This document shows, one piece after another, positions 1-56,033 of a stretch of 56,033 nucleotides of DNA. The position numbers and the translations under genes were made by a program. The notes beneath the pieces were generated by a model, which did not search any database, was not told where the DNA came from, and saw nothing but the letters and a program-made list of their open reading frames with translations. Position 1 is the stretch's first letter. Each line of letters opens with the position of its first letter. Origin of the DNA: Deltaproteobacteria bacterium (GTDB lineage: Bacteria > Desulfobacterota > Desulfomonilia > UBA1062); the NCBI GenBank assembly GCA_011046135.1, contig DSBG01000010.1, positions 1-56,033 on the forward strand, written 5' to 3'.

Positions 1-81
1 ATCTTCGAGCGTGTGTTTCAGGAAGGGATAGGATGGCTCCTATCAGAGAGAAAGTTCAGGGTCTGCCTTGGAGGCTTGTGA
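1..81 (+). CDS. possible C-terminal tail of an upstream gene (partial)
   Basis: An open frame enters from the left edge and stops with TGA at 79-81. It gives only 26 residues with no recognisable motif, so a chance open frame is equally possible. It shares strand and spacing with the dehydrogenase that follows. Confidence 0.2.
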   Translation: MFERVFQEGIGWLLSERKFRVCLGGL

Positions 82-124
82 CAAGAGCTTCTTGGGTCAA
101 AAAAACATCGAGGAGGATACGAGT

Positions 125-1990
125 ATGGCTAGTGTGATTCTGGATGAACGTGACCAGCGATTTGTCCTGTACGAAATGCTCAACGTGGACAAGCTCTGTG
201 CGTATGAGAAGTATGCAGAGTATTCCAAGGATATGTTCGACATGATCATGACCGAAGCGCAGAAGTTCGCTGAAGACGAGATCCTGCCGACCCTTGCAGA
301 GTCGGACAAGACGGGCTGCCGACTGGAGGATGGTCAGGTCTACGTCCCTGAATGCTTCCATCGTCCCTACAAGCTCTTCTGCGAGAGCGGGTGGAACGCC
401 ATGTCCTTCCCAGTTGAGGTTGGCGGACAAGGCCTTCCTCAATCAGTGAAATTTGCTGCCCATGACTGGTTCTCGCACAACTTTTCTTTTGTGTCCTACC
501 CCGGACTAGCCGAAGGGGCAGCTCATCTTGTCCTCACTCACGGCACCGAAGACCAGAAAAAGAGGTACCTGCCGGGTATGATTTCAGGGGAATTCGGCGG
601 CACCATGTGTCTGACCGAGGCCAATGCAGGAACCGATGTGGGAAACCTCAACACCAAGGCCTTTCGGCAGCCTGATGGCACCTACCGGATAAAGGGTACC
701 AAGATGTTCATCACCGTGGGTGACAGTGACCTGGTGACGAACGTTATCCACCCCGTTCTTGCACGCATCGAGGGGGATCCCCCGGGAACAGGTGGTATAT
801 CGATTTTCCTGGTGCCCAAATATCTGGTGAATGACGACGGCAGCCTGGGAAAACGCAATGATTTTGAAATCGCCAAGATTGAAGAAAAGATGGGAATCCA
901 TGGCAGTGCGACGTGCCTGATCAATTTCGGAGACAACGGTGAGTGCTATGCGGAACTCCTCGGTGAAGAGCGGCAGGGCATGAAGATCATGTTCCAGATG
1001 ATGAACGAGGCCCGGATCAGTGTGGGGATGCAGGGGCTCTGCAGCGCCTCGATCGCCTATCTCCATGCGGTCAACTATGCCAAAGAACGGCTCCAGGGAT
1101 CATCACTCATGGACATGAAAAACCCGGAAGCCCCCCGAGTCCCGATCATTCAGCATCCAGATGTGAGGCGTATGCTGCTGTGGATGAAATCCGCGGTGGA
1201 TTCCATGCGGGCGCTCATGTACTACGCGGCCTTTGCGGTCGATATGGAAACCGTGGCGCGGGATGATGCCGAGAAGGACAAATGGAAGGGACTCCTGGAA
1301 CTGCTGACGCCCATCTGCAAGGCCTACTGTTCTGATGTTGCCTTCAAGGTCACGGAGATAGCGATCCAGGTATACGGCGGCTATGGCTTCTGTTCTGAGT
1401 ATCCGTTAGAGCAGTTTCTGCGGGATGAGAAGATCGCCTCGATCTACGAGGGGGCAAACGGCATCCAGGCCCTTGATCTCATCGGGCGTAAGCTGCCTAT
1501 GAAGAAGGGAACCTATTTCATGACGCTCCTGGGCGAGATGAATGCAACGGTTTCGCAGTACAAGGATAAACCTGAGCTGTCAGCTCTGGCTGAAGGGGTG
1601 CAGGGGGCAGTCAATGCCCTGGGGGATGCGGGTCTGTTCTTTGCGATGTGCGGCAAAGAGGGTAAATTCTTTGTGCCGATCTCCCATGCATACCCGTTCC
1701 TGATGATGATGGGCAAGGTTGTTTCAGGATGGCTCCTGCTCTGGCAGGCAGGGGTGGCAAACGACAAGCTCGCTGATCTGTGCACTGCCAAGGGAATCGA
1801 CCGAACGGACGTGCAGGCTATGGCTCAGTTGTATCGAGACAACAAGGATGCTGCGTTCTATGCAGGAAAAATATCAAGCCTGAAGTATTTCGTGCACAAT
1901 GTCCTGCCGGAAGTTGATGCTGCGGTGAAATCCATAAAGAGCGAGGATCTTTCGGTGCTTGAAATCGCCGAGGAGAGCTTTGCGTCCTGA
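125..1990 (+). CDS. acyl-CoA dehydrogenase, large C-terminally extended type
   Basis: A 621-residue flavoprotein of the acyl-CoA dehydrogenase superfamily, expected to oxidise an acyl-CoA to the 2-enoyl-CoA and pass electrons to ETF. It belongs to the long subgroup with a short N-terminal helical extension and an additional C-terminal domain, the architecture of DmdC-type (3-methylmercaptopropionyl-CoA) dehydrogenases; ordinary family members have about 380 residues. The middle-domain motif TEANAGTDVG lies near residues 163-172, and the catalytic-base motif YEGANGIQ places the glutamate at about residue 442. The start at 125 is preferred over an in-frame ATG at 68 because GAGGAGG lies just upstream and the protein then begins like its relatives. 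A strong terminator follows. The substrate cannot be read from the sequence. Confidence 0.93.
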   Translation: MASVILDERDQRFVLYEMLNVDKLCAYEKYAEYSKDMFDMIMTEAQKFAEDEILPTLAESDKTGCRLEDGQVYVPECFHRPYKLFCESGWNAMSFPVEVGGQGLPQSVKFAAHDWFSHNFSFVSYPGLAEGAAHLVLTHGTEDQKKRYLPGMISGEFGGTMCLTEANAGTDVGNLNTKAFRQPDGTYRIKGTKMFITVGDSDLVTNVIHPVLARIEGDPPGTGGISIFLVPKYLVNDDGSLGKRNDFEIAKIEEKMGIHGSATCLINFGDNGECYAELLGEERQGMKIMFQMMNEARISVGMQGLCSASIAYLHAVNYAKERLQGSSLMDMKNPEAPRVPIIQHPDVRRMLLWMKSAVDSMRALMYYAAFAVDMETVARDDAEKDKWKGLLELLTPICKAYCSDVAFKVTEIAIQVYGGYGFCSEYPLEQFLRDEKIASIYEGANGIQALDLIGRKLPMKKGTYFMTLLGEMNATVSQYKDKPELSALAEGVQGAVNALGDAGLFFAMCGKEGKFFVPISHAYPFLMMMGKVVSGWLLLWQAGVANDKLADLCTAKGIDRTDVQAMAQLYRDNKDAAFYAGKISSLKYFVHNVLPEVDAAVKSIKSEDLSVLEIAEESFAS

Positions 1991-1996
1991 TCAGAC

Positions 1997-2030
1997 GGGG
2001 AGGGGGATCTCCCTCCCCCCTTCTTTATCT
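1997..2030 (+). terminator. rho-independent terminator after the first acyl-CoA dehydrogenase
   Basis: GGGGAGGG (1997-2004) pairs perfectly with CCCTCCCC (2011-2018) across a 6-nt loop. A pyrimidine- and T-rich tract (CCTTCTTTATCTTC) follows. It begins 7 nt after the stop codon. Confidence 0.8.
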
Positions 2031-2550
2031 TCATTGTCTTGTTTTTTCACCGTGCGGAATTACCTTTACCAGTAGTATCGAACTACGGAACGGAAAGGAC
2101 CGCACCCTGCTGTTGCTGGAAGGTGCACTGTCAGGCCAGAGCAGCGTCTCGATCTCTTTCATGCGGTGTTCACTGAAAAAACGATTGACAAAGTACCGGC
2201 GTTATTGTAAGAGAACGATGTTATCATTAGTTATATGAATTCCAATGAGTATACAAAATGAACTTGTTGGGGGGAACATGATTTCAGGGTTGTGCCAGAC
2301 ATTCTCCTGTCAGGTCGCTCCTCGCAGCCCACATCACGTGGGTCACATCCATCGCGACCTTGAAATCTCCGGTAACCTGGTTGGGTGATTGGGATGATTT
2401 CCAATCCACGGAGCGTTCATTCCTGCGGTGATGCATCCAAGAATTCTGGGCGGGTACGCATGAAGGAGAGGGTTCGATGACCCGGTTGAAGCGTGCACCA
2501 TGGGTCCAGCCGATCGTCATCGTTTCGATAGTTCCGTGGGAAAAAGAACC
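2031..2550. other. non-coding stretch of about 520 nt with no recognised gene
   Basis: No convincing gene is seen between the terminator and the ligase. A consensus -35 hexamer TTGACA lies at 2185-2190, but the -10 candidates are poor (TGTAAG at 2206-2211 leaves a 15-nt spacer). The following 60 nt are AT-rich (2200-2265), so a promoter for the ligase-transporter operon probably lies here. The open frames in the stretch have no family resemblance. Confidence 0.4.
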
Positions 2551-2578
2551 TGGAAGGCAGTTCATGGAGTGCCTTCCA
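2551..2578. repeat. 9-bp perfect inverted repeat just before the ligase ribosome binding site
   Basis: TGGAAGGCA (2551-2559) and TGCCTTCCA (2570-2578) are exact inverted copies with a 10-nt spacer. They end about 3 nt before the AGGAGGGG ribosome binding site at 2581. It could be an operator or an mRNA hairpin limiting ribosome access. Confidence 0.5.
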
Positions 2579-2591
2579 TGAGGAGGGGAGT

Positions 2592-4400
2592 ATGAGTACG
2601 TATCAGGAAACGTCGATGGCGGCAGTGTTCCAGAACAGGGTCCAGGAGCTGGGGGGCAAGGCCTGTGTCATGTATCGAAACCAGAACAACGAGTATGAGG
2701 AGATCTCCTGGAACAAGATGAACGACATGGTCCGGAAGATGTCCCTGTACCTGATATCCCGGGGGATCGGGCATGGTGACAAGGTCGCCCTGTTCTCCCC
2801 CAACCGGTACGAGTGGTGGGTTGCTGACCTGGCGATTCTCTCCATCGGCGCGGTCAATGTCCCGATCTACGCCACGAACACCCCCGAAGAGGTGCGCTAC
2901 ATCATCGAAGACTCCGACTCACGCCTCTGCTTCGCAGGGACCGAGGAGCACATGAACAAGGTGCTCAAGGTCATGGGCAAGCTTCCAATCCTCGAAGGAG
3001 TGATCCTGTTCGATGAACCAGGCCAGGTTCCACCCGGGGTCGTCACCTTTCAGTCGATCCTCAAGGATGAGAGCATTGCCGTTGCCCCCGAGGAGTTCGA
3101 TAAACGCATAAACGCCATTAAACCTGAGGACCTGGCTACCTTGATCTACACCTCGGGAACCACCGGCAATCCAAAGGGTGTGATGCTCTCTCACAAGAAC
3201 ATCCTGACCAACGTCCAGCAGTTTGTGGATGGCGTGCCCAAGATCCTGGAAGAGCACCAGATCGTGACCTCGTTCCTCCCGCTCTCCCATGCCTTTGAGC
3301 GCGCCGTGACCTACTACTGTGACGTGTACGCCGGCAACACGGTGGCGTTTGTCAGGAGCCTTGAAACCGTGCTGGAGGACTTCACTGCAGTGAGGCCCAC
3401 CATGATCGCCACGGTTCCGCGTTTGCTGGAAAAGATCCATGCAGGGATCCTGCAGAAGGTTTCGCTTGCATCCCCGGTGAAGAAGGCGCTCTTCAACTGG
3501 GCCGTGAATACGGGAAAGAAGAACGTTCCCTACATCTGTAACGGGAAGCCGCGCACCGGGCTCTTCGCACTGCGGTACAATCTGGCAGACCGTCTCATTT
3601 TCTCGAAGCTCAAGGCCGCCCTCGGGTTTGACCGGTTGTTTCTCATCGGGTGCGGCGGTGCCCCGCTCGCTGTACATGATGCCGAATTTTTCCTGGGCAT
3701 GGGCATCAATGTGCTGGAGGGGTTCGGCCTGAGCGAGACCTCTCCGGTGACCCATTTCAATATTCCTGGGCACATCCGGCTCGGTACGGTGGGAAGACCC
3801 TTGAGGGACACCATCGCAAAGATAGGGGACGATGGTGAACTCCTCATCAAGGGACCTCAGGTCATGATGGGGTACTACAAGAACGAAGCAGCCACCAAGG
3901 AAGTTCTCACTGAAGACGGGTTCCTGAAAACCGGCGATATCGCGGAGATAGACAAAGAAGGGAACTTGAAGATCACCGGCAGGATCAAGGATCTCATCAT
4001 CACCTCCGGCGGAAAGAATGTATCACCGCAGAACCTGGAAAACAGCCTGAAGGCCTCGGATTTCATCGAGCAGGTTGCCATCATCGGAGACAACCGGAGC
4101 TATCTCACTTCGTTGATCGTGCCCGCGTTTGAAATCCTGGAGCCCTGGGCCAAGGAAAACGGGATAGCCTTTTCCTCCCGGGATGAACTCCTGCGCCACG
4201 AAAAGGTGAAGAGTCTCTTCGATGAAGAAATCGAGAAGTACATGGCTGGATTCGCGCGTGTGGAGCAGATCAAGAAATACACCCTGATGTCCCAACCGTG
4301 GACCCAGGACACCGGGGAGCTCACACCGACGCTCAAGGTCAAGCGGAGGATCATTATTAATAAATTTGCTGATGTAATAGATAAGATGTACGCGGAATAG
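2592..4400 (+). CDS. long-chain-type acyl-CoA synthetase (AMP-forming)
   Basis: A 602-residue ANL-superfamily ligase that activates a carboxylic acid to its CoA thioester through an acyl-adenylate. The P-loop IYTSGTTGNPKGVMLS lies near residues 185-200, the adenine-binding GFGLSETSPV motif near 376, the KTGDIA hinge region near 440, and the C-terminal GRIKDLIITSGGKNVSP motif near 463. Length and the GGKNVSPQ signature match FadD15-type long-chain ligases. The start is supported by GAGGAGGGG 6 nt upstream. It precedes a branched-chain-type ABC transporter on the same strand, so it probably activates the imported acid. Actual chain length and substrate are unknown. Confidence 0.93.
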   Translation: MSTYQETSMAAVFQNRVQELGGKACVMYRNQNNEYEEISWNKMNDMVRKMSLYLISRGIGHGDKVALFSPNRYEWWVADLAILSIGAVNVPIYATNTPEEVRYIIEDSDSRLCFAGTEEHMNKVLKVMGKLPILEGVILFDEPGQVPPGVVTFQSILKDESIAVAPEEFDKRINAIKPEDLATLIYTSGTTGNPKGVMLSHKNILTNVQQFVDGVPKILEEHQIVTSFLPLSHAFERAVTYYCDVYAGNTVAFVRSLETVLEDFTAVRPTMIATVPRLLEKIHAGILQKVSLASPVKKALFNWAVNTGKKNVPYICNGKPRTGLFALRYNLADRLIFSKLKAALGFDRLFLIGCGGAPLAVHDAEFFLGMGINVLEGFGLSETSPVTHFNIPGHIRLGTVGRPLRDTIAKIGDDGELLIKGPQVMMGYYKNEAATKEVLTEDGFLKTGDIAEIDKEGNLKITGRIKDLIITSGGKNVSPQNLENSLKASDFIEQVAIIGDNRSYLTSLIVPAFEILEPWAKENGIAFSSRDELLRHEKVKSLFDEEIEKYMAGFARVEQIKKYTLMSQPWTQDTGELTPTLKVKRRIIINKFADVIDKMYAE

Positions 4401-4441
4401 ATTCGAAGCGGAAAAGCGGTGTGCCAATCGAGGTGTTATTT

Positions 4442-4472
4442 CCCCATGTGGGGCACCATGGTCACCATGGTG
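4442..4472. repeat. small hairpins with tandem CACCATGG palindromes ahead of livK
   Basis: CCCC-ATGT-GGGG (4442-4453) is followed by CACCATGGT (4454-4462) and the self-complementary CACCATGGTG (4463-4472). The block sits between the ligase stop and the substrate-binding-protein start, where it may affect differential stability of the transcript. Confidence 0.4.
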
Positions 4473-4499
4473 AAAAATAGGAATGCAAGGAGGGAGTAT

Positions 4500-5696
4500 A
4501 TGAAACGAGGTATGGTACTGGTCCTTTTGGTTCTCTTCTGTCTGGTTTTTCCGGCAGGGGGATTTGCATCCGAGAGCAAGGTTCCCGGGGTGACGGACGA
4601 CGAGGTGGTCATCGGAATGTCCTGTCCCATGTCCGGTCCTGCAGCCCTGTGGGCAGCCATGTACCTGGGTAACTCGGCCTGGGCACAGCACATCAATGAA
4701 CAGGGAGGAATTCATGGCAGGAAGATCAAGATTCTCGTCAAGGATGATGGATACAACCCGAGCCGGGCTCTGGCGAACTTCAAGGAGATGAAGGACAGCG
4801 TTCTTGCCTTCGGCTGCATCATTGGTTCGGCAACGGCCAATGCCAGCAAGGACTTCCTGCTGGAGAGCAAGGTTCCCGTTGTCCACATCCATGCAAACCC
4901 GCGGATCTGGATGGGATTGCCCAGGGAAAGCATCAACCATCTCTTTATAGCCTACCCTGACTACATCGATGAGGCCGATGCCATTACGAAATTTGCCGTG
5001 ACCGAGATGGGTATCACGAAGATCGCTCTCTTCGGTCAGAACGATGACTGGGGAAAATCGGCAAAGATCGGTATCGAACGGGCATTATCAACGCTGAAGG
5101 GCAAGGCATCCCTTGTCGGATTTATCCCCTATGAGTTGACCGATCGCGCACTCGCTACTCATGCGCTCAAACTCAAGGATACCGGTGCCGAGGCAGTGGT
5201 CATCTATGGAGCTCCCACACAGGCATCTCTGATTGTTCGTGAGATGGCAAAGATCGGCTACCAGCCAAAGATCTTCACCGCCAACCCCTTGGGGGACCCC
5301 CTCATGTATAAGATCACCGGGGAGTTGTGGGAGGGAGCATATCCTGCTGCTTCCGGCAATGTCAGCATGCCGGGGGTTGAAAAGAGAGCCGACGAGGTCC
5401 TCGAGATTCTCCTCAAGTATGAACCAAAGCTCGCGGGGACGCCGTTTTTGGGGATTACCGGTTCGACCACGATGATGCTCATTGCAGAGGCACTGCAGCG
5501 GGCCGGGAGAGATCTCACCCGTGAGTCGTTTATCAAAGCCATGGCAAGCATCGAGGGGTTCAGGCCGGAAGGCATGGGTGCCCCCATTACCTTCGGGAAG
5601 AACCGCTACGGTCTCAATGCGATCCGTATCTGCCATGCGAAAGACGGCAATCACGTGCCCATCACCGATTTCATGATATTCGACCCATTGTACTAA
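4500..5696 (+). CDS. ABC transporter periplasmic substrate-binding protein, branched-chain amino acid (LivK) type
   Basis: A 398-residue secreted binding protein. An N-terminal signal peptide (MKR, a leucine/valine-rich core, cleavage probably after GFA near residue 22) precedes a type I periplasmic-binding fold typical of the LivJ/LivK family (VIGMSCPMSGPAA near 35-47, GREMAKIGYQP-like segment in the second lobe). The longer in-frame start at 4419 would bury the signal peptide behind 27 extra residues; AAGGAGGG lies 7 nt before 4500, so that start is used. It is followed by the ATPase and permease genes of the same importer. In anaerobic degraders, such proteins bind aromatic or fatty acids as well as amino acids; location beside acyl-CoA ligases suggests the same here. 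Confidence 0.9.
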   Translation: MKRGMVLVLLVLFCLVFPAGGFASESKVPGVTDDEVVIGMSCPMSGPAALWAAMYLGNSAWAQHINEQGGIHGRKIKILVKDDGYNPSRALANFKEMKDSVLAFGCIIGSATANASKDFLLESKVPVVHIHANPRIWMGLPRESINHLFIAYPDYIDEADAITKFAVTEMGITKIALFGQNDDWGKSAKIGIERALSTLKGKASLVGFIPYELTDRALATHALKLKDTGAEAVVIYGAPTQASLIVREMAKIGYQPKIFTANPLGDPLMYKITGELWEGAYPAASGNVSMPGVEKRADEVLEILLKYEPKLAGTPFLGITGSTTMMLIAEALQRAGRDLTRESFIKAMASIEGFRPEGMGAPITFGKNRYGLNAIRICHAKDGNHVPITDFMIFDPLY

Positions 5697-5710
5697 GTTG
5701 TCAGAATACT

Positions 5711-6466
5711 ATGGCTTCTCTGCTATCAGTTCGTGATCTCGGTATCCGTTTCGGTGGAATCACCGCCCTTGGCGGAGTCAATCTCGATGTGCAGGACCAT
5801 GAGATCCTCGCCATCATCGGGCCAAACGGATCGGGTAAAACAACATTGTTTAACTGCATCTCAGGGGTGTACACACCAGATCAGGGACAGGTTGATTTTG
5901 AAGGGGAGAGCCTGATCGGGCTCTCCCCCGATTCAATCGCTCAGCGGGGGGTTGCGAGAACCTTTCAGAACATCAGACTCTTCAACCACATGTCGGTCCT
6001 CGACAATCTCATGTTGGGCAGGCACATTCAGTTCAAGAAAAACCCGGTCAATGCCTTTCTGAGGTTGCGCACGGAGGAGTTGATCCACCGTGAAAAAGTC
6101 GAGGAGATCATAGAGTTTCTCGATCTCCAGGCCTACCGAAAAGCCCTGGTCAACGACTGTCCCTACGGAGTTCAGAAACGAGTTGAGCTTGGCCGTGCCC
6201 TGGTGATGGAACCCCGGTTGTTGCTGCTCGATGAACCTGTTGCCGGACTCACCATGGAGGAAAAAGGCAAAGTTGCCTACCTGGTGACCGAGATCAGAGG
6301 TCGGTTCAAGCTCTCCGTGCTGCTGATTGAACACGACCTGAGAACCGTGTCTCGTCTGGCGGATCGGATGGTCGCATTTAATTTCGGGAAGAAAATTGCG
6401 GAAGGATTGCCCGAAGAAGTGCAGCGCAATGCAGAAGTTGTAAGAGCATATGTGGGTGAAGAGTGA
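5711..6466 (+). CDS. livG: branched-chain-type ABC transporter ATP-binding protein LivG
   Basis: A 251-residue ATPase subunit of an importer of the branched-chain amino acid family, acting at the inner face of the cytoplasmic membrane. Walker A GPNGSGKTT begins near residue 37, the LivG-typical VARTFQNIRLF Q-loop segment near 79-90, and Walker B LLLLDEPVAGL near 176. The signature segment is the LivG variant YGVQKRVELGRAL rather than LSGGQ. The stop overlaps the next start by one base (TGATG), which indicates translational coupling to LivF. Confidence 0.93.
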   Translation: MASLLSVRDLGIRFGGITALGGVNLDVQDHEILAIIGPNGSGKTTLFNCISGVYTPDQGQVDFEGESLIGLSPDSIAQRGVARTFQNIRLFNHMSVLDNLMLGRHIQFKKNPVNAFLRLRTEELIHREKVEEIIEFLDLQAYRKALVNDCPYGVQKRVELGRALVMEPRLLLLDEPVAGLTMEEKGKVAYLVTEIRGRFKLSVLLIEHDLRTVSRLADRMVAFNFGKKIAEGLPEEVQRNAEVVRAYVGEE

Positions 6467-7236
6467 TGAGCTTGCTGAAGATTCAGAGCATCGAGACACT
6501 GTACTTCGATCGCATCTACGCCCTCCAGGGGCTCTCTCTTGAAATACGCGAAAACGAAATCTTTGCTATTCTCGGCCCGAACGGAGCAGGAAAGACCACC
6601 CTGCTGAAAACCATTGCCGGTCTGCTCAAGGATCAGCCCAAAAAAGGGGTCATTGAATTCCAGGGCAGACGTATCAGCGGGATGACCCCTGAACGGGTCG
6701 CGTCACTGGGAATTGTCTATGTGCCCGAAGATAGGGGTCTCTTCAGGGAACTCACCGTGGGGGAGAACCTGGATATCGGATGCTGGGGACGCCAGGCCAG
6801 GGAGGTAGTCAAGGAATTGGACTTTATCTATAATCTCTTTCCGATTTTGAAGGAACGCAGAGCCCAGCAGGCCGAGACCCTCTCAGGTGGTGAACAGCAG
6901 ATGCTCGCTATTGCCAGGGCACTGCTGCGCAGGCCAAAGCTTCTCATGCTCGATGAACCCTCTCTCGGGCTGTCTCCAAAGGCAGCCCGCCAAGTTCATG
7001 ACACATTGAAAGAAGTCAGAACCCGAGACATGACTATCCTGCTGGTGGAACAGAACGCAAAGCTTGCACTCAATATCGCGGACTATGGATACATCATGGA
7101 ATCCGGGCGTATCGTTCTGGAAGGCACGGCAAAGGATCTGCGTGAAAACGAAGATGTTCAGGAACTATACCTGGGGGTGGACAAGCAGGGAGCTTCCGAG
7201 AAGGGCCACTTCTACACGAAACGGAGGAGATGGTGA
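6466..7236 (+). CDS. livF: branched-chain-type ABC transporter ATP-binding protein LivF
   Basis: A 256-residue second ATPase subunit of the importer. Walker A GPNGAGKTTLLKT lies near residues 35-47, the signature LSGGEQQMLAIARAL near 137-151, Walker B LLMLDEPSLGLSP near 157, and the H-loop position is the LivF-type LLVEQNA. ATG at 6466 is chosen over GTG at 6463 because it forms the TGATG overlap with livG. The C-terminus extends past the usual LYLG end by about 18 basic residues and overlaps the next ligase gene. Confidence 0.93.
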   Translation: MSLLKIQSIETLYFDRIYALQGLSLEIRENEIFAILGPNGAGKTTLLKTIAGLLKDQPKKGVIEFQGRRISGMTPERVASLGIVYVPEDRGLFRELTVGENLDIGCWGRQAREVVKELDFIYNLFPILKERRAQQAETLSGGEQQMLAIARALLRRPKLLMLDEPSLGLSPKAARQVHDTLKEVRTRDMTILLVEQNAKLALNIADYGYIMESGRIVLEGTAKDLRENEDVQELYLGVDKQGASEKGHFYTKRRRW

Positions 7237-9035
7237 TGCAGATCGAACCTGTGGTTCTTCCCCATGCTTTTTATCAGAGGGCCGAGCAGTTCGGTGGCAG
7301 GGTTGCCCTGAGACACAAGAAGAATGGTATCTGGAACAAGGTGACCTGGAAAGAGTATGGAGAGCAGGTATGGACTGTTGCAGCCGGGCTCATCTCCCTG
7401 GGTCTGAACAAGGGTCAGACGGTATGCATCCTCGGGGACAACAGACCGGAATGGCTGATCTGTCATCTTGCCACCATGACTGCCGGAGGATGCACCTGTG
7501 GCATCTATCCCACGTCATCTTCAGATGAAATCAACTATGTGCTGACACATTCAGAAACTCGAATCCTGTTCGTGGAGAACGAGGAGCAGCTCGACAAAAT
7601 TCTGGAAATCATCCCTGAACTTGATCTCGACAAGATCATTGTCTGGGATACGAAGGGTTTGTGGGGATTCTCACACCCCAACGTGTTGGTTTTCGAGGAC
7701 TTTCTTGCTCGGGCTCGGGCCAGTCAGGAAGGGCGAACCGATGAGGTGCGTGAGCGGTATGATTCCCTGTCTGTCGAAGATACCGCCATGATCATCTATA
7801 CCTCGGGAACCACGGGCAGACCGAAGGGTGCGATGTTGAGTCACGCCAACATATCCAGTGTAGTGCTCTCCTTTCTGCAGATTATCCCGGTTTCGGAGAA
7901 GGACGAGGTGGTCTCCTATCTTCCCTTGGCGCATGTCTATGAGAACCTGGTCTCGGTTTTTACCCCCATGTTCACCGGGGCAGGGGTCAATTTTGTCGAG
8001 AGCATGGATACGCTAGCCTTCAATCTGCGCGAGGTCTCTCCCACGATCTTCGGCAGTGTGCCCCGGATCTGGGAAAAGTTTGCATCCACAATCAAGAACA
8101 AGATGGACGACTCCACCTTCCTGAAACGCCTCTTTTTTCAGGTGAGTTTCCGTATTGGGACGTGGTATGTGCGGGCGAAGTCAGACCAGACGGTATCATT
8201 TCCCCTGCGGATCATGTATCTGATTGCCTACTGGGGCGTGCTCTATCACCTGAAGCGACAGCTGGGTTTTGAACGAATCCGCTGGGCGCTGTGTTCGGCT
8301 GCGCCGGCCTCAAAAGAGCTCTTCGAGTTTTTCAACCTTCTCGGGATTCCCCTGAGGGACGGCTACGGACAGACCGAGTCAACCGGGATTATCGCACTGC
8401 AACGGCTCAACAAGGAGCCTCGTTACGGCTACGTGGGAGAGGCCCTTCCCGGGCTCGAGATGCAGATTGACTCTTCTGGTGAGATTATCGCCCGTGGTCC
8501 CGGGATATTCAAGGGCTATTTCAAAAATCCTGAACTCACCGCTGAGACATTGCGAGACGGCTGGCTCCACACGGGTGATCTTGGGCAGATTGACGACGGT
8601 CACCTCAAGATCGTGGGCCGGATCAAGGACATCATCGTGACCTCGGGTGGCAAGAACATCACCCCTGAATTCATCGAGAACAAATTGAAGTTCAGTCCCT
8701 ACATACAGGATGCCATTGTTATTGGGGATGGTCGAAACTACGTTGTCGCACTGATCCTCATCGACGAGGAGAATGTGATGAAGTACGCCCAGGACAACCG
8801 GATTCCTTTTACGACGTTCACCGACCTGACGCAGAACGAAGAGATCAACAAGCTCATTCACAGCGAGGTGAATGCAGTCAATGCGAATCTTGCCAGGGTG
8901 GAAGCCGTGAAGAAGTTCCGGCTCATTCCACGTCGGTTCTATTCAGAAGACGGGGATGTAACCCCGACCTTGAAGATCAAGCGATCAAATATTGCCAAGA
9001 TGTACAAGGATCTCATCGACTCCATGTACAGCTAG
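7236..9035 (+). CDS. acyl-CoA synthetase (AMP-forming) inside the transporter operon
   Basis: A 599-residue ligase paralogous to the one at 2592. The P-loop IYTSGTTGRPKGAMLSH lies near residues 186-202, the GYGQTESTGI motif near 376, LHTGDLG near 445, and GRIKDIIVTSGGKNITP near 461. GGAGGA lies about 8 nt before ATG 7236, which also overlaps the livF stop; ATG at 7230 is too close to the ribosome binding site. Its place between livF and livM, with overlapping reading frames, means transporter and ligase are made together. This suggests coupled import and thioesterification (vectorial acylation), but the substrate is not evident. Confidence 0.92.
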   Translation: MQIEPVVLPHAFYQRAEQFGGRVALRHKKNGIWNKVTWKEYGEQVWTVAAGLISLGLNKGQTVCILGDNRPEWLICHLATMTAGGCTCGIYPTSSSDEINYVLTHSETRILFVENEEQLDKILEIIPELDLDKIIVWDTKGLWGFSHPNVLVFEDFLARARASQEGRTDEVRERYDSLSVEDTAMIIYTSGTTGRPKGAMLSHANISSVVLSFLQIIPVSEKDEVVSYLPLAHVYENLVSVFTPMFTGAGVNFVESMDTLAFNLREVSPTIFGSVPRIWEKFASTIKNKMDDSTFLKRLFFQVSFRIGTWYVRAKSDQTVSFPLRIMYLIAYWGVLYHLKRQLGFERIRWALCSAAPASKELFEFFNLLGIPLRDGYGQTESTGIIALQRLNKEPRYGYVGEALPGLEMQIDSSGEIIARGPGIFKGYFKNPELTAETLRDGWLHTGDLGQIDDGHLKIVGRIKDIIVTSGGKNITPEFIENKLKFSPYIQDAIVIGDGRNYVVALILIDEENVMKYAQDNRIPFTTFTDLTQNEEINKLIHSEVNAVNANLARVEAVKKFRLIPRRFYSEDGDVTPTLKIKRSNIAKMYKDLIDSMYS

Positions 9036-9102
9036 GAAAGAGGCTAAGGACCCGTGCACCCAAGAACGGCAATCAGAGAATACACCAGCAGAGAGAGTGA
9101 TC

Positions 9103-10083
9103 ATGAACCTTGTTGAAAGCTACAAAGACGATCTGAAGCTCATAGAGAAGCCATGGACCAGGGTATGGGTAACAGCACTGGTTGCGGGATTGATTCTCAT
9201 GCCCTGGTTTTCCAGCGAACATCTTGTCTTCGTCTTCACCCTCATTTTTATCTATGCCATCGGTATCCAGGGCCAGAATATTCTTATCGGCTATACCGGG
9301 CAGATCTCGCTGGGACAGGCAGGGTTCCTTGCTATCGGTGCCTTCAGTTTTGCACACTTTATGAATGTCGGCTCTCCGATGCTTTTATCATTGATCGGTG
9401 CGGGAATCATGGCCGGACTGGCCGGTGTCCTGGTGGGGTTTCCCTCCCTGCGGCTGAAAGGGCCCTACCTCGCGATCGTGACACTGGGCTTCGGTATTGC
9501 TGTCTATCAGCTCCTCACGAGCTTTGAGTTCCTTTCCGGAGGGCGGATGGGCATGGTTGTGCCGAGACTGCCCGAACTGTTTGGGATGTCCAAAGCCATG
9601 ACAATGTACTACTTTACCTTTTCTCTGTGCGTGGTGTTCACCCTTCTGACCTATAATCTCATCTCTTCCTATATCGGGCGGACCTTCATTGCCATCCGCG
9701 ATAACGAGATAGCTGCCGAGGTTATGGGGGTGAACCTGACGCGCTACAAGCTGCTCTCCTTTGCCATCAGTTCGTTCTATACCGGTGTTCACGGTGCCCT
9801 GTACGGCATGCTCCTGGGTTTTCTCGATCCCCAGATGTTCAGCTTTCAGGAAACCCTTACCATGTTCGTGGCAGTGGTGATCGGTGGGCTGGCATCCTGT
9901 GAAGGCGCACTTTTCGGTGCTGCCTTCGTAATCCTGGTTCCCCAGGTGTTCAGCGATTTCAAGGCGATGATCCCGGTGATCTTCGGAGTTACCGTTGTCC
10001 TGATCATGATCTTTGAACCCATGGGTCTGGCCGGCCGGTGGTTCAAATTCAGGCTCTACTGGAAAAACTGGCCATTTCGCTGA
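9103..10083 (+). CDS. livM: branched-chain-type ABC transporter permease LivM
   Basis: A 326-residue polytopic inner-membrane permease with about eight to ten hydrophobic helices. The family motif GYTGQISLGQAGFLAIGA lies near residues 63-80 and the cytoplasmic coupling segment (RDNEIAAEVMGVNLTRYKL) near 199-217. ATG 9103 with the upstream GAGAGAG is preferred to the open frame starting at 8992, which overlaps the ligase and adds 37 hydrophilic residues. It would form the heterodimeric channel with LivH. Confidence 0.9.
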   Translation: MNLVESYKDDLKLIEKPWTRVWVTALVAGLILMPWFSSEHLVFVFTLIFIYAIGIQGQNILIGYTGQISLGQAGFLAIGAFSFAHFMNVGSPMLLSLIGAGIMAGLAGVLVGFPSLRLKGPYLAIVTLGFGIAVYQLLTSFEFLSGGRMGMVVPRLPELFGMSKAMTMYYFTFSLCVVFTLLTYNLISSYIGRTFIAIRDNEIAAEVMGVNLTRYKLLSFAISSFYTGVHGALYGMLLGFLDPQMFSFQETLTMFVAVVIGGLASCEGALFGAAFVILVPQVFSDFKAMIPVIFGVTVVLIMIFEPMGLAGRWFKFRLYWKNWPFR

Positions 10084-10100
10084 GAGAGAAAGGATCTGAT

Positions 10101-10982
10101 ATGGCGAACTTCCTACAGTATCTGATTTCCGGAATCTCCATGGGCAGTCTCTATGTCCTGGTGGCCATGGGGATCGTGCTCATCTATCGCTCCACGCGGA
10201 TCCTCAATTTTGCGCACGGAGACATGGCAACCATGGGGACATTCTGCATGTTTACCCTGCTGCTCTTCAAGGTTCCCTTTTCCCTTGCCTTTGTCCTCAG
10301 CATCCTGGCAGGGGGTCTTCTGGCCATTGCGTTCTATTTCGTGGTGATTGTTCCCGCCCAGAGGAGGGATGCAACCATTCTCGGGCAGATCACGCTCACC
10401 GTGGGGCTGAGCATGATTATACAGGGGGGAATACTGCTCCTGTGGGGGACAGATTCCAAGGTGCTCGATTTTCCCCTTTCGGATATCAAGATCTGGAAAA
10501 TCGGACCGCTGTATGTCAACGAGCTGAGCCTCGGCACACTGGCCATCGGTCTGATCGGAAGTTACATACTCTACCTCCTGATTCAGAAGACAAGAATCGG
10601 GCTCGCGATGCGGGCAACGTCAGAGAATCTTCCAGCAGCACAAACCCTGGGAATCCCCACCAGGATGGTGCTGGGTGTATCGTGGGGACTGGCCGCAGTC
10701 CTGGGGGTTCTGGCAGGTTTGTTTCTTGCTCCTTCTCTGCTCCTGGATCCTTTTTTCATGCTCGAACCCTTTCTCAAGGGATTTGCGGGAGCCATTCTCG
10801 GTGGCCTGAACAGTCTTCCAGGCGCCATCATCGGCGGTCTGATCATCGGAGTGGTCGAGAGTTTCACCGGCGGATACATAGCCCTGGAGTTCAAGAATAC
10901 CATCGCCTTTGTGATCATCATCCTGGTGCTCCTGGTGAAACCAGAAGGCTTACTGGGAAAAGTTTTCAAGGAGCGTGTCTAG
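10101..10982 (+). CDS. livH: branched-chain-type ABC transporter permease LivH
   Basis: A 293-residue inner-membrane permease and partner of LivM. It starts with the LivH-typical sequence of an amphipathic entry followed by GISMGSLYVLVAMGIVLIYR, then the NFAHGDMATMG motif near 35-45 and the C-terminal ILGGLNSLPGAIIGGLIIG segment. GAGAAAGGA lies about 8 nt upstream of 10101. It ends the operon; a 337-nt gap with a promoter follows. Confidence 0.92.
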   Translation: MANFLQYLISGISMGSLYVLVAMGIVLIYRSTRILNFAHGDMATMGTFCMFTLLLFKVPFSLAFVLSILAGGLLAIAFYFVVIVPAQRRDATILGQITLTVGLSMIIQGGILLLWGTDSKVLDFPLSDIKIWKIGPLYVNELSLGTLAIGLIGSYILYLLIQKTRIGLAMRATSENLPAAQTLGIPTRMVLGVSWGLAAVLGVLAGLFLAPSLLLDPFFMLEPFLKGFAGAILGGLNSLPGAIIGGLIIGVVESFTGGYIALEFKNTIAFVIIILVLLVKPEGLLGKVFKERV

Positions 10983-11319
10983 CCTCCACGAAGAGTGCCC
11001 GCTGTTTCGCGATGTTCACGAATAAGCCTTTGTGGCTGCTGTGTAACAGACTGATGAAAACGAAGAACGCTTGTCATAACGCATCGTATACGGCATTCAT
11101 GCGCATCCTGATGGCCCGGAACGAAAACTGTTACCCAAACATCGTGAACCAAGTGCTCGTCAGTACCGGTTATCACGAGAGTTCATAGGCTGAGAAATGT
11201 TTTGCACAAAAAACAGTTAGCGGTTGACAATAGATGTTAGTTAATATAAGTTAATCACGTTAACTAAATAAAATAAATGAAAACAACAATTACGACAAAA
11301 ACTTCAAGGAGGGCATTGC
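10983..11319. other. intergenic region between the transporter operon and the main catabolic cluster
   Basis: No gene is recognised in 337 nt. The second half becomes markedly AT-rich (11200-11300) and holds the promoter and palindromes described separately. No clear hairpin with a T-tract follows livH, so read-through from the transporter operon is possible. Confidence 0.5.
11224..11267 (+). promoter_or_regulatory. promoter with overlapping palindromic operator for the catabolic cluster
   Basis: A consensus -35 TTGACA (11224-11229) is followed after 15 nt by TATAAG (11245-11250). Overlapping and just downstream are AGTTAA (11249-11254) and TTAACT (11260-11265), an inverted repeat with a 5-nt spacer. 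Another half-site, TTAGTTAA (11237-11244), mirrors TTAACTAA (11260-11267). The layout fits repression by a dimeric regulator; the TetR encoded at 27342 at the end of the cluster is an obvious but unproven candidate. Confidence 0.6.
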
Positions 11320-12084
11320 ATGGATACCTCATACCTTTCATTGGAAGGCAAGGTTGCTCTGGTGACCGGAGGAAGCAGAGGGATTGGAAAGGCCATCGCG
11401 CTTCAACTGGCAGATGCTGGAGCTGACGTCGTTGTCGCAAGCAGAAAGCAGGCGGATCTCGATGCCGTTGCCGACGAGATCAGGGCTCTGGGCAGAAAGT
11501 CTCTGGCCATCTCCTACCACAATCGCGAGGTGGACAGTATCCGGGCCCTTGTCGACGCGGTGAAGAACGAGTTCGGGCATATCGACATTCTGGTGAACAA
11601 CGCGGCCACGAATCCGGGAATGGGCCTGCTGGTCGACATGGACGAGAAGATGTACGACCAGATCATGATCACGAACCTCAAGGGGTACACCATATTGAGC
11701 GAACTCGTCGGTAAAATCATGCAGGAGCAGAAATCAGGTGCCATCATCAATATCTCTTCTGTCGGGGGTGTCTCCCCTGACCCCATGCTCGGTCTCTACT
11801 GCATCAGCAAGGCAGGCATCAACATGCTGACCAGGGCCATGGCCAAGGAAATGGGTCAGTACAATGTCAGGGTGAACGCTATTGCGCCGGGCGTGGTCAA
11901 GACGAAGTTCTCCCAGGCGCTCTGGAGCAATGAGGAACTCATGAAGCAGGAAATGCGACACACTCCCCTGGGCAGAATCGCGATGCCCGAAGAAATCTCA
12001 CGCATCGCCTTGTTCCTTGCCTCGGAGGCTTCTTCCTACATGACCGGGCAGATCCTGGTGGCAGACGGCGGCGGGTCGATCTAA
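11320..12084 (+). CDS. short-chain dehydrogenase/reductase, FabG-like
   Basis: A 254-residue classical SDR, cytoplasmic and NAD(P)-dependent. The Rossmann motif TGGSRGIGKA lies near residues 16-25, NNAATNPG near 92, and the catalytic serine (NISSVGG) near 146 with YCISK (YxxxK) near 159-163. An AAGGAGGG ribosome binding site precedes the start. As first gene after the promoter, it probably oxidises or reduces a hydroxyacyl-CoA or cyclic alcohol intermediate. Classical SDR sequences do not reveal the substrate. Confidence 0.92.
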   Translation: MDTSYLSLEGKVALVTGGSRGIGKAIALQLADAGADVVVASRKQADLDAVADEIRALGRKSLAISYHNREVDSIRALVDAVKNEFGHIDILVNNAATNPGMGLLVDMDEKMYDQIMITNLKGYTILSELVGKIMQEQKSGAIINISSVGGVSPDPMLGLYCISKAGINMLTRAMAKEMGQYNVRVNAIAPGVVKTKFSQALWSNEELMKQEMRHTPLGRIAMPEEISRIALFLASEASSYMTGQILVADGGGSI

Positions 12085-12154
12085 CGAGAGACCTTCAGTC
12101 AGGGAATGAGAACTGAGAATACCAGATAACGCAAATACAGAGGGAGGATACTCA

Positions 12155-13774
12155 ATGGCAAAAAAATACGATGTGCTGGTAATCGGATCCGGAGTTGCCG
12201 GGTTAGGTGCTGCGGGCATCCTGGCGAAAGACTTTAACAAGAAGGTGCTGGTTCTGGAGAAACTGCCTTTTATCGGCGGCCGACTGGCATCGTTTGTCGG
12301 AAAGGGCGACAAGGTCTATATTGACGGTGTGGAACTGGACGCCAACGGCTTCAAACGCGCCCTCGCCATGATCGGGGCGTGGATACCGAAGTGTACGCCT
12401 GACTTGGAGACCTGTTTCAAGGAGGGCCTCTTCGACGGAACGACACTCGATACGGGCCACGGCCTGTTCTGGGGCAACAAAGGCAAGATCCGCTGCCTGA
12501 TGGACTACCTCGAAAAGCCCGTGGAAATGCCCTGCAACGTCGGGTTCGCTTTTGTGGATTACAAGAAGGGCAACAAGTCATATCAGGTCGGCAAGGGCGA
12601 GCCCTATCAGTGGATGAGCCCGGAGGGTTTCAAATCGACCATGAGGGCCCTGCGCGACATGGGCACCATGACCATGGATGATATCGGTCAGACGAGGCAC
12701 ATGTCCTTCGAAGAATGGCTCCAGGCAAGAAATGTGAACAAGGAAGCCTACGATTACATCAAGGTTCTCGCGGCTTCGCAGACGGGCCAGGCGGACCTCA
12801 GGCTCACCCCGGCTCCCGATGTTCTGGTTCACATGGCCACTGCCGGGCCGATCAGGATGAACCTGGTGGAAGGCTCCTGCGCCTCTGTCCCCAATCCCGG
12901 AACCATCTCCTTTGCCCTCCTCATGGAACAGGTCGTCAATGAGAACGGGGGCAAGGTTCTGAGGAATTCCCCCGTAATCGATGTCATCATCGAAAACGGT
13001 GTGGCCAAAGGGGTCACCTACCTCACAACAGGGGGGTTCAAGACCGTCTATGCGGACAAGATCATCTGCAACATCCCGACCAAGCAGATGCTGAATCTGA
13101 TTCATCCCCGGTACTTCCCGCAGGAGATCGTCGATCGCGTCCAGAAGGAGTTCTGGGGCGCGGGCATGATCACGGGCCTGGGCAACATGAAATCAGACGT
13201 GTGGGCGGAAAAAGGCATCGAGGAACGGAGCTTCATCTACATGCCCGACGTCATCGGCATGGAAGAAGGCTACAGCGGGTGCATCGACATGGTCCTGTGG
13301 AACCTGGCATCCGTGAACGCCGGCTACAATTCCAACCCTTCGCTGACCTCTGAGACGGGCAGCGCCCCAGAGGGCAAGCACGGCTGGATCTTCTCCACCG
13401 CCATGACCCACGAGGAGATGCGGAATCCCCACAAGGTATCCCGCGTAGTCGAGTGGAACGAGAACTGGTGGAAAAGAACCTTCGGTGCGGACAAGTGGAA
13501 GTCGGAGATGGAGTTCCTGCTCTGGATGTGCACTGACCACGCCTTTGCCTGGATCCAGCCCATTGGCACCGACCGCATCGATGTAAAATCCCCCTGGGTC
13601 GAAGGCCTGTATTTCACCGGCGACCAGTACGGCGAGCGCCTGTTGGGGTGCGGTGTGGATGCGGCGGCCCTGAGCGCAACATTGACCGTGGACAGCATGA
13701 TGGGCTCCAACACCGAAGAGAAGGTTTTCCCGTACTACCACCGCGCAATGCCAGCAATGGTGAAGGCCTGGTAG
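12155..13774 (+). CDS. FAD-dependent oxidoreductase, phytoene desaturase-like
   Basis: A 539-residue flavoprotein of the phytoene desaturase / amine oxidase superfamily. The N-terminal dinucleotide-binding motif VIGSGVAGLGAAGIL is at residues 7-21, followed by the LEKLPFIGGRLAS segment near 33-45 that contacts FAD. The C-terminal FAD-binding stretch GLYFTGDQYGERLLGCGVDAA lies near 485-505 (read in two parts, GLYFTGDQYGER and LLGCGVDAA). GAGGGAGGA precedes the start. In catabolic clusters of anaerobes, such enzymes can saturate or desaturate ring or enoyl bonds; here the role is inferred only from neighbours. Confidence 0.85.
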   Translation: MAKKYDVLVIGSGVAGLGAAGILAKDFNKKVLVLEKLPFIGGRLASFVGKGDKVYIDGVELDANGFKRALAMIGAWIPKCTPDLETCFKEGLFDGTTLDTGHGLFWGNKGKIRCLMDYLEKPVEMPCNVGFAFVDYKKGNKSYQVGKGEPYQWMSPEGFKSTMRALRDMGTMTMDDIGQTRHMSFEEWLQARNVNKEAYDYIKVLAASQTGQADLRLTPAPDVLVHMATAGPIRMNLVEGSCASVPNPGTISFALLMEQVVNENGGKVLRNSPVIDVIIENGVAKGVTYLTTGGFKTVYADKIICNIPTKQMLNLIHPRYFPQEIVDRVQKEFWGAGMITGLGNMKSDVWAEKGIEERSFIYMPDVIGMEEGYSGCIDMVLWNLASVNAGYNSNPSLTSETGSAPEGKHGWIFSTAMTHEEMRNPHKVSRVVEWNENWWKRTFGADKWKSEMEFLLWMCTDHAFAWIQPIGTDRIDVKSPWVEGLYFTGDQYGERLLGCGVDAAALSATLTVDSMMGSNTEEKVFPYYHRAMPAMVKAW

Positions 13775-13807
13775 ACCTGTATTCGGGCAACAACGTACAA
13801 CAACGCT

Positions 13808-13848
13808 GGTGCCATGGTGGGCTCACGATATGAGTTCACCATGGCACC
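13808..13848. repeat. 12-bp perfect inverted repeat between two catabolic genes
   Basis: GGTGCCATGGTG (13808-13819) and CACCATGGCACC (13837-13848) are exact inverted copies, and the loop can pair further (CTC with GAG). A short direct repeat, CAACAACG, lies just upstream (near 13788-13806). There is no T-tract, so it is more likely an mRNA-stabilising or processing hairpin than a terminator; the CCATGG core recurs at 4454-4472. Confidence 0.6.
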
Positions 13849-13878
13849 GCGGAAACCACTTAAGAAAGAGGTACTATT

Positions 13879-15324
13879 ATGGGTTTAATGACTCCTGAGG
13901 AATATAAGAACAGCCTCAACGATGGAAGGGTCGTCTACTACAAGGGTCGAAAGGTCGAAGATGTCGGAACTGATCCCGACTTTACCTGCTGTGTGGAGAC
14001 CGTGGCCGTGGACTACGAGATGGCCGAAAACCCCCAGTACAAGGACCTGGCCGTGGTCTACGACGAGGAGCTTGGCGAAGATATCAGCCGCTATTACTAC
14101 ATCCCTCGCACCGGTGAAGATCTTCTCAAGCAGCTCGATCTCATCATCAAGGCCACGGAGATCGGAGAAGGCTACATTCCCTTGGCTCACGACATCGGAG
14201 CCGATGCCATGAACGCGATTTCCATCACGGCCCGCAGCATGGGTGATGCAGGGAAGATCTACCTGGAGCGTATCGAGAACTATCGCACCTACCTGAAAAA
14301 GACCGACAAGTGTGTTGTCGCTGCTGTGACGGATGTGAAGGGGGATCGGCATCTCCGGCCATCTGACCCGAACCAGGCCCACCCGGATTTCAACCTGCGG
14401 ATCGTGGAAAAACGTGACGATGGAATCGTTCTGCGTGGCGCCAAGGTGCACATAACCGGTGCTGCCTACTGCCACGAATTTTTCGCCATACCCTGCCGCG
14501 CCCTGGGCGGTCCTGAGGAGAGCGACTATGCCGTGGCCGTGGCTGTGCCTGCCAACGCCAAGGGCATCCGCCAGATCGTACGTCCCTTTCACGGCAACAT
14601 CAGTGACCTGGAATTCCCCCTGGAGCGGAAAACCCGCCGCATGCACACCGACTCGCTCATCATCTTCGATGATGTGTTCGTGCCCTGGGACCGGGTATTT
14701 CTCTGCGGCGAGTGGAAATATGCAGCCACCACGGTCTACAATTTCGCTCTCATGCATCGGCGGACGGGCTGCGCCTACCGCATCCCCATGAGCGAGCAGA
14801 TGCTGGGCCTGGCCGTGGCCATCGCCGACTACAACGGGGTGGCCAATGCCCCGCACGTTCGCGAGAAGATCACCGAGATCGTGATCTACCTCGAGACACT
14901 CACTGCCCTTGCACGTTCTGCCTGCCTGGATTACGTGGAACATGCCGGCATCCCGGTTCCCAATCCGATAACGACGAACATTGCGAAGTACCACTTCGCG
15001 CACAACTACCACAAGGTGATCGAGATCATTCAGGATCTCGCAGGCGGCCTGCTGGTGACTGCGCCCACCTACAAGGATTGGATGAATCCAGAGACCCACG
15101 ATGACATTGACAAATATCTGAAGGCCAAGCCAGAGGTGTCCACCGAGAACCGGCTGCGCATGTTCGATATCATCAGGCGCCTTACCTCGGGCGATACCGA
15201 GACCATCTGCCTGCACGGAGAAGGGTCGCCCTTTGCAGAGCGCATGACGATTTTCATGGAGGCCAGAAAGATCATGGCCAAGTGTAAAAAACTGGTGGAG
15301 GAACAGGCGGGTATCACCCATTAA
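13879..15324 (+). CDS. 4-hydroxyphenylacetate 3-hydroxylase / 4-hydroxybutyryl-CoA dehydratase family flavoprotein
   Basis: A 481-residue protein of the HpaB/AbfD superfamily with an acyl-CoA-dehydrogenase-like fold. Family features are GADAMNA near residues 111-117, the FAD-binding middle domain with ITGAAYCHEF near 193-202, the DDVFVPWDRVF segment near 263-273 and MHRRTGCAYR near 292-301. Characterised 4-hydroxybutyryl-CoA dehydratase carries an Fe-S cluster held by two N-terminal cysteines, a histidine and a third cysteine. Here the histidine and a cysteine are present at HRRTGC, but no cysteines occur around GADAMNA. Radical dehydratase activity is therefore doubtful, and an FAD-dependent hydroxylase, isomerase or dehydratase variant is more likely. 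Confidence 0.8.
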   Translation: MGLMTPEEYKNSLNDGRVVYYKGRKVEDVGTDPDFTCCVETVAVDYEMAENPQYKDLAVVYDEELGEDISRYYYIPRTGEDLLKQLDLIIKATEIGEGYIPLAHDIGADAMNAISITARSMGDAGKIYLERIENYRTYLKKTDKCVVAAVTDVKGDRHLRPSDPNQAHPDFNLRIVEKRDDGIVLRGAKVHITGAAYCHEFFAIPCRALGGPEESDYAVAVAVPANAKGIRQIVRPFHGNISDLEFPLERKTRRMHTDSLIIFDDVFVPWDRVFLCGEWKYAATTVYNFALMHRRTGCAYRIPMSEQMLGLAVAIADYNGVANAPHVREKITEIVIYLETLTALARSACLDYVEHAGIPVPNPITTNIAKYHFAHNYHKVIEIIQDLAGGLLVTAPTYKDWMNPETHDDIDKYLKAKPEVSTENRLRMFDIIRRLTSGDTETICLHGEGSPFAERMTIFMEARKIMAKCKKLVEEQAGITH

Positions 15325-15412
15325 AGAGATCGATCGAGTGCCGTGGCCGATGCTGAATGCATGGCCACGGTGATCATGAGAGTTGCTCGGGCGCAACTCG
15401 AGGAGGTTTTCG

Positions 15413-16867
15413 ATGATAGGAATTACATCATACGGTGCATACATACCCCGTTTGAGATTGAGCCGTAAGGTCATTGCCCAGAATATGGCCTGGTATGCCC
15501 CTGAAATCCTAGCTGCTTCGAAGGGGGAACGGTCTGTTGCGAACTGGGACGAGGATGCCCTGAGCATGGCCGTGGCTGCAAGCTACGACTGTCTCGCAGG
15601 GAGGGACAAGAAAGCCGTCGATGCGGTCTACCTCGCATCGACGACCCTGCCCTTTGTCGACAGACTCAACGCGGACGTTCTTGCTACCGCCGTCAACACC
15701 AGGGAGGAACGTGTCACGTGCGCCGATTTCACGGGGTCGCTGAAATCCGGAACCACGGCGCTCATGGCTGCCGTGGACGCCCTCAAGGGGGGCAAGTCCT
15801 CCGTGCTCGTCGCTGCATCTGAGATGCGCCGGACAAAGGCGGCAACAACAGTCGAGATGTATTACGGTGACGGTGCTGCAGCGCTCCACCTGGGAACCGA
15901 TGGGGTTATTGCCGAACTCACCGGTACGTATTCCCTGAACTGTGATTTTGTCGATCACTACCGGGGCACAGGTAAGGATATCGATTACCGGTGGGAAGAG
16001 CGCTGGGTTCGAGATGAAGGGTATGGTAAGATCATACCAAAGGCCATTGCAGAATTTGTGGCTGCAGCAGGAGTGAAGATCAGTGAGTACAGCAAGGTCA
16101 TCTATCCCTGCTACTTCGGCGCGACCCACGCGGGGATCGCCAAACGGCTCGGGCTCGCTCCCGAGCAGGTGCAGGACCCCATGCACGCCGTCTGCGGCGA
16201 TACCGGGTCCGCACATGCCCTCCTGATGCTCATTGCAGCTCTGGAAGAAGCCAAGCCAGGGGACAAGCTTCTCCTGGCGAGTTTCGGGCAGGGAAGCGAT
16301 GTCCTCTCCTTCCAGGTGACCGAGCAGATTTCCTCTCTGAAGAAACCGCTGGGTGTGAGGGGATCACTGGCAAACCGCGTCGAGATGACGAACTATCAGA
16401 AGTTCATAAAATTCAAAGACCTGATCATCTCCGACATGGGCATCCGCGGAGAACCCAACCCCAACACCTCGTTGACCACACTGTGGCGGAACCGTAAGAA
16501 GTTCCTCGGGCTGGTTGGCACCCGGTGCACCAAGTGTGGAACACCCCAGTATTCCTTCACGCCTGTGTGCGTCAACCCGGAATGCAAGGCAGCCCATCAG
16601 ATGGAAGAGTACGAATTTGCTGACAAGTTGGGCAGGGTTCTCATGTATACCGGTGACATGCTCGCTCCATCGGTTGATCCTCCAGCTGTGTACGGTATCG
16701 TGAGTTTCGATGACGGAGGAAGGCTGCTTGCCGATTTTACCGATTGTGACCTGAATGCCATCACGGTTGGTCTACCAGTTCAGATGTCCTTCAGGAGGCG
16801 CAGAAAGGATGAAGTTCGCGGCTTCTCCGTCTATTTCTGGAAGGCTGTTCCGCAGGTTCAAGGATAA
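15413..16867 (+). CDS. HMG-CoA synthase-like protein fused to a zinc-ribbon/OB-fold (DUF35) domain
   Basis: A 484-residue two-domain protein. Residues 1-340 resemble archaeal-type hydroxymethylglutaryl-CoA synthase, with a candidate nucleophile C103 in VTCADFTGSLKSG and a GYGKIIP/GDTGSAHALLML body. Residues 350-484 are a DUF35 module with zinc ligands CTKCG (about 373-377) and CVNPEC (about 388-393) followed by an OB fold. In archaea, thiolase, DUF35 protein and HMG-CoA synthase form one complex that channels acetoacetyl-CoA; the fusion and adjacent thiolases suggest a similar assembly here. ATG 15413 has GAGGAGG upstream, whereas the longer open frame from 15383 includes that site. A Claisen condensation or its reverse is the inferred chemistry. 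Confidence 0.85.
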   Translation: MIGITSYGAYIPRLRLSRKVIAQNMAWYAPEILAASKGERSVANWDEDALSMAVAASYDCLAGRDKKAVDAVYLASTTLPFVDRLNADVLATAVNTREERVTCADFTGSLKSGTTALMAAVDALKGGKSSVLVAASEMRRTKAATTVEMYYGDGAAALHLGTDGVIAELTGTYSLNCDFVDHYRGTGKDIDYRWEERWVRDEGYGKIIPKAIAEFVAAAGVKISEYSKVIYPCYFGATHAGIAKRLGLAPEQVQDPMHAVCGDTGSAHALLMLIAALEEAKPGDKLLLASFGQGSDVLSFQVTEQISSLKKPLGVRGSLANRVEMTNYQKFIKFKDLIISDMGIRGEPNPNTSLTTLWRNRKKFLGLVGTRCTKCGTPQYSFTPVCVNPECKAAHQMEEYEFADKLGRVLMYTGDMLAPSVDPPAVYGIVSFDDGGRLLADFTDCDLNAITVGLPVQMSFRRRRKDEVRGFSVYFWKAVPQVQG

Positions 16868-16878
16868 AGGGGGGAGAC

Positions 16879-18087
16879 ATGGCAACTGGTATCAGAGATA
16901 AAGTCGCGATCATTGGAATGGGCTGCACCAAGTTCGGCGAGCGTTGGGACTGTGGTTCAGAAGAACTCATGGTGGAAGCTTTTGAGGAATGTCTGGGTGA
17001 TGCGGGAATTGGTCTCAACGACATCGAGGCTGCATGGCTGGGAACATGCCTCGACGAAGTGAACGTGGGAAAAAGTGCCCTGCCACCTTCGATAGCCCTG
17101 AGGTTACCGAATATATCTGTCACCCGTGTGGAAAACTACTGCGCAAGCGGCACCGAAGCGTTCCGAGGTGCAGTGTATGGGGTTGCGTCGGGTGCCTATG
17201 ATATCGCCCTGGCCATCGGGGTGGAGAAACTCAAAGACATTGGATACGGGGGGCTTCCGGAGTTCAGCACAGGGATGGGAATCACGAATGGGTTCTGGTT
17301 CCCGAACATGACTGCACCCGGCTGTTTTGCCATGCTTGCCAGCGGGTATTCCGCTGCATACGGAATCGACATGAAGGATCTCAAACAGGCCATGGCACAT
17401 GTCTCAGTGAAAAGCCATGCAAACGGGGCGCTTAATCCCAAGGCCCATCTGCAGAAACCTGTGACCCTCGAACAGGTATTGGGTGCGCCGACCATCGCCT
17501 ATCCCCTTGGTCTGTTCGACTGCTGCGGGGTGAGCGACGGGTCGGCCTGCGCCATCGTGGCTACACCGGAGATTGCACGGAGCCTCGGCAAGAAAGATTT
17601 CGTCACGGTAAAGGCCCTGCAGCTCTCGTTGAGCAACGGGGAAGAGATGACCTTCAACGAGTGGAATGGTTCAAACTTTATCACGACTTCGAAAGCCAGT
17701 TCCGCAGCGTATGCCGAGGCGGGGATCAAGAATCCCCGGGAAGAGATCAGCATGATGGAGGTGCACGACTGCTTCTCCATCACCGAGCTGGTGACCATGG
17801 AAGACCTGCACATCTCGGAGCGGGGCAAGGCTCCGGCCGATATCCTCGATGGCTTCTACGACCTCGACGGCAAGGTCCCCTGCCAGGTGGACGGAGGTCT
17901 GAAGTGCTTTGGTCACCCAATCGGCGCTTCGGGTATCCGGATGCTCTACGAGATGTATCTTCAGTTGCACGGGAAGGCCGGGAAGCGTCAGGTGAAAGAT
18001 CCCAGGTATGGTCTGACCCACAACCTTGGAGGGTTCCCCTTCATGAACATCTGCTCGATTGCCATTGTCGGCAGGCATGATGTGTAG
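16879..18087 (+). CDS. thiolase family protein (SCP2-thiolase type)
   Basis: A 402-residue thiolase that would cleave or form a 3-ketoacyl-CoA. All expected catalytic elements are present: nucleophilic C88 in NYCASGTEA, the VHDCFSITE histidine motif near residue 295, and CFGHPIGASG near residues 344-353 supplying the acid-base residue. It starts 12 nt after the HMG-CoA-synthase-like gene, with GGGGGAGA as ribosome binding site. SCP2-type thiolases normally need a DUF35 partner for substrate loading, and two DUF35 domains are encoded nearby. Confidence 0.92.
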   Translation: MATGIRDKVAIIGMGCTKFGERWDCGSEELMVEAFEECLGDAGIGLNDIEAAWLGTCLDEVNVGKSALPPSIALRLPNISVTRVENYCASGTEAFRGAVYGVASGAYDIALAIGVEKLKDIGYGGLPEFSTGMGITNGFWFPNMTAPGCFAMLASGYSAAYGIDMKDLKQAMAHVSVKSHANGALNPKAHLQKPVTLEQVLGAPTIAYPLGLFDCCGVSDGSACAIVATPEIARSLGKKDFVTVKALQLSLSNGEEMTFNEWNGSNFITTSKASSAAYAEAGIKNPREEISMMEVHDCFSITELVTMEDLHISERGKAPADILDGFYDLDGKVPCQVDGGLKCFGHPIGASGIRMLYEMYLQLHGKAGKRQVKDPRYGLTHNLGGFPFMNICSIAIVGRHDV

Positions 18088-18158
18088 GTGGAGTATCATA
18101 TGTTCATGATATTCATAGATATCGTGAATGAAAAGGGGTTCGAGAAAAGGAGGAGAAG

Positions 18159-19346
18159 ATGAGTGAGCTCAGGGGAAAGATTGCAGTGGTGGGTATCGGT
18201 GAAGTACCCACGGGCAGGTATCCTGACACTGGTACCATTTTTCATGCCATCGAGTCTGCCAAGCAGGCCATCCGGGACGCCGGTATCAACAAGGAGGAGA
18301 TCGACTATGTCATGCCCACAGCTGCTCTGTACAGTCCTGCATTCAACACGGAACTGGTGACCTGCAGGGTTGCAGAGGAACTCGGGCTGAAGAATGTGAG
18401 CAAGAACTGCCAGGTGTTTGCCGGCGGGTCCAGCAGCACCTGTGGTCTCGAGCTTGCGGGATCTCTGATCAACAGCAAGGCGGCGTCTACGGTGCTCTTT
18501 GTCCATGCAGACCGGCTGGGAACCGGGGTTGACCTTCAGGCGGGCATTGACCTTTTTGCCACATCCGGCATCTCTGCGGAGTGGGAGGTTCCCTTCGGGC
18601 AGCATTACTCGGCAATCGCCGCCATGGCCACCACCCGCTATAAGTACGAAACCGGAACGACCGACGAGCAGCTCGCTTCGGTGTGTGTCTCGAACCGGAA
18701 GTGGGCGGAGCTCAACCCCAATGCGTTTTTCCGAAAACCGCTCACCATCGATGAGGTCCTCTCTTCCAAGATGCTCTCCACCCCGCTGCACGCAAAGATG
18801 TCCAACATGCTCTTTGACGGCGGTGCGGCGTTTATCGTGACCTCTGCCGAGCGGGCCCGGGACATCACCGACAAACCAGTCTATCTCCTGGGAGAGGGTG
18901 GAACGGTCACCCACTTTGTGTATTCCCAGGAAAGGGATGTGAGCCGCTTCGGATGGGCGAAGGCAGGAAGGAAGGCGTTTGCCGAAGCCGGCCTTACTCC
19001 GAAAGACATTGACATTGCCGAGATCTACGATTCGTATCCCATTTTTCAGATTATCGGATTCGAGGAACTGGGGTTCTGCGAGAGGGGTCAGGCAGGCGAG
19101 ATATTCCTGCGGGGAGATACCTGGCCGGGAGGGAAGATTCCCACAACGACAAATGGGGGCATGCTCTCCCAGGGTCATACCGGTGCAGGAGGTGCTGTGG
19201 CACTGCTGGTTGAATCGTTCCGGCAGTTGATGGGGAAGGCGGGAGAAAGGCAGGTTCCGGGTGCCCGATTCGCCGTTGAAACAGCCACGGGGGGAACCTA
19301 CATGGACGCCCAGGTGACTATCCTGGGAACTGAAATTCCTTCATAA
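18159..19346 (+). CDS. thiolase-fold protein lacking the catalytic cysteine (Ltp2-like aldolase candidate)
   Basis: A 395-residue member of the SCP2-thiolase / lipid-transfer family. Where the neighbour at 16879 reads CASG, this protein reads FAGG (residues 87-90), and the usual HDCF motif is YDSY (Y290 to Y293). GHTGAGG replaces GHPIGASG. Loss of the nucleophilic cysteine with tyrosines in its place is the pattern of Ltp2-type retro-aldolases of steroid side-chain degradation, which work in a complex with a DUF35 domain. Exactly such a protein is encoded next, followed by MaoC and an acyl-CoA dehydrogenase. Aldol cleavage of a branched 3-hydroxyacyl-CoA is therefore inferred; a nearby cysteine in SSSTCG leaves residual thiolase activity conceivable. 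Confidence 0.85.
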   Translation: MSELRGKIAVVGIGEVPTGRYPDTGTIFHAIESAKQAIRDAGINKEEIDYVMPTAALYSPAFNTELVTCRVAEELGLKNVSKNCQVFAGGSSSTCGLELAGSLINSKAASTVLFVHADRLGTGVDLQAGIDLFATSGISAEWEVPFGQHYSAIAAMATTRYKYETGTTDEQLASVCVSNRKWAELNPNAFFRKPLTIDEVLSSKMLSTPLHAKMSNMLFDGGAAFIVTSAERARDITDKPVYLLGEGGTVTHFVYSQERDVSRFGWAKAGRKAFAEAGLTPKDIDIAEIYDSYPIFQIIGFEELGFCERGQAGEIFLRGDTWPGGKIPTTTNGGMLSQGHTGAGGAVALLVESFRQLMGKAGERQVPGARFAVETATGGTYMDAQVTILGTEIPS

Positions 19347-19357
19347 GGAGGATGACG

Positions 19358-19780
19358 ATGGACGCGCCAGTAAAACCAAAACCTGTTCCTGTTGTGAATC
19401 CATGGGCGAGGCCGTTCTGGGAGGGGACCAAGCAGGGAAAACTTCTCTACCAGAAATGCAAGGACTGCGGAACGAACGTATTTTATCCACGGATTGCCTG
19501 TATTAGCTGTTTCTCTGACAATCTCGAGTGGGTCGAGTCCTCTGGGAAGGGAACCGTATATACCTACACCGTGGTCAAGAGTAACTCTCCCACAGCATTT
19601 CTGCCGGATCTCCCCTATGTGATTGCCATCGTGAAGCTCGAAGAGGATGGGGTGCAGATGCTCTCGAATATCGTGGGGTGTGACCCTGACGAGGTCCGGT
19701 GTGATATGCCGGTGGAGGTTACCTTCGAGAAGCTCAACGACGAGTTCGTTCTCCCGAAATTCAAACCTTTTAGAAGCTGA
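19358..19780 (+). CDS. zinc-ribbon/OB-fold protein (DUF35), thiolase partner
   Basis: A 140-residue DUF35 protein. A rubredoxin-like zinc ribbon (CKDCG and CISC, about residues 33-37 and 48-51) is followed by an OB fold (GTVYTYTVVKSN). Family members bind the CoA moiety and bridge thiolase-type enzymes with dehydratases. AAGGAGG at 19345-19351 fits ATG 19358 better than ATG 19352. It lies 11 nt after the thiolase-like gene, so a physical complex is likely. Confidence 0.9.
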   Translation: MDAPVKPKPVPVVNPWARPFWEGTKQGKLLYQKCKDCGTNVFYPRIACISCFSDNLEWVESSGKGTVYTYTVVKSNSPTAFLPDLPYVIAIVKLEEDGVQMLSNIVGCDPDEVRCDMPVEVTFEKLNDEFVLPKFKPFRS

Positions 19781-19920
19781 AGGTGTCCACTGTGTTCGCG
19801 ACGTGCGTGCCATGGGCAGCTACGGGAAAGAACGCCCGGCTGAGCGGGCAGTATTATCGGTCCCGGCCTTGATCCCTGGAACTCCCGGGCAGGGGCGGAC
19901 TGGAATGAATGGAGGAGCGT

Positions 19921-20376
19921 ATGTCACAGAAATACTGGGAAGATTTTGATCTCGGGTTTTCATTCAAGACGCCTTCGATAACCGTGACCGAGACCCATGT
20001 CGTTAATTGGGCTGGCCTGACCATGGATTTCTACCCCCTGCATATGGATGCAGAGTTTGCTGCGAAGACGCCCTTCAAGGAGCGGATCGCCCATGGCCCT
20101 CTCATCTTTGGCATGGCCGTCGGCATGGCGGGGCTGGCGAAGGTTGAAGGCGGTTCCATCATCGCCTGGATGGGTGTGGACAACATGAGGATGCACGCCC
20201 CGGTAAAGATCGGGGATACGATTACGGTCCATATCGAGACCATCGAGAAGCGGGAAACAAAAAAAGAAAGCCAGGGAATTCAGATCTGGAAGTACAGTGT
20301 CCGCAATCAACGCTCCGAGGTGGTGATGTCCTTCAACATGAATTTTCTGATGCACAGGAAACCATCCGGACAGTAG
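19921..20376 (+). CDS. MaoC-like enoyl-CoA hydratase
   Basis: A 151-residue single hot-dog domain. The hydratase-2 motif is visible as DFYPLHMDAEFA with catalytic Asp and His near residues 39-44, followed by RIAHGPLIFGMAVG near 57-70. It would hydrate a 2-enoyl-CoA to the 3-hydroxyacyl-CoA substrate of the adjacent thiolase-fold protein. GGAGGAG precedes the start at 19921, so the 12-nt longer frame is not used. Confidence 0.88.
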   Translation: MSQKYWEDFDLGFSFKTPSITVTETHVVNWAGLTMDFYPLHMDAEFAAKTPFKERIAHGPLIFGMAVGMAGLAKVEGGSIIAWMGVDNMRMHAPVKIGDTITVHIETIEKRETKKESQGIQIWKYSVRNQRSEVVMSFNMNFLMHRKPSGQ

Positions 20377-20423
20377 CAGGGCATGGGCCTGAACGGCTCG
20401 AACACGAAAAGGAGACGATCGCC

Positions 20424-21569
20424 GTGGATTTACGATTCGAAGAAAGACAGGAAAAGCTCAGGGAAACGATGCGGAAGTTCGTGGAACAAGAGATCCCCCG
20501 CGAATATGCAAGGGAACTCGATGAGAAGGATGAGTTTCCCCATCACCTGATCCGGAAACTGGTGGACTACGACCTGGCACGCATCAATATCCCCCGTGAA
20601 TATGGCGGCCATGGCGGTGACATCCTCGACCTGATGATCATCTTCGAAGAGATCGCCAAACGATTCCCCACGCTGTGCTGGTCGTTCGGGAACATCCTGC
20701 TCTATGGAAACGAAATCATCGGGGTCAATGGGAACACTGAGCAGAAAGAGAAGTATCTTCCGAGGCTTGCAAAAGGCGAAATCAAGTTCAGCTTCGGGCT
20801 CACCGAGCCGGATGCAGGCTCGGATGCTGCAAGTATCCGGACCAGAGCTGTCTTTGAAGACGGGCACTATGTCATCAACGGCAACAAGATGTTCATTACC
20901 GGTGCGGGGGTCACGGAGTACACGATCACCTTTGCCAGGACTGCTGAATCCAAGTACAACGGGATCACGTCATTTATCGTTGACACGTCTTTGGAAGGAT
21001 ACAGTGCCAAACAACTCGAGAAGATCGGTCATCGCGGGTCGAACACCTGCGAGGTGACCTACGAGAACGTCAGGGTGACGCCTGGTGATATCCTGGGTGG
21101 CCAAGAAGGCCTGAACAAGGGCTGGTGGCAGGAGATGAAACTCCTGAACCAGGAGCGGCTCGTGCTTTCCTCCTGCGCCCTGGGCATTGCCCAGGCAGCC
21201 TTCGATGATGCCCTGGTGTATGCCCGGGCCAAGCTGGGACGCACGCAGGACAAGGGAGTGGCCCAGATGATTCAGCACCAGCTGGCAGATATGGCAAGCA
21301 GTGTGGAAGCGATCCGCTACCTCATCTATGCCGCGGCGTGGAAGGAGACCAAGGGCATGCAGCCGGTCATGGAAACCTCCATATCCAAGTATTTTTCCGC
21401 CGAGACGGCCAAGAAGGTGGTTACCCAGGGACTCGACATCCTCGGAGCTGATGCCGCCCTCATGGAGCATGACATGCAGCGTTACCTGCGCGACATCATG
21501 ATCTACTCCATCGGCGGCGGGACTTCCGAGATTCAGAAGAACATCGTCGCCAAGACGCTGAACCTCTAG
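20424..21569 (+). CDS. acyl-CoA dehydrogenase
   Basis: A 381-residue acyl-CoA dehydrogenase of normal length starting with GTG, supported by AAGGAGA about 7 nt upstream. FAD/substrate motifs include FGLTEPDAGSDAASI near residues 124-138 and FITGAGVTEYTI near 155-166. The C-terminal motif reads IGGGTSEIQ where many family members have YEGTSEIQ, so the usual glutamate of that loop is glycine. As in isovaleryl-CoA dehydrogenase, the base would have to come from another helix, which suits branched substrates. It follows MaoC and DUF35, completing a four-gene block. Confidence 0.92.
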   Translation: MDLRFEERQEKLRETMRKFVEQEIPREYARELDEKDEFPHHLIRKLVDYDLARINIPREYGGHGGDILDLMIIFEEIAKRFPTLCWSFGNILLYGNEIIGVNGNTEQKEKYLPRLAKGEIKFSFGLTEPDAGSDAASIRTRAVFEDGHYVINGNKMFITGAGVTEYTITFARTAESKYNGITSFIVDTSLEGYSAKQLEKIGHRGSNTCEVTYENVRVTPGDILGGQEGLNKGWWQEMKLLNQERLVLSSCALGIAQAAFDDALVYARAKLGRTQDKGVAQMIQHQLADMASSVEAIRYLIYAAAWKETKGMQPVMETSISKYFSAETAKKVVTQGLDILGADAALMEHDMQRYLRDIMIYSIGGGTSEIQKNIVAKTLNL

Positions 21570-21600
21570 GAAGGTCGCGTGATGGAGGGGGATCCATTCC

Positions 21601-22173
21601 ATGGATGAGAGACACGGAGACACGCACGGTACCCTGACCGATTACAGCGGTGCCTTCTGTCCGGGGTTGACCTGGACTGAATTCAGCCCTGAAAAGCTTC
21701 ACGAGACCCTTGCCCTGTACCGGCGGATGTTTCTCGCCATTGACGGATTCTGGTTTCTCGGGGTCAGGGATCGGTTTGGAGAGGATACTGCCCTCGACGT
21801 CGACCTGTGGGCGTGGCAGAAGTACTTCCGGTATGAGATCAAGCAGTTGCGGGAACTCTTCTCCATCGAGGGCAACGATGTCGAAGCGCTGTTCAAGCTC
21901 ATGCAGCTGAGTGCCTGGGCGGGAAACATGGATGTGGAGTGGGATCTGAAGAACCGGAGTCACGGAATCGCGCGCGTGGTGAAATGCCACACCCTGAGTG
22001 TGCTTCTCAGGGAGAGAACGGGGCGAGAGACCCGGTTCTGCCGGGATATTGAGCAGAAGATGTTTGATATACAGACGGCGTGTCTGAACCCGGAGATGAA
22101 GGCGCAACCGCTCCGCCTGCCACCGGAGACCCTTGGCACAGGGATATGCTGTGAGTGGGAATTGACGTGCTGA
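21601..22173 (+). CDS. DUF6125-like protein of unknown function
   Basis: A 190-residue protein beginning at ATG 21601 (GGAGGGGGA about 10 nt upstream). It shows a helical segment YRRMFLAIDGFWFLGVRDRFG near residues 40-60 and a tryptophan-rich middle, the pattern I associate with DUF6125-type proteins of anaerobic degraders. The cysteine-rich tail (TACLNPEM, GICCEWELTC) is reminiscent of the C-terminus of the clearer family member at 35400. No enzymatic role is known to me. The conserved placement in acyl-CoA clusters suggests a substrate-binding or sensing role, but that is a guess. Confidence 0.6.
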   Translation: MDERHGDTHGTLTDYSGAFCPGLTWTEFSPEKLHETLALYRRMFLAIDGFWFLGVRDRFGEDTALDVDLWAWQKYFRYEIKQLRELFSIEGNDVEALFKLMQLSAWAGNMDVEWDLKNRSHGIARVVKCHTLSVLLRERTGRETRFCRDIEQKMFDIQTACLNPEMKAQPLRLPPETLGTGICCEWELTC

Positions 22174-22285
22174 GGACTCAAGGAGGCCTTTCTGGGGGAT
22201 GAACAGAGCGATGCCCCTGGGGTGTGGATCGGTACTATCTGGAGAGATGAGATGCAGCATTCACTAAACGATGGGAGGATATACC

Positions 22286-24292
22286 ATGGGATCGATATTC
22301 GTATGTGAGAATCAGGACGGAATAGCCGTCGTGAAGTTCGATGTGCCATCAGAGGCGGTCAATACCTGGACCGAGGCAGCGGTCGATGATTTCGAGAAGG
22401 TCCTGGTGGACCTCGAAGCACAGAAGTCCCAGTACCGCGGTGTGGTCTTCATATCGGGCAAGGCCAATAATTTCCATGCAGGAGCAAATCTCAACGTGCT
22501 CGGCGGGTCCGTGGACCTGGATGCGTTTCACGCCCGCTGCACATTCTTCAACGAACTCTTCCTGCGGCTCGAAAACCTGGGTATTCCCAGCGTGGCCGCA
22601 ATCAACGGACAGTGCCTGGGGGGCGGCTATGAATTCGCCCTGGCAATGACGGCGAGGATTGCCACCGACAGTAGGAGGACTCTCATCGGTCTGCCGGAAT
22701 GCAATGTCGGCGTGATCCCCGGTGGAGGGGGAACCCAGCGCCTTCCGCGCCTCATCGGCTACGCGGCCATTGAGCTGATCCTGAAGGGTCAGATGGTCCC
22801 CGCTGCAAAGGCCCTGGAGCTGAACATGATCGACAGGGTGATTTCCGAATCCGATGACCTCCTGGCGCAGGCAAAGATCTTCGTCGATGAGATCGCGTCG
22901 GGCAAGGTGATCCTGAAGCGGGAATCTCCCGATCTCTCGGCCCTCGACGACGTTGCCGTCATGGCCAGGCAGGGTGTGCTCAAGGTCACCAGGGGCAGGG
23001 AACTTCCCGCGCCCATGCTCGCTATTAAGGCGATGCAGGAAGGGCTGAAGGTCTCCCTGGAACAAGGCCTGAAGATCGAGACCGACTGCTTCATCGAGAT
23101 CATGAAGTCACCGGAGTCCAAGGGCATGATCAACACTTTTTTCCTCAAGACCCTTTCTGACAAACCCCAGGCCATGATCCCGATGGGTGTTACCCCCAGG
23201 GAGATCAAGAAATATGCAGTGCTCGGGTTTGGGACCATGGGGCGCGGGATCGTGATCGACATCCTGCGACGCACCGGGAAACCCGTGGTGGTCAAAGACA
23301 TCCCCGAGGCCCTCGAGCCTGGAAAGGCCTTTGTCCGAAAGGTGCTCGAAGGCATGGCGGAGAAGAATCGGCTGCGGGTGAGTGTAGACTCTCTCATGGA
23401 GCTCATCACCCCGGTGTCGGAGTGGACCGATGACTTCAAGGATGTCGATCTGGTGATCGAGGCCGTGTTTGAAGACCCGGCAGTGAAGGACCAGGTGTAT
23501 GGCGAACTCTGCGCGGTGGTCCCGGATGATTGCATCCTGGCGAGCAACACCTCGAGTCTCCCGGTCAACAGGCTCGCAAAAGGCGTGAAAAACCCCCAGC
23601 GCTTCGCTGGCGCACATTTCTTCTCTCCGGTATGGAAGATGGAGCTCATGGAAATCATCAGGGGCGTCGACACGAGCGACGAGACCATCCATGCCCTCCT
23701 GAATGCAGCGGGCGAGCTCAAGAAGCGCCCGGTGGTGTGCAACGACAATCCGGGATTCATCGTTAATGCCATGCTGTTCCCCTACTTCCTGAGGACCTTC
23801 ACCCTGCTTGAAGAGGGAGTGGGCATCGAGAAGATTGACTCGGCCATGATGAAGTTCGGTCTGCCGGTCGGTCCGGTGAGGCTCACCGACGAAGTCGGGA
23901 TCGATGTCTCGTACCTCGTGGTGACCAAGTCCCTGGGGCTTGAGCCGCCGAAAGCCCTGGAAAACGTGTACAAGGCCGGAAGGTACGGCAGAAACAAGAA
24001 TGGCAAGGGCTTCTATGACAAGGAGGGGAAGGTGGACCCCGAGGTGCTGCCGCTGATCAATCCCCAGGGGAATACAAAGGACATGAACGTGGAGGAGATC
24101 CAGGCAGCTCTCTTCACCCCCATGGTGATGACCGGTCATGACCTCCTCGACAAGAAGGTCGTGGATGATCCACGGGCCATCGATATCGGCGCGATCTGGG
24201 GGGTCGGCTTTCCCCCTGACAAAGGGGGGCCCATGAAGTGGGCTGATATCACGGGTCTGAGCGAGAAGCTCTTCGGCAGGACTTTCTACTGA
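22286..24292 (+). CDS. bifunctional enoyl-CoA hydratase / 3-hydroxyacyl-CoA dehydrogenase (FadB/FadJ type)
   Basis: A 668-residue fatty-acid oxidation alpha-subunit homologue. The N-terminal crotonase domain has an oxyanion-hole region FHAGANLNVLG near 63-73 and catalytic glutamates in GGGYEFAL (about 118) and LPECNVGVIPGGGG (about 140). The NAD-binding domain starts near residue 312 with VLGFGTMGRGIVIDI, and the catalytic histidine motif is AGAHFFSPVWKMELM near 448. A C-terminal dehydrogenase domain pair follows. ATG 22286 has GGGAGGAT upstream. It would hydrate enoyl-CoA and oxidise the hydroxyacyl-CoA to 3-ketoacyl-CoA for the thiolase. Confidence 0.95.
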   Translation: MGSIFVCENQDGIAVVKFDVPSEAVNTWTEAAVDDFEKVLVDLEAQKSQYRGVVFISGKANNFHAGANLNVLGGSVDLDAFHARCTFFNELFLRLENLGIPSVAAINGQCLGGGYEFALAMTARIATDSRRTLIGLPECNVGVIPGGGGTQRLPRLIGYAAIELILKGQMVPAAKALELNMIDRVISESDDLLAQAKIFVDEIASGKVILKRESPDLSALDDVAVMARQGVLKVTRGRELPAPMLAIKAMQEGLKVSLEQGLKIETDCFIEIMKSPESKGMINTFFLKTLSDKPQAMIPMGVTPREIKKYAVLGFGTMGRGIVIDILRRTGKPVVVKDIPEALEPGKAFVRKVLEGMAEKNRLRVSVDSLMELITPVSEWTDDFKDVDLVIEAVFEDPAVKDQVYGELCAVVPDDCILASNTSSLPVNRLAKGVKNPQRFAGAHFFSPVWKMELMEIIRGVDTSDETIHALLNAAGELKKRPVVCNDNPGFIVNAMLFPYFLRTFTLLEEGVGIEKIDSAMMKFGLPVGPVRLTDEVGIDVSYLVVTKSLGLEPPKALENVYKAGRYGRNKNGKGFYDKEGKVDPEVLPLINPQGNTKDMNVEEIQAALFTPMVMTGHDLLDKKVVDDPRAIDIGAIWGVGFPPDKGGPMKWADITGLSEKLFGRTFY

Positions 24293-24398
24293 GATTCTGC
24301 TGCGTGTGTTGAACCTGTGATCGGGATGAACCAGGTCACTACACAGAACAGTCGGTTCTCTCCACGGGAGAAGAACGCCGCACAGGGAGGATACTGAG

Positions 24399-25970
24399 AT
24401 GATTGGACACAATGTTGGGGATCTGTATGACCGCTGTGTTACCTTTTATCCGGACAACATTGCCATCAAGCATGGTGACATTGCCTATACCTATGGAGAG
24501 ATGCAGCAGAAAACCTACAGCCTGGCCGGGGCTCTGGCGGACATGGGGTTTCAGAAACACGACCGTATTGCCTTCCTGATGTCCAACTGTCCCGAATACA
24601 TCTTCTGCGAGTATGCCCTGGCCAAGCTCGGGGTGGTGCGGGTGCCTCTGGCGGTGCTCCTGACATCCAACGATCACATCTACATGATGAACAAGGCTGA
24701 ATGCAAGGCATTGATCTACCACGAGAAGATGGCGTCCCGGGTAGAACAGATGATTCCTCATCTCACGAGCGTGAAGACGTTCATCTGTGTGAGCGATGCA
24801 CCCTCCTCAGTGATGGCTGGCCATCATCATCTCCAGACGTTGATGGCCGGCCATCCTGGTGTTTTACCGAAGGTCGACGTCAAACCGGAAGATCTCTGCG
24901 CTATCTACTTCACCGGGGGTACGACTGGGCTTCCCAAAGGGGTCATGCTCTCTCACCGGTCGTGGGTGGGAACCTTCCTCACGGAGCTTCTGGAGTTTCG
25001 CCTCGAGTACAATGAGGTGTTTGCCTTTGCAACGCCCTTGACGCACGCGGGCGGGTGTCTCATGATTCCGGTCATGATCAGGGGAGGAACGTGCCTGATC
25101 ATGGATCACTTCGACCCGAAGCTGTTCCTGGAGCTGACGCAGAAGGAGAGGATCACCTCGGCGTTTCTGGTCCCGACCATGCTCTATGTGCTCATGGATT
25201 ACCCGGACCTCGACAGGTACGACACGAGCAGCTGGAGGGACATCATCTACGGTGCTGCAGCCATAGCCCCGGACCGGCTGAAGCAGGCCATCACCAGGTT
25301 CGGCCCTGTTTTCACGCAGCTCTACGGGCAGACCGAGGCGCCCATGGCCATGAGTGTGCTGCCCAAGGAAGCCCATGTCATCAAGGATCCCGTGAGGGAG
25401 AAGGAGATATTCAGTTCCTGCGGTAGGCCCTGCTTCCCGGCGCAGATCAAGCTCATCGATGCGGAGGGGAGAGAGGTTCCCCAGGGAGAGACGGGAGAGA
25501 TCGTCGTACGCCACATCAACATGATGGACGGATACCTCAAGGATCCTGAAACCACGGCCGAGACCATCAGGGACGGCTGGCTCCACACCGGAGACATGGC
25601 CAAGATGGATCATGAAGGCTACATTTACATCGTGGACCGGTGCAAGGACATGGTCATAAGCGGCGGATTCAACATTTATCCCCGTGAGATCGAAGACGTG
25701 CTGCACGAGCACCCTGCGGTCAAGAACGTGGCAGTCATCGGGGTTCCCCACGACAAGTGGGGGGAAGAAGTGAAGGCCATTGTCGTGCTGTACGAGGGGA
25801 AGACGGTGGACGAGAAAGAGCTGATCCAGTTTGTCAAGGACCGAAAAGGGAGTCTGGTCGCTCCCAAGAGCGTGGAATTCTGGAGCGAGATCCCGCTGAC
25901 CAACCTGGGTAAGGTCGACAAGAAAAAGATACGGGCACCGTACTGGGAGAGCAAGGACCGAAAGGTGTAA
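24399..25970 (+). CDS. acyl-CoA synthetase (AMP-forming), medium/aromatic acid type
   Basis: A 523-residue ANL ligase with P-loop IYFTGGTTGLPKGVMLSH near 168-185, YGQTEAPM near 309, WLHTGDMAKMD near 393 and DRCKDMVISGGFNIYPREIE near 411. The C-terminal lysine motif is NLGKVDKKK. The shorter length and GGFNIYP signature resemble ligases for short, medium or cyclic acids rather than the two long-chain-type ligases in the transporter operon. GGGAGGATAC precedes the start. It provides the cluster with its own activation step. Confidence 0.93.
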   Translation: MIGHNVGDLYDRCVTFYPDNIAIKHGDIAYTYGEMQQKTYSLAGALADMGFQKHDRIAFLMSNCPEYIFCEYALAKLGVVRVPLAVLLTSNDHIYMMNKAECKALIYHEKMASRVEQMIPHLTSVKTFICVSDAPSSVMAGHHHLQTLMAGHPGVLPKVDVKPEDLCAIYFTGGTTGLPKGVMLSHRSWVGTFLTELLEFRLEYNEVFAFATPLTHAGGCLMIPVMIRGGTCLIMDHFDPKLFLELTQKERITSAFLVPTMLYVLMDYPDLDRYDTSSWRDIIYGAAAIAPDRLKQAITRFGPVFTQLYGQTEAPMAMSVLPKEAHVIKDPVREKEIFSSCGRPCFPAQIKLIDAEGREVPQGETGEIVVRHINMMDGYLKDPETTAETIRDGWLHTGDMAKMDHEGYIYIVDRCKDMVISGGFNIYPREIEDVLHEHPAVKNVAVIGVPHDKWGEEVKAIVVLYEGKTVDEKELIQFVKDRKGSLVAPKSVEFWSEIPLTNLGKVDKKKIRAPYWESKDRKV

Positions 25971-26047
25971 TCGGAGGGTTCCCTCCTATTCCCAGCAGGG
26001 CCCTTTGGGCAGACATTCCAGAACCACAGAGGATAGAGGAGCCGGAT

Positions 26048-27214
26048 ATGGATTTTGCATTCAGTGAAGAACAGGGATTCATAAGAGATACCATACAGAA
26101 ATTCATCGCCAGGGAATGCGATCGAGAAGTCGTCAAGAAACTCGATGAGGACGGACAGTATCCCGAAAAACTTTTTCAGACCATTGCCCAGATGGGCTTT
26201 TGCGGTCTGACGGTACCACAGGAGTACGGCGGAGGAGGTCTGGATTCCTTAGGCGCTGCCATGGTTACCGAGGAACTGGCGGCGATTTCGCCGGTACTGG
26301 CCGGGGCATTCTGCGCAACGACCTTCTCCGGAGGGTTGGTCATCAGCAGCCTGGGAAGCACAGACCAGAAAGAAGCGCTGCTGCCGGAGATTGTGCAGGG
26401 GGGGCTTTGCGTTACCTTCGGCGTCGAAGAACCTGATTCCAGGTACGGGAGTGTTCTCGTGCAGACAGCGGCCGCAAAGAGTGGTGAAGGGTTTCTCCTC
26501 GAAGGATCCAAGAGCTTTGTCCGGTGCGCGGATCGGGCCGATTATATCATTGTCCTTGCCGATACCGATGGCGACGCAGATTCCGGGGACACATTGACCC
26601 TGTTCCTCGTGGACATGAAGAGTCCCGGGGTGAAGGTCGAGCCAATGGACAAGGTAGGATTTCACAGTTCCTCTCTGTGCAGGGTGGTTTTTGAGAAGGT
26701 CCTCGTACCAGCGCGCAGTATTCTGGGAGGAGAAGAGATGTTCAAGAAGGGGTGGTCGCAGCTTGAGAATGTCATGGCGGTACGCCACCTCGAGGTCGCA
26801 GCCCTTGCCGTCGGTCTGTCCCAGGGGGCGTACGACTATGCCGCCGGGTACGCGAAAGAAAGAGAACAGTTCGGCCAGCCAATTTCACGGTTCGGGGCAG
26901 TCAGAACCTTGCTGAGTGAGATGGCCATCGGCATACAGACTGGGCGCGATCTCCTCTATCGTGCCTGCTGGAGAGCGGACAGTTTGAAGGGTTTTCTGAA
27001 GGAGGCGCTGATGGCACGGATCGTAGCCTCCCGGGTTGCTCAGCGTTCTGCCATGGACTGCATGCAGGTGCTTGGAGGGTATGGGTATGCAAACGAGTAC
27101 GATGCCCAGCGGTATCTCAGGGATTCCATGGTGCTCTTCGAAGGCAAGATCTCCAGTGATGACCTCATGGGTTCTCTTTCAGCGCTGCTTGGATTGGACG
27201 GAGCCTCCAGGTGA
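26048..27214 (+). CDS. acyl-CoA dehydrogenase
   Basis: A 388-residue acyl-CoA dehydrogenase. The N-terminal domain (DFAFSEEQGFIRDTIQKFI) and middle domain (GVEEPDSRYGSV in place of the common TEPxAGSD) are recognisable. The C-terminal end reads LFEGKISSDDLMG: the glutamate at the catalytic position is kept, but the usual TSEIQ tail is replaced. This divergence suggests an uncommon substrate. A GAGGAGCC ribosome binding site precedes the start, and the gene is followed by the regulator gene. Confidence 0.9.
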   Translation: MDFAFSEEQGFIRDTIQKFIARECDREVVKKLDEDGQYPEKLFQTIAQMGFCGLTVPQEYGGGGLDSLGAAMVTEELAAISPVLAGAFCATTFSGGLVISSLGSTDQKEALLPEIVQGGLCVTFGVEEPDSRYGSVLVQTAAAKSGEGFLLEGSKSFVRCADRADYIIVLADTDGDADSGDTLTLFLVDMKSPGVKVEPMDKVGFHSSSLCRVVFEKVLVPARSILGGEEMFKKGWSQLENVMAVRHLEVAALAVGLSQGAYDYAAGYAKEREQFGQPISRFGAVRTLLSEMAIGIQTGRDLLYRACWRADSLKGFLKEALMARIVASRVAQRSAMDCMQVLGGYGYANEYDAQRYLRDSMVLFEGKISSDDLMGSLSALLGLDGASR

Positions 27215-27341
27215 AGCGTGTGATGGTTCCCGAAGAGCAAGGCGGTACCTGTTCGGGGGAACGAGAATAAATGATTGTAAATGGTGTGAGAATACACTAC
27301 AAAGCTGAAAATACTGATAACTGAGAAGGGAAGAGACAAAA

Positions 27342-27986
27342 ATGGATGCACGTTTTAGGGGCAAGATGATGGAAGAGCCGACAGATTTTTCCTCCCTCAA
27401 GGAAATGGAACGAGAGAACAGGAAGACCCTCATTATCAATGCCGCCGAGCGGGTATTCGCCAGGAAACCCTTTGACCAGGTGACCATGCGGGACATCGCA
27501 GAAGAAGCCGGGATAACGCCCACGGCCATATACCGATATTTTTCCGACAAACAGGATCTCTACGCCGAAGCGTACATCAAGAGCAACAACCGACTCCTGG
27601 AAAAACTCTTGACCGTTGTCGAGAACTCCGAAGATCTGAACCTGGAGACGATCGCGATGACCACGATCGATCATTTCGTGAACGAGGAACAGAACCTGAA
27701 GATGCGCGCACACTTCATGATCGACGATTCCCTCAGTGACGAACTTCTGCAGAAACTGACAGAGAATACAAAATTTTTCGTCGACAAGATTGAAGCCCAC
27801 ATCAAGAAATTCAGCAACCACCCGGACACTCGGGTCATTGCACTGACATTTTTTGCTGCGTTGAACGGTGTTATGCTGACATTCCGGAAGAGACCCGGGA
27901 AGACCAAGGAAGACAGCATGAAGGTTATCCGCAAGGAAACCCAGATCATCTCGGATATCTTCGGAAATAAACTCAAGACAGAGTGA
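27342..27986 (+). CDS. TetR family transcriptional regulator
   Basis: A 214-residue regulator. The N-terminal helix-turn-helix lies near residues 26-71 (LIINAAERVFARKPFDQVTM, DIAEEAGITPTAIYRYFSDK), with a ligand-binding helical domain behind it. An extra 20-residue charged N-terminal arm is present; a start at the internal methionines of this arm is also possible. Being last in the catabolic run, it probably senses an acyl-CoA intermediate and controls the cluster, possibly through the palindrome at 11249-11265. Confidence 0.9.
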   Translation: MDARFRGKMMEEPTDFSSLKEMERENRKTLIINAAERVFARKPFDQVTMRDIAEEAGITPTAIYRYFSDKQDLYAEAYIKSNNRLLEKLLTVVENSEDLNLETIAMTTIDHFVNEEQNLKMRAHFMIDDSLSDELLQKLTENTKFFVDKIEAHIKKFSNHPDTRVIALTFFAALNGVMLTFRKRPGKTKEDSMKVIRKETQIISDIFGNKLKTE

Positions 27987-28022
27987 GCCCCCGGTTCATC
28001 AGGAGCGCCAGGAACCCGGGGC
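27987..28022. terminator. hairpin between convergent genes, possible bidirectional terminator
   Basis: GCCCCCGGTTC (27987-27997) pairs with GAACCCGGGGC (28012-28022) at 10 of 11 positions across a 14-nt loop, directly after the TetR stop. There is no strong T-tract, so termination is inferred from position only. Confidence 0.45.
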
Positions 28023-28171
28023 TTGATCACCAAGCCGTCATTCCTAAACATATCGTGGGGGATCGTGACAGACTGGTCTCCGTAATCCCTCCCCGTGAAC
28101 CGAGCACGTCCCTCCACTGAACCTGGGTGAAGAACAGAGGTGCGGTCTCTTTTATCGTCCCGAGGGCTTTC

Positions 28172-28996
28172 CTACGGGGCATAGCCGCGGGTGTCCTCCA
28201 GGCATTCGTCACAGAACATGACGATGCTTCCGCTGATGAGCATCTGCTGGGCGAAGATCCTCAGGTCTGGCGCTCCCTCGTTCTGCCAGTACATGACGCA
28301 GTTCTGATTCGTACAGTGGAGCGGATATTCAGCATCCTCGTGCTCTGTTACCATAGGCACCCCGTTGTTCACGAGTCCCATGACATGGCCGAACTCGTGC
28401 ACCAGGGTGGCCTGTTCCACGAAAGAGGTCAGGTAGGGTGATGAGCCCGCTGCGCGGATGACATCCTTGAACACCGCAATGACCGGGGTCCCCACGAGGG
28501 AGACCCCGAGGACGTTGTCGTTGGGTGTCCCCTGATCTTCGAAGTAACCCTTCAGGAAGAGCACAAGGAACTCTGCCATGGAGGTTGAATGCGGCTGATT
28601 CCAGAGGTCGTTGGCCAGCGCGTAGATGTCTTTGGCGGTCCAGGAACTCCTGAACTGGTCGGGAATCTGTTCCATTGCCTCCAGATCCCGGGGCACGATC
28701 ACGTCCGGCTCGAGGATTCGTCCCGCAAAGAGGGCCTGGATGTTCGTCTCCAGGATGGACCAGTACGGTATGTCCGAAAAGGTCGATCCTGTGTACGGAG
28801 CTGCTTCTGGTTCATGGGCAACCTGGATGGAGATCGTGTGTACCGTGCTGTACAGCGCCGGCAAATCCAGCCGCAGGTATTCCGAGTCTGCTGAGAGCCC
28901 TTCGTCTGAGCCTGAACAGCCTGAAATCTGGGACACGAGGAAAAAGAGCAGGACAGCGCAGAGTATCCTTCGCAGCAGGGAAAGGCAGGGGTTCAT
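28172..28996 (-). CDS. zinc metalloprotease lipoprotein, metzincin-like
   Basis: A 274-residue protein with a lipoprotein signal peptide (basic start, leucine/valine core, lipobox ISGC near residues 24-27) that should anchor it outside the cytoplasmic membrane. The active site HEFGHVMGLVNNG lies near residues 194-206. It is followed by a stretch with HEDAEYPLHC, CTNQNCVMYW and a terminal CDEC pair. This order of HExxHxxG, a histidine-cysteine, CxM and CxxC recalls archaemetzincins, with about 17 extra residues after the HExxH helix. ATG 28996 is chosen because it puts the signal sequence at the N-terminus; an upstream GTG at 29056 directly abuts the preceding gene's stop and would add 20 residues. 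Confidence 0.8.
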   Translation of the reverse strand: MNPCLSLLRRILCAVLLFFLVSQISGCSGSDEGLSADSEYLRLDLPALYSTVHTISIQVAHEPEAAPYTGSTFSDIPYWSILETNIQALFAGRILEPDVIVPRDLEAMEQIPDQFRSSWTAKDIYALANDLWNQPHSTSMAEFLVLFLKGYFEDQGTPNDNVLGVSLVGTPVIAVFKDVIRAAGSSPYLTSFVEQATLVHEFGHVMGLVNNGVPMVTEHEDAEYPLHCTNQNCVMYWQNEGAPDLRIFAQQMLISGSIVMFCDECLEDTRGYAP

Positions 28997-29056
28997 GAAG
29001 ACAAGATGCTCTGCTCGTCGGAATTGATGTCGTTCCTCGCCTGCCATGATGTTCAC

Positions 29057-29638
29057 CTACCAGGAATTCTCTGTGCGGATCAAGAGTTCTGCCTCGTCAA
29101 GTGAAGAGAAGCCCTGTTCACGTATCAGGAACGAGTAGATCTCCTCGGCCATGCTCCGCCCTGCACGCAGCATCTCCATTACCTGGGCGTGGAGGAGGCG
29201 AATGGTCTCATCGGAATAGGTCTCGAGTTCAGCCCTGAGGTACGTTTCAAAGGAAGTTCTGAAGTCCGTGTCCTCGGAACGCGAGAGAGACCGGGCACCG
29301 TTCATGATACCGGGATAGTTCTCGAACATGGCTTTCTGCCAGGCATACTTGATCGCAACAATTTCGTCGATCAGGTGGTGTTCCCTTGGGGGGATCAGGT
29401 TATCCATCCGTGCATACTTTCTCGTCATGAGATTCTCCCCGCTTTTCATTGCATCGTTCAGGTCTTCGAGATAGCTTGTCAGGACATCCTCATTCCATGC
29501 ATGGAACTGACTCCTGCGATGGAGCCTGAACTGCTCAGGATGCTGCTGGCAGGGAGCAGGCTCGGCAGTGGGTACCGAGAGAAACATCTTCTCCTCGATG
29601 GCAAGGATGCGTGCGATCAGGGTTTCCTTGTCAGTCAC
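29057..29638 (-). CDS. DUF4125 family protein
   Basis: A 193-residue soluble protein of unknown function. It shows the DUF4125 pattern: an N-terminal IARILAIEEKMFLSV, a CQQHPEQF segment, RRSQFHAW near residues 42-49, and a long middle helix with LMTRKYARMDNL. GTG 29638 is chosen because AAGGAGGG lies 5 nt upstream; the longer open frame to 29671 would include that ribosome binding site. The stop abuts the next gene's possible GTG start, so the two are co-transcribed. DUF4125 proteins occur in anaerobes near methyltransferase genes, but no biochemical role is established to my knowledge. Confidence 0.75.
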   Translation of the reverse strand: MTDKETLIARILAIEEKMFLSVPTAEPAPCQQHPEQFRLHRRSQFHAWNEDVLTSYLEDLNDAMKSGENLMTRKYARMDNLIPPREHHLIDEIVAIKYAWQKAMFENYPGIMNGARSLSRSEDTDFRTSFETYLRAELETYSDETIRLLHAQVMEMLRAGRSMAEEIYSFLIREQGFSSLDEAELLIRTENSW

Positions 29639-29823
29639 GGTTCCCTCCTTTTGTTCTTTCCAGTCGTGCATACCGGGAGCCCTTCCTTGTGTCGGCCTCT
29701 TCTCTCCTTTCTCATGATCATGGGTTCACTGGGCAAGCCCTGTCGGGTATCCTTGGACCGGTGTGATCCCGGAACTTTCCCGTCGAACCGCTGAGCCAGC
29801 TCAAAGCATGGTTTCCCGCCAGG

Positions 29824-30489
29824 TCATGTATAGGTGAGGATGGGCCAGCCCTTCTTATGGGCCACGTTTCTGAGCCGATCGTTCGGCTCCACTGCATGGG
29901 GGTTCCCCACGAGTTCCAGCATGGGCAAATCGGAGTTGTGATTTCCATAGGCAAAGGAGGCAGTGAGATCGAGATCGAGCTCTTCAGCAAGCTCCAGTGC
30001 GTAGATGCGCTTGTATTCGTCTGTGCAGACGGGTCCCTGAGTTCTGCCGGTAAGCATGCCGTCGGGCCTGATCTCGAGATCGGTGCAGAAGAGGTAATCG
30101 AACCCAAGATCTTCCACCACAGGAGTCAGGAGATACCGGAGCCCCGCAGAGATGAGCACCATGATATGGCCACGCTCCTTGTGCCATCGCAGCCTCGCCA
30201 CGATGTTCGGTGCAAGGTGCGGTTTGATCACGTCACGGTAGTACTCCTGCGCCCCGGCTTCAAAGAGTGCGAAGGGCCTGTTTCTGTAAAAACTTACGAG
30301 GATCTGGGCCATCCTCTGCTCGGAGATGAGGTGGCGTTTGTAGAACACGTTGGTGAGCATGATCTTCAGGACATAGGGAAAGGACACCATCCCCAGATCC
30401 CAGAGATACCTGATGCCGATTTTCGGACTCTCCACGTCGATCAGGGTGAGATCGAAGTCGAAAAAGGCCGCAACAGGCCTCTTTTCCAT
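29824..30489 (-). CDS. HAD-superfamily phosphatase, SerB-like (HAD-IB)
   Basis: A 221-residue phosphatase. Motif I is FDFDLTLID with D11 as nucleophile and D13, motif II the serine in ISAGLR near residue 115, and motif III YGNHNSDLPML near 182-192. The cap is the small helical C1 type typical of phosphoserine phosphatase and PGPase relatives. GGGAGG lies about 6 nt upstream of the start. The substrate cannot be determined; a small phosphomonoester is likely. Confidence 0.85.
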   Translation of the reverse strand: MEKRPVAAFFDFDLTLIDVESPKIGIRYLWDLGMVSFPYVLKIMLTNVFYKRHLISEQRMAQILVSFYRNRPFALFEAGAQEYYRDVIKPHLAPNIVARLRWHKERGHIMVLISAGLRYLLTPVVEDLGFDYLFCTDLEIRPDGMLTGRTQGPVCTDEYKRIYALELAEELDLDLTASFAYGNHNSDLPMLELVGNPHAVEPNDRLRNVAHKKGWPILTYT

Positions 30490-30741
30490 GGCAAACCTCC
30501 CTAAGAACCGACCCCTATCCTAACGGAAAACTCCTGTACAATCAATGTGGATGAGAAGAGCAGGACTCGTATCGTTCCGGAGAGGTCCCTAGGATACCAT
30601 ACCCCGCACGGTCACGCTCGGGAAGATCATGGCGAGGACAACTAAGCGGGGCGCTCCGTCGATGTCCACCTGCGTGAACGGCGTGCGAAGGCCTGTCCGG
30701 AGAGCTCACTACTCGGAGAACTCAGGAAAACAGAAGATGGA

Positions 30742-31449
30742 TCAGGTTCTTCTGGATCGGCCTGGTACCACGTTGTACTTTTTCTCGAGGAGGTGGCGTT
30801 CAAAGGGGACCCTCCGACCCGGGCAGTCTTCCCGGGGACACAGCATGCAGTTCGTGAATCCATCCTCTGAGACGAACTGAATCCCGGTGGTGGATTTCAA
30901 CGGCATCAGGAGCATGCTGTGCGTGAGGGTTACCCCGATCCTGCCGGGGGCCTCACCCAGCACGTTGAACAGCGGAATCTGTTCGGAGAGAGGCCAGTCT
31001 TCAAGGGACCCTGGATGCATGGCAGAGAGCTTTTCACTTCCGGTGATTTCCCTGAGGTGTGCATCCAGAGCCGCCACCGCACAACCCAGGGCCATGAGCT
31101 GGATACTGTCCGCCCAGAAGCAATGGAGGGTAGTATGAATGGTGGTGGCCCATTTCTGCAGCTCTGCACCGCAGGTGGCGATGAAGGGAAACACCAGGTG
31201 TGGCTCTCTGAGATTGATCGTGAGCACCCTGCTCGAAAAGCGCGTTCCCTCGATGGTCACGGAATCCTCGTCGGAAGTCTCCAGGTATGCCGGTCTGAAG
31301 GCAGCTTTCGGTCGGGCGATGTGGCGAGCCTCGCTGAGCAGCTTTCTGAATTCGCCGGCCTGTCTCGACTCCGGCCGTATCCTCATGAGTTCGAGAAATC
31401 CAGGTTCATCGATGGTCAAGGGAATGGTATCGATGATGACGGCGTCCAT
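30742..31449 (-). CDS. MetH activation-domain protein (vitamin B12-dependent methionine synthase reactivation type)
   Basis: A 235-residue stand-alone version of the methionine synthase activation domain, the module that binds S-adenosylmethionine during reductive reactivation of inactive cob(II)alamin. Family features include the RPKAAFRPAYLE segment, IATCGAELQKWA near 90 and LHCFWADSIQLMALG near 108. A C-terminal cysteine group CMLCPREDCPGRR probably binds a metal or cluster. ATG 31449 has AAGGAAA upstream and follows the RACo stop by about 10 nt. With corrinoid protein and RACo upstream, it belongs to a corrinoid methyl-transfer unit. Confidence 0.85.
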   Translation of the reverse strand: MDAVIIDTIPLTIDEPGFLELMRIRPESRQAGEFRKLLSEARHIARPKAAFRPAYLETSDEDSVTIEGTRFSSRVLTINLREPHLVFPFIATCGAELQKWATTIHTTLHCFWADSIQLMALGCAVAALDAHLREITGSEKLSAMHPGSLEDWPLSEQIPLFNVLGEAPGRIGVTLTHSMLLMPLKSTTGIQFVSEDGFTNCMLCPREDCPGRRVPFERHLLEKKYNVVPGRSRRT

Positions 31450-31459
31450 CAGTGTTTCC

Positions 31460-33022
31460 TTATGAAGGCGCGCGTGAGAAAGACAAAGCCCTGATGAAGG
31501 TGTCCTGAAACTCAGGGTGGTTCGCGAGCACGAGCTCTCGGGTCCGGTCCCGGAGCCTGGTTGCTGTTTCAAGAAACCGTGGGTCGCAGCAGACCTTCTG
31601 GGCTGCCAGCAGACTGGTGTTCCCCAGAAATTCCCAGGAAGCGTTTTTGAACTCGGGGATGAATCCGAGCCTCCTGAAATGCTCCACGTTCAGGTTTTCT
31701 CCAAAAGAACCGGCTATGAAGACATGCTCGATATCATCCGCCGAACACCGTGCTTCCTTGAGCAGAAGTTCAGAGGCGGCGAGGCTCGCACCCTTTGCGA
31801 GCTGGACGGTTCGTACATCCACCTGTGTCAGGGCTATCCCGTTACCGATGCGGATCTCCCTGATGCCGTCGGTTTCTCCGAAGGACAGGGGGGAGGGGAG
31901 ATTCACATCTGCCGGTGATGCAAACACACCGGATTCCTCGATGTATCCTTTTTCGAGCAGGATCGAAATGAGATCTATGACACCGGTGCCAGAAATTCCT
32001 GAGGGGGGGATTTCTCCCATGATCTCGAAGAAAAGGCCTCCTGCTCCCTGGGTGACGTGAACAATGGCACCGTCTTCTGCAGTCATCCCCCAGGAGAGGT
32101 TCATTCCCTCAAGTGCAGGCCCCATGGCACAGGAGGTGGCATGAACCAGGCCTGATTGATCCAGGAGAAACAGCTCGCCGTTCGTGCCGAGATCGATGAA
32201 AAAGGCATTCTTCCTGATGCCGTTTTTGTGACACAAGGCGAGACCACCGATCAAGTCCCCCCCGAGAAAGGCACTCAGTACAGGGAGGATCAGGAGCGGG
32301 GTTTCAGGAAGGAGTGTTTCTCCGAGATCACGGACCGTGAGGGAGGAAAATTCTCTGGCCGAGACTGGATAGGGGTAGGTTCCAAGGGGTGACACATCCT
32401 TGCCCAGCAGGAGATAGAGCATGGTGGTATTGCCGGAGAACGCGATGCAGGTGATCCTTTCTGGAGAGATTCCCAGTGCATCGAGAGAGTCGGCTATGGA
32501 TGAGAAGATGGACGTGCGTATCAGGGCCTGCATGGTTTTCAGGACATCCCCGCTGGATGCAGCGGATATCCGTGAGATCACATCATGCCCGAATCTCCTC
32601 TGCGGGTTGAGGAAGGAATCCAGATGATACGAAGAACCTGAACCGGTCTCGACCATGGAGATGCGCACGTTCGTGGTTCCGATGTCAACGGCCAGACCAT
32701 AGGGCCTGTCGTTTCCATGGTGTGGGACGCGACGCTGTTTTTTCCGGAGTCTTTCTTCCACCCTTATTTCCACATCCCCTGTCAGGGGAACCTGGCATGA
32801 TAGGCGGACCCCGGGTGTTCCCCGGAGAATGCGTTCCTCGCTTGGGGTTCGAGGGGGTTGATTCCCGGTAACAGAGACACGGCAGTGTCCGCAGGTTCCC
32901 TTGCCTCCGCAGGGTGTTTTCAGAGGGATGCCCATATCGAGGAGTGCATCGCAGATCAGGGTTCCTTCAGGAAACACCTGGCTCTTCCCCGAAGGCTTCA
33001 CGGTTACGGTGTACCCCTTCAT
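31460..33022 (-). CDS. RACo-type reductive activator of corrinoid proteins (2Fe-2S ferredoxin + ASKHA domain)
   Basis: A 520-residue protein. The N-terminal ferredoxin domain has cluster ligands C38, C44, C47 and C76 (CGGKGTCGHC and RLSC). An ASKHA-type ATPase core of the DUF4445 family follows, with DIGTTNVRIS near 113 and FIDLGTNGELFLL near 273. RACo enzymes use ATP to transfer a low-potential electron to Co(II) corrinoid and restore the Co(I) state. Known versions run to about 600 residues or more; this one is shorter in the linker between ferredoxin and ATPase. Its neighbours, a corrinoid protein and a UroD-type methyltransferase, are the expected clients. Confidence 0.92.
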   Translation of the reverse strand: MKGYTVTVKPSGKSQVFPEGTLICDALLDMGIPLKTPCGGKGTCGHCRVSVTGNQPPRTPSEERILRGTPGVRLSCQVPLTGDVEIRVEERLRKKQRRVPHHGNDRPYGLAVDIGTTNVRISMVETGSGSSYHLDSFLNPQRRFGHDVISRISAASSGDVLKTMQALIRTSIFSSIADSLDALGISPERITCIAFSGNTTMLYLLLGKDVSPLGTYPYPVSAREFSSLTVRDLGETLLPETPLLILPVLSAFLGGDLIGGLALCHKNGIRKNAFFIDLGTNGELFLLDQSGLVHATSCAMGPALEGMNLSWGMTAEDGAIVHVTQGAGGLFFEIMGEIPPSGISGTGVIDLISILLEKGYIEESGVFASPADVNLPSPLSFGETDGIREIRIGNGIALTQVDVRTVQLAKGASLAASELLLKEARCSADDIEHVFIAGSFGENLNVEHFRRLGFIPEFKNASWEFLGNTSLLAAQKVCCDPRFLETATRLRDRTRELVLANHPEFQDTFIRALSFSRAPS

Positions 33023-33028
33023 GGAATA

Positions 33029-33190
33029 TCAATCCCTGATCACAGTTGCAGGTGCAGTGCTGGTAACTGCACCGACAGATGCGATTCTGCGTGGGCCCGA
33101 GGTCATGCGTTCCAGGGTGGGCGTGCCTGAGAGGTGAACCCCCTTATTGAGAAGCACCTTCATAATGATCTGAGTGGAAGCATGGTCCAT
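33029..33190 (-). CDS. small hypothetical protein (53 aa) between corrinoid protein and RACo
   Basis: A 53-codon ORF that fills the gap almost exactly: its ATG is one base past the corrinoid-protein stop and its TGA ends 6 nt before the RACo start. It begins MDHASTQIIMKVLLNKG and ends TSTAPATVIRD, with no recognisable domain. No clear ribosome binding site is visible, so expression would depend on translational coupling. Gapless packing is the only argument for reality. Confidence 0.4.
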   Translation of the reverse strand: MDHASTQIIMKVLLNKGVHLSGTPTLERMTSGPRRIASVGAVTSTAPATVIRD

Positions 33191-33191
33191 G

Positions 33192-33833
33192 TCAGGTTGC
33201 AGCAATGAATCCCTTGAAGATCCTCAATGCATCGATCGCCGTCTCGCCGTATGCATCGGCTCCCATTTCAAGACGCAGATCATCCGATGTGCACGCCCCA
33301 CCGATGACGATCTTCAACTGGTTTCTGATGCCGGCTTTCGCCGATGCCTCGACCACGTCCCTGATACTGCCCACCATGGTGCTGAGCAGGGCGGAGAGAC
33401 CGATCAGCCTCGCCCCGGTTGTCCTGGCCGTATCGATGATCTTTGATGCAGAGACATCCACACCCAGATCGATTACCTCAAACCCGTTTGCGGAAAGGAT
33501 CAGGCCCACGATGTTCTTGCCGATCTCGTGGATGTCGCCCTGCACGGTTGCGAGGATTACCCTTTCCCTGGCAGCGGTCATATCTGGATTCATTTTTTCC
33601 TGGAGAACCGGCATGGCCTCGCGCACGACCTCTCCCGCCATGACGAGATCAGCGAGGAAGTACTGGCCCGATTCGAATTTGTCACCCACAATGGAAAGCC
33701 CCGTGCTGATACCGCTTTCGATGATCTCTTCAGGTGAGATCCCCTCATCGAGACAGTGCTGGACAACCGAGCAGATTGCATCGATATCGAGTTCGTCGAT
33801 GGTACGGATTACCTGCTGGATCGATTCTTTCAT
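33192..33833 (-). CDS. corrinoid protein, methyltransferase cobalamin-binding (MtbC/MtaC type)
   Basis: A 213-residue B12 protein. An N-terminal four-helix cap (about residues 1-88) is followed by a Rossmann-like cobalamin domain with GDIHEIGKN, where H102 would be the lower cobalt ligand. Downstream are the family motifs GLSALLSTMVG near 145 and VIGGACTSDD near 176. It carries the methyl group between the UroD-type methyltransferase encoded upstream and an acceptor methyltransferase. ATG 33833 is preferred over GTG 33836; AAGGGGGAA lies upstream. Confidence 0.93.
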   Translation of the reverse strand: MKESIQQVIRTIDELDIDAICSVVQHCLDEGISPEEIIESGISTGLSIVGDKFESGQYFLADLVMAGEVVREAMPVLQEKMNPDMTAARERVILATVQGDIHEIGKNIVGLILSANGFEVIDLGVDVSASKIIDTARTTGARLIGLSALLSTMVGSIRDVVEASAKAGIRNQLKIVIGGACTSDDLRLEMGADAYGETAIDALRIFKGFIAAT

Positions 33834-33887
33834 CACCGTTCCCCCTTATGTGTGAATGGATGGAGTCCTGCCCATGAACCAGGTGCC

Positions 33888-35057
33888 TCAGTGAATTGAG
33901 ATCGGGTAGTGACCGTATGCGTGCACGGCATCGACCATGACTCTGAGCTTGTGCGCAGGGATCGTGCTGAGGCTGTGGACCGGGGAGATGATGAATCGCC
34001 CCCCGGGTCCGAGCCGGGCGATGCACTCTTTCACCTTTTCAACGACCTCTTCGTCCCTGGACCGTTCCGTGAGGAGGTAGTCAACCCCGACCCCCCCGAT
34101 AATGGTGACCTTGTCGCCGTGAATTTTTTTCTCATGGTAGATATCCACGTTGGAGGTATTTTCGTAGGCATGTAAGCCGTCGACTCCCCAGGAGATGAAG
34201 GTGTCGAAGAGGAGTGTGTTGTCGCCGCAGGAGTGGAGTACAAATTTTGCCCCCCGATCGTGTACTGCCTTGATAATCCGTCGATACGACGGGCCGAAGA
34301 GTTCATCTATGTGCCTGGGATTCATAATGGGCCCGCTCTTGAAGGCGAAATCATCGGTCTGGAGAATTACGGGGACCCCCACATCGAGCATGGCCATGGC
34401 GGTTTTCATGCAGAGGTCCTCATTCGTGGCGATGAATCGATCCACGAGGTCTCTGTGGCGCCTGATCCAGACCGGCAGACGTTCGATGCCCACGGCCCAG
34501 TAGAGAGATTCCTGGATGCCATACGCGGATGACTGCCCGAACAGACACGTCTTTCCCCCGTACCGTGACACCATCTTCTTGAAAAACGTATGGGTGCTGT
34601 GGGCAATCGCATCTATGTCGGGCCAGTACGGCCAGCGTTCGAAATCCTCCCTGCTCTTGATGCCCGCAGTCCGGTACATGTAGGTCATGTTGCCAAAGCC
34701 GTCGGGCTGGAGGTTGAAGATCGAACCCGTGAACCGTGCCATGGTCTTCGAGTCGACAACCGTGAAGGTCTCGTCGAGGATCGCCCAGACCCCATCAAAG
34801 CCGAGTTCGACCTGTGCCTTGATGCGTTTTTCCATGGTGCGGGCAACCTCGGGTTGGAACACGGTTCTCGACAGCGTCTGTCCCCACCTGTCCAGGAAAA
34901 AACGGGAAACCGGGTTGTTCATCAGTGTTTCCTGGGAGATGAGGGGACTCCCGAGCACCTCGTTGAAGGTCCTGTCTTCCACCATGGCACAGAAGGCCGG
35001 AACCCTGTCCACCGGTTTGCCTTCGAATGTATTCATGATACGCTCGATGGGATGCAT
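33888..35057 (-). CDS. uroporphyrinogen decarboxylase-family corrinoid methyltransferase
   Basis: A 389-residue protein of the UroD/MtaA/CmuA superfamily. It shows the N-terminal ERIMNTFEGKPVDRVPAF signature and a C-terminal KFVLHSCGDNTLLFDTFI motif whose His and Cys belong to the zinc site of the methyltransferase branch; true haem-pathway HemE lacks that HxCG arrangement. It would move a methyl group from an unknown donor to the corrinoid protein, or from corrinoid to an acceptor such as coenzyme M or tetrahydrofolate. ATG 35057 follows AAAAGGAGG; a longer open frame to 35195 has no better signal. It is the first gene of the minus-strand methyltransferase unit. Confidence 0.88.
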   Translation of the reverse strand: MHPIERIMNTFEGKPVDRVPAFCAMVEDRTFNEVLGSPLISQETLMNNPVSRFFLDRWGQTLSRTVFQPEVARTMEKRIKAQVELGFDGVWAILDETFTVVDSKTMARFTGSIFNLQPDGFGNMTYMYRTAGIKSREDFERWPYWPDIDAIAHSTHTFFKKMVSRYGGKTCLFGQSSAYGIQESLYWAVGIERLPVWIRRHRDLVDRFIATNEDLCMKTAMAMLDVGVPVILQTDDFAFKSGPIMNPRHIDELFGPSYRRIIKAVHDRGAKFVLHSCGDNTLLFDTFISWGVDGLHAYENTSNVDIYHEKKIHGDKVTIIGGVGVDYLLTERSRDEEVVEKVKECIARLGPGGRFIISPVHSLSTIPAHKLRVMVDAVHAYGHYPISIH

Positions 35058-35399
35058 CAGACACCTCCTTTTCCCCTCTGCTGACCTCACTTCAGGTGAA
35101 ACGCCCACTATCGATACTGCCGGAAGCACCGATTCGTGGCGAAATGAAGGGTGTCTCCGAACGAGAACTACACCGCGACCCTCGTGCCGATCCAATGATC
35201 ACGTGATCCGCCTGAAGTGGTTCCTTCACTCACCCGGAGAAGAGCGGGCGATATCAACAGAAAGCTTATAAAAAATGTAGCAGAAATTCTCTTCAAGAAA
35301 CAGGGAATTCTCAGTACTTGATGAGGACACCGTGATTTCTTGATGTGGGCCACGTCCCTGTTCCCCACAGAGACCCTCGAAACATAAGGGGTGTGAACA

Positions 35400-36152
35400 C
35401 TATCCCTTCTCGATGGTAAACCGCCAGGCACAAAAGAACGAATCCGGGTGCGGGTCAGGCGGGCATGCGATGCACGCCGTGGCAATCCGGGGGTCGATTG
35501 CCCGGGCAAAGGTCGAATATTCAACCACGCCTGCAGATTTGCAGGGATAGTCGTCGAGGCCCTTCTCCTTCCTCTTGGACTGTACCCTGCAGTTCTCCAT
35601 CCTGAAGATCAGTGTTTTTCCCCCATCGTCTATCTCGAAGGACTGCCTGTTCACCACGGCATACATCCGCATGGACAAGGCCTGCCTGAGGCCCATGATT
35701 CCCGGGTTTTCCGGGAGTGAACACAGACGCCTGATCCTGAAGGCCTCGTACGGGGAGAAGCTCGTCCAGCAGGTGTCATTGGTCCGCTTCGCCGTGAACA
35801 TCTCTTCCCCCTGCTCGATCTCCTGGAACCACAGACCGTCGTTCCCGATCCAGTTCACGCCGAGGGCCTCGGCCAAGGTGGAGAGCTGCTGCCTGGGCAT
35901 GTTCTTCAGACTCAGGGGGATCCCGGCTGCATCTACCTCGAACCCCAGGACCTTCGATAGTCGCTTCATGGTTATTGCCAGGGCTTTCTCCCCGACCTGG
36001 TCCTCCAGCTCGCAGGCCCGGTTGAGTCCGAGCTGGTGGGAAGTTTCGTTGAACCAGAATCCATAGTGGAGGAGCATCCTCCTGAGGGCCTGGATGATCC
36101 ACTGTACGAGCTGCTCTTGGGAAAGGCCTTCCATGGTGGTGTGTGCGTCCAC
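35400..36152 (-). CDS. DUF6125 family protein
   Basis: About 250 residues of unknown function. The C-terminal signature is clear: a CRVQSKRKEKGLDDYPCKSAG segment followed by VEYSTFARAIDPRI and a CIACPPDPHP cysteine-proline motif ending in CAWRF. The N-terminal half has LLHYGFWFNETSHQLG, comparable to the segment in the protein at 21601. The start is uncertain: AGGAGG directly abuts ATG 36158, leaving GTG 36152 (6-nt spacing) or ATG 36134 as better positioned alternatives. It lies just upstream of the corrinoid unit on the same strand, separated by about 340 nt. Confidence 0.8.
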   Translation of the reverse strand: MDAHTTMEGLSQEQLVQWIIQALRRMLLHYGFWFNETSHQLGLNRACELEDQVGEKALAITMKRLSKVLGFEVDAAGIPLSLKNMPRQQLSTLAEALGVNWIGNDGLWFQEIEQGEEMFTAKRTNDTCWTSFSPYEAFRIRRLCSLPENPGIMGLRQALSMRMYAVVNRQSFEIDDGGKTLIFRMENCRVQSKRKEKGLDDYPCKSAGVVEYSTFARAIDPRIATACIACPPDPHPDSFFCAWRFTIEKG

Positions 36153-36332
36153 GAACATCCTCCTGGTGGTTTTTTCTTCTTGGAAAGATGGTGAAGGATT
36201 TTTCTCTCCGATGCAAGGAGAAAGGCACAACCGCTCACACAGGCAGCTACAGGTGTATTTTCCGAACCAGGCGCATCCTGGTCTTAGGATGGCCCCTCGG
36301 TCCCTGTTCCGGTCAGGATGTTCTGTGAGATC

Positions 36333-36371
36333 GTGGAAAGGGGCAGCGGTTCGAATCCGCGTCTCTTGAAA
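36333..36371 (+). other. isolated tRNA T-arm-like sequence
   Basis: GCGG-TTCGAAT-CCGC forms a perfect T-arm-like hairpin, and GTCTCTT follows as a would-be 3' acceptor strand. No matching acceptor, D-arm or anticodon arm was found in the preceding 80 nt, so this is at most a tRNA 3' remnant. Confidence 0.2.
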
Positions 36372-36444
36372 TCAAGCGCTTTGATCATTATTGTTTGTTC
36401 TAGTACGTTCAGTGTTTGCATGATGGTGAGGAGGAGACACATAC

Positions 36445-37869
36445 GTGAGAAGATCGGTCATTGTCCTCAACTCTGTTGTGCTCGTGCTCCTTTTCTCGTG
36501 CGCCTCATCCACTCCGGAGAGAGTTGACCCGGATCTCGGGATACCTCCTCCAGACAGATGGACATCCCCGTATCCACTTTCGTACGGACAGATCGATCAC
36601 TGGTGGGAAGAATTCGGAGATCCGGCACTCAACGACCTCATAGAGAAAACCCTTGAGAGAAATTTCGATGTAAAAGCTGCACTGGCAAGGTTCGATGCTG
36701 CCCAGGCCCAGGCGCGAATCGAAGGTGCCGACGGCAAGCCTCTGCTCGACGGTAGTTTGTCCGCATCGAGCCGGAGGCAGAATGTTGCGGTAAGTTCCTT
36801 TCCCCAAGGATCTGATGTAGTCATCAGATCAACCGCGAACTCCTTCGGAGCGTCCCTGAACCTCAGCTGAGAGATTGACCTGTGAGGAAGGCTGCGTTCA
36901 GGGCATGCTGCCGCTCTCGCCCAGATCGAGGCATCCCGTTCGGATCTGGACGGAATCAGGCTTTCCCTTGCCGCACAGACGGCAAAGGCATGGTTTGCCT
37001 GTATTGAGGCGAAGCTGCAGCTCCACCTCGCACAGTCAAGTGTTGACAATTATACGCAGACTCTGGAAAAGATACGTGCACGCTACGAGCGGGGCCTGAG
37101 ATCCTCCCTGGACCTGCGCCTGGCAGAACCGAATGTTTCCTCTGCACGATCAGTTCTCTATTTCAGGCAGGATCAGCTCCAGCGTCTTCTCAGACAGCTG
37201 GAGATTCTCTCAGGCAGCTACCCTTCGGGACTCATCGGAATCGGAGGCGGGTTTCCCCAAACGCTCACCCCTGTGCCCGTGGGTATTCCGGCGGAAATTA
37301 TCAGCCGCAGACCGGACCTTGTCTCTTCAGAGCGGCGTCTCGCTTCTACGAAAGCGCGGGTGGCTCAGTCAGAAGCGGCGTTGTACCCGCGCATTGCACT
37401 GACGGCATCGGGCGGAAGAGCGAGCGATGAACTTGCAGATCTCCTTGTCGGTGAGTACACGCTCTGGAGTATTGCCGGAAATCTCCTCCAGCCCCTTTTT
37501 CAGGCAGGCAGGCTCAGAGCCGGTGTCGACCTTGCGCGGGCGCGCGAGGATGAGGCTGCCGTACTGTTTGCCAGGAATGTCCTTGTTGCATATGCCGAGG
37601 TGGAGAGCACGCTCACGGCAGAGACCCTCCTGTCATTCAGGGAACAGGCCCTGGTGGTGACCGTTGAACAGGCAATAGCTGCACGGGATCTTGCATAGGA
37701 ACGCTACCTCTCCGGCCTCGTCGATTACATCTCTCTCCTCGAGGCGCAGCGGGGTGCATATGAATCACAGAGCCAGCTCCTGAGTGTGAGGCGCCAGAGA
37801 CTCGATGCGAGGATCGATCTCTACCTGGCCCTCGGTGGAGGATTTATGAATTGGGACAATGACGATTGA
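36445..37869 (+). pseudogene. NodT/OprM-type outer-membrane efflux lipoprotein, interrupted by three in-frame stops
   Basis: One continuous 474-codon frame encodes an RND outer-membrane factor. It has a lipoprotein signal (VLLFSCASS), the family start WWEEFGDPALNDLIEKTLERN, coiled-coil repeats, and the second-half motif IPAEIISRRPDL. It is broken by TGA at 36868 and TGA at 36883, where relatives have tryptophan (S-W-EIDL-W-GRLR), and by TAG at 37696, where glutamine is expected (DLA-Q-ERYL). All three fit single G-to-A or C-to-T transitions. No frameshift occurs. The longest uninterrupted pieces are 36445-36870 and 36886-37698. The gene starts with GTG behind GAGGAG and overlaps the adaptor remnant downstream. 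Confidence 0.85.
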
Positions 37870-38647
37870 AAGAACGAGGAGGAATGACGTGTCTCATGAT
37901 TCAAGTGTGAGGATTCTGCTGCCCGTTCTCATTCTGCTGGTCGGTCTCGCCGGGGCAATCATCATAGTTGTAACACGCCCGAAAGTCGAACAGCGGCCAG
38001 TGAGCTTCTTGCCTCCGTTGGTGCGTGTCCAGACGGTTCAGCTCCAGGATATTCGGCTGAGCGTATCTTCCCAGGGAACGGTGGTGCCCCGTACCGAGAC
38101 GGTCCTTGTTTCGCAGGTTGTCGGAACGGTCCAGTTCGTTTTTTTTCCCAAGATCGATGCGGACAACGTCGTTGCCGAGCTTACTTTGCCTCTGGGCACT
38201 CCCGTGGAGGTCACGCGGCAGGCCGTCATGCGTCTTGAAGAAACTGCCCGGGCTCTGGAGACGGAGTTTGGAGAAGACCGGCGCGTCCTGCGCCACATCC
38301 TCGCTTCCGTGGGAGAACAGCCCGGCAGGAATGAATCGCGCGGGCCGGTGGCGGGCCAGGCACTGTTTGTGGGATCGCACCTTGGAGAGGTGAATATCGA
38401 ACTCGTCCCATCCGAGAACAGGACAGCGAGCAGTACCGAGATTGCCAATCGGTGGAGAGAGTTGACCGGTACCATCCCCGATGCCGTGGAACTGGTCTTC
38501 ACGAGTTCGCTGTTCTCCGCCGGAGCTCCGATAAACGTCCAGCTTGCAAGTGCGGACTATGAAGCGCTGAAGCGCGCAGCCGAACAGCTCAAGGAAAAGA
38601 TAGCCCAATATCCCGGTGTGTTTGACGTCTCCGACTCCTTTCGTTAA
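37859..38647 (+). pseudogene. fused remnant of RND membrane-fusion adaptor and RND pump
   Basis: This 262-codon frame begins as an HlyD/AcrA-type adaptor: a single membrane helix near residues 20-39, then VRVQTVQLQDIRLSVSSQGT and TETVLVSQVVG. At about residue 88 (near 38120) it switches abruptly to the periplasmic part of an RND pump (FFPKIDADNVVAELTLPLGT). The remaining adaptor and the first half of the pump are missing, a deletion of perhaps 2.5 kb. The frame then ends at TAA 38645 because of a one-base frameshift near 38640; the continuation is found in the next frame. Confidence 0.85.
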
Positions 38648-39617
38648 GGGCAAACAGGAGCTCAAGATCTCCATCACTGCCGAAGCCGAATTACTGGGGC
38701 TCACCCTGTCAGACCTCGGAAAACAGGTCAGACAGGCATTCTTTGGCGAAGAGGCACAACGCATTCAACGGGGACGGGACGAGATCAAGGTCATGGTACG
38801 CTATCCTTCGCAAGAGCGACGATTGCTTCACAATCTCGAGATTAAGCGCATCCGACTCCACGACGGAATAGAAATTCCGTTTTCAGTTGCCGCAGATGTG
38901 CTCTATGACAGGGGATACTCGTTCATAGAGCGGACGGACAGGCAACGGACCGTCGATATTACGGCCGAGATCGACGAAGCAAAGGCAAATGCAAACGAGA
39001 TCATTTCTGACATGACGCTCAATGTTCTGCCCCGTCTTCTGGAAGCCTATCCCGAGGTTTCGTATGCCCTCGAGGGTGAGCAGCGCGATCAGCAGGAGGC
39101 ACTGGGAAGCCTGAAGCAAGGGTATGTCCTTGCCCTCCTGATGATCTATGCGCTGCTTGCGATACCCTTCAGATCATACGTTCAGCCCCTGATCGTCATG
39201 GCGGCCATCCCCTTCGGGGTCGTAGGAGCCATCTGGGGGCACGTGATCATGGGGCTGGATCTCACGCTCCTCTCTCTGTTCGAGCTCGTCGCCCTTGCAG
39301 GGGTCGTGGTAAACGACAGCCTGGTCATGGTGGATTTCATCAACCGTGCACGCGCACAGGGCGTGCACCTTTTTGCCGCCATACGTGAGGCAGGCCTCGC
39401 ACGGTTCAGGCCGATCATCCTCACTTCGCTGACCACCTTTGCCGGTCTGGCCCCCCTTCTCTTTGAACGCAGTCCCCAGGCCCGATTCCTCATCCCCATG
39501 GCGGTATCGCTCGCCTTCGGGGTGCTCTTCGCCACGTTCATCACCCTCGTTCTCGTGCCGGTATGCTACATGATTCTTGAGGATATCAGGCAGGTTTTCA
39601 GCAAGGATGGTGAATAG
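38616..39617 (+). pseudogene. C-terminal half of an RND efflux pump, detached by frameshift
   Basis: About 325 residues continuing the pump sequence of the preceding frame (VKGKQELKISITAEAELLGL), including the second periplasmic docking region and five or six transmembrane helices with the RND motifs PFGVVGAIWGH and GVVVNDSLVMVDFINRAR. Its own GTG start at 38616 lies inside the previous frame and has no ribosome binding site. Removing one base near 38637-38641 would join the two. Without the N-terminal half it cannot form a working pump. Confidence 0.85.
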
Positions 39618-39659
39618 GGAACAGGACGTCGATCGGCCGCGTGCGTGTGGGATTATTCG

Positions 39660-40535
39660 TCAGAGGGTTCTCAGTGCTGTGCCCATGGCGCGGATGAACG
39701 CCTCGTCAGTACCGCAGCACCCGCCGACGAACGTGGCGCCGGACCGGACGAGTTCAGGGATGTACGCGGCGTATTCCTCGGGCGTGGTGCGGTACACGAT
39801 CTGTCCGTCAACACGCTCCGGCAGACCGGCATTCGCCTTCATCCAGATCGGCAGATCCGTGGCTGCCCGCATCCGTCTGCAGATGGGGATGAAGCCCTCG
39901 ATGCCCTGTCCGCAGTTGGCGCCGATGCCGTCCACACCGACTCCGGAGAGCACCTCCACGGCGTCTTCCGGTGTGTTGCCCATCATGGTCCGATCCTTGC
40001 CTTTGCCCGAGTCGAACACGAGGCAGGCGATGACGGGGAGCCCGGTTGGAACTGCAGCCTCGGCAGCGATGCGGGCTTCGGCCAGATCCATCATGGTCTC
40101 CACCACGATGGCATCGGGCCCCGCCTGGGAAAGGGCACGAGCCTGTTCTTCGAAGGCAGCCTTCAGGTCGGCCTCGGTGACATCCCGGGTGACCAGAAGC
40201 TTGCCGCTGGGGCCCATGGATGCGAACACGTACGCTCGCGACCCGGCAGCTTTTTTCGAGATGTCCACACCGCGCATGTTGATCTCAGAGACCTGTTCAG
40301 CCAGGCCGAACTTGCCGAGCACGTACCGGTTGGCACCGAAGGTGTTGGTGAGAATAATCCGGCTGCCCGCATCCACGTATGCCCGGGCCACCTCCTCGAT
40401 CCTGTCCGGGTGGGTGAGGTTCCAGGAATCCGTTGACTCGCCTGGCTTCAGCCTTTTCTTCATGATCTGGGTGCCCCAGGACCCGTCGGTGAGGATCGGT
40501 GCTTCTTGTATCAGGTCAGCGAGAAATGCATTCAT
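39660..40535 (-). CDS. homocysteine S-methyltransferase family protein
   Basis: A 291-residue TIM-barrel methyltransferase of the BHMT/MetH N-terminal domain family. Zinc ligands are visible as GANCG near residue 196 and GGCCGTDEAF near 274-283. The N-terminal ILTDGSWGTQIMKK and NLTHPDRIEEVARAYVDAGS are typical. ATG 40535 follows GGGGAGA. It would place a methyl group on homocysteine. Since no complete MetH is seen in the window but a corrinoid protein and a MetH activation domain are, it may be the acceptor half of a split, corrinoid-dependent methionine synthase. That is inference: the gene lies 4 kb from the corrinoid unit. Confidence 0.88.
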   Translation of the reverse strand: MNAFLADLIQEAPILTDGSWGTQIMKKRLKPGESTDSWNLTHPDRIEEVARAYVDAGSRIILTNTFGANRYVLGKFGLAEQVSEINMRGVDISKKAAGSRAYVFASMGPSGKLLVTRDVTEADLKAAFEEQARALSQAGPDAIVVETMMDLAEARIAAEAAVPTGLPVIACLVFDSGKGKDRTMMGNTPEDAVEVLSGVGVDGIGANCGQGIEGFIPICRRMRAATDLPIWMKANAGLPERVDGQIVYRTTPEEYAAYIPELVRSGATFVGGCCGTDEAFIRAMGTALRTL

Positions 40536-40685
40536 GGTCTCCCCATTTCCTCGTGGTACGGGAGGGATCTTGATCGGAACAGGGCTCCCTCTCTTGCCGT
40601 GGACTGCTTCTCCGCCGATATGATACAATTCCTCGAGCTGTTTGGAAAGGTTTATTATCCAGCAATTTCAAGAAGGAGGGGTGCC

Positions 40686-40964
40686 ATGGCAAAGGATCCC
40701 GGGATCGGGTGCACGGTGATGGCCGAAATCGTCTCGGTCAAGGGGATATGCAGTGCCGGTCATCAGCCGGGTGAAATCTTCGAGATCAGCTGTCACGACC
40801 CGGCAGGGCTCTGCGGATTTTTCTACCACGACATCTTCCCTGCGCTCCAGTGCTTCCAGTTCGGGGGGAGTCTGCCCTGGTGGGAGGGTGACACCATTGA
40901 GCTTTCCTGTCCGGACAGTGATAACCTCGTGACCATGAAACTGCACAGGAGTGTCAGGTCGTAG
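40686..40964 (+). CDS. TIGR04076 family protein
   Basis: A 92-residue protein with the TIGR04076 pattern: VKGICSAGHQPGEIFEI near residues 17-33, LCGFFYHDIFPALQCFQFGG near 42-61 and a CPDSDN motif near 76-81. Four or five conserved-type cysteines suggest metal binding, but function is unknown. AAGGAGGGG lies 5 nt before ATG 40686. It is divergent from the homocysteine methyltransferase and shares a 150-nt upstream region with it; it converges on the CoA-disulfide reductase gene with only 10 nt between stops. Confidence 0.8.
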   Translation: MAKDPGIGCTVMAEIVSVKGICSAGHQPGEIFEISCHDPAGLCGFFYHDIFPALQCFQFGGSLPWWEGDTIELSCPDSDNLVTMKLHRSVRS

Positions 40965-40974
40965 GTCGTAGAAG

Positions 40975-42673
40975 CTATTCGCTCAGCCAGAGCTTGGTGG
41001 AGGCCGATTCCTCCATGATCTTGTCTTGTGCACCGAGGTAGGTCTTGTACCCGCCGCTCAAGTTTTTCGACCTGAACCCATTCTGGACGAGGATCCGGTG
41101 CGCAATGTATCCACGCAGCCCTGCTGCACAGAAGGGAACATAGGTCTTGGCCCGATCGAACCTGGGCAGGTGAGTGCGCAGTTCGTGCAGCGGAATATGG
41201 AGAGAACCCGGGATCGTGCCGGAGAGTTCGAGTTCGTCGGGGTTCCTGAGGTCGATCAGCACATGGTGATTCATGTCGAGGGACACGAGGTCGTGCCAGT
41301 TGAGAGTCTCGAGGTCCCCCCTGATCATGTTCGCTGCCACGAAGCCCGCGATGTTCACCGGGTCCTTTGCCGAGGAGTAGGGCGGGGCATAGGCGAGTTC
41401 CAGTTCTTCGAGGTGAAACACGCTCATCTGCGCATGGATGGAGGTTGCGATGACGTCGATCCGTTTGTCCACACCGCTGCCGCCGACGATCTGTGCGCCG
41501 AGAATCCTGCCGGTCCCGGGCGAGAATAGCAGCTTGATGGACATGATCTCGGAACCCGGATAGTAGGATGCATGGGAGCCGGAGTGCGTGTAGCTCACCA
41601 GGTAGGGGATACTCTTCTGTCTCAGGCTCTTCTCGTTCATGCCGGTTCCCGCCACCGTGAGATCGAACACCTTTACCACCGAGGTGCCAAGGGTGCCCCG
41701 GAACACGGACCTTCTCCCGAGGGCGTTGTCGGCTGCGATGCGGCCCTGCTTGTTCGCAGGACCTGCCAGCGCGGTATTGACCGGGAAGCCGAAGACGAAG
41801 TCCCTGACGCAGACCGCATCACCGATGGCAAAGATGTCAGGGTCCGAGGTGGCCATGGCAGGGGTGATCCTGATGTGTCCGTGCTCGCAGAGTTCCAGCC
41901 CGGCCTCCTGCGCAAGCCTGTTCTCGGGCCTGATGCCCACCGAGATCACGACCAGATCACACTCGAGGGTGCTGTTCCTGCTCGTGGTGACGACAATGCG
42001 GCCCTGGTTGTGTGCAAAGGACATCACACCCTCCTTCAGCTTCAGGGTCACCCCCTGTTCCCTCAGGTGGGCGTGGACGAGTCCTGCCATTTCATAGTCC
42101 AGGGGGGGGCATTACCTGGTCGAGCATCTCCACGATCGTGGTGTTCACCCCGCGCTCAACGAGGTTTTCGGCCATTTCGATGCCGATGAATCCCCCACCC
42201 ACCACCACGGCATCCCTCGGCCGGACCGTATCGACAAAGGTTTTGATGTTCTCCGAGTCAGGGATGCTCCGGAGGTTGAAGATGCCCGGTTCATCGATGC
42301 CCGGGATCTTGGGTTTCACGGGCTCCGCTCCCGGGGAGAGGATGATCCTGTCGTAGGGCTCTCTATAGGCTTGTCCGGTCGTAAGATCCCTGACCGTTAC
42401 CTGCCTGAGCTCCCTATCGATGGACGTCACTTCATGGAAGATCCTGATATCGATGTTGTAGCGCGTGGAAAAGGTTTCAGGTGTTGTCACGAGCAGGCTG
42501 TCCCGCTGCTCGATGACATCTCCGATAAAGTAGGGGAGACCGCAGTTGGCGAACGAGATATATTCTCCCCGCTCGAAGAGTATGATCTCCGCATGCTCGT
42601 CGATCCTGCGCGCCCTGGCCGCTGCCGTCGCTCCTCCGGCAACGCCACCGATGATCAGGAGTCTCCTTCCCAT
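40975..42673 (-). pseudogene. CoA-disulfide reductase with rhodanese domain, frameshifted at a C8 tract
   Basis: Two adjoining frames (42673-42092 and 42090-40975) together make a 565-residue CoA-disulfide reductase-rhodanese protein, the normal length for that fusion. The N-terminal part has IIGGVAGGATAAARARR and the redox-active cysteine in SFANCGLPYF near residue 44. The C-terminal part has the dimerisation domain and a rhodanese domain (VLIDLRNPDE, active-site CAAGLRGY). The break lies in an 8-base homopolymer (G8 on the plus strand, 42102-42109); seven bases would restore the frame (MPPLDYEM). This may be slippage-based switching, a recent mutation or a sequencing error, so the gene could well be functional. 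Confidence 0.85.
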
Positions 42674-42759
42674 GGCTTCCTCCTCGGCCTCCCTTGAGAA
42701 CTGGGAGGAAAGATTTACGGATGATTACACTATCAGATCAGCTCTCCTCTTGTCAGCGG

Positions 42760-43452
42760 CTATCTGATTACTTGTCCATCGATTCTCGGGGTGGAACGGA
42801 CCTGTCGTTCGTATTGGAATCTGAGCGTGTACACCGCGATGCCGAATGCCACGGCGGTGTTCAGCGAGGTCTTGATACCGCCCATGGGAATGCCGATGAT
42901 CTTTTCGCACATCGAAAGGATCCCCGGGTCCACCCCGCAGATTTCGTTGCCAACGACCAGGCAGATGGCGTTCCCGTCCAGGTCCCTGCACGCATGGGAG
43001 ATGGGCACGGAGGCAGGCCCTCCCTCGAGGGCCCACAGGGATATCCCGGAAGACTTCATTTGCTGAGCCGTGGTGAATGCGTTCCTGTGGAATGACCACG
43101 GGACGCTCTCGTGGGCACCCAGGGCTGTCTTCTTGAGCCTCGGGTTGTCGGGAGTCGCGGTGATGCCGCACAGGGAGAGGTGCTCAACGCCTGCCCCGTC
43201 GGCGGTTCTGAAAATGGAGCCCACGTTGAAGACGCTCCTGATGTTGTCCAGGAGCACGAGGACTCTCGGGGGGGCATCGTCTGGGCTGAATTTCGGGGAC
43301 TTGTGCTCCTCGTACGGGCCGGAGACCCTCTGGACGGGTGCCCCGCACATCGGGCATCGATGTCCTCGTCCATGTTCTTCCCTGATGGGAAAGCGCAGGC
43401 CGCACGTGTGATTGCTGCAGAGCATGATGCAATGTCTCAGGGTGGTCTTCAT
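42760..43452 (-). CDS. SpoU/TrmH family RNA 2'-O-methyltransferase with N-terminal zinc finger
   Basis: A protein of about 230 residues. SPOUT motifs are NVGSIFRTADGAG near residue 71, LVVGNEICGVDP near 168 and IPMGGIKTSLNTAVAFGIA near 187. They form the trefoil-knot S-adenosylmethionine site used to methylate ribose in tRNA or rRNA. The N-terminus carries two cysteine pairs (CSNHTC and CPMC), presumably a zinc ribbon for RNA contact. ATG 43452 sits behind GTGGAGG; a GTG three codons earlier is an alternative. The target nucleotide is unknown. Confidence 0.88.
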   Translation of the reverse strand: MKTTLRHCIMLCSNHTCGLRFPIREEHGRGHRCPMCGAPVQRVSGPYEEHKSPKFSPDDAPPRVLVLLDNIRSVFNVGSIFRTADGAGVEHLSLCGITATPDNPRLKKTALGAHESVPWSFHRNAFTTAQQMKSSGISLWALEGGPASVPISHACRDLDGNAICLVVGNEICGVDPGILSMCEKIIGIPMGGIKTSLNTAVAFGIAVYTLRFQYERQVRSTPRIDGQVIR

Positions 43453-43520
43453 GACCTCCACACTACCACAGGAATACCCGGGTACATACCGTGGAAAATG
43501 GGGATTCTCCTCCGCCCGAT

Positions 43521-44357
43521 CTAGCCGGGCCTTCTCCAGGGTATGAGGTCAGACCATGCCCGCATGCTGATCCGAGCAATGAGGTTGATTCCCCTGCGGG
43601 GAAGGATTCTTCCGATGCACAGGTGCAGGAGCTTGTTCTGCCATCCGGGGACGAAAAAGAGCCTGCCGTTCTTGAAGGCCGTGTACCCGAGTTCCGTTAC
43701 CTCCTCGATGGTCTTGAGGGAGATGGAAAAGGGGATGAAGTCCTCGGGAAACCCTGCTTCAGAGATGAGTCCCGTCCTGGTGAAGGGCGGGTTCATGGTG
43801 GCAACTCGCACCCGTGACTTCCAGGGCAGCTCGCTCGCGATTCCTTCGGTCAGGCTCTGGGTAAAGGCCTTGGATGCCGCATAGAGTGCGATGGAAGGGA
43901 GCGGCTGGAAGGCGGAGACCGAAGAGACATTCAGAACAGCCCCCTCATTCCGCTGGATCATGGAGGGCAGGAACAGGCGCATGAGTTTCGCGTACCCCAT
44001 GCAGTTCAAGAGGACCATTTTCTCGAGGCGTTCGTGGTCCATGGTGTCAAATCTTCCATAGGAGCAGATCCCGGCATTGTTCACCAGGGTGTGGAGAACT
44101 CCCGCTTGTGCGGTCACCTCGCGGTGGAGCGTTTCGGGTCCGTCTGGTCTCGTGAGATCGGTGCAGAAGGTCCAGGTGGTGATGTTGTGGCGCCTGGTGA
44201 GTTCATCGGCCCAAACGACGACCTTTTCCTCGCACGAGGGCAGGTCGGTGAGGAAGAGATTGGCCCCGTCCCGGGCAAAGCAGGCGCTGAGACCTCTGCC
44301 GATGCCCATGGATGAACCGGTGATCAGAACCGTTTTGCCTGTGAAATTCAGGTTCAT
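43521..44357 (-). CDS. short-chain dehydrogenase/reductase
   Basis: A 278-residue SDR with TGSSMGIGRGL near residues 12-22, NNAGICSYG near 93, and catalytic SSVSAF (Ser near 146) with YAASK near 158-162. The ATG overlaps the preceding epimerase stop (ATGA), so the two are translationally coupled. The C-terminal third ends in a basic tail (RISMRAWSDLIPWRRPG), a pattern of lipid-modifying SDRs of the DltE/YqjQ group. The pairing with an epimerase-like reductase suggests a role in membrane lipid or polyketide alcohol metabolism, but no substrate is evident. Confidence 0.9.
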   Translation of the reverse strand: MNLNFTGKTVLITGSSMGIGRGLSACFARDGANLFLTDLPSCEEKVVVWADELTRRHNITTWTFCTDLTRPDGPETLHREVTAQAGVLHTLVNNAGICSYGRFDTMDHERLEKMVLLNCMGYAKLMRLFLPSMIQRNEGAVLNVSSVSAFQPLPSIALYAASKAFTQSLTEGIASELPWKSRVRVATMNPPFTRTGLISEAGFPEDFIPFSISLKTIEEVTELGYTAFKNGRLFFVPGWQNKLLHLCIGRILPRRGINLIARISMRAWSDLIPWRRPG

Positions 44358-45364
44358 GACGAGGTTCCTTCGGGGTGTTTCCCGCGTCTGTTCGGAAACA
44401 GGTTCGCCAGTAGCGGTTTCTTCTTGTCGGCGACATGGCGGACAAAATCGGCAAAGGCTTCCCGGGTCGTGTAGCCGAACCGGTAGCCCAGATCGTTCTT
44501 GACCTTGTCGTTGCTCGCATACCAGGGATAGACCACCATGTTCAGCCCGCAGCTCGGAAACTCAGTCAGGAACTTCAGGCGGAGGAACCATGCGAGGTTG
44601 TTCAAGGGGTACATGAGGGAGAAGGGCAGCTTCAGCGGCCAGTTTCCCAGAGCCCTGATCATCTCGTCGAAGGTCATGAGCCCGTCTGCGACAAGGTTGT
44701 AATCGCCCGTCTTGCGGTTCTTGAGCAGGAGGTAGATGATCTCGACGAGGTCGTCCTCGTGGATATACTGGAACGGCGCTGTCTTGGCAGGGATGAGGAC
44801 GATCTTTTTCGTCAGGTGCCGGGACAGGGGGTTGTCGATCCCGGGTCCCACCACGAAGCAGGGTCTCACCACGATGAGGTTGATGCCGGGGTGGTCCTCC
44901 CGGAATTCCCTGCAGAGATTCTCCAGTTCACGCTTGTTCTTCGAATAGGTGAAGTCGATGTTGCCCCGGAGGGGACTGTCCTCCTTCAGGGGAACCTCGT
45001 TGTCGGGGTGAAACCCGTAGGCAGTGGTGGATGAACACTGAACGAGCTGCGGGATGCCTGCCTCGGCACATGCCCTGAGAAAATTGAGCGTACCGTTGAT
45101 ATTTATGTCCTCCATCAGACATTTGTTGTGCAGGGGCGGCAGGATGTACGCGGCGTGAATGCCCCAGTCGATCCCTTTTCCCTGGACCAGGGGCAGAAGA
45201 TCTTCCCGCACATCGTGCCTGATAAAGGTGAGTTTCTCCATGGTGATGGATGGTTCCTTGATATCGATCCCAATGATCTCTTCCACGTCCTCCTTTCCGG
45301 CAAGGAACGAGACGAGCTTTGATCCGAAATATCCGGACACGCCGGTGATGAGTACCCGTTTCAC
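44354..45364 (-). CDS. NAD-dependent epimerase/dehydratase (extended SDR)
   Basis: A 336-residue extended SDR. The NAD-binding GVSGYFGSKL motif lies near residues 8-17, the catalytic threonine/serine in CSSTTAYGF near 117, and YSKNK near 142-146. Length and the C-terminal substrate domain resemble sugar-nucleotide epimerases or 3-beta-hydroxysteroid-type dehydrogenases. An AAGGAGGGTG ribosome binding site precedes the start. It is followed without a gap by the SDR at 44357. Confidence 0.9.
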   Translation of the reverse strand: MKRVLITGVSGYFGSKLVSFLAGKEDVEEIIGIDIKEPSITMEKLTFIRHDVREDLLPLVQGKGIDWGIHAAYILPPLHNKCLMEDININGTLNFLRACAEAGIPQLVQCSSTTAYGFHPDNEVPLKEDSPLRGNIDFTYSKNKRELENLCREFREDHPGINLIVVRPCFVVGPGIDNPLSRHLTKKIVLIPAKTAPFQYIHEDDLVEIIYLLLKNRKTGDYNLVADGLMTFDEMIRALGNWPLKLPFSLMYPLNNLAWFLRLKFLTEFPSCGLNMVVYPWYASNDKVKNDLGYRFGYTTREAFADFVRHVADKKKPLLANLFPNRRGKHPEGTSS

Positions 45365-45389
45365 CGGGACACCCTCCTTTCAGTACAGC

Positions 45390-45423
45390 AAGAGGCCCGT
45401 TCCCAGGCGGGCCAGGGCCTCTT
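45390..45423. terminator. 9-bp perfect hairpin between thiolase and epimerase genes
   Basis: AAGAGGCCC (45390-45398) and GGGCCTCTT (45415-45423) are perfect inverted copies with a 16-nt loop. On the minus strand it follows the thiolase stop, but there is no T-tract in that direction (TTTT follows only on the plus strand), so it may attenuate rather than end transcription. Confidence 0.5.
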
Positions 45424-45438
45424 TTCAATCAATATAAA

Positions 45439-46677
45439 TCAGACCTTCTCCAGGATGTGGATCGTCATGGAGGCCTCTTCGACACCGATGTTGCCCCCCC
45501 CGTTCTCCGTCAACCCGATCCTGGCACCTTCCACCTGGCGTTTTCCCGCTTCCCCACGGAGCTGGGTGACGATCTCGTGAATCTGGGCGAGACCTGATGC
45601 GCCGATGGGATGCCCGCGGCATTCGAGTCCCCCGCTCGTGTTGATGGGCAGCGACCCTCCGAGCTTCGTGGCGCCCGATTTCGCGAAGATGCCGCCCTCT
45701 CCCAGGGGACAGAATCCCATGACCTCGCTCTGGTGGAGTTCACCCCATGCCGTGGCATCGTGCAGCTCGGCCAGATCGATGTCCTCAGGGCCAAGCCCGG
45801 CCATGTCATAGGCCTGTTTCGAGAGACGCTCGCCGATATCGGGGCCGTCGAGATCCCGGTGCATGCCCGAACCAAGGACCGAGGCCCTGATGCGGACCGG
45901 CCTCTTGTCCGTGAGCTTCTTGAGATACGATTCAGAACACAGGATGGCTGCAACGGCCCCATCTCCCACCGGGGCACACATGGCCCGGGTCAGCGGATAG
46001 GCAACGGGTCTGTCGGCAAGAACCTCTTCGACGCTCATGTCATTCTGGTACTGGGAGAGGGGATTGAGCGACCCATGCCAGTGATTTTTGGAACAGATCA
46101 CGGCCAGTTGGTGCTGGGTGGACCCGAATTTGGACATGTGCCACCGTGCACCCATGGCGTAGGCATCCATGAAGATGCTCCTGCCCTCCCCAGGGGGTGA
46201 CTGGTCTTCGGGTATTGCGACGTTGAAGGTTTTGTTCAATTCCTCGAACATCTTGATGTGTTCTGCAAAGTTCTCCACATCCATGCAGGAGGCATATGCC
46301 CCGAGGGACAGGGCCTTGTTGGGGTGGGTGATCTTTTCAGAGCCTAGGGCGAGCACCACGTCGAACATGCCTGCCCTGATAGCTGTGTATCCGAGGTAGA
46401 GTGCAGTGGACGCACCTGCACAGGCATTCTCGCAGTTCACGATGGGGATCCGGTCGATCCCCATGTCCCAGAGCATGACCTCTCCGCGGATGGAGTGCTG
46501 ATTCGAGAACATGCCCCAGAAGGTGTTGGATACATAGGCTGCCTGAATATCCTCTTTTGTGAGTCCGGCATCTTTCAACACCAGGTCGACGGCTTCGTGA
46601 GCCATACCCCGGACTGTCTTGTCCGGATATTTGTTGAACCTGATCATGCCGGATCCAATGACGAATACATCACTCAT
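45439..46677 (-). CDS. thiolase family protein (acetyl-CoA acyltransferase, SCP2 type)
   Basis: A 412-residue thiolase with all catalytic residues: nucleophile in ENACAGAST near residue 93, the LHDATAWGEL histidine near 303 and ECRGHPIGASG near 353-363. It would release acetyl-CoA or propionyl-CoA from a 3-ketoacyl-CoA. GGAGGAAA precedes ATG 46677; the open frame continues 10 codons further upstream without a signal. It closes the third acyl-CoA module, whose dehydrogenase and ligase lie immediately upstream on the same strand. Confidence 0.93.
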   Translation of the reverse strand: MSDVFVIGSGMIRFNKYPDKTVRGMAHEAVDLVLKDAGLTKEDIQAAYVSNTFWGMFSNQHSIRGEVMLWDMGIDRIPIVNCENACAGASTALYLGYTAIRAGMFDVVLALGSEKITHPNKALSLGAYASCMDVENFAEHIKMFEELNKTFNVAIPEDQSPPGEGRSIFMDAYAMGARWHMSKFGSTQHQLAVICSKNHWHGSLNPLSQYQNDMSVEEVLADRPVAYPLTRAMCAPVGDGAVAAILCSESYLKKLTDKRPVRIRASVLGSGMHRDLDGPDIGERLSKQAYDMAGLGPEDIDLAELHDATAWGELHQSEVMGFCPLGEGGIFAKSGATKLGGSLPINTSGGLECRGHPIGASGLAQIHEIVTQLRGEAGKRQVEGARIGLTENGGGNIGVEEASMTIHILEKV

Positions 46678-46796
46678 GTCGTATTTCCTCCATTTCTGAT
46701 GATTCATTTATCGCAGCATACAAAAAAGCCGGCTCTACCCTCCTCTCCTCAATTCAGCATGGCCGAGGAGGAAAATGATCATGTCTCGTGTTCGCA

Positions 46797-48029
46797 TCAT
46801 TCCTCTCGCAGGATGAGCCCGGCTGCCGCAAGGGCGAGGATGTCGTTGGACCCATCCTCGATCATGCCGGCCCGGGCATCCCTGAAGATCTTCTCGATGG
46901 GATATTCCCGAGACAGGCCGTTGCCGCCGAAAATCTGCAGGGCGTCGCTCGCCACTTCGAAGGCTGATTGTGTGCAGAATACCTTGGAAGCGATGGAATA
47001 CTGGGTTGCAGGAGGCTGTGTGCACATGTTGTACTGAATTGCTGCGCGTGAGTATGCCCTGGAAAGCTCCACCTTGGAGAACATGTCGAAGAGTTTTTTC
47101 TGCACGGTCAGGTGATCACAGAGCCGTTTGCCCCCCTGAACGCGCTCCCTGGAGTATGCCAGTGCCAGGTCATAGGCGGACTGGGCAACACCTGTGAAGA
47201 AGGCCCCCATACAGGCATTTGCGGTAGCCAGGGTGATGTCCGTGAACATCTCGTAGCTCTCCTGGTCGATGATCATATGGTCAACGGGCAGCTCTGCATT
47301 GTCGAAGTAGATCTCTCCCTGGGGCAGTTCCCGCTGGCCCATCTTGTCCAATGGCTTGCCTCGGGTGACCCCCGGCTGGTTCAGGTCGATCAGCCCGATG
47401 CCGCCTCCGGCCATTCCCTGGGACGGGTCGATGTTCACGAAGAGTGAAGCCTGCGTGGCAACGGGTCCGTTGGACACCCATGCGGATTTCTGACCGTTGA
47501 TGATGTACCTGTCGCCCTTTTTTACTGCCTTGATCTGCTGTGAGATCTTGGGATTGTTGAAGATGTCGGTGAAGGGCATGAGGATATCCGACCCATGGTC
47601 AGGTTCGGTGATGGCCCAGCAGGACATGATGCTCGCATCCGTGCAGTTCACGAACGGGATGATGAACTTCTCGATGATGGGGTCTTCCGCGATGAGTGAG
47701 GCATAAAAGGCCGAGAAGCATGAAACCCCGATGGAGACCGCGAACCCCACGCTGCCGTAAGAGAGCTCCTCCAACACGATGTGGACACCCAGAGGATCGA
47801 GTCCGAGCCCCCCATACTCGTCCGGGATCAGGATTGTGTGGTAGCCGTTCTCATACATCTTTCTCATGCAGTCCCAGTAAATGGAATCCTTTGCAATCAC
47901 CTGCTCGGGCGTCATGGCGTCGAGCTCGATGGCCGCGGGTCTCAAAACCTCCACGGCAAACTTGTGGGCGTTTTCCTTCAGTGCACTGTGTTCATCTGAC
48001 AGTTCAAGGTTCAACTCTGTATATGACAT
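46797..48029 (-). CDS. acyl-CoA dehydrogenase
   Basis: A 410-residue acyl-CoA dehydrogenase. Features are the N-terminal helical domain, CWAITEPDHGSDI near residues 140-152 in the FAD/substrate loop, a middle beta domain, and the C-terminal GGNGLSREYPIEKIFRDA segment. The catalytic glutamate is retained in MIEDGSNDI, which replaces the common YEGTSEIQ. AAGGAGG lies 7 nt before the start. Between a ligase and a thiolase it supplies the first oxidation step of a beta-oxidation round. Confidence 0.93.
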   Translation of the reverse strand: MSYTELNLELSDEHSALKENAHKFAVEVLRPAAIELDAMTPEQVIAKDSIYWDCMRKMYENGYHTILIPDEYGGLGLDPLGVHIVLEELSYGSVGFAVSIGVSCFSAFYASLIAEDPIIEKFIIPFVNCTDASIMSCWAITEPDHGSDILMPFTDIFNNPKISQQIKAVKKGDRYIINGQKSAWVSNGPVATQASLFVNIDPSQGMAGGGIGLIDLNQPGVTRGKPLDKMGQRELPQGEIYFDNAELPVDHMIIDQESYEMFTDITLATANACMGAFFTGVAQSAYDLALAYSRERVQGGKRLCDHLTVQKKLFDMFSKVELSRAYSRAAIQYNMCTQPPATQYSIASKVFCTQSAFEVASDALQIFGGNGLSREYPIEKIFRDARAGMIEDGSNDILALAAAGLILREE

Positions 48030-48115
48030 GAAAACCTCCTTTTTGGGTCCATTCCTTACTGTTCATGAACGCAAGGGCGCACCTGATCGTGCTCCGGTTC
48101 AGGATTACCTTGTGC

Positions 48116-49729
48116 TCACTTGTAGTCGTTGTAGTCGTAAAAGGTTCCTACCTTGTTGAGAAAATCCTCCTTCAGCTTCCGGTCCAGGGCCTTTTCCGAG
48201 ATGGTCTTGGGGATCTCCTGGACGATCTGGAGATGGGAGGGAATGAAGTTGGCCTCAAGGCTCTTCCTGCAGGTGTCGAAGATCTCCTTCGGATCGATGG
48301 CCGCTCCTTCGAAGGGGGCCATGGCTGCCACCAGGTCGCTCTCGCCGGGGGCACCGGATGCTGCAGGGATGCCGTACACGCAGACCTCGCTCACGTCGGG
48401 GTGTTCTCCGATGACCCGTTCCACGAGATCGGGCTGGATGAAGTCTCCTGCCCTGCGGAGTTCGGTCCCCTTCCTGAAGTCGAAGTAGTACCACCCCTCT
48501 GCATCCTTGTGGACGATGTCGCCGCTCCTGAGCCACCCGCCCATGGTCTTTTCCTTCGATGCCTCGGGCAGGCCGAGGTAGTCAACCTTGGTGTCTCCAC
48601 GGATCATCCTGCTGATGAGTTCACCCTTTTCGCCCACCGGGACTTCCTTGTCGTTCTCATCCACTACCTTGAATTCCATGACCCCGGGCACGGGTTTCCC
48701 GAAAGACCCGATGGGGCCCTTGCCGATGGGCTTGTATGCGAAGCCGCCCTCAACGGCGCCGTACCACTCGAGGATCTTGACATTGAACCGCTTCTCGAAC
48801 GTCTCCCAGATGGCAGGCGGCGTTCCGGCGCTGATGACCACTTCCACCGGGTTGTCCGCATCGTTTGGCTTTTCGGGTTCATTGAAGATGCCGCCCATCA
48901 TGCCGCCGAGCAGAGAGTATGAAGTACACCCATACTTCCTGCAGATGTCCCAGATCCTGCTCTTGGTGAATCGCGGGCTGAAGACCGCCGTGATCCCCGA
49001 GTACAGCGCCGGGAAGAGGGTGACGGCCTGTGCGTTGCCATGGGTCAGGGAAAGCCCGTTGTAGAGCACATCATGTGGTTTGTATTTCCAGACGATCTGG
49101 TTGAGGATATTGTACACCCCGGTGCGGTTGTTCCGGATCTTCACGCCCTTGGGGTCACCGGTGGTTCCCGAGGTGTAGATGATCTGCATGGGATGACGTA
49201 CGTCGAAGATCTTCTGGTCGACCCTGTCCCAGGAATCCTGTTCCAGTGTTTCGTTGAGCACGTGAAACCTGCTGTCCACAGGCACGTCGTTTCCTTTCTG
49301 GTACGCCACGGAGATCAGCTTGACGCCTGTCAGATCATCGACGACCTCGCTGAGCTGCTCCAGGCAGTCGTCGGAGATGATGGCGGCCTTTGCCCCGGAG
49401 TTCTTGAAGAAGAATTTCAGGCGGTCTCCCCGGGATCTGGGGTCGATGGGTATCATGATCGCTCCGATGGTGGTGCCAGCCAGCAGCGAGTACACGAACT
49501 CGGGGTAGTTGCGCATGAAGACAGCGAAGGTGTCCCCCGTTGATATTCCGTTGTCCAGGAGCATCCGAGCGATTTTGTTTGCGTTGTCATCGAGTTTCTG
49601 ATAGGTGAGAATCTCCTCGCCGTGTTCTCCCTGTTCAAAGATATAGATCTGTCTGTCCGGGAAACTGTCTGCTTTGAGTTCCACCAGGTGAGACGCGATC
49701 ACCTGGTTCAGGTGCGTTTTTGATGCCAT
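48116..49729 (-). CDS. acyl-CoA synthetase (AMP-forming), acetyl-CoA-synthetase-like
   Basis: A 537-residue ANL ligase. The P-loop IIYTSGTTGDPKGVKI lies near residues 174-189, WYGAVEGG near 309 (an unusual form of the YGxTE motif), and GWLRSGDIVHKDAEGWYYFD near 393-412. ATG 49729 with AGGAGG upstream is far better than the longer open frame to 49987, which overlaps the DUF2148 gene. The VEGG and DFRKGTELRRAGDFI motifs resemble carnitine/crotonobetaine-type or bile-acid CoA ligases more than FadD. It likely activates the acid degraded by the adjoining enzymes. Confidence 0.92.
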   Translation of the reverse strand: MASKTHLNQVIASHLVELKADSFPDRQIYIFEQGEHGEEILTYQKLDDNANKIARMLLDNGISTGDTFAVFMRNYPEFVYSLLAGTTIGAIMIPIDPRSRGDRLKFFFKNSGAKAAIISDDCLEQLSEVVDDLTGVKLISVAYQKGNDVPVDSRFHVLNETLEQDSWDRVDQKIFDVRHPMQIIYTSGTTGDPKGVKIRNNRTGVYNILNQIVWKYKPHDVLYNGLSLTHGNAQAVTLFPALYSGITAVFSPRFTKSRIWDICRKYGCTSYSLLGGMMGGIFNEPEKPNDADNPVEVVISAGTPPAIWETFEKRFNVKILEWYGAVEGGFAYKPIGKGPIGSFGKPVPGVMEFKVVDENDKEVPVGEKGELISRMIRGDTKVDYLGLPEASKEKTMGGWLRSGDIVHKDAEGWYYFDFRKGTELRRAGDFIQPDLVERVIGEHPDVSEVCVYGIPAASGAPGESDLVAAMAPFEGAAIDPKEIFDTCRKSLEANFIPSHLQIVQEIPKTISEKALDRKLKEDFLNKVGTFYDYNDYK

Positions 49730-49749
49730 GAATACCTCCTTGCTGTTCC

Positions 49750-50409
49750 TCACCAGTCTTCGTCTTCCACCGCGCCGATGAATCCGCGGGAGAATGTGGG
49801 GAATTCCTTCTTGAAGATCTCGTCCCAGAAGTCCTGAGTCCAGAACTTGTGGCGGTCGAAGTACGGATCGGCCTTCGCAACGCTCACGGAAACACTCACC
49901 ACCAGATCCACGTCCGTGATGATGTCGAGGGCTTTGGCCGCAAACCCGAAGGTGCTGAACACCCGGCAGTGAAGACCAAGGCGCCATGCCATTGCGGCAG
50001 CGGCATCGGCTGCGATGTTCAGGTTGATGTTTCTGAACTGGCAGCTCGGGCCGTTCGAGGTGAGAGACTCAACCATTTCGGCCTTGTTGAGTTCCGCGCA
50101 TGTCCTGTAGCCGCAGGCGCCGCAGTTGTAATTGAACAAGGATTTTCTCTTTTCGCCGAGGAGGAGCAGTTTTGTGGGTTCCTTTATCAGATCCACGGCA
50201 AACCGTCCGTCCCGTGCTGCCAGAGGGGCCATGTCACCCAACGAGAAGCAGTATTCCGCGATCTGTTCGATCTCCTCATTTCCCACGGAGATGATCTTCA
50301 CGGTATTGTGCTTTCCGAAACGGAAACTGGTGTGAGCAGCCAGGGCCATGAACTCGACGGCCCTGTCGAGGGCATTGGTGAGCAGTTCATTCAATTCTAT
50401 AGTCGCCAT
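49750..50409 (-). CDS. DUF2148 ferredoxin-like protein
   Basis: A 219-residue protein of the DUF2148 group, annotated elsewhere as ferredoxin-domain proteins. The only clear cysteine motif is NYNCGACGYRTC near residues 94-105, with one more cysteine in SNGPSCQFRN near 125; four cysteines of this spacing could hold an Fe-S cluster. The rest is an alanine-rich alpha/beta fold. Function is unknown. It lies directly upstream of the acyl-CoA ligase and directly downstream of a paralogue, in one minus-strand operon. GAGGAGGA precedes the start. Confidence 0.82.
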   Translation of the reverse strand: MATIELNELLTNALDRAVEFMALAAHTSFRFGKHNTVKIISVGNEEIEQIAEYCFSLGDMAPLAARDGRFAVDLIKEPTKLLLLGEKRKSLFNYNCGACGYRTCAELNKAEMVESLTSNGPSCQFRNINLNIAADAAAAMAWRLGLHCRVFSTFGFAAKALDIITDVDLVVSVSVSVAKADPYFDRHKFWTQDFWDEIFKKEFPTFSRGFIGAVEDEDW

Positions 50410-50422
50410 GTTCTCGTCCTCC

Positions 50423-51100
50423 TCAACTGTAGATTGACCTGAACTGCGGCCAGAGTCTGCTGATGATCCGGTCGTTCATGGTCCGTTCGTTGATCTCGTC
50501 GTACTTTTCCGGAATGTCTCTGAAGGGGCTCTTTTCAGTCACGGATATCCCTACGCCAAGGGCGAACCCGGTGGCCCTCGGGAGTATGCCCATCCTCATG
50601 GCTGCGGCACCCACGGACCAGTACACCCCGTAGTCGATGCCGAGGTTGCGGGCCAGCGCCACGATGCCGTCGATGGCATAGGCGATGTTGTTCGCCCGGA
50701 AGGAACACAACGGCCCGGTGAATGCCACCCCGGGTTCTTGGGGCAGCTTCGGTTCTTCCCTGAGATACTCACAGGTGAGCTTGCCGCACATGTTGCAGTT
50801 AATGTCCGATGGATCCGTCAGACTTCTCAGCGACGTCACCACCAGCACTGCGTCTGCATCGCGCAGCATTGCCGCATCCTTCTTGAAGAACTCCCATGCC
50901 GTGTTCTCCTCGGCCATCAGTTCGATCTGCTGGCAGAGGTCCTCGATGTCGGTGTCTTCATCGAGGATGTGCACGGAGCACTCACCCACACCTCCCACGC
51001 GAGGAGAAGTGACGCAGGAGGCCAGCAGCAGCCGCGCCGCGATCCTGGCGGAATTCTTCCGCTCTTCCTCGAATTGCTTCAGGCTTCTCTCGATACTCAT
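50423..51100 (-). CDS. DUF2148 ferredoxin-like protein, paralogue
   Basis: A 225-residue DUF2148 protein. The cysteine motif here is INCNMCGKLTCEYL near residues 103-116, with a further cysteine in FTGPLCSFRA near 136, matching the arrangement of the next gene. The two are divergent enough to suggest a heterodimer rather than a recent duplication. ATG 51100 has AAGGAGGAA upstream. An electron-transfer partner for the dehydrogenase is one reading; the fold has no known reaction to my knowledge. Confidence 0.8.
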   Translation of the reverse strand: MSIERSLKQFEEERKNSARIAARLLLASCVTSPRVGGVGECSVHILDEDTDIEDLCQQIELMAEENTAWEFFKKDAAMLRDADAVLVVTSLRSLTDPSDINCNMCGKLTCEYLREEPKLPQEPGVAFTGPLCSFRANNIAYAIDGIVALARNLGIDYGVYWSVGAAAMRMGILPRATGFALGVGISVTEKSPFRDIPEKYDEINERTMNDRIISRLWPQFRSIYS

Positions 51101-51120
51101 AGGCTTCCTCCTTGAAACAG

Positions 51121-51510
51121 TTAGGCAATGTTGTGTTTCTTCGCGATTTCGGGGTATGCCTCGTAGGCAGGCTTGAGCAGGGGCAGGAGCTTGAGCACCT
51201 TGGGCATGGGTCCTTTTGCCTTGATGTGCCCCTTTGCCAGGGCGATGGGGAGCGTGAGTTCCTTGAGCCAGAACTTGTGGCACGAGTCACCGCTGAGCGT
51301 CATCAGGATTGTGGGTTTCAGATCCGCCTCTCCGCAGATGACTTTTCCGTCACTGGTGAGCCAGATGTAGCCTGCGGGGTCAAAGATGTCGAACTTGATG
51401 GTAATGTTGGAATCAAGATACTTCTGGTAGACCGCTTCATTCTTCATGAGGGTGTTGAACAGTTCCCCTAACACCTCGTACATTTTTTCCGTGCTTGCAA
51501 ATATTGCCAT
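51121..51510 (-). CDS. SCP2 sterol-carrier domain protein
   Basis: A 129-residue stand-alone SCP2-type domain. It has the hydrophobic tunnel pattern YQKYLDSNITIKFDIFDPAG and the second half DLKPTILMTLSGD followed by HIKAKGPMPKVLKLLP. Such domains bind lipids or acyl-CoA. AAAAGGAGGA lies just before ATG 51510. As first gene of this operon it may present a hydrophobic substrate to the ligase; an SCP2-like domain also begins the glycyl radical enzyme at 54321. Confidence 0.85.
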   Translation of the reverse strand: MAIFASTEKMYEVLGELFNTLMKNEAVYQKYLDSNITIKFDIFDPAGYIWLTSDGKVICGEADLKPTILMTLSGDSCHKFWLKELTLPIALAKGHIKAKGPMPKVLKLLPLLKPAYEAYPEIAKKHNIA

Positions 51511-51642
51511 ACGATCCTCCTTTTTTACGTAAGTATGGGTATAACTCATGACCCGAACTCAATGGTTTTGAATCTTCCACAACAAGGACCTCACGTTCAT
51601 GTTCTGCCCGTAAAAACGTTCAGAACCCGGTCAACGCCTGAT

Positions 51643-52281
51643 TCACTTGTGGTAACCACCCCCTTTCACTTGTGATGTCTCGCCGTACGAGGCGAGGAGA
51701 CCCCGCACTGAACGCTCGAGGGAATCCAGCGCCCATGCTGTTGAATGGGTATCCGGTGCAAGATACCAGCGGGTGGCGATTCCCTGGTAGATCGCGGATA
51801 TGGTCATGACCGCGGCATCGGGATCGACACCCTGGAATCTGTCTTGTTTCTGCCCGAGGAGGAGAGCCTTCTTCAAAAGGGCAAGCCAGTTTTCAATCCA
51901 GTCCTCGAAAATTTTCCGGTAGTCATGCTCGTGGACTGCGATGGCCATGAAGTCGAACAGGATCGGATAGCCTATGTGCAGATCAGGGTCCGATTCATTG
52001 TAGAGCCAGCTGAATGACAGGAGTTTTTCCATCGGGTCATCGTACAGGTTCATGGTGTCTTCACCGCGCTGGAAGATCTGTTTGAAAAATTCCTGGAACG
52101 CGGCCATGAACAGATCGTTTTTGGATTTGTAGTAGTGGTTAAGTCCCCCCTTGGAGAGACCGGCGGTTCTGCAGATATCATCCATGGTGACATTTGCGCA
52201 GCCATGTTCGGCAATGGTTCTCAGAGCTGCATCGAGGATCTGAGCCTTTCTGATTGCTTCCAGCTCCGGTATGGGAGGCAT
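51643..52281 (-). CDS. TetR family transcriptional regulator
   Basis: A 212-residue TetR protein with the helix-turn-helix near residues 12-57 (QILDAALRTIAEHG, VTMDDICRTAGLSKGGLNHY). The ligand domain includes a C-terminal segment typical of TetR_C regulators. ATG 52281 with AAGGAGC upstream is favoured over ATG 52302. It is divergent from the selenoprotein gene, and the tandem operator-like repeats at 52399-52437 lie 120-155 nt upstream, suggesting autoregulation and control of the divergent gene; it may also govern the acyl-CoA operon following it. Confidence 0.9.
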   Translation of the reverse strand: MPPIPELEAIRKAQILDAALRTIAEHGCANVTMDDICRTAGLSKGGLNHYYKSKNDLFMAAFQEFFKQIFQRGEDTMNLYDDPMEKLLSFSWLYNESDPDLHIGYPILFDFMAIAVHEHDYRKIFEDWIENWLALLKKALLLGQKQDRFQGVDPDAAVMTISAIYQGIATRWYLAPDTHSTAWALDSLERSVRGLLASYGETSQVKGGGYHK

Positions 52282-52302
52282 GCACCCGCTCCTTTTCAGC
52301 AT

Positions 52303-52761
52303 AACCAGGGAGAATGGGGGCGTCTGTGCTCAAGGCAAACCTCTCCTCCGCGACATTCTTTCTGCAACGAATCACAAAGAAACTAAAACCCCATTCAAAA
52401 ACCGACCAGGCGGTTTAATTACCGACCAATCAGTCGGAACTTTATTCACTACAGATGATTCCAATGTATGTCAATATGTTTTTTTCCTGTAAAAAAATTT
52501 GATGCTCTCTGGAACAAACAGATCAGAAACGAGGGGTTCACCTGGTAAAGAATCATCGAAGAGCATGCCACGTGAAGCATGGGAGCGCGTTTTTGAACAG
52601 CGCACTGCTGCCGGGGTTACTGTGGACCTTGGATTGAGAATCAGAGAGACGGGAGATTTCCGAGATGAGGTATTCTCAGGGCGAAGGTTTTACTGGACAG
52701 AGAGCCACAAGGCCTTATTATCAAGGAAGGAATACACTACAGTAAAAAGGAGCAGATGCCC
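52303..52761. other. divergent regulatory region without a recognised gene
   Basis: About 460 nt between the TetR gene and the selenoprotein start. The part from 52380 to 52500 is AT-rich and carries operator-like repeats. The part from 52500 to 52700 contains a short open frame on the plus strand with no family resemblance. Confidence 0.5.
52399..52437. promoter_or_regulatory. two tandem TetR-type operator candidates
   Basis: Box 1 is AAACCG-ACCAGG-CGGTTT (52399-52416), a 6-bp inverted repeat. Box 2 is CCGAC-CAATCA-GTCGG (52422-52437), a 5-bp inverted repeat. Both contain ACCGACCA, exactly 20 nt apart, so dimers would bind the same DNA face. The ACCGAC...GTCGGT core is a frequent TetR-type operator pattern. 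Confidence 0.6.
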
Positions 52762-54123
52762 ATGGAGCCCATTGTTGTCATAGGAGCCGTTGCAGCGGGG
52801 ATGAGTGCGGCAAGTACGATCAAGCGCTTTCTGCCGGAACAGGAGGTCATGGTATTCGGGAAAGAGGCCTACATCTCGTACGGGGCCTGAGGGGTTCCCT
52901 ACTACGTATCTGGTCAGATACGCGAGCAGGAGGAACTCATTGCACTGCACCCCGATGATGCCATCCACAAGCGCGGGATCAACTTGAAAACACGCCATGA
53001 GGCGATATCCATCGATCGTGATCACAAGACCGTTACCATCCGGAATCTCACGGACGAGGTAACCTTTGAGCAGGCGTATGAGAAGCTCGTCATCGCCACG
53101 GGCGCCCGGGCCATCATACCGGACATGCCGGGCATCCGGCTCAAAGGGGTCTTCCCCATGAAGGAGTTCCAGGACGGGATCGACATCAAGGCCTTTATAG
53201 AAGAGAAAAAGCCGAAAAGGGCCGTGATCATAGGCGGCGGCTATATCGGGGTGGAAGTCGCTGAATCCTTTGCCCACCTCGGGATGAAGGTCACGATTGT
53301 GGAGGCCCTCGATCGCATCATGGCCATCATGGACGAAGACATGAGCGAGCTTGTCGCCACCGAGCTGAAGAAGAACGGCGTCGACATCGTCACGTCAACG
53401 AAGGTCGTGGGTATGGAAGGCGATGAACGGGTGAAAGCGGTCCTGCTCGAGGACGAGACCACCATCGCCGCAGACTGTGTTCTCGTAAGCATCGGCGTCT
53501 CGCCAAGCAGTGAAATCGCGCAGAATGCCGGGCTCGACCTTGGCCCGCGCAAGGCAATCCTGGTGGACCGGTACCTCAGGACCTCGGACCCGGATATCTA
53601 CGCGGCAGGAGACTGCAGCACGGTGTTTCACCGCCTGATGTGCGAACCCGTGTTCATTCCCCTCGGACTAACGGCCAACCGGCAGGGCAGAATGTGCGGA
53701 GAGAACATCGTTGCCGAACTCGCCGGCACAAAGCTCAAGCCTTTTCCCGGCATCATCGGTACCGCGGTCACTAGGGCGTTTGATCTCGAGATCGCAAAGA
53801 CCGGCCTCGGGCAGACAGACATCGACCGGTACAATCTGAAGCACATCAGTTCGGTCAAGATCAAGGCACGCAACCTGCCAGGGTATTTCCCCGGTTCTTC
53901 AGAGATCTGGGTCAAGATCTACTTTGAAGAGGAGACCAGGGTGATCGTAGGTGGCCAGATCATCGGAAAGGCTGGTTCTGCCCTGAGGATCAATGCGCTG
54001 GTCGTTGCCGTTACACAGGGCATGCGCCTGGACGAGATTTACGCCCTGGACACCGCCTACGCCCCTCCCTTCTCGCCGGTGTGGGATCCGATGCTCATTG
54101 CGGCCAAGGCGGGCATGAAGTAG
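52762..54123 (+). CDS. CoA-disulfide reductase / NADH oxidase-type selenoprotein (in-frame TGA at the redox cysteine)
   Basis: A 453-residue flavin disulfide reductase when TGA at 52888-52890 is read as selenocysteine. Residues 1-42 hold the FAD motif VIGAVAAGMSAAS and end YISYGA; residue 43 is the TGA; then GVPYYVSG continues in the same frame. Relatives read SYGACGxPYY, so the TGA is exactly the catalytic cysteine. Downstream are NAD motif VIIGGGYIGVEVAESF near 155 and FAD motif PDIYAAGDCS near 276, then the dimerisation domain, all intact. A hairpin with GGTC loop follows the TGA. ATG 52762 has AAAAGGAGC upstream. Unlike the paralogue at 40975, it has no rhodanese domain. A catalytic-site nonsense mutation is the alternative. 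Confidence 0.88.
52888..52936 (+). promoter_or_regulatory. candidate bacterial SECIS element
   Basis: TGA (52888-52890) is followed 14 nt later by CGTATCT (52905-52911), loop GGTC (52912-52915) and AGATACG (52916-52922), a perfect 7-bp stem. A lower pairing GTTCC (52894-52898) with GGAAC (52932-52936) is possible. The GGUC apical loop and its distance from UGA (21 nt) match known bacterial elements such as that of E. coli fdhF. Confidence 0.82.
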
Positions 54124-54185
54124 GCTTGCCGTGATCCTTCTCGGGGATAGCCCGGCGAGAGGTCGTGGCGTTTCCTTCGGGTGCA

Positions 54186-54214
54186 TTGACATGCCCGTGG
54201 TGAAAGGCTATTGA
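54186..54214 (+). promoter_or_regulatory. possible promoter of the glycyl radical enzyme gene
   Basis: TTGACA (54186-54191) is followed after 17 nt by TATTGA (54209-54214). The -35 is perfect, the -10 only half-matches. It lies about 105 nt before the ATG. Confidence 0.35.
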
Positions 54215-54320
54215 GGATAGTTCTGCTATGAGAAACGGTGCTGTGGCGAATCCGGCACGTTGAACTCGTGATGTTATGCTGTGACAGTGTTTCAATGGTG
54301 AGCGAAAAGGAGGACGTATC

Positions 54321-56033
54321 ATGCAGCCTCAAACAGCCATCAATTCAAGGAAGAGGAAGTCCTCGGCGAATCTGCTCCTGTCCGTGCTTCTGAACATCAT
54401 GGCCGCGAGTTACAACCATCGGAAATCCCTCAGAAAGTACCTTTCCAGCGACCAGGGGTGGATCAATTTCACGGTGGGGATACGCACGGAGACCGGCACG
54501 GTTGAAAATTCCATTTCATTTCTCAACGGCACGGTTTCCGTTACGCGCCGCATACCGGCCGATGCCGACGTTGTGGTGGTCTTTGCCTCTGATGCCGCGC
54601 TGAAGAAGATCCTCACCGCTCCGACCACCGAGCAGGTCTACATGCTGCTCAAGAGCGAGATGAGAACCGAGGGCAAGCAGACATACCTGCTCGTGTTCTT
54701 CTTCCTTCTTTCAGTTCTTCTCCAGGCACAGCAGAGAAAAGGCCTGGAAAAGGAACACGTGCAATCGAGGAAGAGTGCCCTGGCAGAATGTCCCCACCAT
54801 CGTCCAGAGCTGAGCAGAGCGCTTGAGGCTCGCAGGACTCGCAGCATGAAGGCCGAGTCCATTGATCCGGGTGTGCAGTTTCTGGAGGATCCCTACCTTT
54901 CGCAGTACACGCTTGAGAATTTTCCACGGCTGAAAGGATTTCTCGATCTCCATTTCACCACGAAGGCTCAGGTCTGTATCGAAATGCCCAGGCTCCTCAC
55001 CCAATGGCATAAACAGAACGGATTCGATACCAAGGCAGACGGAACCCCGTGGATTCCGGAACTCAGGCGGGGCCACGCCTTCGCATATATTATGGAAAAC
55101 CGCAAGCCCATCGTCCGGAAAGGAGATCTCATTGCAGGGACCACGACCTCGAAAGAAGTCGGTGCCCTGCCGTATGTCGATGCCGCAGGCACCTATCTGT
55201 GGCCGGAACTCTTCACGGTACCGCATCGACTCCTCTTTCCCTATGACATCTCGAACGATGAACTCTGGGCCCTCCACCATGAAATTTTCCCGTACTGGAT
55301 CGACAAGAACTTCAGGGAACGGGTTCGCAGCAAGCACAACGATTCGCTCGCACAGCAGATAGACGAACGGTTTGCGGTATATTTCACCTTTAAATCTTCG
55401 GCGTTTTCACACACGATCCCCGACTTCCCAAAGATTCTGAGCCTGGGCACGCACGGCATCATCGAAGAGACGAACAGGGCCATGAAAGAAGATCCTGATC
55501 CGGATAAGAATGCCGTGAGAGAGGCCATGATCATCAGTCTCAGGGGACTCACCGCCTATTCAAAGAATCTGGCCAGGCAGGCGGCTGCGGAAGCGGCCGC
55601 AGAGGCAGACCCACAGCGCAGGGTGGAGCTCGAGAGGCTTGCGGAGATCTGCTCGCAGGTTGTTGAATATCCTGCACGTACCCTCGATGAGGCGATAAAC
55701 GCTATCTGGATCACCATGGTGGGGGCGCACATCGAGAACACCAATGCAGGGCTCTCCCTCGGGAGGCTGGATCAGTGGCTTCAGCCCTATTTCGCCTCTG
55801 ACATGGCGAAGCTTGCCACGAAAGAAGAGCGTGAGGAATACATTAAGCGCGCCATCGAGCTCGTGGGCTGCTTCTTCTTCAGGTGTACCGATCATCTCCC
55901 CTGCATGCCCTATATCGCGACCATCTACTTCGGGGGAAGTTCGTCGGACCAGGCGATTACCCTGGGAGGTCTGACACCGGAAGGAGAAGATGCGGTCAAC
56001 GACATGACCTACATCTTCCTGAAGGTGACGGAG
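54321..56033 (+). CDS. glycyl radical enzyme (pyruvate formate-lyase family) with N-terminal SCP2-like domain, partial
   Basis: The first 571 codons of a long protein that runs off the window. Residues about 40-130 resemble an SCP2 sterol-carrier domain (WINFTVGIRTETGTVENSIS, ADADVVVVFASDAAL, LLKSEMRTEG). From about residue 210 the sequence is the PFL domain: an EMPRLLTQWHKQNG segment, RGHAFAYIMENRKPIV, AGTTTSKEVG near 288, ENTNAGLSLGRLDQWL near 473-488, a CTDHLPCMPY cysteine motif near 520 and ITLGGLTPEGEDAVNDM near 546. The catalytic cysteine and glycyl radical motif would lie beyond the edge. AAAAGGAGGA precedes ATG 54321. Substrate class cannot be assigned; an SCP2 domain hints at a hydrophobic or CoA-bound substrate. 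Confidence 0.85.
   Translation, partial: MQPQTAINSRKRKSSANLLLSVLLNIMAASYNHRKSLRKYLSSDQGWINFTVGIRTETGTVENSISFLNGTVSVTRRIPADADVVVVFASDAALKKILTAPTTEQVYMLLKSEMRTEGKQTYLLVFFFLLSVLLQAQQRKGLEKEHVQSRKSALAECPHHRPELSRALEARRTRSMKAESIDPGVQFLEDPYLSQYTLENFPRLKGFLDLHFTTKAQVCIEMPRLLTQWHKQNGFDTKADGTPWIPELRRGHAFAYIMENRKPIVRKGDLIAGTTTSKEVGALPYVDAAGTYLWPELFTVPHRLLFPYDISNDELWALHHEIFPYWIDKNFRERVRSKHNDSLAQQIDERFAVYFTFKSSAFSHTIPDFPKILSLGTHGIIEETNRAMKEDPDPDKNAVREAMIISLRGLTAYSKNLARQAAAEAAAEADPQRRVELERLAEICSQVVEYPARTLDEAINAIWITMVGAHIENTNAGLSLGRLDQWLQPYFASDMAKLATKEEREEYIKRAIELVGCFFFRCTDHLPCMPYIATIYFGGSSSDQAITLGGLTPEGEDAVNDMTYIFLKVTE

Follow-up and report, generated by a model that had tools for sequence, protein, structure and literature searches.

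We identify a gene whose product is almost certainly a flavoenzyme of the CoA-disulfide/persulfide reductase type in which selenocysteine (Sec), rather than cysteine, is the single catalytic residue. The gene lies in the 56,033-nucleotide stretch of DNA that we analyzed in full (the window), and we refer to it as the UGA-CoADR gene. From sequence evidence we are highly confident that it encodes a selenoprotein. The explanation that best accounts for our data, to which we assign a probability of roughly 0.88, is that SelB reads a hairpin just downstream of the UGA, that Sec is inserted at position 43, and that the enzyme would follow a reductase cycle of the CoA-disulfide reductase (CoADR) or Npsr type. 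The crucial features are as follows.

52762–54123, + strand: Sec-containing CoA-disulfide/persulfide reductase-like flavoprotein, 453 aa with U43 (frame read through the TGA, orthologues, PF07992/PF02852, AlphaFold2 model)
52888–52890, + strand: TGA codon 43, read as selenocysteine, predicted catalytic residue (aligns with Cys42 of Bacillus anthracis CoADR [BaCoADR]; TGA in seven genomes of the family, TGC or TGT in Cys homologues)
52747–52752, + strand: AAGGAG seen in the sequence, a putative ribosome-binding site, 9 nt before ATG 52762
52905–52922, + strand: predicted upper stem-loop of a bacterial SECIS, CGTATCT-GGTC-AGATACG, loop 52912–52915 (conserved in seven orthologues; codon bias)
53884–53886, + strand: Tyr375, equivalent of Tyr367 of BaCoADR (alignment to 3CGB)
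54058–54060, + strand: Tyr433, equivalent of Tyr425 of BaCoADR (alignment to 3CGB; invariant in family alignments)

The in-frame TGA and its hairpin

From ATG 52762 to the TAG at 54121–54123 the frame spans 453 codons, and its sole internal stop is the TGA at codon 43. Another ATG in the frame, at 52756, would leave a gap of just 3 nt to the AAGGAG, against 9 nt for ATG 52762. A table-11 ORF caller begins late, at 52984, and returns 379 aa without the FAD-binding N terminus or the catalytic residue. The sequence-only reading of this DNA had predicted such a late start. It had also proposed that the frame is open on both sides of one TGA, that this TGA falls on the redox cysteine, and that downstream of it lies a perfect 7-bp stem capped by a GGTC loop, proposals that are borne out by the 453-codon frame, by the alignment of U43 with Cys42 of BaCoADR (3CGB), and by the stem-loop at 52905–52922.

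Orthologues in the same bacterial family, for which our first search covered 30 related genomes, match the protein from end to end (residues 1 to 453, across the TGA) in G007 (77% identical), G009 (73%), G018 (72%), G016 (66%), and G013 (63%), and each of the five has exactly one stop, a TGA, at the same codon. A sixth relative, G415, has TGA at this codon in a fragment that starts ten codons before it. The 42 residues that precede the TGA, including the FAD-binding motif GAVAAGMSAA, are conserved as protein in six complete orthologues. An in-frame UGA thus stands in this family where the Cys homologues that we examined have TGC or TGT. The sequence-only reading had suggested aligning this column across homologues, and it had named TGC in all near relatives, with no conserved hairpin, as grounds for abandoning its proposal; the six relatives all have TGA and keep the hairpin. 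Viral contigs yielded no relatives, and plasmids only homologues under 60% identity.

These comparisons bear directly on two alternatives that deny the presence of Sec. A sequencing error or recent point mutation from TGC to TGA might be suspected in a MAG sequence, all the more so given a probable homopolymer frameshift elsewhere in the window (near 42102–42109). It is refuted, however, by independent assemblies: in six others from the family this codon is likewise TGA, and UGA-CoADR genes occur in two named MAGs and, in other families of the phylum, in 13 genomes. We consider its probability negligible. The TGA might also be an ordinary stop, in which case the gene would be a pseudogene or the real protein would begin after the TGA. 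The 379-aa ORF is consistent with this, as is our failure to find SelA (see below), and frames that stay open on either side of a TGA are common in the window: six frames have a single TGA with at least 42 codons before it and at least 380 after it, the UGA-CoADR frame included, and we therefore rejected open-frame length as evidence. An ordinary stop is nonetheless very improbable, given the conserved residues upstream of the TGA, a stop that in every orthologue is confined to the catalytic codon, and a hairpin conserved in both sequence and pairing.

The hairpin itself supports the reading of the TGA as Sec. It is a conserved stem-loop just 3′ of the UGA with G in its apical loop, as expected of a bacterial SECIS, and the GG of the loop lies 21 nt past the TGA. 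Across the seven genomes, 98% of pair cells are paired, with one U-G and one mismatch, and the outer pair is C-G in five orthologues and U-A in two, a compensatory change. Three of the stem codons, GTA, TCT, and ATA, are rare in the genome (making up 8, 12, and 8% of the synonymous codons, respectively) and are not demanded by the protein sequence; given the amino acids, the five-codon combination has P = 1.4e-4, and any 6-bp stem has P = 0.004. The hairpin appears in the minimum-free-energy fold with an energy that is unremarkable against shuffles (z = −0.85), and folding energy was discarded as a SECIS criterion (three of the four designs gave z between −0.85 and −0.93). An Rfam search of the window gave no match. 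Because homology runs across the TGA, because the TGA is conserved in seven genomes, and because of the codon choice in the hairpin, we place the observation above chance.

Enzyme type, proposed cycle, and gene setting

The protein has the FAD, NAD(P)H, and dimerization domains of the superfamily (PF07992, 243.6 bits; PF02852, 44.7 bits), and no rhodanese domain. Its AlphaFold2 model (pLDDT 93.5) superimposes on CoADR structures with TM 0.93 to 0.95 and on most CoADR and CoA-persulfide reductase (CoAPR) chains with an rmsd of 1.5 to 1.8. The best matches among solved structures are 6RUZ, 3CGB, 3ICR, and 8A56, with CoADR, CoAPR, and Npsr at E values of 5e-106 to 1e-81. The single catalytic chalcogen position corresponds to Cys42 of BaCoADR (residue numbers are those of the 3CGB chain minus 36), with UGA (Sec) as its codon and not a cysteine codon. 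Tyr367 and Tyr425 of BaCoADR, which together with Cys42 we take to be catalytic on the strength of work on BaCoADR and SaCoADR, both have equivalents. The sequence-only reading had called this a CoA-disulfide reductase-like enzyme, and the two tyrosines and the closest solved relatives agree with that identification.

An NADH peroxidase or NADH oxidase, a selenoprotein still but one with a selenenic acid center acting on H2O2 or O2 instead of a disulfide or persulfide, is an alternative. NADH peroxidase and water-forming NOX match in fold too (TM 0.93 to 0.95), Staphylococcus aureus CoADR ranks a little lower than NADH peroxidase in the sequence comparison (1.5e-61 versus 7.6e-67), and the older literature files the family as "NADH oxidase." Among solved structures, however, the nearest in sequence are those of CoADR, CoAPR, and Npsr; the protein has both CoADR tyrosines; and the adjoining glycyl radical enzyme gene suggests an anaerobe. 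We judge this alternative unlikely. By analogy with these relatives, chemistry of the CoADR/Npsr type is quite probable. The scores fall below the NCBI curated cutoffs for CoADR (TIGR03385, 441.6 versus 578.8 bits; NF007123, 432.7 versus 458), so that the family name does not tell us the substrate, and we call the protein "CoADR-like." Characterized single-cysteine enzymes vary in their preference for CoA disulfide, persulfides, or polysulfide, and sequence alone is not decisive (PMC6026696, PMC7969121).

Under the preferred reading, Sec insertion followed by a CoADR/Npsr-type cycle, SelB carrying Sec-tRNA-Sec would recognize the GGUC-loop hairpin and Sec would be inserted at position 43. NADH would reduce the FAD, electrons would pass to a Sec43-Se-S-CoA (or persulfide) bond, and CoASH or sulfide would be released; the Sec43 selenolate, touching the FAD, could then attack another molecule of CoA disulfide, CoA persulfide, or polysulfide. 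The partner subunit may supply Tyr375 and Tyr433 as acid/base, as we infer from BaCoADR and SaCoADR. NADH-dependent reduction of one of these substrates via a selenolate is the likely activity, with the substrate assigned by inference, and the likely role would be keeping the CoA pool reduced or clearing persulfide or polysulfide sulfur.

The gene lies in a region of acyl-CoA degradation, preceded by a divergently oriented TetR gene and followed by a gene for a glycyl radical enzyme. The host is probably an acyl-CoA-degrading bacterium and an anaerobe, the latter because the glycyl radical enzyme gene adjoins the UGA-CoADR gene. The upstream neighbors (acyl-CoA ligase, dehydrogenase, and thiolase-like genes) are common to G009 but not to G007, G013, or G018, and because the neighborhood is shared with only one of these four relatives we infer no operon partner.

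Several other loci in the window merit description. At 54321–56033 (+) begins a pyruvate formate-lyase-like glycyl radical enzyme with some 200 extra N-terminal residues, cut by the end of the window. At 49750–51549 (−), beside an acyl-CoA ligase gene, a pair of neighboring genes encodes DUF2148 ferredoxin-domain proteins and another gene encodes a small protein that matches no Pfam family (SCP2-like by eye), a cluster that is found in G009 as well. A second CoADR gene, at 40975–42673 (−), is a Cys form (SFANCGLPYF) that ends in a rhodanese-like domain; a frameshift in a stretch of eight C's near 42102–42109 interrupts it and could reflect sequencing error, decay, or slippage. The RND efflux region at 37859–39617 (+) looks both deleted and frameshifted, with an adaptor-like N terminus fused to the middle of an AcrB-like pump and a shift of frame near 38630.

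Decoding machinery and the missing SelA

The genome from which the window comes (G000; 2.92 Mb, 181 contigs, 99% complete) carries most of what is needed to decode UGA as Sec. The tRNA-Sec gene selC lies at C80:7308–7400 (RF01852, 74.6 bits, above the cutoff; ARAGORN tRNA-SeC[tca]), SelB is encoded on C38 (343 bits against a cutoff of 242), and SelD is encoded on C7 (374.6 bits) by a gene with an in-frame TGA of its own in the motif GSG-U-ACK. That TGA is followed by GGTCCAGA-GGT-TCTGGACC, a hairpin, paired by eye, of the same type as that of the UGA-CoADR gene. A gene for a YedE-like transporter, named by eye, lies near the SelD gene, and elsewhere in the genome (C10:29354–31743) a SelD-like gene under the SelD cutoff sits just upstream of a Cys-type CoADR paralogue that is 39% identical to the window protein. 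The sequence-only reading had proposed a search for selA, selB, selC, and selD and had staked itself on selC and selB; three of the four genes are present, selC and selB both over cutoff, and selA was not found.

SelA escaped detection in the window genome with TIGR00474, with PF03841, and with a SelA protein from the family at an E value of 10, and the neighborhood of selB (L071) contains no selA. Neither was SelA found in G009, G016, or G018, although these genomes have the UGA-CoADR gene and tRNA-Sec; it is present in G007, G012, G013, and G415. A search for SepSecS as a replacement found none in 8 genomes. A patatin-like neighbor adjoins selA in G007, G013, and G415, and the four selA-less genomes hold only patatin-like paralogues, about 40% identical or weaker. 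The whole selA locus is thus absent or unassembled in G000, G009, G016, and G018. Because the neighbor of selA is missing along with it, the simplest reading is an island that was poorly assembled or mis-binned, and a gap in assembly is possible in a draft of 181 contigs; such a loss is odd as an artifact, however, in that it strikes four assemblies, three of them 98 to 99% complete. The missing SelA is the unexplained part of our account, a loose end in four genomes otherwise equipped for Sec.

The absence of SelA would also suit a TGA read as another amino acid, through an altered code or through readthrough without Sec. Against this, ordinary genes of the window end in TGA (e.g., the acyl-CoA dehydrogenase gene at 68–1990), the genome has SelB, a SelD of the Sec type, and a tRNA-Sec whose anticodon is TCA, and the position is that of a catalytic cysteine, the classic Cys/Sec pair. 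We find such a reading scarcely credible. Among the 21 genomes with UGA-CoADR genes, tRNA-Sec is present in 20, including all that are at least 86% complete, and the exception is 85% complete; since genomes that lack the gene commonly have tRNA-Sec too, this co-occurrence is a consistency check only.

Distribution of Sec forms and known relatives

We searched DNA for the pattern Y-x-[AS]-UGA-G-x-P-[YF], with the same pattern backwards as a control. The pattern matched in 21 of 395 genomes of the phylum, versus 2 for the backwards control, and in 8 of 42 genomes of the class. Matches in G091, G202, and G213 were rejected when translation showed no intact CoADR gene. UGA-CoADR genes are present in 21 genomes of the searched samples, the window's own included, with the copies in G281 and G218 broken or running into masked sequence; two further genes, L103 and L111, come from the named MAGs.

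In a quick tree of 81 rows, in which gain and loss of Sec are indistinguishable, Sec proteins fall in four places and imply at least five Sec/Cys changes. Clade A, that of the window, has 7 rows, all Sec (SH-aLRT 100). B is a single Sec row, L030, in a genus whose sampled members otherwise have Cys. Clade C, from other families of the phylum, has 11 Sec rows and a single Cys row nested among them, and D is a Sec pair among Cys proteins of other families. Constraining A and C to fall together was only marginally rejected (AU p = 0.046). The hairpin differs by group, being xGTATCT-GGTC-AGATACx in A, GGGAGC-GGTCG-GCTCCC in B, CGTCGGC-AGGGTG-GTCGACG in C (with two compensatory pairs), and AGATCCC-GGTC-GGGATCT in D.

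L030 (G003:C19:46830–48146) has TGA where L028 and L033, 89% identical and of the same genus, have TGC, a recent-looking Sec/Cys switch. Its Cys relatives nearly have the B hairpin (GGAGC-GGTCG-GCTCC), which may be either a leftover or a ready-made stem. Because it occurs in one genome only, this TGA could be a plain mutation. The pair L030 (Sec) and L028 (Cys) would allow a direct test of the benefit of selenium in a flavin disulfide reductase. It is conceivable that Sec was put at least four times into the same CoADR column within one phylum, each time with a new SECIS at nearly the same spacing, and that the window lineage makes Sec-tRNA without SelA or SepSecS, which would mean an unrecognized enzyme, but we regard this combination as quite unlikely.

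Sec forms of the family are not new in themselves. A Sec "NADH oxidase" was listed in Geobacter metallireducens by Zhang et al. in 2006 (PMC1794560), a 2008 ocean survey has one Sec entry of the NADH oxidase type (PMC2398784), and reviews from 2022 and 2026 include "FAD-dependent oxidoreductase (CoA-disulfide reductase)" among selenoproteins, the latter with the motif UGxP (PMC9312934, PMC13188914), which the UGVP of the window protein fits. We accordingly treat the window gene as an addition to a described selenoprotein family. The sequence-only reading had mentioned Sec NADH-oxidase-like proteins in environmental data and called the family little studied; the family is already described as one of selenoproteins. 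What is new here is a separate all-Sec clade and the occurrence of UGA-CoADR genes in four places of the tree with four hairpins, in 21 genomes of the searched samples. A family that rested on very few examples (one from 2006, one from 2008) thereby gains close Cys and Sec counterparts. In a literature search that covered few subscription journals, we found no paper that treats clade A or describes more than one Sec branch within the family; the recent survey of more than 44,000 bacterial genomes mentioned in PMC13188914 may include such genes.

The Sec FAD-dependent oxidoreductase of G. metallireducens (WP_011365774.1) shares with the window protein its superfamily and the UGxP motif at the catalytic position. 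The window clade is a separate all-Sec branch with its own SECIS, apart from the 11 Sec rows of clade C. The NADH-dependent CoA disulfide reductase of Thermus thermophilus (6RUZ), the best PDB match by sequence (E = 5e-106), likewise lacks a rhodanese domain and has the motif SYGACGLPY, but it uses cysteine and is about 40% identical to the window protein. B. anthracis CoADR (3CGB) and CoADR-RHD (3ICR) agree with it in the catalytic position, in the equivalents of Tyr367 and Tyr425, and in fold (TM 0.94 to 0.95); both have cysteine, and 3ICR carries a C-terminal rhodanese domain that the window protein lacks. The CoA-persulfide reductase of Enterococcus faecalis (8A56) and Npsr of Archaeoglobus fulgidus (6PFZ; PMC7969121) follow the same single-cysteine flavoenzyme plan, differing in the cysteine itself and in an extra C-terminal (rhodanese) domain; persulfide or polysulfide is a plausible substrate for the window enzyme.
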